Of a stretch of DNA of 53,541 nt, positions 1 to 53,541 are shown in pieces. The DNA is from Sphingomonadales bacterium CG_4_10_14_3_um_filter_58_15 (GTDB taxonomy: Bacteria; Pseudomonadota; Alphaproteobacteria; Sphingomonadales; Sphingomonadaceae): contig PFJE01000171.1 in NCBI GenBank assembly GCA_002783865.1, forward strand, positions 1 to 53,541, read 5' to 3'. A program made the translations under genes and the position numbers. Position 1 is the stretch's first letter; each line of letters begins with the position of its first letter. The notes beneath the pieces are model-generated. The model made no database searches, was not told where the DNA came from, and saw only the letters and a program-made list of their open reading frames with translations.

Positions 1-190
1 TGGTGATCATCCGGTCGGGAAGATTGTGCATGTCCGGCAGTTGGCGGCCCTTGATGCAGGTATAGCCGTGGAACAGATGGTCTTGCTTGTCACCGCGTAC
101 GGAGACAATCTTGTCATCTTCCACTTCCACCACCATCGCACAGCTGGCGTGACAAAAGCGGCAAAAACTGCGTTTGGTTTCGACGGACAT
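1..190 (-). CDS. Molybdopterin oxidoreductase, N-terminal fragment (runs off left edge of window)
   Basis: Reverse-strand translation from ATG at 190: MSVETKRSFCRFCHASCAMVVEVEDDKIVSVRGDKQDHLFHGYTCIKGRQLPD; CxxCxxxC...C [4Fe-4S] motif typical of the N-terminus of the family. Absent from the ORF track because it is truncated. Confidence 0.85.
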   Translation of the reverse strand, partial: MSVETKRSFCRFCHASCAMVVEVEDDKIVSVRGDKQDHLFHGYTCIKGRQLPDMHNLPDRMIT

Positions 191-320
191 GAATCTCTCC
201 TATTTTAGGAGATGTCTAGGCGCGGCTGAGATTGCAGGCGACTGGCAAAAATGCTCGGAAGGAGTGAATTCTGGTACCGGCTCAGGATTTCGCCTGTGCA
301 CACCATGAACGCATCCAAAA

Positions 321-3023
321 TTAGCCGCTATTGCGCAGCGCCGTCGCAATGGCGTTTAGCGACAATTGAATGCCTTCGCCAATCCGCGGGTCATCTTCTC
401 CGGCGCGCAGGCGCTTCATCAGTTCGATCTGCAGATGGTTGAGCGGCTCGATATAGGGCAAGCGCAACTCGATGCTGTTGAACAGCGAGGGGCTCTTCGC
501 CAGCAGATGCGGCTGTTCGGTAATCTCCAGCAATATATCGCGGGTCTGATACCAGCCGGAGCGGATCCGGCTGAAAAAGGCCTGACCCATCTCCTGATCC
601 TCGACCAGTCCGGCATAGCGCGCGGCGATGCCCATATCGGACTTGGCCAGGACCATCTCCATATTCGACAGGGTCGCCTGAAAAAACGGCCAGCTCTGCG
701 CCATCTCCTTCAGCTTCGCCTTGTCATCAAACGCCGCGAGCGCCTGGCCGACGCCATACCAGCCGGGCAGCATCACGCGCGCCTGCGCCCAACTAAATAC
801 CCAGGGAATGGCGCGCAGATCCTCGATCTTGTCGCTTTTTGTGCGGCTAGCCGGGCGCGAACCGATTTTGAGCTTGGCGATCTCGGTCAGCGGCGTCATT
901 TGCCGGAAAAAAGTGCGGAAGGCGTCGTCGCTATAGACCAGATCGCGATATTCGGTGAACGCGACTTGCGAGATTTCGTCCATTGCCGTCGCGAAATCGG
1001 CCTGCACGGCGACATCGGTGCGGTCGGGTTCGAGCGAATTGATCAGCACCGCGGACGTCATCGCTTCCAGATTGGCTTCTGCTCCATCCTCTGTGCCATA
1101 TTTTGCGGCGATCACTTCACCCTGTTCAGTGATCCGGATGCGGCCGGCGACGGTGCCCTTGGGCTGCGCCTTGATCGCGCCGAAAGCCGACCCGCCACCG
1201 CGACCCACTGCACCGCCGCGTCCGTGGAACAGCTGCATTTTTATGCCGGCCTCGGCGAAAATCGGCGTCAGGGCGTCGCTCGCCTTGAACAGGCTCCAGG
1301 TCGAGGTCAGATAGCCGCCATCCTTGTTGCTGTCCGAATAGCCGATCATCACTTCCTGATGGCCACGCGCCTTATTCAGCGCATGCATTTCCGAGATGGC
1401 GAAGAAATCGGTCATGACCTGCGGCGCATTTTCCAGATCGGCAACCGTCTCAAACAGGGGTACAGCCATTATCGGGCACGACGGTGCTGCCTCATCATCG
1501 GTTGGCGCGTGATAGAGTCCAGTTTCCATCAGCAGGACATAGACTTCCAATATGTCGGAAACGCTCTCGCCGTTGCTGATATTATAGTTGGTGATGACGT
1601 CGGGGCCATATTTCCGATGTGCTTCGGCGGCAGCGCGAATGATCGACAATTCCTTGGCGGTTTCTTCGCTATAGGCGATCCATGGACTGGCCAGCGGTCG
1701 GTTGTTGGCCAGCTCTGCTCGCAACAGCTCGACACGGGCTGCTTCGTCGAGTGCCAGATAATCCGGTTCAACGCCCGCTTGCTTCAGCAGTTCAGCGATG
1801 ACCCGTTCGTGCACGCGGCTGTTCTGGCGCATGTCGAGCGTGGCGAGGTGGAAGCCGAATAGTTCGACGGTCCGGATTAGCCGGCCCAGCGCCCCGGACG
1901 TCGCGAACACTCCTTTGCCGGAAGATTTGAGGCCATGGGCAAGGATCAGCAGTTCCGCACGCAGCTGTTGTGGATTATCATAAGGCTTGGCTGCGATGGT
2001 GGATGCGCGGCCGGGTACATGGTCGCATAGTTTCAGATGGGTCGCCGACAGCCGTGCATAGATTCCCGACAGCGCCCTGCGATAGGGTTCGTCCTTGCGG
2101 CTCGGCGCATCGTCGCCGCTGGTCTCCGCCAGTTCGAGTACGCTGTCCGGCACATCAGCAAGTTCGGTCGAGATCGAGAGTTCGGCGCCAAGCGCATGCA
2201 CGCAGGCCAGATAATAGCCGATCACCGTTTCGGCGGCGCGCGAAAGCGCTTCGTTCATGGCATGGGCGTCGACAAAGGGATTGCCGTCCCGGTCGCCACC
2301 AATCCAGCTGTTGAGCTTCAGGAAACTGGGCAGGCGCGCGCCCAATATCCGTTCCCATTTGGCATAGAGCCGCGGCAGAACGGGAAGGAATACGTCCTTC
2401 ATGTAGCTTTGCGAAATTTGCACCTCGTCGGTGACGAACAATCGTTCCCGGCGCAGCGGACGGGTCTGCCAGAGCAAGGCAATCTGACGCATGATCGCAG
2501 CGTCGAGCATATCGCCTTGGGGCGTTTCCGCTTCGCCCTCGTCCTTCATCAGCAATAGTTCGGCGATCCGGGACTTGTGATCAATGATGCTCTTGCGCCT
2601 GACTTCCGTCGGATGGGCGGTCAGTACGGGGGCAATCAGCGCCTCGTCGAGCAGGTCCAGTATCGCCCGCCGATCAACCCCCTCGCTGGCGAGCAGTTCG
2701 ATCGCCTCGACCACCGTGGCGCCCTTTTCGGCAGCCACGCCCTGGCGATCTTCGGCGAGATTGGCGAGCAGCGAAAACAACATGAAACCCCGGACAAAGG
2801 CCAATGTTTCATCGAGCGACAGCGCGTCGAGACCGGGGTCAATCGCGTCGGCATCTGCCAGACCGCGGTGCCGGTCAACGCTGGTTGAGCGGATATATTC
2901 CGTGCGCTTGTACAACTCCTCCCCGCCATAGGACCGAATGACATCACCAAGCAATTTGCCGAGATATTTGATGTCTGGATTTTGGCGGACGATGAGGGAT
3001 TGGGTCATGCGGATATGCTGCAC
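321..3023 (-). CDS. ppc: Phosphoenolpyruvate carboxylase
   Basis: 900 aa; PEPC motifs such as VLTAHPTEVRRKS, GGDRDGNPFV, MIGYSDSNKDGG, FHGRGGAVGRGGG. Confidence 0.97.
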   Translation of the reverse strand: MQHIRMTQSLIVRQNPDIKYLGKLLGDVIRSYGGEELYKRTEYIRSTSVDRHRGLADADAIDPGLDALSLDETLAFVRGFMLFSLLANLAEDRQGVAAEKGATVVEAIELLASEGVDRRAILDLLDEALIAPVLTAHPTEVRRKSIIDHKSRIAELLLMKDEGEAETPQGDMLDAAIMRQIALLWQTRPLRRERLFVTDEVQISQSYMKDVFLPVLPRLYAKWERILGARLPSFLKLNSWIGGDRDGNPFVDAHAMNEALSRAAETVIGYYLACVHALGAELSISTELADVPDSVLELAETSGDDAPSRKDEPYRRALSGIYARLSATHLKLCDHVPGRASTIAAKPYDNPQQLRAELLILAHGLKSSGKGVFATSGALGRLIRTVELFGFHLATLDMRQNSRVHERVIAELLKQAGVEPDYLALDEAARVELLRAELANNRPLASPWIAYSEETAKELSIIRAAAEAHRKYGPDVITNYNISNGESVSDILEVYVLLMETGLYHAPTDDEAAPSCPIMAVPLFETVADLENAPQVMTDFFAISEMHALNKARGHQEVMIGYSDSNKDGGYLTSTWSLFKASDALTPIFAEAGIKMQLFHGRGGAVGRGGGSAFGAIKAQPKGTVAGRIRITEQGEVIAAKYGTEDGAEANLEAMTSAVLINSLEPDRTDVAVQADFATAMDEISQVAFTEYRDLVYSDDAFRTFFRQMTPLTEIAKLKIGSRPASRTKSDKIEDLRAIPWVFSWAQARVMLPGWYGVGQALAAFDDKAKLKEMAQSWPFFQATLSNMEMVLAKSDMGIAARYAGLVEDQEMGQAFFSRIRSGWYQTRDILLEITEQPHLLAKSPSLFNSIELRLPYIEPLNHLQIELMKRLRAGEDDPRIGEGIQLSLNAIATALRNSG

Positions 3024-3144
3024 TGCAGCGTCGCAGGGGTCAAGAAATTCTGGGTGTTTGTGATATAAACATCTGGTGTTATACTGTCATAATACACTTG
3101 GAATGAGGGTGGATCATATGCTGGGCAATGCAAATTCGGGAGCC

Positions 3145-3834
3145 ATGATGGCAAAGCAGGAGAATCGGTTTGACTTTGGTGCATTGGTAGACTTGCTGAT
3201 AATCTTGGCGGTGTTGATCATCGTCAAGCAATCGGTTTTGCCATTCAGCTATCTTTACGCAGGGCCCGCATCGACATTCTCGGCGATGGTTTTTGCGACC
3301 GCGCTTCTGCGGCGCAGGGGATTGGGATGGAAAGATCTCGGGTTCCGCTGGCCGGAAAACTGGTGGAAAACCATAGGCCTGACGGTGCTCACGATGGTCG
3401 CTTTCATCGTTGCGACTCAAACGATGCAGCTGTTCGCCGATGCGTTTTTCGAGGATGTTGGCGTGAGCGGGCGGTTTGATCATATCGAAGGCAATCTGGC
3501 AGCCTATATCGGGATCATGTTGCTGGTCTGGACCCATGGTTCGTTTTTTGAAGAACTATTGTTCCGCGCGTTTGTCATTGACCGGACGAGCAATGCTTTC
3601 GGCGGCGGCTGGATAGCTGACATTACCGCCGCCCTGTTTTCCGCCATATTTTTCGGATATCGGCACTATTATTATCAAGGCATGCATGGCGCCTTGATTA
3701 CCGGAGCAGGGGGTTTCGCCTTTGCGATGCTATATCTTTGGTTTGGGCGCAAAAACATCATGCCACTCATTTTCGCGCATGGGATTTTCAATAGTCTGGG
3801 GCAGACTTTCCGATTCCTTGGTATCCGGGATTGA
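3145..3834 (+). CDS. CPBP family intramembrane (CAAX-type) metalloprotease
   Basis: ORF 3076..3834, likely start MMAKQENRF near 3145; multi-TM with EELLFR, FGYRH and HGIFN motifs of the Abi/CPBP family. Confidence 0.85.
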   Translation: MMAKQENRFDFGALVDLLIILAVLIIVKQSVLPFSYLYAGPASTFSAMVFATALLRRRGLGWKDLGFRWPENWWKTIGLTVLTMVAFIVATQTMQLFADAFFEDVGVSGRFDHIEGNLAAYIGIMLLVWTHGSFFEELLFRAFVIDRTSNAFGGGWIADITAALFSAIFFGYRHYYYQGMHGALITGAGGFAFAMLYLWFGRKNIMPLIFAHGIFNSLGQTFRFLGIRD

Positions 3835-3849
3835 GCAAGCTTTAGCGGC

Positions 3850-4422
3850 TTAGCTTTCCAGCTCGATATCCCAGTAGAGCCAGTCGTGCCACGTATCGTG
3901 AAGAAAATTGGGCGGGAAAGCCCGACCATGCTCCTGCAGGTGCCAGCTGGTCGGCTTGATCGGACGATTGGCGAGCTGCATATGCGCCTCTTGTGGAGTC
4001 CTGCCGCCTTTTTTGAGATTGCAGGGCAGGCACGCCGTGGCGACATTCTCCCAGGTCGTCCGGCCCTTCTGGCGGCGGGGAATAACATGGTCAAAGGTCA
4101 GGTTGTTCGGCGATCCGCAATATTGGCATTCGAACTTGTCGCGCAAAAACAGGTTGAAGCGGGTAAAGGCCGGATATTCGGACGGCTTGATATATTTCTT
4201 GAGCGCAATCACCGACGGGATTTTCATGTCGAGATTGGGACTGTGCACTTCGCGCTCATAGCTGGAGACGATATCGACCCGGTCGAGAAACACAGCCTTG
4301 ATCGCGGTTTGCCAAGGCCACAGGCTGAGCGGATAATAAGACAGTGGTGTATAGTCGGCGTTGAGGACGAGCGAGGGGCAGCTTTCCGGATGCCTCAGCA
4401 AGTCGGGGTGATACATAAGCAC
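3850..4422 (-). CDS. HNH endonuclease family protein
   Basis: CQYCGSPNNLTFDHVIPRRQKGRTTWENVATACLPCNLKKGGRTP: classical HNH with CxxC zinc pairs. Confidence 0.9.
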   Translation of the reverse strand: MLMYHPDLLRHPESCPSLVLNADYTPLSYYPLSLWPWQTAIKAVFLDRVDIVSSYEREVHSPNLDMKIPSVIALKKYIKPSEYPAFTRFNLFLRDKFECQYCGSPNNLTFDHVIPRRQKGRTTWENVATACLPCNLKKGGRTPQEAHMQLANRPIKPTSWHLQEHGRAFPPNFLHDTWHDWLYWDIELES

Positions 4423-4502
4423 TGGCTCCCTTGTCCTTTACTGTCCGCTCTTTATGCCTAAGAACATGACATGACTATTACACAAACAACATTATCCGGC
4501 TT

Positions 4503-5393
4503 ATGACGTCAAGTGTGCAGTTAAATCCAGATATTGTAGTGCGTTTTGCCCCTAGCCCCAATGGATTGTTGCATTTGGGCCACGCCTATGCGGCGATGGT
4601 GGCGCATGATTTCGCCAAGGCAAGAGGCGGTAGGTTTCTGCTCCGGATCGAGGATATCGATAGCGGCCGCACCCGGCCCGAATTTGTCACGGCGATACTG
4701 GAAGATCTGCGCTGGCTCGGCCTGTTCTGGGATGGGGATGTGATTTTTCAGTCCGATAGGCTGGACAGCTACGCGGCGGCAGCGGACCGGCTCAAGGCCA
4801 AGCGTCTGTTATATCCGTGTTTCTGCAGCCGTTCCGACATGCGCCAAATGCAGGATGATGATCGGCAGCCGGAGGGGCCGGATGGTCCGATCTATGCCGG
4901 AACATGCCGGCATCTGGATCCGGCACTGGCGAAGAAACGAATCGCAACGGAGGCGCACAGCTGGCGGCTTGATATCGCCAGGGCACTTGCGATTACCGGG
5001 CCGCTGGAGTGGACGGATGAACGGCACGGCGCGCAATCAAGCCATCCGGAGTGGCTGGGCGATGTCGTGCTGGTACCAAAGGAAACGCCAGTAGCCTACC
5101 ATCTGGCGGTAACGGTCGACGATGCGCGCGATGGTATCACCCATGTGGTGCGCGGCGACGATCTATTTGCATCCACGCATATCCACCGGCTTTTGCAGGC
5201 CTTGCTGGATTTGCCGACTCCGGTTTACTTTCATCACCGGTTGTTGCTTGATGAAACCGGTGCGAAGCTCTCGAAAAGCAGGGATTCTGCCTCTTTGTCC
5301 GTATTGCGCTCGGCTGGCCGTAGCGGGTATGGGTTGTTGCAAGATTTTCGGCAGGGTATCTTCCCGGTTGGAATCTCACTCTCCCAAGGGTAA
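4503..5393 (+). CDS. gluQ: Glutamyl-Q tRNA(Asp) synthetase
   Basis: RFAPSPNGLLHLGHAYAA (HIGH motif), CFCSR...Cys zinc region, KLSKS; short GluRS paralog lacking an anticodon-binding domain. Confidence 0.92.
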   Translation: MTSSVQLNPDIVVRFAPSPNGLLHLGHAYAAMVAHDFAKARGGRFLLRIEDIDSGRTRPEFVTAILEDLRWLGLFWDGDVIFQSDRLDSYAAAADRLKAKRLLYPCFCSRSDMRQMQDDDRQPEGPDGPIYAGTCRHLDPALAKKRIATEAHSWRLDIARALAITGPLEWTDERHGAQSSHPEWLGDVVLVPKETPVAYHLAVTVDDARDGITHVVRGDDLFASTHIHRLLQALLDLPTPVYFHHRLLLDETGAKLSKSRDSASLSVLRSAGRSGYGLLQDFRQGIFPVGISLSQG

Positions 5394-5402
5394 GGTGCTT
5401 TT

Positions 5403-5633
5403 ATGAGCTATATTTTGATATTGATGATTGTCGCAGCGGCTGGTGCCGTCGTTTATGCCCTTGTGCGCGGCCTGATCGCCTTCGCCAATATGGAACCGGG
5501 TGACGTTGATGCCGAAGGCATTACCGCGTCACACAAGAAACAGAATGAAATGATGTTTGCGCGTGTGAAATATCAGGCGATAGCGATCATTCTGGTGGTT
5601 ATATTGCTCGCCGTGGCAGGCGGCCAGAGCTAG
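5403..5633 (+). CDS. Small twin-transmembrane HIG1-like protein
   Basis: 76 aa; two hydrophobic segments separated by a polar loop containing HKKQNEMMFARVKYQ. Confidence 0.7.
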   Translation: MSYILILMIVAAAGAVVYALVRGLIAFANMEPGDVDAEGITASHKKQNEMMFARVKYQAIAIILVVILLAVAGGQS

Positions 5634-5645
5634 ACCGCTTCCCTT

Positions 5646-6224
5646 ATGGTCAAGCTCAACAAGATTTACACGAAAACGGGCGATGACGGTACGACCGGTC
5701 TGGTCGATGGATCGCGCATTGCCAAAAATGATCCGCGCATGGCGGCGATTGGCGATGTCGATGAACTGAACAGCGCGCTGGGTGTCGCGATTTGCGAAAT
5801 TACCGATGATGCGCTGGTTCAGGAACTGCGCATGGTCCAGAATGACCTGTTTGACCTTGGTGCGGATCTGGCGACGCCAGCCAAAGCGGGTGATGATTTT
5901 GCCCCTTTAGAAATGACACTGCGCATCGTGCCAGCGCAGGTGGAGCGGTTGGAAAGCAAGATCGATGCCGCCACCGCCGAGCTTGATCCGCTCACCAGTT
6001 TCATTTTGCCCGGCGGCGCAAAATCCGCTGCTGCCGTGCATCTGGCCCGGGCTATAGCCCGGCGAGCCGAACGGACATGTGTTGCCGCTGCCCAAGAGAT
6101 GCCGCTCAATCCCCACGCATTGGCCTATATCAACCGCCTTTCAGATTATTTGTTCGTTCTCGGACGAGCACTTAACAGCGGCGGCAAGGACGATATATTA
6201 TGGGTACCGGGAGGGTCGCGCTAG
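5646..6224 (+). CDS. Cob(I)yrinic acid a,c-diamide / cob(I)alamin adenosyltransferase (PduO type)
   Basis: KIYTKTGDDGTTGLVDGSR...; RRAERTCVAA; YINRLSDYLFVLGR. Confidence 0.95.
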   Translation: MVKLNKIYTKTGDDGTTGLVDGSRIAKNDPRMAAIGDVDELNSALGVAICEITDDALVQELRMVQNDLFDLGADLATPAKAGDDFAPLEMTLRIVPAQVERLESKIDAATAELDPLTSFILPGGAKSAAAVHLARAIARRAERTCVAAAQEMPLNPHALAYINRLSDYLFVLGRALNSGGKDDILWVPGGSR

Positions 6225-6282
6225 CTAGCGAAAGCGCCATTCTTGAAAAATATTTGCAACCAACTGGCGCGAATATACGTTG

Positions 6283-6310
6283 TTGACCTAAATATCGTTC
6301 GCTCTATGTT
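6283..6310 (+). promoter_or_regulatory. Candidate sigma70-type promoter for egtBD
   Basis: TTGACC (6283-6288), 16-bp spacer, TATGTT (6305-6310), upstream of the TTG start at 6344, which has a GGAG Shine-Dalgarno sequence. Confidence 0.35.
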
Positions 6311-6343
6311 CTGAAATGCACTTGAGCTTCCACCGGAGTAGGA

Positions 6344-7570
6344 TTGATCGCCAGCCAACCACAAAGCCCGTTCACGCCTTTGGCTAACGCAGATAATCGT
6401 TCTCGTGCAAGCATATTGCTCGATCGTTTCCGGGACGTGCGATGCCACTCACTGCGCTTGGCCGACGGCTTGAGCGACGCGGATGCTACCGCGCAGTCGA
6501 TGGATGACGCGTCCCCGACAAAATGGCATCTGGCCCACACCAGCTGGTTTTTTGAAACGTTCCTGCTCCGCGATCATGTCGCGGACTATCGCCTGTTCGA
6601 CGACGACTATCCCTATTTGTTCAACAGCTATTATGAGGCCGAAGGGGCGAGGCACGCCCGGCCAGAGCGCGGCCTTTTGACCCGCCCGTCGCTGACCGAC
6701 GTGGAAAAATACCGCAACCATGTCGATGGCGCTATGGCCGAGGCGATGGAAGGGTTTGACCAGGAATTGCTCGACCTGGTCGAGCTCGGTCTCCATCATG
6801 AACAGCAGCATCAGGAATTGTTGCTGACTGATATTCTCCATCTCTTCTCGCGCAACCCTTTAAAGCCTGCCTATTCCGGCAAGGTGCCCGCTCGCACCGC
6901 AGAGGCTGGCCCAATGCAATGGATCGAAGGACCCACCGGTGTTCACCAGATCGGCCATGAGGGTACCGACTTTGCTTTTGATTGCGAAGGGCCGCGCCAT
7001 GATATGCTGCTGCATCCCCATGCCCTTGCCAATCGACCGGTGACCAACGGCGAATGGCTCGCGTTTATCGAAGACGGCGGTTACCGTGATTCCCGCCATT
7101 GGTTGTCCGATGGCTGGGCGTGGGTCCAGCGAGAACATATCGACGCTCCATTGTACTGGAACCGCACTGTCGACCAGAATTGGGCGGAATTTGGATTGGC
7201 CGGCAATCACAGTCTCGACCGTTCCGCACCAGTCAAGCATATCAGCCTATACGAGGCCGATGCCTATGCAAGCTGGGCCGGTGCCCGCCTGCCGACCGAA
7301 GCGGAATGGGAAGTGGCTGCCGAGCAGGGATTGCCAAATATCGGTTCTGTTTGGGAATGGACCGGCAGCGCCTACCGACCCTATCCGGGCTTCAAACCCG
7401 CAGCCGGCGCGGTCGGCGAATATAATGGCAAGTTCATGTCCGGGCAGTTTGTTCTGAAGGGCGGCAGCATCGCCACCTCGCCGAACCACAGCCGGTCGAG
7501 TTACCGCAATTTCTTCTACCCCCAACAGCGCTGGCAGTTCACCGGATTGCGGCTCGCAAAAGACCTTTAG
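6344..7570 (+). CDS. egtB: Ergothioneine biosynthesis protein EgtB (sulfoxide synthase)
   Basis: DinB-like region (WHLAHTSWFFETFLL, HHEQQHQELLLTDI) plus FGE-sulfatase region (GSVWEWTGSAY, LKGGS); TTG start with good SD. Confidence 0.93.
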   Translation: MIASQPQSPFTPLANADNRSRASILLDRFRDVRCHSLRLADGLSDADATAQSMDDASPTKWHLAHTSWFFETFLLRDHVADYRLFDDDYPYLFNSYYEAEGARHARPERGLLTRPSLTDVEKYRNHVDGAMAEAMEGFDQELLDLVELGLHHEQQHQELLLTDILHLFSRNPLKPAYSGKVPARTAEAGPMQWIEGPTGVHQIGHEGTDFAFDCEGPRHDMLLHPHALANRPVTNGEWLAFIEDGGYRDSRHWLSDGWAWVQREHIDAPLYWNRTVDQNWAEFGLAGNHSLDRSAPVKHISLYEADAYASWAGARLPTEAEWEVAAEQGLPNIGSVWEWTGSAYRPYPGFKPAAGAVGEYNGKFMSGQFVLKGGSIATSPNHSRSSYRNFFYPQQRWQFTGLRLAKDL

Positions 7571-7587
7571 GATCAAGGATTTCTGTC

Positions 7588-8547
7588 ATGGATATGACCA
7601 CCACCCTCATCGATCATACATTCCGGAAAGACGTGCGGCGCTGCTTCGACCAGCGGGCCTATGCGCTTCCCGCACGCTGGCTCTATGATCGGCGCGGATC
7701 GGAATTGTTCGAGGATATTACTGGGTTGCCGGAATATTATCCCACCCGCACCGAGACCAAACTGTTGCAGGACCATGGTGCTGACTTTGCCGAAGCGATA
7801 GGCAAGGGCCGGGCGGTAATCGAATTTGGCTCGGGCAGCTCGGTCAAAACACCGCATCTGCTGCGCGCCGTCGAGCCCGCTGCCTATGTGCCAATCGATA
7901 TCTCCGGCGAGTTTCTTGAACATAGCGCCGCGATTTTGCAGGATGATTTTCCCGATCTGCCGATCCACCCGGTTGAAGCGGATTTCATGACACGGGTCGA
8001 ACTGCCGGACGCGGTGGCGGACTTGCCCAAGCTTGGTTTTTTTCCCGGCTCGACAATCGGCAATATGATCGCGAGAACGTCGGTGGACCTGCTCCGGTTC
8101 ATGCGCGAAACACTGGGCATCGGTTCGCAGTTGCTGATCGGCATGGACCGGATCAAGGACCGACAGGTGCTGATCGATGCCTATGACGACAGCGCCGGCG
8201 TTACTGCCCAGTTTTCGCTCAATTTGCTCGACCGGATCAACCGCGAGCTGGATGGCGATATTCCAGTGGAAAAATTCCGTCATGTTGCAGTGTGGAATGA
8301 TGACTATGCCCGGGTCGAAATCTATCTGGAGGTGCAGGACGATGTGACATTCTCGATTGATGGAACCAAGCACAGCCTGTCCAGTGGCCAGCGGATCCAT
8401 ATAGAGAATAGTCATAAGTTCGGTTTGCGCGACGCCCGGTTGATGCTACGCGCGGGTGGCTGGACACCGCTCTGCGACTGGAGCGATGAACAGGATTATT
8501 TTACGCTCATTCTGGCCGAAGCGCACCCTTACAAGCACGCGCCCTGA
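7588..8547 (+). CDS. egtD: L-histidine N-alpha-methyltransferase EgtD
   Basis: LYDRRGSELFEDITGLPEYYPTRTE; EFGSGSSVKT; FFPGSTIGN; immediately follows egtB. Confidence 0.95.
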   Translation: MDMTTTLIDHTFRKDVRRCFDQRAYALPARWLYDRRGSELFEDITGLPEYYPTRTETKLLQDHGADFAEAIGKGRAVIEFGSGSSVKTPHLLRAVEPAAYVPIDISGEFLEHSAAILQDDFPDLPIHPVEADFMTRVELPDAVADLPKLGFFPGSTIGNMIARTSVDLLRFMRETLGIGSQLLIGMDRIKDRQVLIDAYDDSAGVTAQFSLNLLDRINRELDGDIPVEKFRHVAVWNDDYARVEIYLEVQDDVTFSIDGTKHSLSSGQRIHIENSHKFGLRDARLMLRAGGWTPLCDWSDEQDYFTLILAEAHPYKHAP

Positions 8548-8550
8548 TAC

Positions 8551-9648
8551 TCAGTCTTTAGTCAAAATGGCCGTTGGCGACTTGCGATATTTTGCGCGCC
8601 ACGTGGTAATCCATTCGTAGGAACCGCGACACTCAGGCATGGCGCTGGCATCCGTCAGGCGAAACATGTCTCCGTCCCAGACATAATTTTCCGCGCTGCC
8701 GCAATCGCCAAGTCCGCGCCCCTTGCCATAGCTGCTCAATGTCTGATCTTGCTCATTCCAGCCCGCGTTGACCAGCAGGGGATCGGTGCCTTCACCGCCC
8801 CAACTGGGCTGACGGTCAAACTTGGCGGGGGCAAAAGTCCAGCCGCTGGGGCCGTCTTCGTGTTCGATATATTCTCCAACATAAGGTGCGCTGGAAAAAT
8901 TATAGGCCCCCGAGCCGCACGAAATCAGCACTAGCGCCCGGAACCTATTGCCACGCCTGCCAAGCGGATAGACTTGATCCTCGACCAGTCCGTAACGCTC
9001 GTCTTTGCATCGCGAATCCTCGACCAGCGCGATGATGGCGCTGGTTTCGGGGACCCGCTCGGCAGCGTCCCACCGGTCGACCGTGATCATTGGTATATCG
9101 GTTGCAACAGCTTGAAAGGTCCGCGTCCCTTTGGCGACCAACGCCGTATTGGTTCCGGCGCGATCCTGTTTCTGATCGATATAACGCAAGGCGGCCGATG
9201 AACCCGCAAGCGAGATCCGGGCGATATTTTCACCCTTGGGGCCCTTTAAGGCGAGCCGTTTGCCTTTGATGATGGCTGTCGCCACTTTTTTGGCATCCTC
9301 GCCCACAATCTCAATCGGATAATCGCCTTGCACAATCGGACCGGTATCGACCAGTTGGCCATCCACGATCATCTGATAGCGATCCATATCCTTGGGCTCG
9401 AACGAAATGTGGATCTTGAAAATATCGTCGCTGGCTGCGGTTCGGATGATCGAAACCGGGCCATCCCAGTCACCATAGTCCGCGCCACCCGCTTCCGGCT
9501 CCAACGAGACCGCTTGGCAATTGCCGCCATTGTCGCAGCCGACCGCCCAGTCGCCAAAGGTCTGGATGTCGCCTGGCTGCGCTGCTGGCATGGTGGCGGC
9601 AGCGGCTATGGTCGCAAATATTCCGGCGATGAAACTGATAGGGGGCAT
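8551..9648 (-). CDS. DUF1176 domain-containing protein, predicted secreted
   Basis: N-terminal hydrophobic signal-like segment; FGDWAVGCDNGGNCQAVSL and RGSYEWITTWRAK. Confidence 0.75.
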   Translation of the reverse strand: MPPISFIAGIFATIAAAATMPAAQPGDIQTFGDWAVGCDNGGNCQAVSLEPEAGGADYGDWDGPVSIIRTAASDDIFKIHISFEPKDMDRYQMIVDGQLVDTGPIVQGDYPIEIVGEDAKKVATAIIKGKRLALKGPKGENIARISLAGSSAALRYIDQKQDRAGTNTALVAKGTRTFQAVATDIPMITVDRWDAAERVPETSAIIALVEDSRCKDERYGLVEDQVYPLGRRGNRFRALVLISCGSGAYNFSSAPYVGEYIEHEDGPSGWTFAPAKFDRQPSWGGEGTDPLLVNAGWNEQDQTLSSYGKGRGLGDCGSAENYVWDGDMFRLTDASAMPECRGSYEWITTWRAKYRKSPTAILTKD

Positions 9649-9725
9649 AATTGCAATCTAGCCAGTTTGCCAGACAATCGCTAGTGGCTTGTTCAATCAC
9701 GGCGAACAGCGCGAAAGGCATTGGA

Positions 9726-10595
9726 ATGAAAGCAATTGGCATTATCGGATCGGGGCAAATGGGTGCCGGCATCGCACAGGTTTCGGCGCAGGCAGGCTAT
9801 CACGTCTATCTTTCCGATGTCAGCATGGAGATCGCCGAAAGCGGTAAGTCCGGCATCGCCAAGCAACTGGCACGGCTGGTCGAAAAGGAAAAAATCGATC
9901 AGCAGGCTGCCGAAACCGCGCTCGGCCGGATTGAACCGATCGTCCAGCTCGACCCGATGGCCAATGCCGATATCATCATCGAGGCAGCCACCGAGCGGGA
10001 AGAGGTAAAGCGCCAGATTTTTGCCGCAGCATCCGAGGTGCTAGGGCATCAGGCAATCCTGGCCAGCAATACATCATCGATATCGATCACCCGGCTGGCG
10101 CAGGCGGTCAAGGATCCGTCGCGCTTTGTTGGCGTGCATTTTTTCAATCCGGTGCCGCTTATGGGGCTGGTCGAAGTCATTCGCGGATTGGCCACCAGCG
10201 ACCAGACCGCGGTGATGGCAAGCGACTTTGCCAAGGCGGTCGGCAAGATTCCGGTGATGGCCAAGGATTCACCCTGTTTCGTCGTCAACCGGATCCTGTT
10301 GCCGATGCTCAACGAAGCCTTCTTCGTGCTCGGCGAAGGCACAGCGTCAATGGAAGATATCGATCGCGGTGTGCAGCTTGGTCTCGGTCATCCGATGGGC
10401 CCGTTGACGCTGGCTGATCTGATTGGTCTCGATACACTGCTGGAAATCTTGCGGGTGCTGCAAAATGATTTCGGTGACCCCAAATATCGCCCGGCGCCGA
10501 TCCTGATGAAATATGTCGAGGCCGGCTGGCTGGGTCGCAAGACCGGCAAGGGTTTCTACGACTATTCGGGCGAAGTGCCGGTTCCGACGATGTGA
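9726..10595 (+). CDS. 3-hydroxybutyryl-CoA dehydrogenase
   Basis: [18 protein letters not shown] Rossmann motif; [43 protein letters not shown]. Confidence 0.95.
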
Positions 10596-11188
10596 GCGGA
10601 TTTGATCCCCGGACCCTGGCTTTTTATCAGGAATCGGCCGACCACTATGTCGACGACCATCCGCGCGATGTAGCGAGTCATATTCCGGCCTTTCTTGATC
10701 GTCTACCACCCGCCGGAGCGATCTTGGAATTGGGCTGTGGCGGCGGCGTTGATGCCGCCTATATGGAAGAGCGTGGTTTCGCGGTGGAGGCCACGGATGG
10801 CGTGGTTGCGATGGCAGCCAAGGCGGAGCAGCGCCTGAAACATCCGGTACGGGTCATGCGCTTTCACGAACTCGATGCGGTTGAGCGCTACGACGCCGTC
10901 GTAGCGACCGCTTCGCTGTTGCATGTGCCGAAGCCCGAGTTACCTGATGTTCTGGCCAGAATTTGGCGCGCGCTGAAGCCCGGCGGACGGCATGTTGCGA
11001 CTTATAAGACGGGCCATGCAGCAGGTTGGGATGATCATCAGCGTTATTACAACTATCTTTCGGTGGAAGAATTGGAGGCATGTTATAAACAAGCTGGCCA
11101 ATGGACCGGTTTAGAAATAACGGCGTCTATGGAAAAAGGCTTTTTTAGCGGGCCAGGTCGATGGCTAAGCATCCAAGTGCAGAAATAG
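10592..11188 (+). CDS. Class I SAM-dependent methyltransferase
   Basis: [28 protein letters not shown] and [17 protein letters not shown]; overlaps the preceding stop. Confidence 0.9.
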
Positions 11189-11208
11189 AAGCGGAAAGAA
11201 CAGCAGAT

Positions 11209-12351
11209 ATGACGGACATCAGAGACTTCGTAATCGACATCCCGAAGACCGCATTGGACGATCTCGACATTCGCTTGCGGCATGTGCGCTGGCCCGATCC
11301 GGAGCCGGTGGATGACTGGTCCCAGGGCATTCCGCTCGACTATGTCAAAACCATCGTCGATCATTGGCGGACCAGCTATGACTGGAAACGCTGCCAGAAT
11401 GCGCTCAACCAATATTCGCATCATCTGACCGAGATCGACGGCGTTGATATCCACTTCATGCATATTCGCTCACCGGAACCCGATGCACGACCGCTGATCA
11501 TGACCCACGGATGGCCAGGATCGATCGTCGAGTTCATGGATGTGATCGGCCCGCTGACCGACCCGGTGGCGCACGGCGGCGAGGCGAAGGATGCCTACCA
11601 TCTGGTGGTGCCGTCGCTGCCGGGCTACGGATTTTCCGGCAAGCCGACCACCACCGGCTGGGGCATCGAGAAAATTGCAAAGGCCTGGGATACGCTGATG
11701 ATGCGGCTCGGCTATGATCGCTACTTCGCACAGGGTGGGGACTGGGGCGGGATGGTCACCTCCGTCATCGGCGCGCAGAATCTCGGGCGATGTGGCGGCA
11801 TTCATATCAATCTGGTCATTGTCGGGCCGCCTTCGGAAGAGATTATGAACAACCCGACCCCGGAAGAGCAGGCATCACTTGCCCATTTCGCGGTCTACCA
11901 GTCGCAGGGTGCGGGCTATGCGGAAATCCAGCGCACCCGGCCGCAGACGATTGGCTATGGCCTGGCCGATTCTCCGGTCGGACAAATGGCCTGGATCATG
12001 GAAAAATTCCAGGGCTGGTCGGACGATGCCAAAGCTCCGGATGATAATTTCGATTGTGACCATTTGCTCGACAATGTCATGATCTACTGGCTCAACAACG
12101 CCGGTGCGTCCTCGGCGCGGCTGTACCGCGAAAGCTTTGGCGCGCCCAATATTGATCCGGTCGAGATCCCGTCGGGGTGCAGCATATTCCCCAACGAGAT
12201 CATCACCCCCTCGCGCCGCTGGGCCGAGCAACGGTTCAAGAATTTGCACCACTGGGGCGAACCGGAACGCGGCGGCCATTTCGCGGCGATGGAAGTGCCC
12301 GAACTGTTTGTGCAGGAAGTGCGTGCCTGTTTTGCGGGGATGGAGCTTTAA
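11209..12351 (+). CDS. Epoxide hydrolase (EHN + alpha/beta hydrolase)
   Basis: N-terminal EHN-type region; LIMTHGWPGSIVEF; QGGDWGGMVTS nucleophile elbow; HWGEPERGGHFAAMEVPE. Confidence 0.93.
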   Translation: MTDIRDFVIDIPKTALDDLDIRLRHVRWPDPEPVDDWSQGIPLDYVKTIVDHWRTSYDWKRCQNALNQYSHHLTEIDGVDIHFMHIRSPEPDARPLIMTHGWPGSIVEFMDVIGPLTDPVAHGGEAKDAYHLVVPSLPGYGFSGKPTTTGWGIEKIAKAWDTLMMRLGYDRYFAQGGDWGGMVTSVIGAQNLGRCGGIHINLVIVGPPSEEIMNNPTPEEQASLAHFAVYQSQGAGYAEIQRTRPQTIGYGLADSPVGQMAWIMEKFQGWSDDAKAPDDNFDCDHLLDNVMIYWLNNAGASSARLYRESFGAPNIDPVEIPSGCSIFPNEIITPSRRWAEQRFKNLHHWGEPERGGHFAAMEVPELFVQEVRACFAGMEL

Positions 12352-12698
12352 GTCTGTGTCTGCACCGGCGCGGCTTCCAAGTCGGTGGACAGATTAAGTC
12401 CGATTGCACCCACCAATATCAGTCCAATAAAACCGATTTGCATCATGCTGAGTGACTGCCGGAATACTAGCCAGCCAATGACGGTGATCAGGCAAATGCC
12501 CGCACCGGACCAAATCGCGTAGGCGACGCCGACCGGTATTTTGACAAGCGCGATCGACAGGAACCAGAAGGATACCCAATAAGCGAGCATCGCGCCGCCG
12601 GCAAAAGCCATTTTGGTAAATCCTGCCGACGCTTTGAGCATGCTCGTTCCTGCCACTTCAAACAATATAGCGATGCCAAGAAATATCCAGATTTTCAT
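12348..12698 (-). CDS. SMR-family multidrug efflux transporter
   Basis: Four-TM protein with AILFEVAGTSMLK (conserved TM1 Glu), GVAYAIWSGAG, GLILVGAIGLNL. Confidence 0.93.
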   Translation of the reverse strand: MKIWIFLGIAILFEVAGTSMLKASAGFTKMAFAGGAMLAYWVSFWFLSIALVKIPVGVAYAIWSGAGICLITVIGWLVFRQSLSMMQIGFIGLILVGAIGLNLSTDLEAAPVQTQT

Positions 12699-13519
12699 GT
12701 GCTATGTTCCTCTTGCTGCTGTTCCATCCACGAGGGCAGTGGTCCGATATCATGTCCGGCTTGCCGCGCCACCGTCGTTGCTTGCCAGACGAACGCCCAG
12801 ACGTCCGAAGAAAAACCCGGATCAACCTGATCCTCCCACTCGGGCATGGCTTCATATAACCTGGCGGTGCCTTCCCACATTTCCGGGGTCGCGACCTTGC
12901 TGAAGGGCTCCAGCAGTGTGAACCATTCGCGGACGAAGGCCAGCGCCTGCTCGCTATCCGGTGGCATCGGCAGTGCGGCTTCGATCCGGCTGCTTAGCTC
13001 TTTCCACTGGTCACGATAGGCTTCGCTGCTAAATTCCGGCAGGATCGGCGCGGCATTTGCGAGCCAGTCCGCCTGCTCCTCTGGCGTGTAATAGCGATCA
13101 ATCACTTGCTTCCAATTGTCTTCGGTCATGGTCTTTTCTCCGTCTTTGATCAGCGAACAGAGGGTCGCAGCATCGAGAGGTTCGCCGCTTTCGATGCGAG
13201 ACAAGGCGGTTGCGAGATTATTTTGCGCCACGGCTATTTCTTCCGCCTGCGCCGACAGGATGCCGAGCTGGCCGCGCAGCAATTGCGCCAGATCAAGCGG
13301 CTTGTTGTCGAATAATCTGCCAATTTGAGCCAGACTCAGTCCGGCCTTTTTGAGCGTGACGATCTGGTGGATGCGTTCAAGCTGCGCGGGACTATAGACC
13401 CGTCGCCCGGAGCTGGTGCGCAGCGGCGACAACAGCCCGCGCGCCTCGTAGAAGCGCAAGGCACGGCTGGTCAGACCGGTACGGCGTACAACTTCGTTTA
13501 TGGTCAGCGAATCATCCAT
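12695..13519 (-). CDS. MerR-family regulator with TipAS-like C-terminal domain
   Basis: TINEVVRRTGLTSRALRFYEARGLLSPLRTSSGRRVYS (MerR HTH) plus TipAS-like C-terminal region; overlaps the SMR gene by 4 nt. Confidence 0.9.
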   Translation of the reverse strand: MDDSLTINEVVRRTGLTSRALRFYEARGLLSPLRTSSGRRVYSPAQLERIHQIVTLKKAGLSLAQIGRLFDNKPLDLAQLLRGQLGILSAQAEEIAVAQNNLATALSRIESGEPLDAATLCSLIKDGEKTMTEDNWKQVIDRYYTPEEQADWLANAAPILPEFSSEAYRDQWKELSSRIEAALPMPPDSEQALAFVREWFTLLEPFSKVATPEMWEGTARLYEAMPEWEDQVDPGFSSDVWAFVWQATTVARQAGHDIGPLPSWMEQQQEEHST

Positions 13520-13525
13520 ATTTCC

Positions 13526-13556
13526 GGTATAGTGCTTGACGTTGGGTCAACTTCAA
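13526..13556 (-). promoter_or_regulatory. MerR-type promoter/operator for the merR-SMR operon
   Basis: On the minus strand: TTGAAG - TTGACCCAACGTCAAGCAC (19 bp) - TATACC; spacer contains the dyad TTGAC-CCAAC-GTCAA; -10 ends 6 nt before the merR ATG. Confidence 0.65.
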
Positions 13557-13609
13557 GCGGTTAATTGTGGTCGCTGGACAGACCCCTTGCTTTGCGCCAT
13601 TCACGCCCT

Positions 13610-14530
13610 ATGGGCGGACTAATTTTCAGACGGCTGATGACGGCGATCCCGACGCTGCTGGTGATCATATTGGCGTCCTTCTTCCTGATGCGGCTGGCGC
13701 CTGGCGGACCATTTGACGGAGAACGGCCTCTGGATCCGGCGACGCAGGCGGCGCTGCAACAGGCTTATGGTCTTGATCGGCCTTTGTGGGAGCAGGCGTG
13801 GCTCTATATTTCACGGCTGGTACAGGGAGATTTCGGACCATCATTGGTCTACCGCGATTTTACCGTTTCGGAGCTGATTGCGCAGGGTCTCCCCATTTCT
13901 CTGACTCTGGGCGGGTTGGCGATACTGCTGGCCCTGCTGATCGGCGTGACGGCTGGTCTTTTTGCTGCGGTTCGAGCGGGAAAGGCCACCGACAAGACCA
14001 TCATGATGCTGGCGACGGTCGCTACCGCGCTGCCCACCTTTGTCACCGGACCGGCGTTGGCGTTGTTTTTTGGATTGTGGCTGGGATTGCTGCCGGTATC
14101 GGGCACGGGTGAAGGCGGTGCCTGGCTGATCATGCCGGTCGTGGCGCTGGCGCTGCCGGTGTCGGGAGCGATCGCCAAACTGACGCGGGCTGGACTGGCC
14201 AGCGTGCTCAAGCAGGATCATATCCGCTCGGCACGGGCGCGAGGTCTGTCTGAGACAAAAATCATGTTAAAACATGGACTTAGAACAGCCATGGTGCCGG
14301 TTGCGAGCTATCTCGGCCCGGCCGCAGCGGGCCTTTTGACCGGGGCGGTCGTGGTCGAAACTGTCTTCGGCCTACCGGGCCTCGGGCGCTATTTCGTTCA
14401 GGGCGCGCTCAATCGTGATTATCCGCTCGTGCTCGGAGTGGTCACGCTTTATGCGGCGCTGATCATCCTGTTCAACCTGTTTGCCGACCTGATCTACGGC
14501 TGGCTTGATCCCAGAATGCGGGATGGGTGA
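13610..14530 (+). CDS. Oligopeptide-type ABC transporter permease (OppB/DppB-like)
   Basis: RRLMTAIPTLLVIILASFFLMRLAPGGPFDGERPL; EAA-like loop ARGLSETKIMLKHGLRTAMVP. Confidence 0.92.
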   Translation: MGGLIFRRLMTAIPTLLVIILASFFLMRLAPGGPFDGERPLDPATQAALQQAYGLDRPLWEQAWLYISRLVQGDFGPSLVYRDFTVSELIAQGLPISLTLGGLAILLALLIGVTAGLFAAVRAGKATDKTIMMLATVATALPTFVTGPALALFFGLWLGLLPVSGTGEGGAWLIMPVVALALPVSGAIAKLTRAGLASVLKQDHIRSARARGLSETKIMLKHGLRTAMVPVASYLGPAAAGLLTGAVVVETVFGLPGLGRYFVQGALNRDYPLVLGVVTLYAALIILFNLFADLIYGWLDPRMRDG

Positions 14531-14533
14531 TAT

Positions 14534-15322
14534 GTGCTGAAAACCCACCTTGCCCTTTTTCTGGTTCTGGTCACTGTGGCGCTGGCTTTGGTGCTCCCGT
14601 TCCTGCTGCCGTGGAGCTATGACCAGATTGACTGGAACGCCGTCCGCGCACCGGCGTTCAGCGGATCACATTTGTTTGGTACCGATGAAATCGGCCGCGA
14701 CCGTCTCGCCCGACTGGCAGCCGGAACCCGGATCACGCTGATGGTTGCGATTGCTGCGGCGCTGGTTTCCTTGATCGTCGGCATTGCCTGGGGCGCAACC
14801 GCAGGCTGGATCGGCGGCAGGGTCGACGAGGTGATGATGCGCATCGTCGACGGCCTCTACGCGCTACCATTCATGTTCATCGTTATACTGCTGATGGTGG
14901 TGTTCGGGCGCTCGATCCTGCTGGTTTTCGTCGGCATCGGCCTGGTCGAATGGCTGACCATGGCGCGGGTGGTGCGCGGGCAGGTGATGGCACTGAAACA
15001 GCGCCCCTTCATTCTGGCTGCCGAGGCGGCAGGGACGCCGTCCATAACGATCATGCTGCGCCATATATTGCCCAATATCGCCGGTGTCGCGCTGGCCTAT
15101 CTGATGCTGACCGTGCCGCAGGTGGTGATGGTCGAGAGCTTCCTCTCCTTCCTCGGACTGGGCGTACAGGAACCGCTGACCTCGCTCGGCATCTTGGTCA
15201 AGGAAGGCGCCGACGACATGGATATGACGCCGCTGGGTCTGGCGTTACCGGGTGGCCTGTTGGTGATGATATTGGTCTGCCTGACGATCGAAGGCGAGCG
15301 GCTGAGAGACCGCTTCTCATGA
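14534..15322 (+). CDS. Oligopeptide-type ABC transporter permease (OppC/DppC-like)
   Basis: HLFGTDEIGRDRLARLAAGTRITLMVA; EAAGTPSITIMLRHILPNI. Confidence 0.93.
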   Translation: MLKTHLALFLVLVTVALALVLPFLLPWSYDQIDWNAVRAPAFSGSHLFGTDEIGRDRLARLAAGTRITLMVAIAAALVSLIVGIAWGATAGWIGGRVDEVMMRIVDGLYALPFMFIVILLMVVFGRSILLVFVGIGLVEWLTMARVVRGQVMALKQRPFILAAEAAGTPSITIMLRHILPNIAGVALAYLMLTVPQVVMVESFLSFLGLGVQEPLTSLGILVKEGADDMDMTPLGLALPGGLLVMILVCLTIEGERLRDRFS

Positions 15323-16866
15323 GTCTCTATACCATCCGGAATCTGGCAGTGGATATCGCTGGCAATCGGTTGGTCGAGGAGGTCAGCCTGACCGTCGAGG
15401 CGGGTCAGTGCACCGCCATAATCGGTGCTTCCGGTTCCGGGAAAAGCCTGACGTGCCTGACGCCTTTTGGCCTGACGCCGGGAGTCGCTTCGGGCACGAT
15501 GCTATTGGACGGGATTGATCTGGGGAACGCCGATGCCGTCAGAATTCGTGATGCACGCCGTCGGCTCACCGGATTCATATTCCAGCAGCCCCTCACCGCG
15601 CTGACGCCGCATCTGACGGTCGGTGCCCAATTGCAGGAGGCGACGATGCAGGCCGGTGCCGCCCGGCCAGCGCGGCGGGAACTGGCGCTTAAGCTGGAGC
15701 GCGTTGGCCTGTCCCGCGCCGATGAGCGGCTCGACCAGTTTCCGCACCGGCTGTCGGGTGGCGAACGCCAGCGGGTGATGATTGCGGCGGCCATAGCGCA
15801 TAACCCGAAATTGCTGATCGCCGACGAACCGACCAGCGCGCTGGACGCATCCTTGCGCGCCGAGATCATGGATCTGCTCGACGAACTACGCGCCGAGCAG
15901 CGGCTAGGATTGCTGCTGGTCAGCCATGATCTGGCCTCGGTCGAGGGCCATGCCGATCAACTGGTGGTGATGGACAAGGGCCGGGTGGTGGAGAGCGGTC
16001 CGGCTAGCGACGTTATTGCCGATCCCAAGCAAGATTATACGCGCCGTCTGATCGCCGCCACGCCGCGTCTTGACGAGCCAGGGCCGAAGTTGTCCCAGCC
16101 CGGTGAAGTGTTGCTGGAAACCCATCTTATGGGGGTGGAATTTGCTCGTCCCGGCTGGCGGCGTGGAAAGCTGCAGGCGCTGGCGGATGCCAACATTGTC
16201 GTGCGGCAAGGCGAGGCTTTGGCGATTGTCGGCGGCTCGGGGTCCGGGAAATCTACCCTTGGGCGGGCGATTGCCGGTATTGGCCCGGTAAGCCAAGGCG
16301 AAATATTCTGGGACGGGTTACCGCTTCCGGAGCGCCGCAAGCGCAGTCTGGCAATGCGCCGGTTGATCCAGCCGGTGTTTCAGGATCCGGTCGCGAGTCT
16401 TGATCCGCAATGGCGGGTGCTGGACATTGTCACCGAACCGCTACGCAATCTGCGACCTGACTTGACGAGGGTGGAACGCGAGGAATTGGCGCAGCAAGCC
16501 CTGTCCGAGGTTGATCTGGCGGATGATTTTCTGATCCGGATTCCGGTGAGTCTGTCCGGCGGTCAAGCACAGCGGGTAGCGATTGCGCGGGCGATCATTG
16601 CCGCTCCCCGGCTATTGGTGCTGGATGAGGCGACATCGGCGCTCGATCCGCTGGTCGGAGCGGGCATTCTTGAGCTGCTTGGTCGGCTGCAGGTCGAGAA
16701 TGGATTGAGTCTGCTGTTCATCACCCATGACATCGCCGCCGCGCGCCGCCTGTGTCACCGGATTGCCGTGATGGAAGATGGGAGAATCGTTGAGACCGGT
16801 GACATGCAGACGGTCGTTGAAAACTCCCGGCATCCGGCGACGCGAAAGCTGATCGCCGCAAGCTAG
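15319..16866 (+). CDS. ABC transporter ATP-binding protein, two fused ATPase domains (DppD-DppF/YejF-like)
   Basis: Two Walker A motifs (GASGSGKS, GGSGSGKS) and two signature motifs (LSGGERQRVMIA, LSGGQAQRVAIA); starts in an ATGA overlap with the permease. ORF track start 14950 is an extension. Confidence 0.95.
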   Translation: MSLYTIRNLAVDIAGNRLVEEVSLTVEAGQCTAIIGASGSGKSLTCLTPFGLTPGVASGTMLLDGIDLGNADAVRIRDARRRLTGFIFQQPLTALTPHLTVGAQLQEATMQAGAARPARRELALKLERVGLSRADERLDQFPHRLSGGERQRVMIAAAIAHNPKLLIADEPTSALDASLRAEIMDLLDELRAEQRLGLLLVSHDLASVEGHADQLVVMDKGRVVESGPASDVIADPKQDYTRRLIAATPRLDEPGPKLSQPGEVLLETHLMGVEFARPGWRRGKLQALADANIVVRQGEALAIVGGSGSGKSTLGRAIAGIGPVSQGEIFWDGLPLPERRKRSLAMRRLIQPVFQDPVASLDPQWRVLDIVTEPLRNLRPDLTRVEREELAQQALSEVDLADDFLIRIPVSLSGGQAQRVAIARAIIAAPRLLVLDEATSALDPLVGAGILELLGRLQVENGLSLLFITHDIAAARRLCHRIAVMEDGRIVETGDMQTVVENSRHPATRKLIAAS

Positions 16867-16905
16867 AAAAAAGGGCTGCTCGATGGTCCGAGCAGCCCTC
16901 TTTTT
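16866..16905. terminator. Rho-independent, possibly bidirectional terminator
   Basis: Perfect 11-bp stem AGGGCTGCTCG (16872-16882) / CGAGCAGCCCT (16889-16899), 6-nt loop, A-tract upstream and T-tract downstream, between convergent genes. Confidence 0.9.
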
Positions 16906-16924
16906 CAGCGCGATTTTTGTGAAT

Positions 16925-17704
16925 TTAGAACGAAACGCCGAGAGTGAAGACGATGGCGCTATCGGTGAAGTTGTTGATCGATTGCGCGTTGGTGTCAGTA
17001 TAGGCGAGACTGGCCGTCAGATTGTCGGTGATCGCGAAATCCACACCCAACATCCAGTCGACATAGTCGTTGACGCCAAAGACGCCTGCCGGATTGCCGA
17101 GAGACCCTTCATTCAGTCCAATATTGGCGTTCACGGTGATCGGCGTGTTCGGAATTCCGGCTGAAGCACCGGTATAGATATAGACATTGTCTGAATTGCC
17201 AAGACTGTCCTGGCTCCAAGCATAGGCAATGCCGCTGGTGATCTCAACCGGACCGAGAGAGCCGGATACCGAAGCATAAGGCTCGAAATAGTCGCTCGGT
17301 CCCGCGATGCCGCCTTCACCGTTCGGGTAGATATAGTAGAGCAGACCGACGTCGAGGGTCAGGCCTGACGTAACTTCACCAGACCAGCCACCGTAAACGT
17401 CGAGTTCGGTATGGCCATAAGTCGGGCTATCTTCGATGGAAGACCCCCATGTGCCGATATAAAAACCGCTTTCATGGGCGACATCAATGCCGCCCTGAAT
17501 GGCGATGTCGCCATCCGAAAAGGAGAGGCCGCGAAAACGATAATCTGACGTTACGGCGGCGTTGCCTGAAATGGTGATGCCGTTGGAAGATTCTGCTTCC
17601 TGAGCAAATGCGGGTGCTGCCGCTGTGGACAGCAAGATCGCCGAAAGGCCGACGATGGTTGATTTGGCGTTTCTGCCAAGAATAGTTTTACCGGACGTGC
17701 GCAT
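16925..17704 (-). CDS. TorF-family putative outer-membrane porin
   Basis: Start MRTSGKTILGRN..., signal peptide ending AFAQE; ISGNAAVTSDYRFRGLSFSDGDIAIQGGIDV; C-terminal aromatic residue (LGVSF). Confidence 0.85.
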   Translation of the reverse strand: MRTSGKTILGRNAKSTIVGLSAILLSTAAAPAFAQEAESSNGITISGNAAVTSDYRFRGLSFSDGDIAIQGGIDVAHESGFYIGTWGSSIEDSPTYGHTELDVYGGWSGEVTSGLTLDVGLLYYIYPNGEGGIAGPSDYFEPYASVSGSLGPVEITSGIAYAWSQDSLGNSDNVYIYTGASAGIPNTPITVNANIGLNEGSLGNPAGVFGVNDYVDWMLGVDFAITDNLTASLAYTDTNAQSINNFTDSAIVFTLGVSF

Positions 17705-18006
17705 AGAAATCCCTTTCTCGTTGATGCGTATCGCCCCTCCTGATTTTGTCATGGCTGTCTTTTTATTGCGCCAGATGCCCCGAACGCGAACAGTCTCTAA
17801 ACATGCAAGGGAAAGCTGCTCTATATTATTGCGCTGCACAAGAAAGAAAACGACAGGAAAGGTGACATAGTTCAGGAATGTTGCACTTGCGCCACAGGGC
17901 GCCATTGGACCGCTTAAAATTTAGGCGAATTTATTTTCGAGTGACTAATAAAGCGTCATCGGCGCTCTGAACATTGGTCTCGGCGGTTCGATAGCGGCGC
18001 CTCATC

Positions 18007-19344
18007 TCATTCGCTTTTGGCCGATTCTGCTCCATCGACTCCCGGTTTCGAACGGGTTTCGAGCTTGATACTTTCGTCCTTCGGCATTGACTTGATATGG
18101 ATGTCGCGCTGCGGAAACGGAATCTCTACGCCATGTTCCTTGAACAGATCCCAGACCCTTTTCAGGATGGCTGCCTTGAAATTGCCGACGCCGGATTGCG
18201 GATCCTTGATCCAGCAGCGGATTTCAAAATTGACGCTGCTGTCCCCAAATTCGAGCATCCAGACGACGGGTTTGGGGTGGTTGAGCACGCGCGGCACGTC
18301 GACGCAGGCTTGCTTCATCAAATCGATCGCCTGATCCATGTCGGTGTCGTAAGACACACCGACGGGGATGCTGATCCGGACATTGGGGTTGGAGTAGGAC
18401 CAGTTTTCCACTTCCCGTGTCATCAGGTCTTCATTCGGGATCAGATGTTCCTTGCCTTCACGGGTGAGGACCGAGACCGCGCGGACACCGATCTTGTTGA
18501 CCCAGCCAAAACTGTCGCCGACCGCGATTACGTCGCCCGGCTTGATTGAACGGTCCATCAACAGGATGATCCCGGCGAACAGATTGCCGATCGTCTTCTG
18601 CATGCCGAAGCCGATGGCAAGGCCGAACGCACCCGAAAAGACGGCCAGAGCGGTAAGATCAATCCCGAGCAGGTCGAGGCCAAGGACAAAGGCTCCGGCC
18701 AATATGACCACGGTTGCCAATTTCTGACCCAGTACCTTTTGCGCACCGTCCAGCTCGCTGTTGCCGATAATATAAGACACAAGCTTCATCAGCACGCGGG
18801 CCACCGCGAGCAGCATGACGGCGGTGATCGCTACGGTCACGATCCAGAGCAGCGAGATTCTTCTGGCGCCGATATTGAAGCCGACCTTGTCCATGGCTTC
18901 GCTGATCGGCTCGATTCCGCCCACCAGTCCCGAACCGATGCTCACGAAAAGGGCGAGCCCGATGAGGGTCCCCAGCCAGTCCGGCATCCGCACGCCGCGG
19001 ATCAGGTCATTGGCAAAGAGGCCGACGGTGATCGCGATAGTCAGAGCAAAGACGACCTGTGCAATGAGATGCCAAGGGTATAGGGCCAGAAAAATTCCGC
19101 ACAGAATGAATGTGGTTGCGCGCCGGGTCATGTCGCGGATGCGGCGACCGGCCAGTTCGCTCTCATAGCCGGCCCGAACTTCCCAGAGGTGGCGTAGCTT
19201 GGGACCGATATATTTGCTAAGATACCAGCCAGCGGTCAGCGACAGCATGACCAATCCGGCGGCAATCGCGCCTTCGATATACTGGACGTTACGAGGAATA
19301 TCGGGAGCCAGAGATTCCACATATTTGAGGGCATCATCGATCAT
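18007..19344 (-). CDS. MscS-family mechanosensitive channel
   Basis: AFGLAIGFGMQKTIGNLFAGIILLMDRSIKPGDVIAVGDSFGWVNKIGVRAVSVLTREG. Confidence 0.93.
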   Translation of the reverse strand: MIDDALKYVESLAPDIPRNVQYIEGAIAAGLVMLSLTAGWYLSKYIGPKLRHLWEVRAGYESELAGRRIRDMTRRATTFILCGIFLALYPWHLIAQVVFALTIAITVGLFANDLIRGVRMPDWLGTLIGLALFVSIGSGLVGGIEPISEAMDKVGFNIGARRISLLWIVTVAITAVMLLAVARVLMKLVSYIIGNSELDGAQKVLGQKLATVVILAGAFVLGLDLLGIDLTALAVFSGAFGLAIGFGMQKTIGNLFAGIILLMDRSIKPGDVIAVGDSFGWVNKIGVRAVSVLTREGKEHLIPNEDLMTREVENWSYSNPNVRISIPVGVSYDTDMDQAIDLMKQACVDVPRVLNHPKPVVWMLEFGDSSVNFEIRCWIKDPQSGVGNFKAAILKRVWDLFKEHGVEIPFPQRDIHIKSMPKDESIKLETRSKPGVDGAESAKSE

Positions 19345-20540
19345 GACTTGGCACTGTGGTAATGTTCAAAAGCTTTGGCAAGGTCGGCGATCAAATCATC
19401 CGGGTCTTCCAGACCGATATGGAGCCGCACAAGTGTGCCGCTTGCGGTCCATTCCGTCGCAGTGCGATGTTTGCCCGGGTCAACGGGCAGCGCCAGGCTT
19501 TCAAATCCGCCCCAGCTATAACCGATGCCGAACAGCGTCAGCGCATCGATGAACGCGGCGCGGGATTGGTTGTCACCGTCTTTCAGTTCGAAAGAAAAGA
19601 GGCCAGAGGACCCCGTGAAGTCACGTTTCCATATTTTGTGACCGGGGCAGTCGGGCAGGGCAGGGTGGAGCACGAGGCCCACTTCCGGGCGCTGCTTCAG
19701 CCAGTGTGCGATTTTCAATGCACTGGCTTCATGCTGCCGCAGCCGGACTTCCAATGTCCTGAGTCCGCGCGCGGCGAGATAAGCATCATCCGGAGAGACC
19801 ACCTGGCCCAGTTGCTGGGCGGTGCGCCGGAGGTGTGTCCAGTAGCCATCGTGCGTGGTAACCGCGCCCATCATCACGTCGCTATGCCCGACGATATATT
19901 TGGTGGCGGCGGTTATCGCGATATCAACGCCATGTTCCAGCGCCGGGAAAAACCGCGAGGTCGCCCAGGTATTGTCGAGCAGCGTGACCAGCCCTGCAGC
20001 GTGAGCCGCCTTGCAGATAGCTGGCACATCCTGAACCTCGAAGCTCAGGCTGCCGGGGCTTTCCATCAACACGGCCTTGGTCTTTGCGCTGAACAGACCG
20101 GCGATGTCGGACCCGATCATCGGATCATAATAACGGGCCGTGACACCCATGCGTTTCAGAAATGTATCTGCAAAACTGCGGCTGGGATCATAGCTGCTGT
20201 CGGTCAGCAGCAGTTCGTCGCCCGGTTGCAGTACGGCGAGCAGCGAACAGGAAATGGCGGCAACACCGGAGGGATACAACATCGTCCCAGCTGCGCCGGG
20301 CTCCATTTCGGTCAGCGCGTCGGCAAGAGACCATTGAGTCGGAGATCCGCGGCGACCGTAGAAAAATTTCCCGTCATCGTTAGATTTCAGCCCTTCCCGG
20401 AGGTGAGCGACATTGTCATAAAGATGGGTACTGCCACGCCAGACCGGCGGGTTGACGACAGCGCCGGTCCAAATTTTTCGACGACCACCGGTAACGACCT
20501 GGGTCGCGGGGTTTTTTGAACCAGAGTCGTTATTGGCCAA
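19341..20540 (-). CDS. metC: Cystathionine beta-lyase
   Basis: Cys/Met metabolism PLP enzyme: YGRRGSPTQWSLADALTEME; TAATKYIVGHSDVMMGAV; YSWGGFESLALP. Confidence 0.93.
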   Translation of the reverse strand: MANNDSGSKNPATQVVTGGRRKIWTGAVVNPPVWRGSTHLYDNVAHLREGLKSNDDGKFFYGRRGSPTQWSLADALTEMEPGAAGTMLYPSGVAAISCSLLAVLQPGDELLLTDSSYDPSRSFADTFLKRMGVTARYYDPMIGSDIAGLFSAKTKAVLMESPGSLSFEVQDVPAICKAAHAAGLVTLLDNTWATSRFFPALEHGVDIAITAATKYIVGHSDVMMGAVTTHDGYWTHLRRTAQQLGQVVSPDDAYLAARGLRTLEVRLRQHEASALKIAHWLKQRPEVGLVLHPALPDCPGHKIWKRDFTGSSGLFSFELKDGDNQSRAAFIDALTLFGIGYSWGGFESLALPVDPGKHRTATEWTASGTLVRLHIGLEDPDDLIADLAKAFEHYHSAKS

Positions 20541-20566
20541 CTATAGTTCCAGCAGCGCCATCATCT

Positions 20567-21403
20567 TCAGGCGGTTTCTTTCGGTGTGTCCGCATCGGCG
20601 CCCCATTCGGCCCAACTGCCGTCATAGAGAGCGGTCTTCTCTGCGCCCGCGAGCGCCGCAGCAAAGGATACAACCGCTGCCGTCATACCGGAACCACAGG
20701 TCGTGACCAGCGGTTTGGATAGATCCACGCCAGCGTCGCTGAAGATGGTCTTGATCTCGTCGCTGTCTTTCCAGGTACCGTCTGCGTTGAAAAAGCTGCT
20801 GTGCGGAATATTGGTCGAGCCAGGTATGTGGCCGGACGCTGCATTGCCGCGCGGGTCCGGTGTTTCACCGCTGAAGCGGTCGGCAGGCCGCGCGTCGACA
20901 ACCTGTTCATCCTTGCTGTGCAGATTGGCCAGCATATCCGCCTTGGTGCGGACGTCCTTGTCGTCTTTCCAGACCGTGAAATGCCGGTGCCGTAAAGCTT
21001 CCTTGCCGGTTTCCAGCGGCCGGCCCTCGGCCTTCCACTTGGCGATGCCGCCATCGAGAATGGCGACTTCGTGGGCACCAAAAATCGTCAGCATCCACCA
21101 CGCGCGTGCGGCGCTCTTCATCGGGCTGTCATCGTAGAGAACCACGCGGCTGCCATCGCCGAGGCCGAGGGATTGCATCCGGCTGGCAAATTTTTCCGCC
21201 GGCGGCAGCATATTGTCGATCGGATTATTGCTGTCAGTCAATTCACCGAGGTCCATGAAAACAGCACCGGGAATGTGGCCCGCCTCATATTCTGCTGACG
21301 GATTGCGTCCGGCGTCAGGCATGAATTTTGTCGCATCGACGATGCGTAAATCCGACGCGCCCAATTCGTTCGCCAGCCAGTCGGTCGATACCAGCAATTC
21401 CAT
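20567..21403 (-). CDS. sseA: 3-mercaptopyruvate sulfurtransferase (tandem rhodanese)
   Basis: Two rhodanese domains; VTTCGSGMTAA active-site loop (CGSGxT). Confidence 0.93.
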   Translation of the reverse strand: MELLVSTDWLANELGASDLRIVDATKFMPDAGRNPSAEYEAGHIPGAVFMDLGELTDSNNPIDNMLPPAEKFASRMQSLGLGDGSRVVLYDDSPMKSAARAWWMLTIFGAHEVAILDGGIAKWKAEGRPLETGKEALRHRHFTVWKDDKDVRTKADMLANLHSKDEQVVDARPADRFSGETPDPRGNAASGHIPGSTNIPHSSFFNADGTWKDSDEIKTIFSDAGVDLSKPLVTTCGSGMTAAVVSFAAALAGAEKTALYDGSWAEWGADADTPKETA

Positions 21404-21528
21404 ATTCAGCTCCTCATGCCCGCAATTATTTGCACTGTTCGTACCGCCGTTTAGCGATTCGATTTCCAGCCGTCGAGGCTATAACGCATTCCCCAACGAA
21501 TCCACCGCTTATGTGGTTATTGGGTCAT

Positions 21529-23067
21529 TCAATTCTTCTGCATTTGATCAAGATAGCTTTTGGCTTGGTTACGGATGTCGTCTTTGGTGTTCGGGTCCAT
21601 GCCCTCCCAAGTGCGGTATGGCATGGCCAGCCGACGATTATCGCCCAGCTTTTCCTGATTGCGATCGAGAAAATCCCAATAGAGGGCGTTGAATGGACAG
21701 GCGTTTTCGCCGATGCGCTGTTTGACATCATAGCGGCAATGCTGACAGTAATCCGACATCTTGTTGATATAATTGCCTGACGAGGCATAGGGTTTGGAAG
21801 CAATGATACCGCCATCGGCAAACTGGCTCATGCCCAGTGTGTTGGGTAGCTCCACCCATTCATAGGCGTCGGCATAAACTTCCAGATACCATTGATGTAC
21901 CGCCTGCGGCCGGAGGCCGGCAATCAGGGCAAAATTCCCGGTTATCATCAACCGCTGGATATGATGTGCGTAGGCCAGATCGAGCGTCTGCCCAATCGTT
22001 TCGGCCAGACAATGCATATCGGTTTTACCCGAATAGTAGAAATCTGGCAGCGGTCTCTGGGCCTGCAAGAAATTACGATCGACATAATCCGGACCCTCGC
22101 GCCAATAGATGCCGCGCACATACTCCCGCCACCCGATGATTTGCCGGATGAAGCCTTCCGCGGCGTTTAGCGGCACGTCTCCATCATGATAGCGCTGCTC
22201 AACCTCTTCGCAGAGGTCGAGCGGGTCGAGCAAGCCAGAATTGATGTAGGGCGAGAGGATCGAGTGCCACAGAAACGGCTGTCCGCTGAGCAGGGCGTCT
22301 TGATAGTCTCCGAACTGAGGCAGGGCTTCATCAAGAAATTTGCGTTTTTGCCGCATCGCTTCTTCGTGGGTTACAGCAAAATGGAAATGATCAAGTGACC
22401 CCGGATAGTCGGCAAATGTATCCGAGACCAGCGCCAGAACTTCGCGCGTTATATCATCGGGGCGGAACCTTATCGGCTGCGGTATCGCAAGATCGCCCTT
22501 TGCCGGCTTGCGATTATCATTGTCATAATTCCATTTGCCGCCTTCAGGTTTGCCATTCTCATCTAGTAACAAGCCAGTCTTGCGGCGCATTTCCCGATAA
22601 AAATACTCCATCCGGAGCTGCTTTTTCCCGTCTGCCCAGTCGGCAAAATCCTGATGCGTCGCGACAAAGCGATGGTCCGGGCAAATAGTGACCGGGATGC
22701 CGAATTTCTGTTCCCAGTTCTCGATCATCGCCATGACCCGCCACTCGCCAGCCTCGGTAATCCGGATGCTTTCGATGCTATGCCTTTCCAGCGCCCGCAC
22801 GATCTCACCGGAGAAACTGCCGCTATTATCCGGATCGGACCAAGCGATATAGTCAACCGACCATCCGCGCTCTTCGAGCGCTTTTGCGTGATGACGCATG
22901 GCTGAGAATATATAGGCGATTTTGGCCTTGTGATGCCGAACATAGGCTGTTTCTTCACCCACCTCCATCATCAGGAGCACGCATTCGTCGGGGTTTTGCG
23001 CCTCCAGCGAGGAGATCTGGACGGAGAGTTGGTCGCCCAATATCGGTATGAGGGTTTTTTCAGACAT
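21529..23067 (-). CDS. Fe-S cluster-type bacterial cryptochrome/photolyase (FeS-BCP, PhrB-like)
   Basis: LIPILGDQLS start; TDMHCLAETIG, YCQHCRYDVKQRIGENACPFNALYWDF give four candidate Cys ligands. Confidence 0.92.
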   Translation of the reverse strand: MSEKTLIPILGDQLSVQISSLEAQNPDECVLLMMEVGEETAYVRHHKAKIAYIFSAMRHHAKALEERGWSVDYIAWSDPDNSGSFSGEIVRALERHSIESIRITEAGEWRVMAMIENWEQKFGIPVTICPDHRFVATHQDFADWADGKKQLRMEYFYREMRRKTGLLLDENGKPEGGKWNYDNDNRKPAKGDLAIPQPIRFRPDDITREVLALVSDTFADYPGSLDHFHFAVTHEEAMRQKRKFLDEALPQFGDYQDALLSGQPFLWHSILSPYINSGLLDPLDLCEEVEQRYHDGDVPLNAAEGFIRQIIGWREYVRGIYWREGPDYVDRNFLQAQRPLPDFYYSGKTDMHCLAETIGQTLDLAYAHHIQRLMITGNFALIAGLRPQAVHQWYLEVYADAYEWVELPNTLGMSQFADGGIIASKPYASSGNYINKMSDYCQHCRYDVKQRIGENACPFNALYWDFLDRNQEKLGDNRRLAMPYRTWEGMDPNTKDDIRNQAKSYLDQMQKN

Positions 23068-23175
23068 TTTTCGATTATCACATCATCGGGCTGCATTTGG
23101 CGATCTGTGCTTTTGGGCAGTGTGATAATTGCAGCGGCTGATGACATCGGCTGCGGGCTGTTCTAAACGATCCCG

Positions 23176-23646
23176 ATGACCGATGATGAATCCGAAAAAC
23201 TGACACCAAGATTTCTGGGTCGGGACAGTTCCATACCAACCTCGCCCGAGACGGCAGAGCTGGATTATGTGCCGAACCCGCGACCGCGCGATTTGTATCT
23301 GGCCCGCTTTGCTGTGCCGGAATTCACTTCGCTTTGTCCAGTCACCGGTCAGCCGGATTTTGCCCATCTGGTAATCGACTATGCGCCCGATCAGACCATC
23401 GTCGAATCGAAATCGCTCAAGCTGTTTCTGGGCTCGTTTCGCAACCATGCGGCCTTCCATGAAGATTGCACGGTGGGAATCGGTCGGCGGCTGTTCGACG
23501 AAATGCAGCCCAGATGGCTGCGTATCGGGGGCTATTGGTATCCGCGCGGCGGGATTCCGATCGACGTGTTCTGGCAGTCTGGCGAACCGCCAGCCGGATT
23601 ATGGGTTCCGGAACAAGGTGTTGCGCCTTATCGGGGCCGGGGCTGA
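23176..23646 (+). CDS. queF: NADPH-dependent preQ0 reductase QueF
   Basis: [49 protein letters not shown]. Confidence 0.95.
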
Positions 23647-23712
23647 ACGGGGGTTTGTGCGCTCATCCGCTTTTGACTTTGCAACGTCACAAACAAACCC
23701 TAGTGTAAGCCC

Positions 23713-24102
23713 ATGGGTCAGCAACATCAGCATAGTATTGCCATCGCGGCATCCGATATCGATTTCATGGGGCATGTGAACAACGCCAACTACCTCACAT
23801 GGGTGCAGGATGCAGTTGTCGCCCACTGGCAGAAATTCGCGCCATCCGAAGCGGTCGCTGCCCACCTCTGGGTCGCGATCAAGCATGAGATCACCTACCG
23901 CAAGCCGGCTTTTCTGGATGACGATGTGATCGCAGAGGTGTTGCTGGAAAAAGTACACGGCGCCCGGGCGTTCTACAGCACCATCATCAAGCGGGGCGAA
24001 GAAGTGCTCGCCGAGGTCCAGTCCAGCTGGTGTTGCGTGGACGCGGACACGCTGCGCCCGACCCGTCTGGCGAAAGATATCGTCGCCCGCTTTTTCGGTT
24101 AG
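23713..24102 (+). CDS. Acyl-CoA thioesterase, hotdog fold
   Basis: SDIDFMGHVNNANYLTWVQDAVVAHW. Confidence 0.88.
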   Translation: MGQQHQHSIAIAASDIDFMGHVNNANYLTWVQDAVVAHWQKFAPSEAVAAHLWVAIKHEITYRKPAFLDDDVIAEVLLEKVHGARAFYSTIIKRGEEVLAEVQSSWCCVDADTLRPTRLAKDIVARFFG

Positions 24103-24109
24103 GCGCTGA

Positions 24110-25690
24110 TCATCGCATCAGGCCGCCGATCAGATTGCGGACAAAGCGTCCGGCAACCGGCCCGGCAAGATCGGTAACCACGGAACCGACGGCAGAGGTT
24201 ACGCCTGACTGCACCGGATTTGCCCGGGATTTTTTACCCAGCATCGTTGTCGCGGCCATACCGGCAGCAGATCCTGCAGCGACCTTGGCGCCGCGACTAA
24301 AGGCTTTTTCCCATATGCTTTTGCTCTTGCGGGGCTGTTTTCCGACCTCTTCCCTACCCTTTTCCTCGACTTCCTGCGCGGTTGCGGTCGCATCGATCAC
24401 CTTTTGCACCAATATTTCCTCGGCACTGTTCCGGTCGATCTCCTCATCATATTTGCCGTCATAGGGCGAGATCGAGTTGATGATCGCGCGTTCCTTGGGC
24501 GACACCGGGCCCAGTCGCGACCGGGTCGGCTTGATCAGGGTCCGCTGGACGATCGACGGCGCCCCGTCTTCGAGCAGGGTCGAGACCAGCGCCTCGCCCA
24601 CGCGCAATTCGGTAATCGCCTGCTCGACATCCAGATCGGGATTGATCCGAAACGTATCGGCGGCCGCCTTGATCGCTTTCTTGTCGCGCGGGGTGAAGGC
24701 GCGCAGCGCGTGCTGCACCCGGTTGCCGAGCTGCCCTGCAACCTCTTGCGGAATGTCGATCGGGTTCTGGGTCACGAAAAAGACGCCGACGCCCTTGGAC
24801 CGGATCAGGCGCACGACCTGTTCGATCTTGTCTTCCAGCGCTTTGGGGGCGTCATCGAACAGCAAATGCGCCTCATCGAAAAAGAAGACCAGCTTCGGTT
24901 TGGCCGGATCGCCGACTTCCGGCAGGGTTTCAAACAGTTCGGCGAGCAGCCACAGCAGAAAGGTGGCGTAGAGTTTCGGGCTGCGCATCAGCTGGTCGGC
25001 GGCCAGTATGTTGATATAGCCGCGCCCCTGCTCGTCGCATTTGATGAAATCATCAATCTCCAGCGCCGGTTCGCCAAAAAACTGGCCGGCCCCCTGGCTG
25101 TCGAGCTGCAGCAACTGGCGCTGGATCGTACCGACGCTGGCCTTGGTGACATTGCCGTATTTCGCCGAAAGTTGCTTGGCGTTTTCCGCCGTATAGGCGA
25201 GCATCGACTGCAGATCGTCGAGGTTCAGCAGCAGCAATCCCTCTTCGTCGGCAAACCGGAATACGATATTGAGTACACCTTCCTGGGTGTCATTCAAATC
25301 CATCAGGCGCGCTAGCAATAGCGGCCCCATTTCGGTGATGGTGGTGCGGATCGGATGGCCCTGCTTGCCATAAAGGTCCCAGAATATCGCCGGATTGTCG
25401 GAGTAAGCATAATCGCTCATCCCCAATTCCCTGGCGCGTTCTTCCAGCTTGTCGGCATGTTTGAATTGTGGGGAACCGGCCATCGAAACGCCTGCGAGGT
25501 CGCCTTTTACGTCGGCGACAAAGACCGGTACGCCATTGGCGGAAAAGCTTTCCGCCAGTCCCTGCAGGGTGACGGTCTTGCCGGTGCCGGTGGCCCCGGC
25601 AATCAGGCCATGCCGGTTCGCACGGGACAGGTTCAGGCTCTGCCGCTCGCGGCCGCCCAGTCCGAGAAAAATTTCTGTTGCGTCAGCCAC
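24110..25690 (-). CDS. HerA-like helicase / DUF853 (YjgR-type) ATPase
   Basis: [23 protein letters not shown] (Walker A); [17 protein letters not shown] (Walker B); [15 protein letters not shown]. Confidence 0.93.
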
Positions 25691-25737
25691 TGGCGGCTCC
25701 CCTTGTTCCCGTATCCATCAAACACGATAGCTTGACG

Positions 25738-25770
25738 CAAAAAAAAGGCTGGCGTCAAGCGCCAGCCCTT
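25738..25770 (-). terminator. Rho-independent terminator of the Do-family protease gene
   Basis: GGCTGGCG (25747-25754) / CGCCAGCC (25760-25767), 5-nt loop, followed on the minus strand by an 8-nt T-tract. Confidence 0.85.
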
Positions 25771-25796
25771 CTCTGTTACATGAGCTTAAGGCGCGC

Positions 25797-27335
25797 TTAG
25801 CTGTCCTGCAGTCGAACCGCGACAAATTGTGGATCGCGCGCACCGCGACGAATTTGCAGAAGCACGGCTTCACGATTGGACCGTTTTGCGTTGCTTATCG
25901 CGCTGTCCAAATCAGCGGCGCTGTTCACCGGTTGGCGGTTGACGCTGGTGATCACAAAGCCGCGTTTGATACCCTTTTGACCCGCGTCGCTGTTCGGATT
26001 GACTGTTGAAACGACGACGCCTTTTTGCGTCGATGCAACGCCGATCTGCCGGGCGATTTGTGGTGTCAGATCGACAACCGACAATCCCAGCGCCTCGGCG
26101 GTCGCTTGCGCACTCGCTCCATTGTCATTCTGGCCCATTGCATTGTCTTCGGCATCCGGGTCGAACGAATTGCTGGCCAGTTCTTCTTCAGATGGCCGTG
26201 TACCCAGCTTGGCACTGACCTTCATGGTTTTGCCATTGCGAACCAGTTCGATCGGAACATCGGTGCCAATCGGCAGATTGGCGACGAGGTAGGACAAGGT
26301 CTGGTCAGGTGTTACGGTCTTGCCGTTCACCTTGGTGATCACGTCACCGGCCTGGATTCCGGCTTTTTGTGCCGCTTCGCCCGGTTCAACCCGCTGGACA
26401 AATTCACCCTGGTTCTTTTCCAGGCCAAGCGAGTCCGCAAGATCTTCCGAAAGCGCGCTGATCTGAACGCCGAGATATCCGCGTTCGATTTTTTGGCCTT
26501 TTTTCAGCGTTTCGACAATCGGGGCAGCAACTTCGGCCGGGATGGCAAAACCAATGCCGACATTGCCGCCGGTTGGCGAGATGATCGCATTGTTGATGCC
26601 AATGACATTGCCGTTGAGATCGAACATTGGCCCGCCGCTATTGCCGCGATTGATCGACGCATCGGTCTGCAAGAAACTGTCATAGGCACCCTGTCCGGTT
26701 CTCCGGTGAATGGCCGACACAATGCCGGTCGTCACAGTGCCGCCAAGACCAAAGGGATTGCCGATCGCTATAATCCAGTCGCCAACGCGGGCAGCAGCGC
26801 TGTCACCGAATTTGACGAACGGCAGCGGCTTGTTGGCCTTGATCTTGAGCACGGCGATATCCGATGCCGGATCGCGGCCGACGAGTTCGGCCTCATATTC
26901 GGTGCGGTCCGGCATGATCACGGTAATCGATTCAATGGTTGCATTGCGGTCACCCGGGGCAACGACATGGTTATTGGTGACGACATAGCCATCGGCCGAA
27001 ATGATGAACCCTGATCCGAGAGACTGTGCTTCGCGGGTTTGTTCACCGCCGCCGCCGCGATTACCGAACAGGCCGTCAAAAGGGGTTCCGGCAAACGGGT
27101 TATTGTTGCTCACGCGAACGCGCTGAGTGGTGGAGATGTTGACCACGGCAGGCTGCAATTGTTCGGTCAGGTCGGCAAAGCTCATTGGCGCACCTGCGCG
27201 CGGCGCAAGGTTCCGTATTACCGCGCTGTCGTTGGCGGCGGTTTGGGCGCCAGCCGGGCCAATCCCGGCCAAGGTGGCTGCACTACCGGCCAAAAGCAAA
27301 GCTGTTGAAATTCCGTAAGCGTAACGCACTGTCAT
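25797..27335 (-). CDS. degP: Do-family serine endopeptidase (DegP/HtrA)
   Basis: GSGFIISADGYVVTNNHVV, DPASDIAVLKI, TDASINRGNSGGPMFD catalytic triad motifs; two PDZ regions; likely start MTVRYAYG. Confidence 0.95.
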   Translation of the reverse strand: MTVRYAYGISTALLLAGSAATLAGIGPAGAQTAANDSAVIRNLAPRAGAPMSFADLTEQLQPAVVNISTTQRVRVSNNNPFAGTPFDGLFGNRGGGGEQTREAQSLGSGFIISADGYVVTNNHVVAPGDRNATIESITVIMPDRTEYEAELVGRDPASDIAVLKIKANKPLPFVKFGDSAAARVGDWIIAIGNPFGLGGTVTTGIVSAIHRRTGQGAYDSFLQTDASINRGNSGGPMFDLNGNVIGINNAIISPTGGNVGIGFAIPAEVAAPIVETLKKGQKIERGYLGVQISALSEDLADSLGLEKNQGEFVQRVEPGEAAQKAGIQAGDVITKVNGKTVTPDQTLSYLVANLPIGTDVPIELVRNGKTMKVSAKLGTRPSEEELASNSFDPDAEDNAMGQNDNGASAQATAEALGLSVVDLTPQIARQIGVASTQKGVVVSTVNPNSDAGQKGIKRGFVITSVNRQPVNSAADLDSAISNAKRSNREAVLLQIRRGARDPQFVAVRLQDS

Positions 27336-27569
27336 TTTCCTCTCAAATTCCTGGCGGAGCAAATATCAGGTCACCCGTCAGATCCGTTCCAATTCTCCAA
27401 ATTATTGGCGCAATTTTCATGAACGGAAATTGAATATTAGCATATTTGTTCCCCGATAATAATCGCAGAACTGCGGGACATTCCCGATCCAGACCTATTT
27501 GGGTGCGGCAAAGCCCTTTCGCAACCCGGGAATCGCCCTTTGGTCGAAAAAAAACGGCCTCGTGCAGAA

Positions 27570-27590
27570 AAACGACAATTGTAGTCGTTT
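27570..27590 (-). terminator. Candidate terminator of hflKC
   Basis: Minus strand AAACGAC-TACAATT-GTCGTTTTTC: 7-bp stem with short T-tail, just downstream of the hflC stop. Confidence 0.4.
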
Positions 27591-27605
27591 CACTGGCAAT
27601 CGCGA

Positions 27606-28457
27606 CTAATTGCCCCGGAACTGGCGCAGATATTCGTTGTCGGGCGAGAGTACGAATGAACTCTGTGGATCATCCGGACCGCCACCCTGGAAGGTCGTTT
27701 CATAACTCTTCATGGCGCGGTAGAAATCATAGAAGTCGGCATCCTTGCCAAAGCTTTCAGCATAGGTCCGGGCGGCGCTGGCGTCGGCTTCGGCACGAAT
27801 GATCTGCGCCTGCTTTGCCCCTTGTGCCCGAATCGTCCGCGCTTCCTGATCGCGTGCCGTACGCATTCTCTGATAGGCGCTGTCGAGCGGTGTGCCGTCC
27901 GGCAAATCGGCGCGCTTGATGCGCACGTCGACGATTTCAGCGCCATATTGCCGCGCAACCCGGTTGAGGCCTGCCTGGATATTGTCCATCACTTGGCCGC
28001 GTTCCGGGCTGAGCAAGGCGGCAAACGGTCGCTTGCCGAGTTCATTTCGTAGCGCCGAGCCGAGGATTGGCCGCAGTTCATCCGACACGCGTTCTTCGCT
28101 GCCGGCTGCGATATACATGCGCAGCGGATCGGTGATCCGGAACCGCGCAAAGGCGTCGACTTGCAGTCTTAGCTGGTCGGTGGACAGCACTTGTTGCTGT
28201 TCCATCTCGACGTCACGGATACGCTTGTCGATCCAGACGATCTGTTCAAAAAACGGAATTTTGGCGATCAGGCCGGCGCCGGTTTCGCCAAAGGCTTCGC
28301 CAGCCTGGTAGCGGTTGACGATTCGCTTGGGCTCGCCAAGCTGGACAACTACGCCTTGCCGGGTTTCCGGCACGATGACGATGGTGTTGAGCAAGATGAA
28401 CAGCCCGGCGAGGATGATCACGCCAAGCGCGACAGGATTTTTAAAAATCTGTCCCAT
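27606..28457 (-). CDS. hflC: Protease modulator HflC
   Basis: VVPETRQGVVVQLGEPKRIV; SPHF/prohibitin-like; immediately follows hflK. Confidence 0.95.
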   Translation of the reverse strand: MGQIFKNPVALGVIILAGLFILLNTIVIVPETRQGVVVQLGEPKRIVNRYQAGEAFGETGAGLIAKIPFFEQIVWIDKRIRDVEMEQQQVLSTDQLRLQVDAFARFRITDPLRMYIAAGSEERVSDELRPILGSALRNELGKRPFAALLSPERGQVMDNIQAGLNRVARQYGAEIVDVRIKRADLPDGTPLDSAYQRMRTARDQEARTIRAQGAKQAQIIRAEADASAARTYAESFGKDADFYDFYRAMKSYETTFQGGGPDDPQSSFVLSPDNEYLRQFRGN

Positions 28458-29560
28458 TATTTGCCCTCCGGCGTTGTAATCACGGGTTGCTGCGCGCGTT
28501 TCTTCAGTTCGGGCAAGGCCAGATAGGGCGTTACGCCTCTCGCCTCGATGACCGTCTTGTCGACCTTGGACAATACGCGTTCCATTGTTTCATAATACAT
28601 GCGCTGCCGGGTGACCCTCGGAGCCAGCCGATATTCTTCATAGACCTTGTCAAAGGCGGCAGATTCACCTTGCGCCTGAGCGGTGAGCTGTTGCGCATAA
28701 GCCCGGGCTTCATTGAGATAGGTCTGCGCTGTCTGCTGAGCGGCGGACACTTCTTTAAACGCATCGTTCACGGCAGCGGGTGGGTCGGCCTTTTTGATGG
28801 CGATACCGCGAATGACAACGCCAGCGCCGTAACCATCCAGCAATTGTTGCATATTCTGTTCGACCTGCTGTTCGATTTCCGTCCGTTGGGAGCCGATCGT
28901 ATCGTCCAGCGTGAAATTGGCTACCGCAGCCCGCATCGCGGCTTCGGCGACTTCCTTGATGGTTTCTTCCGGCTCGGCAATCTGGAACAGGAATAATTCG
29001 GGCGCCTTGATGTTCCAGCGCACCGAATAGGCAAGGTCGACGATATTCTGGTCGCCGGTCAGGATCAGCTTTTCAGACTCTCCCTCCGGGATGTCGATCG
29101 TCCGGATGTCCTCGACGTCAAGCTTGACCACTTGCTCCAGTGGCGTGGGAAGAGAAAAGTGAAGGCCCGGTTGCAGGGTCCGTGAATAGGAGCCGAGGAA
29201 GGTAACCACGCCGCGTTCCTGAGGGCTGACGCGGTGGATGCTGGTCAGCAATACCCAGAGAATAATAAAGGCGATCGCCATGAGCGGCCACCAGGATCGG
29301 CCGCCCGGACGCTTCGGGATACCGCCTCTGAAACCGCCGCCGGTGCCTCTTTTGAACAATTCTTCCAGAGAGCTGGCGCCCTTGCGTCCGCCACCGGAAG
29401 ACCCGCCTGGAGGGTTGCCCCAAGGGTTGCGTGGGCCGCCGCCATTGCCGCTACCACCATCGTTGCCGCTGTCGCCATTATTGCCCCAGGGGCCGGCCAT
29501 GTTCAAAATTGCGCCCAAAATCGATTTGCGACGCGCTCCGCCGTCAATATTTTTATCCAT
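28457..29560 (-). CDS. hflK: FtsH protease activity modulator HflK
   Basis: N-terminal Gly/Asn/Pro-rich region, TM, SIHRVSPQERGVVTFLGSYSRTLQPGLHFSLPTPLE; start uncertain (29560 vs 29602). Confidence 0.95.
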   Translation of the reverse strand: MDKNIDGGARRKSILGAILNMAGPWGNNGDSGNDGGSGNGGGPRNPWGNPPGGSSGGGRKGASSLEELFKRGTGGGFRGGIPKRPGGRSWWPLMAIAFIILWVLLTSIHRVSPQERGVVTFLGSYSRTLQPGLHFSLPTPLEQVVKLDVEDIRTIDIPEGESEKLILTGDQNIVDLAYSVRWNIKAPELFLFQIAEPEETIKEVAEAAMRAAVANFTLDDTIGSQRTEIEQQVEQNMQQLLDGYGAGVVIRGIAIKKADPPAAVNDAFKEVSAAQQTAQTYLNEARAYAQQLTAQAQGESAAFDKVYEEYRLAPRVTRQRMYYETMERVLSKVDKTVIEARGVTPYLALPELKKRAQQPVITTPEGK

Positions 29561-29631
29561 CGTTCCTTTATAGGTAGCGCGCCGCCAGAAAAACAGTGTC
29601 AATCCGAGAAAAGTGTAACTATGTCGATCCG

Positions 29632-30594
29632 ATGACCGATATTTCCTCCATCGAAGCAGCGCTCGAAGGCGTTGCCAAAGGGCGTTTCAGCGCCGTAAAA
29701 TTCACACAAGGCCGGATCACTCTGGTGCTCAACGTCGGCGGTCTCGACGTGCGCGATCGCGGCCAGATCGAGATCGCGGTGAAAAGCAAGTTGCTCGAAT
29801 TGGACGGTGTCGAGACAGTCGATATCGCCATGACCGCCGAAAAGGTCGAGCGGCGTCTGATCGCGGTGGCCAGCGGCAAGGGCGGGGTTGGCAAGTCGAC
29901 ACTGTCCGCCAATCTGGCGATTGCGATGCAGCGGATGGGCCGCAAGGTCGGGATGGTGGATGCCGATATATATGGTCCGTCGCAGCCGCGCCTGCTGCAC
30001 TGCGAAGGCCAGCGACCGGAAGCCGAAGGCAAGCAGCTGATCCCGGTGCCGAATGATTATGATGTGCCGGTGTTGTCGATGGGCCATCTGGCGAAACCCG
30101 GACAGGCGATTGCCTGGCGCGGTCCGATGGCGGGCAAGGCGCTTGAACAATTGATCGACGCCCATTGGGGCGATGTCGAGGAACTGATCGTCGATATGCC
30201 GCCGGGCACCGGCGACGTGCAGCTTTCGATGATGCAGAATCACAAGCCGGTCGGCGCAGTGATCGTATCGACGCCACAGGATCTGGCGCTGATGGATGCG
30301 ACCCGGGCGGTGGACCTGTTCAATCAGGCGAAGATTCCAATCATCGGCATGGTCGAGAATATGGCGGGCTATCAATGTCCGCACTGTGGTGAGGTCAGCG
30401 ATCCGTTTGGTGCCGGCGGCGCCGAAGCCGCCGCGAAGACCATGGGCATGCCGTTTCTTGGCAGAATCCCGCTCGACATCGAAATCCGCAAGTCCAGCGA
30501 TGGCGGCACGCCGCCGGCCTGTACAGACGGGGTGCAGGGACAGGCGTTCCTTGATATTGCCAAAAAACTCGCGACATGGTTGGACAATCAATAG
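29632..30594 (+). CDS. apbC: Mrp/ApbC (NBP35-like) Fe-S cluster carrier ATPase
   Basis: VASGKGGVGKSTLSANLAIAM; GMVDADIYGPSQPRLL; YQCPHCGEVSDPFGAGG (CxxC). Confidence 0.95.
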   Translation: MTDISSIEAALEGVAKGRFSAVKFTQGRITLVLNVGGLDVRDRGQIEIAVKSKLLELDGVETVDIAMTAEKVERRLIAVASGKGGVGKSTLSANLAIAMQRMGRKVGMVDADIYGPSQPRLLHCEGQRPEAEGKQLIPVPNDYDVPVLSMGHLAKPGQAIAWRGPMAGKALEQLIDAHWGDVEELIVDMPPGTGDVQLSMMQNHKPVGAVIVSTPQDLALMDATRAVDLFNQAKIPIIGMVENMAGYQCPHCGEVSDPFGAGGAEAAAKTMGMPFLGRIPLDIEIRKSSDGGTPPACTDGVQGQAFLDIAKKLATWLDNQ

Positions 30595-30611
30595 TCGAAA
30601 GGAACGGCATC

Positions 30612-31049
30612 ATGCTGCTGGAAAGCGATCAGGATATAGCCGCATTGCTGACATCGACCAGGCGGATCGCCTTGGTCGGCGCGTCGGCCAAGCCCGGGCG
30701 GGCGAGCAACGAGATATTCCGCTTTCTGCTGGAGCAGGGCTATGATGTCGTGCCGGTCAATCCCCTTCTCGCCGGACAAACCTTGCACGGTGTCCCGGTC
30801 GTAGCCTCGCTAGAAGAAATTGAGGGTACCATCGATATGGTCGACATTTTCCGCAATAGCGCAGCCGCCGCAGATGCCGTCGACGAAGCCATTGCTGTGG
30901 GTGCCAAATCGGTCTGGATGCAGCTGGGTGTGATCAACGAAGCGGCGGCCCAGCGGGCGATTGCTGCGGGGTTGAAAGTCGTGATGGATCGTTGCCCAAA
31001 AATCGAAATGCCCCGTCTGGGCCTGCTAAAGAACGCCCATGGTGGCTGA
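30612..31049 (+). CDS. CoA-binding domain protein (YccU-like)
   Basis: RRIALVGASAKPGRASNEIFRFLLEQGYDVVPVNP; SVWMQLGVINEAA; VMDRCPKIE. Confidence 0.92.
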   Translation: MLLESDQDIAALLTSTRRIALVGASAKPGRASNEIFRFLLEQGYDVVPVNPLLAGQTLHGVPVVASLEEIEGTIDMVDIFRNSAAAADAVDEAIAVGAKSVWMQLGVINEAAAQRAIAAGLKVVMDRCPKIEMPRLGLLKNAHGG

Positions 31050-33327
31050 ACCGGACATCGATCAGCCTGATGATGCTCGCACTGGATTGAATCGCCGCAA
31101 ATTCCTGATTGGCGGTGGTGCGGTCGGCGGGCTTGTCGTCGCCTGGGCGCTTTGGCCGCGCAGCTATGAACCCAATGTCGCCGCCACCGAGAATGACCAG
31201 ATCTTTGGCGCTTTTCTCAAAATATCTGAAGATGGGCAGGTCACCGTGGTCGTGCCGCAAAGCGAAATGGGGCAGGGCGTCTACACTGTCCTCCCGCAAA
31301 TCCTGGCCGACGAACTGGGTGCCGACTGGCGCACGGTTGCGGTGGAACCGGCGCCGATCAACCCGCTGTACAGCAACGGTCTGCTGGCCGAGCAGTGGGC
31401 GGTTTCCCTTATGCCCGCCGGTGCCGAGAAATTGGCCGACAATGCTGCGGTCCGATGGATTGCGCAGAGTGTCGCGGTCCGCGAACAGTTTATAGTGACT
31501 GCCGATTCCACCTCAATCCCTGCTTTCGCGGGAAGTTTTCGGGAAGCGGGTGCGGCGGCGCGGGTTTTGCTGACCAAGGCTGCGGCTGCGAAATGGGATG
31601 TCGCCTGGGAAAGCTGCACGGTCGAAAATGGGATCATCTCGAGCGGGGAGAAGAAACTGCGGTTCGGCGAACTGATCCGCGATGCGGCCAATGAGACGCT
31701 GCCCGATCCGGTGCCGCTCCGACCGGCTGGTGCCGGCAAATTGATCGGGCAGGACGTCACGCGTCTCGACCTGCCCAGCAAACTGGATGGTTCCGCCAAT
31801 TTTGCCGGTGATATCCGCCTGCCGGACATGGTCTTTGCGGCGATAAGGCAAGGCCCGATTGGCGACACCAGGCTGAAATCGTTCAACCGCGCAGGGGCCA
31901 GCAAGATCACCGGCTTTATCGATGTGGTCCAACACGACAAATGGATCGCTGCGGTCGCAACCAACTGGTGGGCGGCCAATCGGGCGCTGGACAAAATGAG
32001 TCCGGTTTTCGAGACCAAGGGATTTCTCGCCGATAGCGACAAGATCGACGCCGCCTTGCGCGAGGCACTCGATGAGGGGTCGGGGACACGCTTTGTGACG
32101 CGCGGTGATACCAAAGGCCTGTTCGACAAGGATAATGGCTTTCAGGCGCGCTACCATGCCGATGCGGCATTGCATGCGCCGATTGAAACGCGAACGGCTA
32201 CGGCAGAATATAAGGATGGCGGTCTGGAACTGTGGATGGCCACGCAGGCACCGGTCGCAGCGGTCCAGGCAGCGGCGAGAATGCTCAACATCGCTCAGGA
32301 CCGGGTGACGCTATATCCGATGCTGAGCGGCGGATCTTTCGACCGCAATCTCGACAATGATATCGCTGGCCAGGTTGCCCTGATGGCAAAGCAAATGGGA
32401 CGCCCTGTGCAACTGGTCTGGTCCCGCGCCGAAGATTTGATGCACGATCATTACCGGGCCCCGAGCCAGGCCCGGCTGGATGCGGCCATGGCCAAGGCCG
32501 GGCGCATCACGGCGCTGCAGATCAAGATCGCCGCGCCGCCCTCCGCCCGCGAACAGGTCAAACGGCTGTTCGACGGCATGGACAATGTCGCAGCGATGCG
32601 CTCCTCGATCGGTGAAGCCGATATCAAGGCCGTCGCCGGACTCGAAGTGCCCTATGATATTCCCAATCTGACCGTCGATCATCACCCGGCTTTCGTGGGG
32701 GTACCGACCGGCAACTGGCGCAGCAACGCCCATAGCAGCAATGTTTTCTTTCTGGAATCGTTCATCGATGAGCTGGCAGCGAAGGCCGCGATCGAACCTT
32801 TGTCGTTCCGGATGCAGATGATGAACAACCAGCCGAGACTGGCGCGTTGCCTGACCGGTGTAGCCGCGATGGCCGGCTGGGATGGCGGGCTGGAACAAAG
32901 CGGTCAAGGGATCGCTTGTCACAGCATGCGCGGCGGCCATATTGCCGTTATCACAAGCGCCAGCCGGGGGGGAAGCGGCCTTGAAGTGCGTCGCATTTCG
33001 GCGACGGTCGATATCGGCCGGATCATCCATCCCGACATTGCCCGGCAGCAGATCGAAGGCGGCATAATCTTCGGACTGGCGATGGCATTGGGTAGTGCGA
33101 CCCGATTTGAGAAGGGGCTGCCAACGGCAAAGCGTCTGCGCGACCTGTCGCTGCCGCGGCTGGCTGAAATTCCGCCGATCCAGATCGAATTTATCAGAAG
33201 CGAGGAAGAGCCGGCAGGCTATGAAGAGCTTGGTGTGCCAGCGGTTGCGCCAGCGGTTGCCAATGCGCTATTCTCGGCAACCGGCGTCCGCCTTCGGCAA
33301 TTGCCACTTTTCGGGGAAGTATCATAA
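31039..33327 (+). CDS. Xanthine-dehydrogenase-family molybdopterin-binding subunit (isoquinoline 1-oxidoreductase beta-like)
   Basis: Tat-like LNRRKFLIGGGAVGGLVVAWALWP; VVVPQSEMGQGVYTVLPQILADEL; molybdenum-hydroxylase large-subunit features. Confidence 0.92.
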   Translation: MVAEPDIDQPDDARTGLNRRKFLIGGGAVGGLVVAWALWPRSYEPNVAATENDQIFGAFLKISEDGQVTVVVPQSEMGQGVYTVLPQILADELGADWRTVAVEPAPINPLYSNGLLAEQWAVSLMPAGAEKLADNAAVRWIAQSVAVREQFIVTADSTSIPAFAGSFREAGAAARVLLTKAAAAKWDVAWESCTVENGIISSGEKKLRFGELIRDAANETLPDPVPLRPAGAGKLIGQDVTRLDLPSKLDGSANFAGDIRLPDMVFAAIRQGPIGDTRLKSFNRAGASKITGFIDVVQHDKWIAAVATNWWAANRALDKMSPVFETKGFLADSDKIDAALREALDEGSGTRFVTRGDTKGLFDKDNGFQARYHADAALHAPIETRTATAEYKDGGLELWMATQAPVAAVQAAARMLNIAQDRVTLYPMLSGGSFDRNLDNDIAGQVALMAKQMGRPVQLVWSRAEDLMHDHYRAPSQARLDAAMAKAGRITALQIKIAAPPSAREQVKRLFDGMDNVAAMRSSIGEADIKAVAGLEVPYDIPNLTVDHHPAFVGVPTGNWRSNAHSSNVFFLESFIDELAAKAAIEPLSFRMQMMNNQPRLARCLTGVAAMAGWDGGLEQSGQGIACHSMRGGHIAVITSASRGGSGLEVRRISATVDIGRIIHPDIARQQIEGGIIFGLAMALGSATRFEKGLPTAKRLRDLSLPRLAEIPPIQIEFIRSEEEPAGYEELGVPAVAPAVANALFSATGVRLRQLPLFGEVS

Positions 33328-33330
33328 GTC

Positions 33331-34338
33331 ATGCGTGAAACGGGACCATTGCCAACCGATCATCCGCCGGTGGCGGCGAAGAAGATCGGCGTCTTGCTGG
33401 TCAATCTGGGCACACCCGATGCGCCGGACAAGCAAGCCGTAAAACGCTATCTCAAGGAGTTTCTGTCGGACAAGCGGGTGGTCGAGATTCCCTCAATCAT
33501 CTGGCAGCCGCTATTGCGCGGCGTCATTCTCAACACACGACCGGCAAAATCCGCCGAAGCCTATAGCCTGGTCTGGACCGAAGACGGGTCGCCGCTGGCA
33601 TTCTACACCCGCAAACAGGCGGAAAAGCTTGCCGATACAATTGATGGCGTGATGGTCGACTGGGCGATGCGCTACGGCAATCCAAGCATCAAGAGCCGGC
33701 TGGATGTGATGAAAGCCGCCGGATGCGACCGCATCTTGATCGCGCCGCTCTATCCGCAATATAGCGGTGCCACCACCGCCAGCGTCCATGATGCGGTGTT
33801 CGACGCGATTGCCGCGATGCGCTGGCAACCGGCGATCCGGCTGCTCCCGGCCTATCATGATGACCCCGCCTATATCGATGCGCTGGCCATCAGCCTGGAG
33901 CGCGACATTGCCGCGCTGGATTTTGAGCCGGATGCGATCGTCGCCAGTTTTCACGGCATGCCGCAACGCACGCTGGAACTGGGCGATCCCTATCACTGCC
34001 ACTGTCAAAAGACCGCTCGCCTGCTCTCCGAGAGGATGGGCAAGGAACTGGTCGTGGCATTCCAGTCGCGCTTTGGCCGGGCGAAATGGCTGGGCCCGCC
34101 AACCGACGAAGTGCTGGAGGCGCTGCCGGGGCAGGGAAAGAAGAATATCGCGATATTTGCACCGGGATTTTCAAGTGACTGTCTGGAAACCTGCGAGGAA
34201 CTGGCGATCAGGGGCAAGGAACAGTTTGAAGCCGGCGGCGGCGAAAAATTTGCCTATCTCCCCTGCCTGAATGACAGTGATATCAGCATCGCTATGCTGG
34301 ACAAGCTGATACGGCGGGAATTGTCCGGGTGGATCTAG
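33331..34338 (+). CDS. hemH: Ferrochelatase
   Basis: GVLLVNLGTPDAPDKQAVKRYLKEFLSDKRVVEIP; ILIAPLYPQYSGATTAS; SFHGMPQRTLELGDPYHCHC. Confidence 0.96.
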   Translation: MRETGPLPTDHPPVAAKKIGVLLVNLGTPDAPDKQAVKRYLKEFLSDKRVVEIPSIIWQPLLRGVILNTRPAKSAEAYSLVWTEDGSPLAFYTRKQAEKLADTIDGVMVDWAMRYGNPSIKSRLDVMKAAGCDRILIAPLYPQYSGATTASVHDAVFDAIAAMRWQPAIRLLPAYHDDPAYIDALAISLERDIAALDFEPDAIVASFHGMPQRTLELGDPYHCHCQKTARLLSERMGKELVVAFQSRFGRAKWLGPPTDEVLEALPGQGKKNIAIFAPGFSSDCLETCEELAIRGKEQFEAGGGEKFAYLPCLNDSDISIAMLDKLIRRELSGWI

Positions 34339-34592
34339 AACGTTCCGAAATCTTTCACCCGCCGGTCAAGCGCAGCATCACGATTGCCGGGCATCAAACA
34401 TCGATTTCGCTTGAGCCTTTGTTCTGGGAAATGCTGAAAACCGCCTCGGATCGTCGCGGGCTGCCGCTCAACGCATTGGTCGCCCGGATAGACGTCGAGC
34501 GGATCGCCGCGGCCCGGCCGCCGGGCCTCGCGACCGCTATCCGCCTGTGGCTCGCCAATGATATGCTTGGAAAAACCGCTCAAGCCGACTAA
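34329..34592 (+). CDS. Ribbon-helix-helix domain protein
   Basis: KRSITIAGHQTSISLEPLFWEMLKTASDRRGLPLNALVARID; overlaps the hemH stop. Confidence 0.8.
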   Translation: MDLERSEIFHPPVKRSITIAGHQTSISLEPLFWEMLKTASDRRGLPLNALVARIDVERIAAARPPGLATAIRLWLANDMLGKTAQAD

Positions 34593-34601
34593 GGGACGCC
34601 C

Positions 34602-34979
34602 ATGAACGCTACCCTTCTTGTCATGGCAGGCGGTGCGATGGGTGCGGCGGGACGCTATCATCTCGGCCGACTTGTCTTTCACCTTGCTCCTGTGGGTTAC
34701 CCCATTGGAACCTTGCTGGCCAACATGACCGGCGGCCTTCTTATGGGTGTGCTGGCCGGTGTGCTGGCCCGCAGCAATTTTGTCGATGAGCCGTGGCGGC
34801 TGTTGCTTGGCGTTGGCCTGCTTGGTGGTTTTACAACTTTTTCGGCCTTTAGTTTGGAAGTTCTCAATATGATCGAGCGCAGTGAATGGGGCATCGCAAT
34901 CTTATATGCCTTGGTCTCCGTCGTCGGTTCCGTGCTGGCCGTGTTTGCCGGCCTGATGGCAGTGAGGGCACTGGCATGA
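34602..34979 (+). CDS. crcB: Fluoride efflux transporter CrcB
   Basis: GGAMGAAGRYHLGRL; PIGTLLANMTGGLLMG; GLLGGFTTFSAFSLEV. Confidence 0.95.
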   Translation: MNATLLVMAGGAMGAAGRYHLGRLVFHLAPVGYPIGTLLANMTGGLLMGVLAGVLARSNFVDEPWRLLLGVGLLGGFTTFSAFSLEVLNMIERSEWGIAILYALVSVVGSVLAVFAGLMAVRALA

Positions 34980-36265
34980 GCGGCTTTGATCCCACCGCCG
35001 AAAGCGGCTCCGAGGAAGAAACGCCGCAGGGCTCGACCAAAGAACAGATGCAGACGCTGAAGACGCTGGATGTCCGGCAATTCACGGTTTCTGCCGATGA
35101 CGACGATATCCGGGTCGATCGCTGGTTCAAGCGGCACATGGACGACGTGCCGTTCAACATCGTTTCGCGCTGGGCGCGGACCGGGCAATTGCGGGTCGAT
35201 GGCAAAAGAGTGGCGCCGGGCGATCGCTTGCAGGCCGGGCAGGTATTGCGGGTGCCCCCGCAGGAAATCGAACGGCCGGGGCGCGTTGCCAAAGCCAAGA
35301 CCGATCTGTCGCAGGACCAGATCGATTTTGCCCGGGAACTGGTCATTCACAAGGACAAATCGGCGATTGTCGTCAACAAGCCTCCCGGACTGGCAACACA
35401 GGGCGGCAGCAAGACCACGACCCATCTTGATGGCCTGCTCGACGCGCTGACCTTTGATGCCAAGTCACGACCCAAGCTGGTCCACCGGCTCGACAAGGAT
35501 ACCAGCGGGGTGATCCTGCTGGCGCGCTCACCGGGGGCTGCGGCCTTTTTCTCCAAACGTTTTTCCGGTCGCGATGTCCGCAAAGTTTACTGGGCGCTCG
35601 TCATGGGCGTGCCGGAAATCGCCGATGGCGTCATCGACTTGCCGCTGTCCAAGCAACCGGGCTCCGGCGGCGAAAAAATGCACGTCGATGAAGAGAATGG
35701 CCAATCGGCAAAATCGCGCTACCGGATCATCGAACGGGCGGGCAACCGCGCCTGCTGGGTTGAATTGCAGCCGCATACCGGGCGTACGCATCAGCTGCGT
35801 GTGCATATGGCGGCGATCGGCCATCCGATTGTCGGTGACGGCAAATATGGCGGCAAGGATGCGTTTCTGACCGGCACGATCAGTCGCAAGATGCATTTGC
35901 ACGCAAGGCGTCTGCGGATCGAGCATCCCGACGGCCACAATCTTGACGTGACCGCGGATCTGCCGACCCATTTTGCCGAATCCATCGATAATCTCGGGCT
36001 CGACCTGATTCTGGGCGACCTGCCGCTCGACGAGAAGAAGCCGGGCGGAAAATTGGTGCGGAAACAGCAGGCCAAGGCGCATGCCAAGATGATTCGCAAG
36101 GACAAGCGCGGCGAGCGCCGTGGTCGCGGCGAGATTGATGGCAAGCCGGTGAAGGCGGGCAAGCCGACCAAGCGGGAACGGCCCAATGCCGGCAAGGCAA
36201 CCCACAAGAAAAACATGCCGCACAAGGCCAAGGTCAAGCAGGCGCTGCGCAAGAAGCCCAAATAA
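34976..36265 (+). CDS. RluA-family (RluC/D-like) 23S rRNA pseudouridine synthase with basic C-terminal tail
   Basis: S4-like region; LVHRLDKDTSGVILLARS; HTGRTHQLRVHMAAIGHPIVGDGKYGG; ATGA overlap with crcB. ORF track start 34886 is an extension. Confidence 0.93.
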   Translation: MSGFDPTAESGSEEETPQGSTKEQMQTLKTLDVRQFTVSADDDDIRVDRWFKRHMDDVPFNIVSRWARTGQLRVDGKRVAPGDRLQAGQVLRVPPQEIERPGRVAKAKTDLSQDQIDFARELVIHKDKSAIVVNKPPGLATQGGSKTTTHLDGLLDALTFDAKSRPKLVHRLDKDTSGVILLARSPGAAAFFSKRFSGRDVRKVYWALVMGVPEIADGVIDLPLSKQPGSGGEKMHVDEENGQSAKSRYRIIERAGNRACWVELQPHTGRTHQLRVHMAAIGHPIVGDGKYGGKDAFLTGTISRKMHLHARRLRIEHPDGHNLDVTADLPTHFAESIDNLGLDLILGDLPLDEKKPGGKLVRKQQAKAHAKMIRKDKRGERRGRGEIDGKPVKAGKPTKRERPNAGKATHKKNMPHKAKVKQALRKKPK

Positions 36266-36900
36266 TGCATCCCAATCCCGCCTTTCGCTGGCCCAAATCT
36301 GCCAATGATCATCATGACGCGGACGAGCGGGCTGCGCTCGAGGCAATGATTGCCGAAATCGGGTTCGGAATGGTGTTTGCCGAGACGCCGGATGGACCGC
36401 GCGTTGCCCATGTGCCGCTATTCTCGACCGGCGACGGCGCGCTGCAATTTCATTTGTCGCGCGGCAACGCGTTGACCAGGCATATTGCCACCAAGACGGC
36501 ACTGTGCGTGATCAATGGCCCCGACGCCTATATCAGCCCCGACTGGTATGGCCTCGACGATCAGGTTCCGACATGGAATTATCTGACCCTGGAATTGGAA
36601 GGCAAGGTTCGCCAGATGGCGCGTGAGGGCCTGATTGGCCTGCTGGATGATGTGACGGCACAGAACGAAGCGAAGCTGCTGCCCAAAACGCTTTGGCATC
36701 GGGCCAAGATGGATGCGTCAAAGTTTGACAAGATGGTCGACGCAATTGTCGGCTTCGAGATGGAAATATTGGCTTGGCGTCCCACCGCCAAGCTCGGCCA
36801 GAACAAACCAGCCGCCGCCCGCAAACAAGCCGCAGCTGCGCTTGATGCCACGGGTCGCCGCGCGATGGCCCATATGATGCAGGAGTTCGGAGAGATATGA
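36265..36900 (+). CDS. PaiB-type FMN-binding negative transcriptional regulator
   Basis: MHPNPAFRWP; ALQFHLSRGNALTRHI; VINGPDAYISPDWYGLDDQVPTWNYLTLELEGKVR. Confidence 0.92.
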   Translation: MHPNPAFRWPKSANDHHDADERAALEAMIAEIGFGMVFAETPDGPRVAHVPLFSTGDGALQFHLSRGNALTRHIATKTALCVINGPDAYISPDWYGLDDQVPTWNYLTLELEGKVRQMAREGLIGLLDDVTAQNEAKLLPKTLWHRAKMDASKFDKMVDAIVGFEMEILAWRPTAKLGQNKPAAARKQAAAALDATGRRAMAHMMQEFGEI

Positions 36901-37553
36901 CCAACAAGCTTGCCCTGTTCGATTGCGACGGCACAATGGTCGATAGTCAGGCCAATATCTGCGCCTCGATGGATCAGGCGTTTGAAAAGCACGGGCTGGT
37001 TGCGCCCGATCATCATCTGGTGCGGCGGATCGTCGGCCTCAGCCTGATCGAGGCCGTCTCGCAATTGCTGCCCGAAGGGGATGCCGAGACTGTTGCTGCG
37101 GTGACCCAATCCTACAAGGATGGTTTCTTCGAATTACGCGAAGCGGGCGGAGTGCACGAGCCACTCTACGACGGACTGCTCGAGACACTGGAACAATTGG
37201 AAGCATCTGGCTGGGTTCTGGGTGTGGCCACCGGCAAGTCGGATCGCGGTCTCCGCCATGTGCTGGAAACCCATGGTCTTGGTAATCGCTTTGTCACGCT
37301 GCAGACGGCAGACCGGCACCCATCGAAGCCGCATCCGGCGATGGTCGAACTGGCGATGGCCGAAGCGGGAGCGGCGCCGGAAACCACGGCGATGATTGGC
37401 GATACCAGCTTCGATATGGCGATGGCGGTCAACGCCAAAGTGCGCGCCGTGGGGGTCGACTGGGGCTATCATGACGAGCATGAACTGATCGCTGCCGGAG
37501 CCGAAATCGTTGCGGCGACGATGGCCGACCTGAACGGAATATTGAACCGATGA
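36897..37553 (+). CDS. HAD-IA family hydrolase (phosphoglycolate phosphatase-like)
   Basis: LALFDCDGTMVDS; GVATGKSDRGL; MIGDTSFDMAMAVNA. Confidence 0.93.
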   Translation: MTNKLALFDCDGTMVDSQANICASMDQAFEKHGLVAPDHHLVRRIVGLSLIEAVSQLLPEGDAETVAAVTQSYKDGFFELREAGGVHEPLYDGLLETLEQLEASGWVLGVATGKSDRGLRHVLETHGLGNRFVTLQTADRHPSKPHPAMVELAMAEAGAAPETTAMIGDTSFDMAMAVNAKVRAVGVDWGYHDEHELIAAGAEIVAATMADLNGILNR

Positions 37554-37852
37554 CCGAGCCGATTGAAGAACAACTCGAATATGTGCCCGACCCGGTGAAA
37601 GAAAAGCAGGCCAAGGCGGTTCATTTCACCGTCAGTATGATCCGCCTGCTCGGTGTCGTACTGGTCATGCTGGGACTTGCCATCGTGCTCGACCGCTTGC
37701 CCCCGGTTCCGCCGCCCGCTGGCTATGTGCTGATTGCGCTCGGGCTGGCACAAATGTGGGTCGCACCGGTCTGGATCATCCGCAAATATATTCGGGCCCG
37801 GGTGGCAGAAGAAGAAATCGCCAAGACGGCAGCCGGCAGGGACGCGCCGTGA
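37550..37852 (+). CDS. Small two-TM membrane protein of unknown function
   Basis: 100 aa; two hydrophobic helices; start overlaps the HAD gene stop. Confidence 0.75.
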   Translation: MTEPIEEQLEYVPDPVKEKQAKAVHFTVSMIRLLGVVLVMLGLAIVLDRLPPVPPPAGYVLIALGLAQMWVAPVWIIRKYIRARVAEEEIAKTAAGRDAP

Positions 37853-38547
37853 AGCGATTCTATAAGGACGTATCGGTATCGCCGGTCGGCGACGCATTCG
37901 CCATCTTGCTCGACGGGCGTCCGATGAAAACGCCGCAGCGCAATGCGCTGGCGGTTCCGGTATCTGCTCTGGCCGATGCGATTGCCGCGGAATGGGCGGC
38001 GCAAGGTGACAATATCATACCCGCGTCGATGCCATTGACCGCACTGGCGCAAGGCGCGCTGGATCAGGTCGACAACGAGCGGGACCGGATTGTCGGCCGG
38101 ATCGCCGCCTTTGCCGACAGCGACATGCTCTATTATCGCGCAGACGAGGGCCAGCAGGCGCTGATCGATCATCAGGCAAAGCATTGGGACCCGCTGCTGG
38201 ACTGGGCGCGGCAACATTATGACGTCGGTTTCAATCTGGTCTACGGGATCCGATATGAAGCGCAGCCGCAAGAAACGATCGAGCGCCTGGCCGCGACGGT
38301 TGAGGCGCAGGATGATTTTACCGTGGCCGCGATGCTGTCGCTTGTCGGCCTGTCCGGCTCGCTGATCGCGACGCTGGGTCTGGTTGAACAGACGCACGAT
38401 ACCGAAACGCTGTGGCCGTTGGTCAATCTGGAGGAGCTTTGGCAGGAACAGCAGTGGGGCCGCGATGATCAGGCGTTTGCGGCGCGAGAGATCAAACGTG
38501 CCGAGTTCGAGGCGGCGGCCCGTTTTCTCGACCTGGCCCGCCGTTAG
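37849..38547 (+). CDS. ATP12-family F1-ATPase assembly chaperone
   Basis: GTG start; VKRFYKDVSVSPVGDAFAILLDGRPMKTPQRNALAVP; PASMPLTALAQGALDQV. Confidence 0.93.
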   Translation: MKRFYKDVSVSPVGDAFAILLDGRPMKTPQRNALAVPVSALADAIAAEWAAQGDNIIPASMPLTALAQGALDQVDNERDRIVGRIAAFADSDMLYYRADEGQQALIDHQAKHWDPLLDWARQHYDVGFNLVYGIRYEAQPQETIERLAATVEAQDDFTVAAMLSLVGLSGSLIATLGLVEQTHDTETLWPLVNLEELWQEQQWGRDDQAFAAREIKRAEFEAAARFLDLARR

Positions 38548-38569
38548 TTTTTCCCTTTGTCAGTATTTT

Positions 38570-38595
38570 CCGTTACAGGGCTGAAACTGTAACGG
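38570..38595. promoter_or_regulatory. Perfect 9-bp inverted repeat just upstream of amn
   Basis: CCGTTACAG (38570-38578), 8-nt loop, CTGTAACGG (38587-38595); second arm overlaps the Shine-Dalgarno region (ACGGAG) before ATG 38603. Confidence 0.6.
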
Positions 38596-38602
38596 AGACT
38601 GC

Positions 38603-40045
38603 ATGACAACCGAATCCACCTTATGCGACACCCCCGCCCAAGCGGTGGCGTTGCTGGAAAAACTCTACGCCGAACAGATCGAAATCACGGCTGCCCGATT
38701 CCGCCGCTATGCGACCGCCAAGCTGGCGAAGGATGACCGCCAGCAAGGCCTTTATCCGCAGATCAGTGTACAAATTCCCGCCGATCAGGCGACCGAAACC
38801 AGCCATCTGGCGTCCGGTCATCTCGCCGATATCAATACCTATCGCACGACGATCACCGAACCGAAGCTTTATCGCACCTATCTGCTCGACCAGCTGCAAC
38901 GCATCGCCACGACCTTCACCGCCAAAATCCGGGTAGAACTTTCCGATACACCGATTCCGCTGGCCTTTGCGCTGGAGGATGCCGGCGCTGGTCTTGATCG
39001 CGCGAAGAAGGAAAAGCTGCCCAATTATTTCCACACGCCGAATCTGGTCAAGACCAATGACGAGATTGTCGATGGCGGCCAGATTTTCCAGGGTGAGGAA
39101 GCCTCTGCGCTGGCGCTGTTCACCGCCGAGCGGGTCGATTATTCGCTGCACCGGATCCGCCATTATTGCGCCACCGACCCAGAGCATTTCCAACCGTTCA
39201 TCCTGTTCACCAACTATCAGCGCTATGTCGATGAATTTATCGAACATGGTCTGGCAGAACTGAAAGCCGGCAAAGCCAGCATGCTGGTCGAACCGGGCAA
39301 CCGGATCACCGGCAAGGACGGCAAGCCCTCTGCCCCGCCAATCGCAAAACCGCCGCAGATGCCGGCCTATCATCTGGTCCGTAGCGACGGACGACCGGGG
39401 GTTACCCTGGTCAATATCGGCGTCGGCCCGAGCAATGCCAAGACGATCACCGACCATCTCGCGGTGCTGCGCCCGCATGTCTGGCTGATGATCGGCCATT
39501 GCGGTGCGCTGCGCCGGACCCAGCGGCTTGGCGACTATGTCCTCGCCCACGCCTATCTGCGCGACGACAATGTGCTCGATGACGTGCTGCCACCCAGCAT
39601 CCCGCTGCCGACGATCGCCGAAGTGCAACTGGCGCTGACCCAGGCGGTGCAGGAAGAGACGGGCATCGACAAGTCCAAGCTCAAGCAGCAATTGCGCACC
39701 GGCACCGTGGTCACCACCGGCGACCGCAACTGGGAGCTGCGCTTCGAACAGATTGCCAGGCGGCTCAACCAATCCCGCGCCATCGCCATCGATATGGAAT
39801 CGGCGACGGTCGCCGCCAACGGCTATCGCTACCGCGTGCCCTACGGGACGTTGCTTTGTGCTTCCGACAAGCCGCTGCACGGCGAGATCAAGCTGCCCGG
39901 CATGGCCGATGCCTTCTATCAGGAACGGGTTGGTCAGCATCTCGCGATCGGCCTGCGCGCCATCGACCTGCTGGCGATAGAGGCGGATGCGGGGACGCTG
40001 CATAGCCGGAAGCTGCGGAGTTTTGGTGAGCCGTTGTTTCGGTAG
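38603..40045 (+). CDS. amn: AMP nucleosidase
   Basis: 480 aa; GVTLVNIGVGPSNAKTITDHLAVLRPHVWLMIGHCGALRRTQRLGDYVLAHAYLRDD; AIDMESATVAANGYRYRVPYGTLLC. Confidence 0.95.
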   Translation: MTTESTLCDTPAQAVALLEKLYAEQIEITAARFRRYATAKLAKDDRQQGLYPQISVQIPADQATETSHLASGHLADINTYRTTITEPKLYRTYLLDQLQRIATTFTAKIRVELSDTPIPLAFALEDAGAGLDRAKKEKLPNYFHTPNLVKTNDEIVDGGQIFQGEEASALALFTAERVDYSLHRIRHYCATDPEHFQPFILFTNYQRYVDEFIEHGLAELKAGKASMLVEPGNRITGKDGKPSAPPIAKPPQMPAYHLVRSDGRPGVTLVNIGVGPSNAKTITDHLAVLRPHVWLMIGHCGALRRTQRLGDYVLAHAYLRDDNVLDDVLPPSIPLPTIAEVQLALTQAVQEETGIDKSKLKQQLRTGTVVTTGDRNWELRFEQIARRLNQSRAIAIDMESATVAANGYRYRVPYGTLLCASDKPLHGEIKLPGMADAFYQERVGQHLAIGLRAIDLLAIEADAGTLHSRKLRSFGEPLFR

Positions 40046-40071
40046 CTGATCCTATAGTGTTTTGAGGATGG

Positions 40072-40217
40072 GGCTCAATCCTCCCCGCTTGCGGGGAGGT
40101 GGCAGCCGGAACGGCTGACGGAGGGGGTGTGCCCCAAGCGCTGCGCTTAGACGCACGCCCCCTCCACCACGCTTTGCGCGGTCCCCCTCCCCGCGAGCGG
40201 GGAGGATTTGGGTGGGG
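40072..40217. repeat. Compound palindromic intergenic repeat (nested inverted repeats)
   Basis: Outer arms AATCCTCCCCGCTTGCGGGGAGG (40077-40099) and CCTCCCCGCGAGCGGGGAGGATT; inner arms GGAGGGGGTGTGC (40120-40132) / GCACGCCCCCTCC (40153-40165). Confidence 0.85.
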
Positions 40218-40331
40218 GCGGAATTGCAGCAAAGTATCGTATATGTTACCAACTGCCGTGAGAGTCGAACAATATGCGGCCAGAGCGCTCTGGTCGGACT
40301 ACAGGAAACGGAAAAGGCAAGAAGGCTAGCC

Positions 40332-40649
40332 ATGGTATTGACCCGCAGTTTTAAGGACACCGTAAAGGCCCGTGCGGAACGCGATCCGGCCTTCCGGATC
40401 GGCCTGTTTCAGGAGGCGATGAACGCCTTCATGGATGGCGATGTTGAAACCGGAAAGATCGTTCTGCGCGACTATGTCAATGCAACGGTTGGGTTTGAAA
40501 AACTCGGCAAGGAACTCGACAAAAACCCCAAGAATCTGATGCGGATGTTAAGCGCCAAAGGCAATCCGCGCACCGACAATCTCTTTGCGCTATTGGCGCA
40601 TTTGAAAGCGCAGGAGAATGTCAGTTTGAGGTTTGACAGAACGGAATAG
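40332..40649 (+). CDS. HigA-like addiction-module antidote / HTH protein
   Basis: MVLTRSFKDTVKARAERDPAFRIGLFQEAMNAFMDGDVETGKIVLRDYVNATVGFEKLGKELDKNPKNLMRMLSAKGNPRTDNLFALLAHLK. Confidence 0.8.
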   Translation: MVLTRSFKDTVKARAERDPAFRIGLFQEAMNAFMDGDVETGKIVLRDYVNATVGFEKLGKELDKNPKNLMRMLSAKGNPRTDNLFALLAHLKAQENVSLRFDRTE

Positions 40650-40751
40650 GCAAGTTTTGAAAATGAAAAAATACCCGGTTTCAAAATCACCATTTACCAA
40701 AGAATATAATGATTCTCGAGATAGGTTTGAGCACACAATAAAAACATCGTC

Positions 40752-42047
40752 GTGCTGAACCAAACCGGCTTCGAGCTGAACCGCCTGATTCAGCAGAGCA
40801 GCAAATTGCGTATATGGGCGCGGTCGCGGCTGTGGGCACAAGTGCTTGTCGCGATGGTGACTGGCGTGGCGACCGGCACATTGCTTGGGCCGGCAGCGGG
40901 TTTGGTCCAGCCGAAAACGGCTGGCATGATCGGTGACTGGCTGGCGCTGCCCGGGCAGCTTTTCCTTGGCCTGATCGCGATTGTCCTGGTGCCCCTGGTA
41001 TTTTCGTCGATCGTCAGCGGCCTCGCCGGGGTGCCCTCGAATGAGGCCATGCGCAAGCTGGGGGTGCGCCTGGGCCTGTTCATCGTCTCGACCACATTTC
41101 TGGCGGCCTGGATTGGTATCTCTTTGGCGCAGCTGTTCGAACCGGGAATCGGCCTGGACCTGCCGGTCGACAAGGCGCCGCTGCCAGCAGGGACTGTTCA
41201 GAGCTTCGACCTGACACGGCTGCCGGACATGGTTGCCGGGGTGCTGCCGACCAATCCGGCGGCATCGGTGATTCAGGGCGATTTGCTGGCGATCGTGATC
41301 CTTGCGGTGCTGGCCGGTGTGGCTGCCACCCAGGTTCAACGGGAGAAAGCGGCACCGTTCCTCGCCCTGCTCGATTCGCTGATGTCGATTTCGATGACCA
41401 TCGTAAAATGGGCGATGCTGTTGTCGCCGCTCGCCGTGTTCGGACTGATGGCGCAGCTGATGATCCAGATCGGACTGGACTCGCTGCTCGGCCTGCTTAG
41501 CTATGTCGGTACCGTCCTGCTGGGATTGGTGCTTCTCTTTGTCATCTACGCGATATCCTTGCGATTGATCGCCGGACTTGGCTTCCGTTCCTTCCTTTCC
41601 GTGGCGGGCCCCAATCTGTTGCTCGCCTTTTCCACGTCCAGCTCCTCGGCGGTCATGCCCAGCACGATCCAGACGGCGCGGCAATTCCATGTGCCGGACG
41701 ACGTCGCGCATCTGGTGGTTCCGCTTGGCGCCACGATGAACATGGCGGGCACGGCGCTGTATCAAAGCGTCGCGATTCTCTTTCTGGCGCAAATATCGGG
41801 CGTCGATCTGAGCATGAGCGAGACCGTTTTGCTGGTCGGTACGCTGGTCGCCTCATCGATTGGCGCACCGGGCACCCCCGGCGTCAGCATCGCCATATTG
41901 GCGAGCGTCGCTGCGGGATTCGGCATTCCGGCCACCGGGCTGGTCATCATCTTGGGCGTAGACCGGCTTCTCGACATGTCGAGGACGGTGGTCAATGTGA
42001 CCGGCGATATTACCGCTGCGGTCATTATGAAAAATGCGCTCGCTTGA
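40752..42047 (+). CDS. Dicarboxylate/amino acid:cation symporter (GltP/DctA family)
   Basis: LLAFSTSSSSAVMPSTIQTA serine-rich loop; VVPLGATMNMAGTALYQSV; IGAPGTPGVS. Confidence 0.95.
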   Translation: MLNQTGFELNRLIQQSSKLRIWARSRLWAQVLVAMVTGVATGTLLGPAAGLVQPKTAGMIGDWLALPGQLFLGLIAIVLVPLVFSSIVSGLAGVPSNEAMRKLGVRLGLFIVSTTFLAAWIGISLAQLFEPGIGLDLPVDKAPLPAGTVQSFDLTRLPDMVAGVLPTNPAASVIQGDLLAIVILAVLAGVAATQVQREKAAPFLALLDSLMSISMTIVKWAMLLSPLAVFGLMAQLMIQIGLDSLLGLLSYVGTVLLGLVLLFVIYAISLRLIAGLGFRSFLSVAGPNLLLAFSTSSSSAVMPSTIQTARQFHVPDDVAHLVVPLGATMNMAGTALYQSVAILFLAQISGVDLSMSETVLLVGTLVASSIGAPGTPGVSIAILASVAAGFGIPATGLVIILGVDRLLDMSRTVVNVTGDITAAVIMKNALA

Positions 42048-42091
42048 GTTAGCGCGACTCATCGATTTCGCTGTGACCCTGCCGGGGAAAG

Positions 42092-43177
42092 TTATTGATC
42101 CTTGATCAGATCATGGATGAAACGCAGTTTCTCGGAAATCCGCGATGACAGGACAAACGGATAATAGTCCCGGTTACCCATCGACCGGTTCATCGCATTC
42201 ATCGCGACCGTGATCGGAACCCAATGGTCGAGCAGCTGTTCATGGTCAGACACGTGATACGGGTCGGCCAATTGAATGAGCGGGGGTGCTCCGATTTCCG
42301 AAGGCTGTGGGTTCAGGCCATAGGCAAAGGCGGTTTCCAGACCGCTGACCATATGCAGATAATGGGCCCATGTTTCCGCGAAATCCTCCCAGGGGTGCGC
42401 AGTGGCGTAAGCGCTGACGAAGGACTTTTGCCAGTCCGCCGCCGGGCCATTGTCATAATATGTCCCCAGGGCTTCCGAATAGTCGCGCCGTTCATCGCCG
42501 AAAAGGTCGCGGAACCGGTCGATCACGCCCGGTTTGTCGACCAGCTGATCCCAGTAATAATGACCCACTTCATGCCGGAAATGGCCAATCAATGTGCGAT
42601 AGGGCTCACCCATCATCGTGCGATTCTTCTCCCGGATTGCATCGTCGGCCTCGGCGATGTTGATGGTGATCAGGCCATTGTCATGCCCGGTCATGACGCG
42701 CTTTTTCTCGCCGTTTGGCAGCAGCCGATCGCCCAGCAATTCGAATCGAAGGGATCCTTGCGAGACATCGGGGTCCGCCGCCAGCGGCAGGTTCAATTTG
42801 ATCAGCGCATAAAATAGCCGGCGTTTGGCACGCTCCAGCCTGTTCCATTGTCGCCGCTTTTCCAGATCGGAAATGTCAGGAATCTTGGTGGTGTGGAAAC
42901 AGCTCTGACATAATGAGCGTTCGCTGACATTGTCGCACAGCCAGTTGCATCCGATCAGGTCCCGGTTTGCACAAAGCGAATATCCAAGCGTCCCGATCGT
43001 CGCACCAGCATCGGCTGCCGGGAACGCCAGCATTTCATCCTGCGACGGCGAATAGGCCAGATTTGCGGAACACGCCAGGCATGTCGCATTGTTGAAATGG
43101 ACTTGGTTCCCGCAATCGAGGCATAAAAATCTGCGCAAAACAATCGGCCTTTTTGGTAAGAAGATAGGATATTCCAA
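42092..43177 (-). CDS. Putative zinc-binding metallopeptidase with N-terminal zinc ribbon
   Basis: FLCLDCGNQVHFNNATCLACSANL zinc ribbon; GHFRHEVGHYYWDQLV (HExxH); DFAETWAHYLHM. Confidence 0.88.
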   Translation of the reverse strand: MEYPIFLPKRPIVLRRFLCLDCGNQVHFNNATCLACSANLAYSPSQDEMLAFPAADAGATIGTLGYSLCANRDLIGCNWLCDNVSERSLCQSCFHTTKIPDISDLEKRRQWNRLERAKRRLFYALIKLNLPLAADPDVSQGSLRFELLGDRLLPNGEKKRVMTGHDNGLITINIAEADDAIREKNRTMMGEPYRTLIGHFRHEVGHYYWDQLVDKPGVIDRFRDLFGDERRDYSEALGTYYDNGPAADWQKSFVSAYATAHPWEDFAETWAHYLHMVSGLETAFAYGLNPQPSEIGAPPLIQLADPYHVSDHEQLLDHWVPITVAMNAMNRSMGNRDYYPFVLSSRISEKLRFIHDLIKDQ

Positions 43178-43284
43178 GCATATCGGCCATCAAACGCACT
43201 GGAGCAGCGTTCGTTCCGCTACACACCCAACTTGCTATCCCCGACCGCGCAGATGGCGGCAGATGCGGCCCGGATTCTTCTCGG

Positions 43285-44247
43285 CTAAACCCCCAGCGCC
43301 GCCGCCGCTTCCCGGATCCGCTTCGCTTCCGCGCCATCATTCTTGAACGCTTTGAGGCCCCGATCCAGCGCCTGTTTCGCCTGCACGGTCTGCCCCAATT
43401 GCATGCGGCTGCGGATCAGCATGATCCAGCCGTTGGCGTCCTTGGGATTGGCCTGCAGCCGCTTGTCGAGACCGTCGACCATATTGGCGATCATCGCTTC
43501 CTGTTGGCCGGGCGGCAGGGCGGCGGCTTCTTTCATCTGTTGGCTGCTGGGGCCGGGAATTGCGGCGGTGGCGACGGCCGGTCCGTCGGTCGAGATACCG
43601 CCGGTCGGCGCAGCGGCCGCAACCTTGGCGAGGCGGTCGGCAACATCAATGCCTTCCTTCTCCGCAACCTGTCCGATTACCCGGCGGATATCAGCGGCAT
43701 AGGGCGCGTCGGCGGGCGTGTCGGCGAGCAGCGCGAACCAGTCATTGATCGCGCCCTTGTGATCGCCGGATATGTCCTTCTGCACCGCCAGGAAATAGCG
43801 CGCGCGCGCATCCTTGGCATCATGTTTCAGCGCATTGCGAAAGGCAGCGGCAGCATCTGGCGGGACTTGCGTGCCATCGCTCGCCATCACCAGCGCCTCG
43901 CCCAGCATCGACCAATATTCCGCATTGTCGGGATCGAGCGTGGTCGCCCGCTTCATCGCGGTCGCCGATTCGGCGAATTTCTGCGTTTCAAAATAGCTCC
44001 ACCCCAGCATTCGCCAGCTTTCCGCGTCGTCGGGGTTTTCCTGCAGCTTTTTCTCCAGCCCGGCGATGACTTCATCGACGCTGGGCGCCGCTTCGCTTTC
44101 GGTTCCGGCAACCGGCATGGTCGCAGCGTCCTCGGCATTCATGCTGCGGTAGATCTGCACCGCGATCGCCCCGAGCGCCAGTAAAGCTGCGAGAATCAAA
44201 GCGATACGGCTGATATTCATCGATGAAGCGGCTTTTGCCATGGTCAA
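43285..44247 (-). CDS. TPR protein resembling CcmI/CcmH C-terminal (cytochrome c maturation-type) proteins
   Basis: N-terminal TM; EVIAGLEKKLQENPDDAESWRMLGWSYFETQKFAESATAMKRATTLDPDNAEYWSMLGEAL; LAVQKDISGDHKGAINDWFALLADTPADAP. Confidence 0.75.
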   Translation of the reverse strand: MTMAKAASSMNISRIALILAALLALGAIAVQIYRSMNAEDAATMPVAGTESEAAPSVDEVIAGLEKKLQENPDDAESWRMLGWSYFETQKFAESATAMKRATTLDPDNAEYWSMLGEALVMASDGTQVPPDAAAAFRNALKHDAKDARARYFLAVQKDISGDHKGAINDWFALLADTPADAPYAADIRRVIGQVAEKEGIDVADRLAKVAAAAPTGGISTDGPAVATAAIPGPSSQQMKEAAALPPGQQEAMIANMVDGLDKRLQANPKDANGWIMLIRSRMQLGQTVQAKQALDRGLKAFKNDGAEAKRIREAAAALGV

Positions 44248-44325
44248 TCCCCAAGCTGTTTTGTGTCACGATAGTCCCGCGCAGGGATACGGACCCCGCT
44301 GCTAGCTGACAAGCGCCTAGATCAC

Positions 44326-44341
44326 TGTGACATTTTGCACT
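44326..44341. promoter_or_regulatory. Weak CRP-like site candidate
   Basis: TGTGA-CATTTT-GCACT matches 8/10 of TGTGA-N6-TCACA, in the divergent intergenic region. Confidence 0.2.
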
Positions 44342-44482
44342 GGCAATGAAGGGGCTTTTTGGTAAGATACTGCCAAAGTTCAATCTTTTGGGTCGCGCTA
44401 CAGCCGGACAGATAGTTCAACCGGATCGCTTAACGTATGAGGGTGCGTTGGTCGGGGGGAAGCTAAAAGGGGAAGCGAGCGC

Positions 44483-46933
44483 GTGTCGGACAAGTTCAGA
44501 GTAGTCATTATCGGGTCCGGACCAGCGGGCATGAGTGCCGCTGGGCGTGCCGCACAGCTGAAGCTGAAGCATGTGTTGCTGGAAAAAACCGATCATCTTT
44601 CCGACACCATCTATAAATATCAAAAGGGCAAGCATGTCATGGCGACGCCGAGCCAACTGGTGCTGCGCTCTGATATGGATTTTGACGCGGGCAAGCGCGA
44701 GGCGATTCTCGAGACATGGGATGCGCAAACCGCCAGCCACGGCGTCAATGTCATGTACAAGGCCGAACCGGTGAAGATCGAGGGTGATGAAGGCAATTTC
44801 ACCATCACCCTGAAAAACGGCGAGACGGTGCAGACCGAGACGATCGTGATGGCGATTGGTACCCAGGGCAATCCCAACCTTTTGCGTTGCCCCGGCGGTG
44901 ACAACAAGCTGGTGCAATATCAACTCGACGATCCCGGTGAATATTATGACGAGCATATCACCGTGATCGGATCGGGTGATGCGGGTATCGAGAATGCACT
45001 TGGTCTCGCCGCCGACGCGGCGCAGAATAATGTCGTCACGATTCTCAACCGCTCGGCGGATTTTGCCCGCGCCAAGAAGGCCAATGTCAAGCTGCTGATG
45101 GAAGCGGGCGAACAGGGCAAGATCATCGTCCGCAACGAGACCACCCCGGCCGAGGTCAGGGATGGTGAACTGGTGCTGGAAACCCGCGATGGTCAGGAAA
45201 CCATAAAATGCGACCGGATCATCGCTCGTATGGGCAGCGCCCCGCCGCGCAAATTCGTCGAGGAATGCGGCATCGAATTTACCAGCGACGACCGTGAGGC
45301 CTATCCCAAACTGTCGCCAGCGTTCGAGAGCACCAAGAAGGGCATCTATGTCATTGGCGCGCTCGCCGGCTATCCGTTGATCAAGCACTGCATGAACCAG
45401 GGCTATGACGTGATCGAATATATCAACGGCAATACTGACCTCAAGCCTGCCGATGAACCGATCCTCGAAGCGAAATTCGGCGACTTGCCCGGAAGCCGGT
45501 CGGTTGATGAATGGCTCGAATTTTTTCGTTCCAATGTGACCATTCTCAACGACCTGTCTCCGCTGCAGATGCGCGAATTCATGCTCGACAGCGAGCCGCA
45601 AAGCTATGAACGGGGCGAAGTGATTTTCGAGAAAAATGATCCGGGAAGCTCGCTGTTTGCCATTGCTCAGGGTTCGGTTGCAGTGGAAATCAATGCCGAT
45701 GACCCGTCGATCACCGTGCCGATCGAGCAGGGTTCGATCTTCGGCGAGGTTGGCCTGATTTCCGGTCGACGGCGCGGCGCTACGATCAAGGCGGCGGAAG
45801 ATGTCATCGTGGTTGAAATTTCGCGCACCGCGGCGCTCAAATTGCAGGCGTCGGTCCCGGCGGCAAAACGCCGGATCACCCAGATTTCGACCGAGCGGCA
45901 ATTGCTGCAGATGTTCGGGTCCGGCCTGACCAAGGAAGATATTGCCGAAGTCGTCGAATCCAGCGAGATCATCAATGTCCGGGCCGGAGAGACGATTATC
46001 GAGGAAGGCGGCGAGGGCAATGACATTTATGTCATCCGGGTCGGCTCGATGGTGGTCGAGAAACAGATTGGCGGCAAGCCGGTGTTTCTGTCCTATCTGC
46101 CGGCCGGCTCCTATGTCGGTGAAATGACCCTGATCGCTGGCGGCTATCGCACCGCGACGGTGAAGGCAGCGATCAAGTCGGAAGTCATCAAGATTAGCGG
46201 CGATGCCTTCAAGAAAGTGCTCGATGCCCATCCCGACCTGATGCGCAAGGCGAAGAAGGAAATGGCCGAGCGGCAAGATATCAACGCCTTTGTCGAAGCG
46301 AAAAAGGACAGTTTCTCGGGCATTGTCGACATGTATTCGGGGATCGCCAATTTCCTCGTCGAGAATGGCATCGGCGAAGCCACCGACGTGCTGCTGATCG
46401 ATGAAAATCTGTGCGTCGGCTGCGACAATTGCGAGAAGGCCTGCGCCGACAGCCATGAGGGCCTGTCGCGGCTCGACCGCGAAGCAGGGCGCACTTATGC
46501 CCATCTGCACGTGCCGACCAGCTGCCGCCACTGCGAGCATCCGCATTGCATGTCCGACTGTCCGCCCGATGCGATTCACCGTGGCCCCGATGGCGAGGTG
46601 TTTATCGACGACAGCTGCATCGGCTGCGGCAATTGCCAGCGCTACTGCCCCTATGGCGTGATCCGCATGGACAAGGTGCCGCCGAAGAAGCCGGGGCTGC
46701 TCAGCTGGCTGTTCTTCGGCGCCGGGCCGGGGCCGGGCGAGCCCGACAAGGCCTGGGCCAAGAAGCACAGCGACCCCGCGGTGGAGAAGCCCAAGAAGGC
46801 GATCAAGTGCGACATGTGCGCCGGGATCAAGGGCGGTCCGGCCTGCGTGCGCGCCTGTCCGACCGGGGCGGCGATCCGCGTGGCACCGGAAGAATTTCTC
46901 ACCGTCGCCAAGCTTGAAGCGGAGGATGTATGA
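44483..46933 (+). CDS. Fusion protein: FAD/NAD(P)-binding oxidoreductase + two cNMP-binding domains + polyferredoxin (four predicted [4Fe-4S])
   Basis: VVIIGSGPAGMSAAG and ITVIGSGDAGIENALG; GSIFGEVGLISGRRRGATIKA and GSYVGEMTLIAGGYRTATVKA; CVGCDNCEKAC, CRHCEHPHCMSDC, CIGCGNCQRYC, CDMCAGIKGGPACVRAC (16 Cys). GTG start. Confidence 0.92.
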   Translation: MSDKFRVVIIGSGPAGMSAAGRAAQLKLKHVLLEKTDHLSDTIYKYQKGKHVMATPSQLVLRSDMDFDAGKREAILETWDAQTASHGVNVMYKAEPVKIEGDEGNFTITLKNGETVQTETIVMAIGTQGNPNLLRCPGGDNKLVQYQLDDPGEYYDEHITVIGSGDAGIENALGLAADAAQNNVVTILNRSADFARAKKANVKLLMEAGEQGKIIVRNETTPAEVRDGELVLETRDGQETIKCDRIIARMGSAPPRKFVEECGIEFTSDDREAYPKLSPAFESTKKGIYVIGALAGYPLIKHCMNQGYDVIEYINGNTDLKPADEPILEAKFGDLPGSRSVDEWLEFFRSNVTILNDLSPLQMREFMLDSEPQSYERGEVIFEKNDPGSSLFAIAQGSVAVEINADDPSITVPIEQGSIFGEVGLISGRRRGATIKAAEDVIVVEISRTAALKLQASVPAAKRRITQISTERQLLQMFGSGLTKEDIAEVVESSEIINVRAGETIIEEGGEGNDIYVIRVGSMVVEKQIGGKPVFLSYLPAGSYVGEMTLIAGGYRTATVKAAIKSEVIKISGDAFKKVLDAHPDLMRKAKKEMAERQDINAFVEAKKDSFSGIVDMYSGIANFLVENGIGEATDVLLIDENLCVGCDNCEKACADSHEGLSRLDREAGRTYAHLHVPTSCRHCEHPHCMSDCPPDAIHRGPDGEVFIDDSCIGCGNCQRYCPYGVIRMDKVPPKKPGLLSWLFFGAGPGPGEPDKAWAKKHSDPAVEKPKKAIKCDMCAGIKGGPACVRACPTGAAIRVAPEEFLTVAKLEAEDV

Positions 46934-47082
46934 GCCTGTCTCGTTCCGTTCAATCCGTTGGTCATCCTGCCGTTCGTGCTGAGCTTGTCGAAGCATGGCG
47001 TCTTGCCAGCTGTCCTTCGACAGGCTCAGGACGAACGGCGGGGAGAAACGCCGAATCACTTCCAGCAGGGGGACCCGTCTAA
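46930..47082 (+). CDS. 50-aa small ORF carrying the palindromic repeat, joined stop/start to both neighbours
   Basis: ATGA overlap with upstream stop (46930-46933) and TAATG overlap with downstream start (47080-47084). Translation MSLSRSVQSVGHPAVRAELVEAWRLASCPSTGSGRTAGRNAESLPAGGPV. Below the ORF-track size cutoff; whether translated is unknown. Confidence 0.35.
   Translation: MSLSRSVQSVGHPAVRAELVEAWRLASCPSTGSGRTAGRNAESLPAGGPV
46970..47038. repeat. REP-like imperfect palindrome
   Basis: CCGTTCGTGCTGAGCTTGTCGAAG ... CTTCGACAGGCTCAGGACGAACGG; 22/24 complementary arms. Antisense reading gives the familiar FVLSLSKD...LRQAQHER string seen when this repeat is translated. Confidence 0.9.
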
Positions 47083-47963
47083 TGGCCAGCAACGCCATCA
47101 CCGCCCCGCCCGCCCGCAAGAAGGTCGCGATGCATGACGGTTTCCTGAAACATGCCGGCTACCGCTGGCTGAAGATTTCATCGGCGCTCATGCTGATCTG
47201 CATCGTCAGCTATATCTTCATCGACGTCTCGCCGCGCCACAATGGCGGCAGCTGGTATGGCTATACGCTGGGCACCATCGGCGCGCTGCTGATTCTCTGG
47301 CTGACCATGCTGGGCGTGCGCAAGCGGGCGATGACGCCGGGCCAATGGTCGCTCAAGGCCTGGACATCGGCGCATATCTATCTCGGGCTGAGCCTGATCG
47401 TCATCGGCACGCTGCACACCGGCTTCCAGCTCGGCTGGAACATCCACACCGCTGCCTATATATTCATGATGATCGTGATCATTTCCGGCATCGTCGGCAT
47501 CTATTTCTATGCAACCATTCCCAAGGCGCTGTCCGACAATCGCGACGAGATGACCGAGACGGAAATGCTCGAAAATCTGCGGTCGCTCGACCGGCAATTG
47601 CACGAGGCGGCGCAGCCCCTGTCGGCGGAACATGCCACTCTGGTGCTGCAGTCGCTCGAGCAGGATCCGTTCGGCGGCGGCTTCTTCCAGCGGATTTCCG
47701 GTCGCTATCCGGATTGCGCCACCCGGCAGGCGCAGGCGGACCTGCGCCGCGAGCGCGCCTATCAGCCGAAAATGGGCGGCGATGATCCGCTCGACAAGGT
47801 CGATGCCCTGCTCGAGAAAAAGGAAGCGACGCTGGCCCGGGTTCGCCGCCATCTCAAGCTCAAGGCGATGCTGCAGGTCTGGCTGTTCATCCATGTGCCG
47901 ATGACCTTCGCTCTGATCGCCTCGCTGACCGCGCATATCATCAGCGTGTTTTTCTACTGGTAG
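47082..47963 (+). CDS. Multi-TM membrane protein, candidate b-type cytochrome / electron-transfer membrane subunit
   Basis: About five TM segments with candidate axial His residues: TSAHIYLGLS, IGTLHTGFQ, WNIHTAAY, WLFIHVPMTFAL, LTAHIISVFFYW. Confidence 0.7.
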   Translation: MASNAITAPPARKKVAMHDGFLKHAGYRWLKISSALMLICIVSYIFIDVSPRHNGGSWYGYTLGTIGALLILWLTMLGVRKRAMTPGQWSLKAWTSAHIYLGLSLIVIGTLHTGFQLGWNIHTAAYIFMMIVIISGIVGIYFYATIPKALSDNRDEMTETEMLENLRSLDRQLHEAAQPLSAEHATLVLQSLEQDPFGGGFFQRISGRYPDCATRQAQADLRRERAYQPKMGGDDPLDKVDALLEKKEATLARVRRHLKLKAMLQVWLFIHVPMTFALIASLTAHIISVFFYW

Positions 47964-47978
47964 GATGGAGAGCCCAGC

Positions 47979-49784
47979 ATGACCTTCATCGTCCGCCAGA
48001 TAGCGACCACCGCCGACGGCCGGGAAATTATCCGGTCCAACCCGTTCCCTGCCGATGAGATCGGCATTGGTCGCAGCACCACGAATGCGATCCACCTGCC
48101 CGATCTTGCGGTCAATCCGGACCATGCCACGATTCGCAAGCGCGACGACGGCCAGATCATTGTCGAAAGCAGCTCCGGCCAGAATTTCACGCTCGATGGC
48201 AAGCACCGGATTTCGGTGACGATCAATCCGTCTGCCGGCGCAGAACTGGGCTTCGGCGGCCATGTCATTATCGTCAGCGAAGAGGGCGATGATATCGTCC
48301 TGACGGTCAAGCGGGTCGAGGCCCTGTCCGATTCCGCCGAAATCCGCAGCGAATCGACACTCTACACGCTCAAGGGGCTGCTTCCGGGCAAACGGCTCAG
48401 CGCTTGGGGTTTCATCGCGCTGGTGCTCGCCGCGTTTCTGGTATGGCCGATCTATACATGGGCAACCTGGCGCGGGGTTGAGGAACGGCCCGACCAGTTT
48501 TACGCCGACACCATGTGGTCGTCCGGCCCGCTGAGCAGTGCGCATCATGCGCTGGAGAAAGATTGTCAGGCCTGTCACGTCGATGCGTTTGTCACGGTGA
48601 CGGACAACACTTGTCTCACCTGTCATGAAGAGGACGCGCATGACCATGCGGCGAAACCGCGTCTGCTGACCGCACGCGGCGGACCGGAAGGGTTGGAGGT
48701 GATTGGCGCGACCTTTGCGGCGGCCTTCAACAAGCCGCCGGGCAGGTGTGTCGAATGTCACAGCGAGCATGAAGGCAGCGGTGCTATGGAACCGACGGCG
48801 CAAAAATTCTGCGCGGATTGCCATGATGGGATGGATAGGCGCTTGACCGATACAAAACTGGAAAATGCATCGGACTTTGGCATATCCCATCCGCAGTTCC
48901 GGCCGGCCGTGCTGGTGACCCCGGGAGGCAAAAACCCGCCGCGCAAGCGTGTCTCGCTTGATCAGAAGCCCACCGAAAATAATGGCCTCAAATTCCCCCA
49001 TGATGTGCATTTGTCAAAGACCGGCGGTGTCGCGCAAATGGGTCGGCGACTGTCGACAACCTATGGCTTCGGCGATTCGCTGGTTTGCAAGGATTGTCAC
49101 ACAGCCGATCCGAAGGGTGTGCGGTTTGAACCGGTCGATATGAAGGAAGACTGCAGCATGTGCCACAGCCTGGCGTTCGACGAGATCGGCGGCACTGTGA
49201 GGACGTTGCGGCACGGCGAACCGGCAATGGTCCAAGCCGATCTCAGAGCTTATTATCGCTCCACCCGCCCGACCCGGCCGATCAATCTCGGCGGTATGAA
49301 GCGGCGGCGTCCGGGGACGGACAACGAGGCTCGGGTCGCCAGCGATTATGCCCGCGCCGTCCAGTTCCGCCCGAGCCGCGCCAATATGGCGATCAGCCAG
49401 GTCTTCTCGCGCGGCGGCGCCTGCTATGACTGCCATGGCGTCACCCCGCCGACCGCCCGTGGCCGGGTAGATTATGGCATCATGCCAGTGACCCAGACCG
49501 ATCGCTATATGCACAATGGCTGGTTCAGCCATGAGGCGCATAACGACGAAAAATGCACCAGCTGCCACAACGCACCGGCATCCAAGAGCGCCGAAGATCT
49601 GCTGTTGCCCGGGATCAAGACCTGCCGCGAATGTCATGGCGGCGAATTCCAGAAAGCGTCGGATGTGCCCTCGACCTGTGCGATGTGCCATGACTATCAC
49701 GCCGATGATGGCGCGCCCTGGCTGATCAGGGAAGAACAGAAAGACAAACAGCAAAAGCCGGATAAAAAGATTGCGCGTCGATAG
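47979..49784 (+). CDS. FHA domain - TM - decaheme cytochrome c fusion
   Basis: N-terminal FHA-like GIGRSTTNAIHLPDLAVNPDHATIRKRDDGQIIVES; TM SAWGFIALVLAAFLVWPIYTW (aa ~141-161); ten CxxCH: CQACH, CLTCH, CVECH, CADCH, CKDCH, CSMCH, CYDCH, CTSCH, CRECH, CAMCH. Confidence 0.92.
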   Translation: MTFIVRQIATTADGREIIRSNPFPADEIGIGRSTTNAIHLPDLAVNPDHATIRKRDDGQIIVESSSGQNFTLDGKHRISVTINPSAGAELGFGGHVIIVSEEGDDIVLTVKRVEALSDSAEIRSESTLYTLKGLLPGKRLSAWGFIALVLAAFLVWPIYTWATWRGVEERPDQFYADTMWSSGPLSSAHHALEKDCQACHVDAFVTVTDNTCLTCHEEDAHDHAAKPRLLTARGGPEGLEVIGATFAAAFNKPPGRCVECHSEHEGSGAMEPTAQKFCADCHDGMDRRLTDTKLENASDFGISHPQFRPAVLVTPGGKNPPRKRVSLDQKPTENNGLKFPHDVHLSKTGGVAQMGRRLSTTYGFGDSLVCKDCHTADPKGVRFEPVDMKEDCSMCHSLAFDEIGGTVRTLRHGEPAMVQADLRAYYRSTRPTRPINLGGMKRRRPGTDNEARVASDYARAVQFRPSRANMAISQVFSRGGACYDCHGVTPPTARGRVDYGIMPVTQTDRYMHNGWFSHEAHNDEKCTSCHNAPASKSAEDLLLPGIKTCRECHGGEFQKASDVPSTCAMCHDYHADDGAPWLIREEQKDKQQKPDKKIARR

Positions 49785-49811
49785 CGCAACCGGCCCAAGG
49801 GGAGAGCGTCC

Positions 49812-50660
49812 ATGCTAATGGCGCAGATTACCGATATTCATCTGGGGTTTGACCCGGACAATCCGGCGGAATTCAACCGCAAGCGGCTCGATCAGGCGAT
49901 CAAGACGATTTGCGCGATGACGCCGCAGCCCGATCTGCTACTGGCCACCGGCGATCTCGTCGATCGCGGTGATCAGGAAAGCTACCGCCGGCTGGAAAAT
50001 GCCTTGTCCGTCGTCCCGTTCCCGGTGCACATGTGCATGGGCAATCACGATCTGCGGGCACCGTTCCGCAAACAGTTCCCCAAGGTGCCGACGGCGGACG
50101 GCTTCGTCCAATATGAGGTCGATACGCCGGCGCTCCGCTTGCTGATTCTCGATACTTTGGAAGAGGGCCGGCATGGCGGCGCCTTCTGCGAAACCCGCGC
50201 GGCCTGGCTTGCGGCAAGACTGACGGAGAAAACCGACAAGCCGACGATCCTGATCCTGCACCATCCGCCGGTGGAAAGCGGCATCGAGTGGATGACCACC
50301 CACCCGGACGAGCCATGGGTGACCCGGCTCGCGGATACGGTTGCCGGGCATGATCAGGTCAAGGGTATGATCACCGGCCATTTGCATCGCAATATTTCAA
50401 CCTGGTGGGGCGATATCAGTCTGGCGGTTTGCGCCTCGACCGCGCCGCAGGTCGCTCTCGATCTAAAGCCCATTGATCCCGACCATCCCGATGGCCGCAA
50501 CATGATTGTCGCCGACCCGCCAGCGATTGCCCTGCATTATTGGAATGGCCGTCAGCTGGTCAGTCATTTCGAAAATGCAGAGGAACATGTCATGCTGGCC
50601 CGCTATGACGAGACTCTGCAGCCGCTGGTGCGCGCGCTGCTCGACGAGCGACCGGAATAG
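49812..50660 (+). CDS. Calcineurin-like metallophosphoesterase, CpdA-type (class III cyclic-nucleotide phosphodiesterase-like)
   Basis: QITDIHLG, ATGDLVDRG, MGNHD, LILHHPPV, GMITGHLHR: full metal-binding motif set of the family; 27-nt gap from the decaheme gene with AAGGGGAG SD. Confidence 0.88.
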   Translation: MLMAQITDIHLGFDPDNPAEFNRKRLDQAIKTICAMTPQPDLLLATGDLVDRGDQESYRRLENALSVVPFPVHMCMGNHDLRAPFRKQFPKVPTADGFVQYEVDTPALRLLILDTLEEGRHGGAFCETRAAWLAARLTEKTDKPTILILHHPPVESGIEWMTTHPDEPWVTRLADTVAGHDQVKGMITGHLHRNISTWWGDISLAVCASTAPQVALDLKPIDPDHPDGRNMIVADPPAIALHYWNGRQLVSHFENAEEHVMLARYDETLQPLVRALLDERPE

Positions 50661-50831
50661 CCCTTCGCCGCGATGTTGTTCATCGACCGGAAAGCGTCGT
50701 TCGTCTAAAATTTGATTTCCACAGCAACCTTTTTTGCGTTTCCGCTCCGCTTTGGCTAGACACAGGGCAATTGCGCCTCGCGCGCATTTTCAGCGATCGG
50801 CGACGCCGGCTCGATATTTGGAGAACTAGTA

Positions 50832-53075
50832 ATGCGATTCACCCTTTCCACCCGCAAATTTTTTCTGGGCGTGTCCAGCGCCGCGCTGTTCGGCGCGACC
50901 GCCACACCCGCTCTGGCCGACGATCATGGAAAAAAAATGACAACAGCGGAATTGAACAAGATGAGCGCGATGCGAGCGGCACCAGCCGAAGCCACCGAGA
51001 ATAGCATCCTCCAGTCCTGGACCGGCCCCTATGACGGCGTTCCCCCGTGGGATGAAGTCAAGGTCGCGGATTTCCCGCAGGCTTTTCAGGTCACGATGGA
51101 CAAGATCCAGGCCGAGGTGAACGCGATCCGCGACAATCCGGCACCGGCAACCTTTGAAAATTTCACCGTGCCGATGGAACTGGTTGGCAATGAAGCCAAT
51201 AATCTCTTCTCGATCTGGGGCGTCCATAGCAGCAACCTCTCGAACGAAGAGGTCCGCGAAATCCAGGGCGAATGGCTACCGAAAGTCTCCGCCTTCTTCG
51301 ACCAGCTGACGCTCGATCCGAAATTGCTCGCCAAGACCAAGGCGGTATACGACAACCGCGAGACCGCCGGCCTCGATGCCAAGCAGATGCGGCTGGTCGA
51401 GCGCAATTACGAGCAGCTGGTCCGCGACGGCGCGCTGCTCGGTGACGCCGACAAAGCGCAGCTGATCGCCTATAATACCGAATTGTCGAAGGCGTTTAAC
51501 GACTTCTCCAACAAGGTATTGGCCGATGAGGAAACCTTCATCTTCCTGACCGACGAAGCCGATCTCGCCGGCCTGCCGGACAGTTTTGTCGCCTCGCTTG
51601 CAGAAGCAGCGGAAGAGCAGGGCAAGACCGGCTGGGCGCTGAAAAACACCCGCTCGGTGATGCAGCCCTTCCTGGAAAACAGCACCCGCCGCGACCTGCG
51701 CGAGCAGGTCTATACCGCCTATGTCAACCGCGGCGACAATGGCGGCGAGAATGACACCAACGCGACGATCGCGAAGATCCTGAAGCTGCGCGCGGACCGC
51801 GCCAAGCTGCTCGGCTTCGAGACCCACGCCCATTACCGCATGGCAGACACGATGGCGAAGGAACCGGACGCGGCGATGGACCTGATGATGCAGGTCTGGC
51901 CAGCCGCCGTCGCCCGGGTGAAGGAAGAGGTCGCCGACATGCAGGCGATTGCCGACGCTGAAGGCGCCGGCATCACCATCGCGCCGTGGGACTATCGCTA
52001 TTATGCCGAGAAGGTGCGCAAGGAAAAATATGATCTCGATTCCGCCGAGATCAAACCCTATTTCCAGCTCGACAAGATGATGGATGCCCTGTTCGACGCA
52101 GCGGGCAAGCTCTACGGGCTGACCTTCACCGAAACCACCGGCAGCATCCCGGTCTTCGATCCGGAAGTCCGCACCTTTGAAGTCAAGCGCGGCGACAAGG
52201 TGATCGGCGTCCAGTATTTCGACAATTACGCTCGTCAGGGCAAGCGCTCGGGCGCGTGGATGACCACCTACAAGGACAAGTACAAGCTGGGCGGCCAGAA
52301 CAATTATTCCGCCACTTCGAACAACAATAATTTCGTCAAGGGCGGCGACGGCGAGCCGACGCTGATCAGCCTCGACGATGCGCAGACGCTGTTCCACGAA
52401 TTCGGTCACGCGCTGCACTATCTCAACTATGACATCACCTATCCCGGCCTCGGCGGCACGCCGCGCGATTTCGTCGAATATCCGAGCCAGGTGAACGAGA
52501 ACTGGCTGATGACGCCCTATATCCTGTCCAACTATGCGCTCCACTACAAGACCGGCGAGCCGATCCCGAAGGAGCTGGTCGACAAGATCCAGGCCTCCAA
52601 GACCTTCAACGAGGGCTTTTCGACGGTGGAATATCTGTCTTCGGCGATTGTCGACATGAAGCTGCACAACCGCGAGACCCCGGTCACCGACCCGGACAAG
52701 TTCGAGCGCGAAACGCTGACCGAAATCGGCATGCCGAAAGAAATCGTGATGCGGCACCGGCTGCCGCAGTTCAACCATCTGTTCTCGTCCGACGCCTATT
52801 CGGCCGGCTATTACAGCTATCTCTGGTCGGAAACGATGGACGCCGACACCTGGGCCGCGTTTGAAGAAGCGGGCAGCCCGTGGGACAAGACAACCGCCGA
52901 GCGCTTCCGCACGATCCTGCTGTCGACCGGCAACGAGACCGACCGCAAGGAAGCCTACCGCAAATTCCGCGGCCGCGATCCGGAGGTTAAATATATCCTG
53001 AAGAAGCGCGGGTTCCCGGTACCGGGAGAGAGCGCCGATGCGGCCAAGGGCGGTAAGGATGGGGCGACCAAATAG
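50832..53075 (+). CDS. M3-family metallopeptidase (peptidyl-dipeptidase Dcp-like), exported
   Basis: Signal peptide MRFTLSTRKFFLGVSSAALFGATATPALADD; DAQTLFHEFGHALHYL (HExxH). Confidence 0.94.
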   Translation: MRFTLSTRKFFLGVSSAALFGATATPALADDHGKKMTTAELNKMSAMRAAPAEATENSILQSWTGPYDGVPPWDEVKVADFPQAFQVTMDKIQAEVNAIRDNPAPATFENFTVPMELVGNEANNLFSIWGVHSSNLSNEEVREIQGEWLPKVSAFFDQLTLDPKLLAKTKAVYDNRETAGLDAKQMRLVERNYEQLVRDGALLGDADKAQLIAYNTELSKAFNDFSNKVLADEETFIFLTDEADLAGLPDSFVASLAEAAEEQGKTGWALKNTRSVMQPFLENSTRRDLREQVYTAYVNRGDNGGENDTNATIAKILKLRADRAKLLGFETHAHYRMADTMAKEPDAAMDLMMQVWPAAVARVKEEVADMQAIADAEGAGITIAPWDYRYYAEKVRKEKYDLDSAEIKPYFQLDKMMDALFDAAGKLYGLTFTETTGSIPVFDPEVRTFEVKRGDKVIGVQYFDNYARQGKRSGAWMTTYKDKYKLGGQNNYSATSNNNNFVKGGDGEPTLISLDDAQTLFHEFGHALHYLNYDITYPGLGGTPRDFVEYPSQVNENWLMTPYILSNYALHYKTGEPIPKELVDKIQASKTFNEGFSTVEYLSSAIVDMKLHNRETPVTDPDKFERETLTEIGMPKEIVMRHRLPQFNHLFSSDAYSAGYYSYLWSETMDADTWAAFEEAGSPWDKTTAERFRTILLSTGNETDRKEAYRKFRGRDPEVKYILKKRGFPVPGESADAAKGGKDGATK

Positions 53076-53101
53076 GCCTGCCGCTATCGGGATGAAATAT
53101 G

Positions 53102-53131
53102 AAAAGGGGAGTGCGGTTGTGCTCCCCTTTT
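53102..53131 (+). terminator. Rho-independent terminator after the M3 peptidase
   Basis: AAAAGGGGAG (53102-53111) / CTCCCCTTTT (53122-53131), 10-nt loop, T-tail. Confidence 0.85.
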
Positions 53132-53217
53132 TATGACTTCGGTGGGTACGTATTCGGGTGATGAAAATGAGCAGCATTTTTGGCAGTAAGTTTTTACTTC
53201 GCTATTAGTTGTAGTCG

Positions 53218-53475
53218 TTAGTTGCACCTGTGGCGAACATTCAGCCGCTCCGTGACGGCCTGATTGACACTGATCTTTGATCTGCGCTTTTTCGGAATTT
53301 CGATGAGTAGATTTAGAAATTCGTCCACGTTAAGTTTTCCATCAGTTTCTTTGGCGCAAACTCTCGGTCGTGCGGCTTCGACCTGATTTCGCCAAGTATC
53401 CAAAGCTCCTTTTGCTTCACCATTAAGAACATGAAACTCTTTCATAAAAACAGCAGAGGCACCCTGTTCCTTCAT
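53218..53475 (-). CDS. Hypothetical protein in a less GC-rich right-edge segment
   Basis: 85-aa ORF; no recognised motif; may be part of a region continuing past the window. Confidence 0.3.
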   Translation of the reverse strand: MKEQGASAVFMKEFHVLNGEAKGALDTWRNQVEAARPRVCAKETDGKLNVDEFLNLLIEIPKKRRSKISVNQAVTERLNVRHRCN

Positions 53476-53541
53476 GCGCCCTGCGTCTAAGTGTCTGACC
53501 CGAAACTAAGTTGGGTGATATCAGCAGGTTAGCTTGACGGC

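Follow-up and report, generated by a model that had tools for sequence, protein, structure and literature searches.

PCC4 is a putative porin-cytochrome c complex predicted bioinformatically (He et al. 2017, PMC5566968); its IMP protein is characterized by five transmembrane (TM) helices, an SGxxG motif on TM4 and a W-x3-H-x13-H motif on both TM3 and TM5. As described in that work, PCC4 is found in iron oxidisers and water-filter bacteria, it is modelled as carrying electrons inward, and the Fe-S and IMP genes are joined in O. beijerinckii; the term "cyclic nucleotide" is absent from the paper's main text. A preliminary description of the locus reported here could name no characterised system of the same composition. 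This holds insofar as PCC4 is known from bioinformatics only, and fails insofar as the predicted class exists (PMC5566968). A literature search for cyclic-nucleotide-binding domains (cNBDs), FHA and multiheme in combination found no description of such a system.

The locus lies in a window of 53,541 nucleotides (the whole stretch of DNA that was analysed) from a Parasphingorhabdus/Sphingorhabdus bacterium (Sphingomonadaceae). By comparison with PCC4, its gene g2 displays the five TM helices, SGxxG on TM4 and W-x3-H-x13-H on TM3 and TM5, a correspondence of motif identity only; the Fe-S redox gene (pfam13247) upstream of IMP has its counterpart in the Fer4_11 region of g1, and the 10-heme cytochrome beside IMP has its own in g3, while the 4-heme and 5-heme cytochromes and the porin of the same cluster were not found within the window. 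Since g2 has every PCC4 IMP signature, the operon is assigned, on its motifs, as the inner-membrane module of the predicted PCC4-type extracellular-electron-transfer system.

Gene order and conservation of the locus

The four co-directional genes, g1 to g4, noted earlier at 44483-50660 are present as open reading frames (ORFs) at those positions and on that strand. The features of the locus are as follows:

43285..44247, reverse strand: CcmI/CycH-like TPR cytochrome-c-biogenesis protein (Pfam TPR_CcmH_CycH), divergent, adjoining g1
44483..46933, forward strand: g1, 816 aa (ORF, Pfam)
45599..45844, forward strand: first cNMP-binding domain of g1, aa 373-454, phosphate-binding cassette FGEVGLISGRRRGAT (Pfam)
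45959..46231, forward strand: second cNMP-binding domain of g1, approx. aa 493-583 with approximate limits, cassette VGEMTLIAGGYRTAT (Pfam)
46412..46858, forward strand: four [4Fe-4S] motifs of g1, aa 644-792, DmsB/NrfC-type Fer4_11 region
46970..47038, no strand: palindromic intergenic repeat in the g1/g2 interval, two inverted copies, 0 expected by chance
47082..47963, forward strand: g2, predicted five-TM inner-membrane di-heme cytochrome b-like protein
47979..49784, forward strand: g3, FHA-TM-decaheme c (Pfam, AF2 model, Foldseek)
49812..50660, forward strand: g4, class III-type metallophosphoesterase, SpdA/CpdA-like (Pfam, motifs)

The interval between g1 and g2, previously thought to be filled by a repeat-bearing small ORF, contains no gene; the palindromic repeat rules that candidate out. 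The start of g2 is most likely 47082 rather than 46995, because the alignment with relatives begins there; many relatives show no gap between g1 and g2, the two genes touching or overlapping. The neighbourhood reaches further left, to the divergent CcmI/CycH-like gene beside g1, whose homologue is present in 77 of the 80 named loci, mostly directly upstream of g1 and divergent.

The cross-genome check of gene order proposed in the preliminary description shows the order kept in many relatives, beyond chance. Of 121 family genomes, 41 carry g1, with g2 and g3 adjacent in every one as an all-or-none block that g4 adjoins in 39 of the 41; the full g1-g2-g3-g4 order is found in 71/80 named loci, contig ends constituting seven of the nine exceptions. 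In two gammaproteobacterium-like genomes, of another class, g1 and g2 are fused into a single ORF. The operon is genuine and widely conserved among bacteria. Chance clustering is ruled out by synteny and the g1-g2 fusion; the notion of independent neighbours, unrelated same-strand genes devoid of joint function, is countered by an order kept across genera and classes, by the fusion and by near-perfect co-occurrence, and retains next to no probability. Distance correlations among g1, g2 and g3 (0.84-0.90, versus 0.69-0.78 with the divergent CcmI-like neighbour) mostly reflect shared ancestry.

Domains and motifs of the four proteins

Pfam matches and the motif count bear out the reading of g1 as an NAD(P)/FAD module combined with two cNBDs and 16 ferredoxin-type Cys. 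This predicted cytosolic protein, with zero predicted TM helices, begins with an NAD(P)/FAD oxidoreductase domain (aa 5-307, Pfam Pyr_redox); its 16 ferredoxin Cys are invariant and are arranged in four cluster motifs at 644-654, 681-693, 712-722 and 776-792. The phosphate-binding cassette G-E...R-x-[AST] is intact in both cNBDs, and each cassette retains its Glu and Arg in the 14 family sequences aligned as well as in the distant g1 proteins scanned.

The His-containing membrane protein encoded by g2 has five TM helices, also present in the AF2 model, and the motifs W94-x3-H98-x13-H112 (TM3), SGxxG 135-139 (TM4) and W267-x3-H271-x13-H285 (TM5). All four motif His are invariant in 42 sequences, and the two W-x3-H-x13-H motifs occur in every distant g2 listed. 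As the fold search with g2 gave no significant match and Pfam Ni_hydr_CYTB matched it weakly, below cut-off, the proposal that g2 binds two b-hemes rests on the motif.

From its N-terminus, g3 comprises an FHA-fold domain (aa 1-112), a single TM helix (aa 136-164) and a decaheme c region (aa 196-571), as previously proposed; Pfam matches to FHA and Cytochrome_C7/c3 and ten CxxCH motifs, all invariant in 35 sequences, agree with this layout. The FHA fold is further supported by the AF2 model and by Foldseek, whose best matches are FHA, while solved relatives by sequence are FHA domains and short pieces only; the decaheme part of the AF2 model, built without hemes, is of low confidence and was left out of interpretation. 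In the phosphothreonine site, G31, R32 and H49 are invariant, and Ser at position 46 is found in 1/35 sequences. The fold is real, but the loss of the contact Ser weakens the earlier expectation that it binds phosphothreonine and makes phosphothreonine control through g3 doubtful.

g4 matches Pfam Metallophos and carries the metal-binding motifs of the superfamily (DxH, GD, GNHD, HHP, GHxH). Its earlier designation as a CpdA-type phosphodiesterase stands for the metallophosphoesterase and is less well supported for the CpdA label: the SpdA model scores higher (140 bits, cut-off 400) than the CpdA model (84.6 bits, cut-off 225). The SpdA model is named after a 2',3'-cyclic nucleotide enzyme. 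Because both scores lie below their curated cut-offs, hydrolysis of cAMP by g4 is rated as plausible only.

The partner operon and the cyclic-nucleotide link

The four genes of the preliminary description are half of a system whose outer-membrane/periplasmic half is a second operon, encoding a tetraheme c, an HbpS-like protein, a porin-like protein and an LVIVD-decaheme cytochrome (LVIVD-MHC); an isolated four-gene system is ruled out by this partner. The 42 cluster-positive genomes, and no others, have the second operon, and among the 121 the LVIVD-decaheme is confined to them; class-wide, this cytochrome occurs in 20/289 genomes, every one of them g1-positive. In the window's own genome the partner operon is on contig C98. 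In L152 and L157 (Chakrabartia) it runs in the same direction as g1-g4; in many other loci it lies beside g4 in convergent orientation. The porin-like label is based solely on size, position and a C-terminal aromatic residue, and the protein had no match in Pfam, NCBIfam or PDB. Searches by sequence for solved relatives gave none meaningful for g2, the porin-like protein or LVIVD-MHC, and among NCBIfam models the latter matches best the one for ExtM, from the selenite/tellurite operon of Geobacter (62 bits, cut-off 800). No 5-heme cytochrome was seen in the partner operon, which has a 4-heme cytochrome, a different porin-like gene and the 10-heme LVIVD protein; the exact PCC4 gene content is found in an alphaproteobacterial locus (L174), in the order g1-g2-10-heme-4-heme-5-heme-porin-like.

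A class III adenylyl cyclase is encoded in 42/42 cluster-positive versus 8/79 cluster-negative genomes, counts that ignore kinship save for the comparison within three mixed genera, where the negative member of each (G160, G086, G092) is devoid of the cluster, LVIVD-MHC, the cyclase and g4. Several Sphingomonas loci place the cyclase upstream of g1, at a distance of one or two genes. In the window's genome and in relatives it displays the motifs SDLEGFT/TDLEGFT, DKFVGD and N..AR, and the class III residues (metal Asp, adenine-selecting Lys, transition-state Asn/Arg) are present. The link to cyclic nucleotides drawn earlier is thereby supported, both cassettes being conserved and the cyclase and g4 co-occurring, also within the three genera. 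The cyclase may serve other targets, given its occurrence in the 8/79 negatives and given G142, which lacks the cluster but has a cyclase of this type close to a giant-protein neighbourhood. That neighbourhood resembles the CHAT/two-partner-secretion one in G025.

Proposed mechanism and comparison with known systems

We consider it probable, at roughly 60%, that the operon encodes the end of a PCC4-like trans-envelope conduit that lies in the inner membrane and responds to a second messenger, with cAMP gating it and g4 lowering the messenger. The transmembrane electron-transfer chain proposed in the preliminary description is supported by the conserved order, the g1-g2 fusion, the di-heme b motif and the ten invariant c-heme motifs; the electron path, physical assembly, cofactor loading, cAMP gating and g4 substrate are what we infer. 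The proposed path links NAD(P)H to the FAD and then the four [4Fe-4S] clusters of g1. It continues through the pair of b-hemes in g2, where quinone exchange is possible, and through the ten c-hemes that g3, anchored in the membrane, would hold in the periplasm, and leads on to the tetraheme cytochrome, the porin and the LVIVD-decaheme cytochrome of the partner operon. In g1 the two cNBDs separate the FAD module from the Fe-S module; cAMP made by the co-inherited CHASE2-class III adenylyl cyclase would bind to them and open or close electron passage, and g4 would then lower the messenger level and reset the gate. The NAD(P)H/FAD module in g1 tips the balance slightly towards outward flow, with an acceptor outside the cell or in the envelope being reduced. 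More tentative, at a little under even odds, is the specific proposal that cAMP or cGMP binds the electron-input flavoprotein directly and switches an envelope current, with cyclase and phosphodiesterase co-inherited, in sphingomonads, which are aerobic and rarely deemed electroactive.

The conduit might instead run inward, from an external donor (Fe(II), Mn(II), reduced organics) through g3 and g2 to quinone or NAD(P)+, a reading favoured by the mostly aerobic hosts of the cluster and by the likeness of the g2 class to quinone-reactive cytochrome b. The inward model and the hosts of PCC4 (PMC5566968) point the same way. However, the NAD(P)/FAD module of g1 is like that of NAD(P)H-consuming reductases (YpdA/TrxR-like), and uphill NAD(P)+ reduction requires an energy input, of which none was found; electron uptake appears rather unlikely. 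Still less probable is the reduction of metalloids or soluble oxyanions at the envelope (selenite/tellurite-like), with the LVIVD-decaheme as a terminal reductase and not a wire to solids: although ExtM is its best NCBIfam match and the ext genes likewise combine a porin, multihemes and cytochrome b, 62 bits is far from the cut-off of 800, and the ext cluster as described has a Rieske protein and cytochrome b without a g1-like gene.

Doubts of another kind concern the messenger. The cNBD pair, called from sequence, could be structural or bind another ligand, the co-occurrence of cyclase and phosphodiesterase then reflecting transcriptional (CRP-like) control of the same lifestyle; Shewanella respiration is indeed under transcriptional control of cAMP-CRP and CpdA. 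The kept Glu and Arg of both cassettes would be needless in a purely structural role, and this explanation is given the lesser weight. g4, for its part, could be a general 2',3'-cNMP or other phosphoesterase, present in the operon incidentally, as its higher score with SpdA and its occurrence without the cluster in 4 genomes might suggest; yet the class III cyclase is found in 4/4 of these cluster-less genomes and adjoins g4 in G149, G088 and G130, leaving an incidental g4 a rather doubtful proposition.

If cAMP-gated conduction of the PCC4 kind is correct, a trans-envelope electron conduit has gone unrecognised in a large group of bacteria common in soil, water and the sea. To our knowledge it would be the first in which a second messenger controls electron input by binding directly and not through transcription. 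The predicted PCC4 class would gain culturable hosts and a fuller parts list, comprising the inner-membrane module, two alternative outer-membrane halves, and the synthesis and removal of the messenger.

Among individual proteins, YpdA/thioredoxin-reductase-like flavoproteins have a fold family in common with the FAD/NAD(P) half of g1 (score 122 with their model, cut-off 340), but in g1 this half is joined to cNBDs and a four-cluster [4Fe-4S] domain; the SpdA and CpdA class III cNMP phosphodiesterases share the superfamily's metal-binding motifs with g4, which falls below the curated cut-off of each. The Mtr/Mto/Pio conduits follow a similar working plan (inner-membrane donor, periplasmic decaheme, porin, surface multiheme), whereas the porin-like and inner-membrane proteins described here had no family match to them in the searches made, and g3 is membrane-anchored and FHA-bearing. 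Geobacter extHIJKLMNOPQS (porin ExtI) likewise combines multihemes, a porin and an inner-membrane cytochrome b; as described, that cluster has a Rieske Fe-S protein and a bc-type cytochrome b, with no FAD/cNBD/FHA. In comparison with PCC4 itself, the LVIVD-decaheme and HbpS-like proteins stand in place of the 5-heme cytochrome in the window's family, g1 carries FAD and two cNBDs, and a cyclase and phosphodiesterase are associated; what is new here is the tandem cNBDs with intact cassettes and the near-obligate co-occurrence of a class III adenylyl cyclase.

Layout of the four-gene block

The window (contig C55 of the source genome, which measures 2.69 Mb, is 89% complete and, by its nearest named records, falls with Parasphingorhabdus/Sphingorhabdus in the Sphingomonadaceae) carries four co-directional genes at 44483-50660:

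44483-46933, +, g1: 816 aa; Pyr_redox FAD/NAD(P) domain, two cNMP-binding domains (cNBDs) and Fer4 domains (Pfam)
47082-47963, +, g2: 293 aa if translation begins at 47082, the likely start; five TM helices
47979-49784, +, g3: 601 aa; FHA domain, one TM helix and ten CxxCH motifs
49812-50660, +, g4: 282 aa; metallophosphoesterase

The same-strand, closely spaced arrangement reported in the preliminary description is thus borne out, with 15 nt between g2 and g3 and 27 nt between g3 and g4; the sixteen ferredoxin cysteines of g1 form four cubane motifs. The larger g1-g2 gap, formerly assigned to a repeat-bearing small ORF, instead holds a palindromic intergenic repeat (46970-47038) in an operon whose junctions are otherwise tightly packed. 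Read in frame, this repeat produces an N-terminal extension of g2 (MASCQLSFDRLRTNGGE...) that was rejected as false. Many relatives have no gap between g1 and g2, which abut or overlap there.

Distribution and the partner operon

Within the source genus, g3 is present in 32 of 33 genomes, the single exception being 82% complete and split into 400 contigs. Of 121 genomes sampled from the family, 41 have g1, with g2 and g3 adjacent in every one (counting G173, whose block is split by contig ends) and g4 adjacent in 39 (exceptions G130 and G088); in a 42nd cluster-positive genome, G079 (67% complete), g3 and g4 are present and g1 is unmatched. The four-gene order is likewise intact in 71 of 80 named loci, the best of at least 564 confirmed relatives in a species-level genome collection, and seven of the nine others stop at a contig end. 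A CcmI/CycH-like TPR gene lies divergent to g1 (43285-44247, -) and has a homologue in 77 of these best 80 loci, mostly in the same position; its product may be a maturation factor dedicated to the c-type cytochromes of this system. Beside it, 42092-43177 (-) encodes a putative metallopeptidase (zinc-ribbon and Peptidase_Mx), a homologue of which was found in none of the 80.

Full-length g1 was found in 26 of 289 genomes of the class sample, including families beyond the Sphingomonadaceae, and in four genomes from other classes of the phylum; outside the Sphingomonadaceae, g2 and g3 accompany g1 at nearly all loci read. Two of those four other-class genomes have g1 and g2 fused into one ORF of ~1,120 aa, which argues that the two work as a single unit:

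L193:3052-6423, g1-g2 fusion; downstream g3 with nine CxxCH motifs rather than ten
L196:7850-11206, g1-g2 fusion; downstream g3 likewise with nine

Downstream of g1-g2-g3, most of the other Alphaproteobacteria read have genes for HbpS-like, porin-like and LVIVD-decaheme proteins, and a cytochrome-c554-type tetraheme protein is encoded nearby at some loci. In the Sphingomonadaceae, a second operon encodes the tetraheme, HbpS, porin and LVIVD-decaheme proteins; it is convergent with g4 and next to it in many genomes and elsewhere in others, and two loci (L152 and L157, the latter from Chakrabartia godavariana) join everything in one co-directional run from g1-g2-g3-g4 through the tetraheme gene to the porin and LVIVD-decaheme genes. 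The LVIVD protein (~1,250-1,400 aa) combines LVIVD repeats with ten CxxCH motifs, and its gene is found in exactly the 42 cluster-positive family genomes and in 20 of 289 class genomes, all 20 of them g1-positive. The porin-like protein matched none of the family models; its size (~610 aa), position and F/Y C-terminus, with the look of an outer-membrane barrel, suggest a porin. The source genome has its own LVIVD-decaheme gene on another contig, C98:

L206:10874-15067, -, LVIVD-decaheme protein, 1398 aa

The end of C98, before this gene, retains the porin's last 31 residues (94% identity), the rest of the operon being cut off; the congener G025 shows it complete.

Cyclic-nucleotide link

The proposed cyclic-nucleotide link emerges stronger than it was from the window alone. 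The phosphate-binding-cassette Glu and Arg are kept in both cNBDs of g1 (14 aligned family sequences and the distant g1 proteins scanned), and a class III cyclase (PF00211) is present in 42 of 42 cluster-positive genomes vs 8 of 79 negative ones (Fisher p ~1e-24, uncorrected for phylogeny). Positive and negative genomes occur side by side in three genera: g37 (G071 positive, G160 negative), g52 (G168, G086) and g58 (G174, G092). None of g1-g4, the LVIVD-decaheme gene and the cyclase is listed as positive for any of the three negative members, and this joint absence is evidence that does not rest on one ancient split. The cyclases retain catalytic residues, and at several Sphingomonas loci one stands 1-2 genes upstream of g1 in the same orientation. 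A cyclase is also encoded in each of the four genomes that lack the cluster but have g4, and g4 adjoins a cyclase in G149, G088 and G130. Together, these sequence patterns support a messenger made, sensed and removed inside one system.

Near the conduit operon, L227 (G025 contig 1, 20001-40000) encodes a CHASE2-type adenylyl cyclase, a CHAT-TPR protein, an FhaC-like two-partner secretion transporter and a ~3000-aa protein; L209, L211 and L221 have similar layouts. Because of this CHAT/two-partner-secretion neighbourhood in a congener, and because G142 has a similar cyclase layout without the cluster, cyclase output may reach other targets too.

The g4 product carries metallophosphoesterase superfamily motifs and is at most a candidate CpdA-type phosphodiesterase: it scores 85 bits against the CpdA model (cut-off 225) and higher, 140 bits, against SpdA (cut-off 400). 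The N-terminal domain of g3 is an FHA fold in a predicted model of good confidence and in its top Foldseek matches, and would be cytosolic from the position of the TM helix. Across 35 sequences G31, R32 and H49 are invariant, but other residues occupy the canonical pThr-contact Ser position in 34; the suggested phosphothreonine control is unsupported, and the domain may dock g1 or another partner with no need for phosphorylation.

Proposed electron path and relation to predicted conduits

In 42 g2 sequences, all four His of two W-x3-H-x13-H motifs (TM3, TM5) and the SGxxG glycines of TM4 are invariant. He et al. 2017 (PMC5566968) gave exactly this signature for the inner-membrane proteins of PCC3 and PCC4, putative porin-cytochrome complexes, and proposed that these proteins carry two b-hemes, like cytochrome b of the bc1 complex. 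Electrons would most likely enter from NAD(P)H through the g1 FAD to its four [4Fe-4S] clusters, pass to two hemes b and ten hemes c, and then reach an external or envelope partner through the tetraheme, porin and LVIVD-decaheme proteins. Because the cNBDs lie between the FAD and Fe-S domains of the g1 chain, they would be placed to gate this passage; we infer gating, direction and terminal partner alike. Inward flow, the direction in which He et al. modelled PCC4 (PMC5566968), is a possible alternative, as is a role in oxyanion reduction, suggested by the weak similarity of the LVIVD protein to ExtM of the ext cluster (described in PMC5877670).

The preliminary description could name no system of this composition, but the inner-membrane module appears to belong to PCC4, a class predicted by bioinformatics. 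PCC4 comprises a porin, 4-, 5- and 10-heme cytochromes and an inner-membrane protein, one subgroup adding an upstream pfam13247 Fe-S gene (PMC5566968); g1 contains that very domain (Fer4_11), and the Alphaproteobacteria locus L174 is an exact counterpart by gene content (g1, g2, 10-heme, 4-heme, 5-heme, porin-like). A Foldseek search with the g2 model gave no informative match, and motif, context and heme counts are what point to its identity with the PCC4 protein. The class of the inner-membrane module has thus been predicted before, as PCC4; the literature searched yielded no account of the combination of FAD module and cNBDs in g1, of the association with cyclase and phosphodiesterase, of the LVIVD partner half or of occurrence in sphingomonads, and these features are new relative to it.
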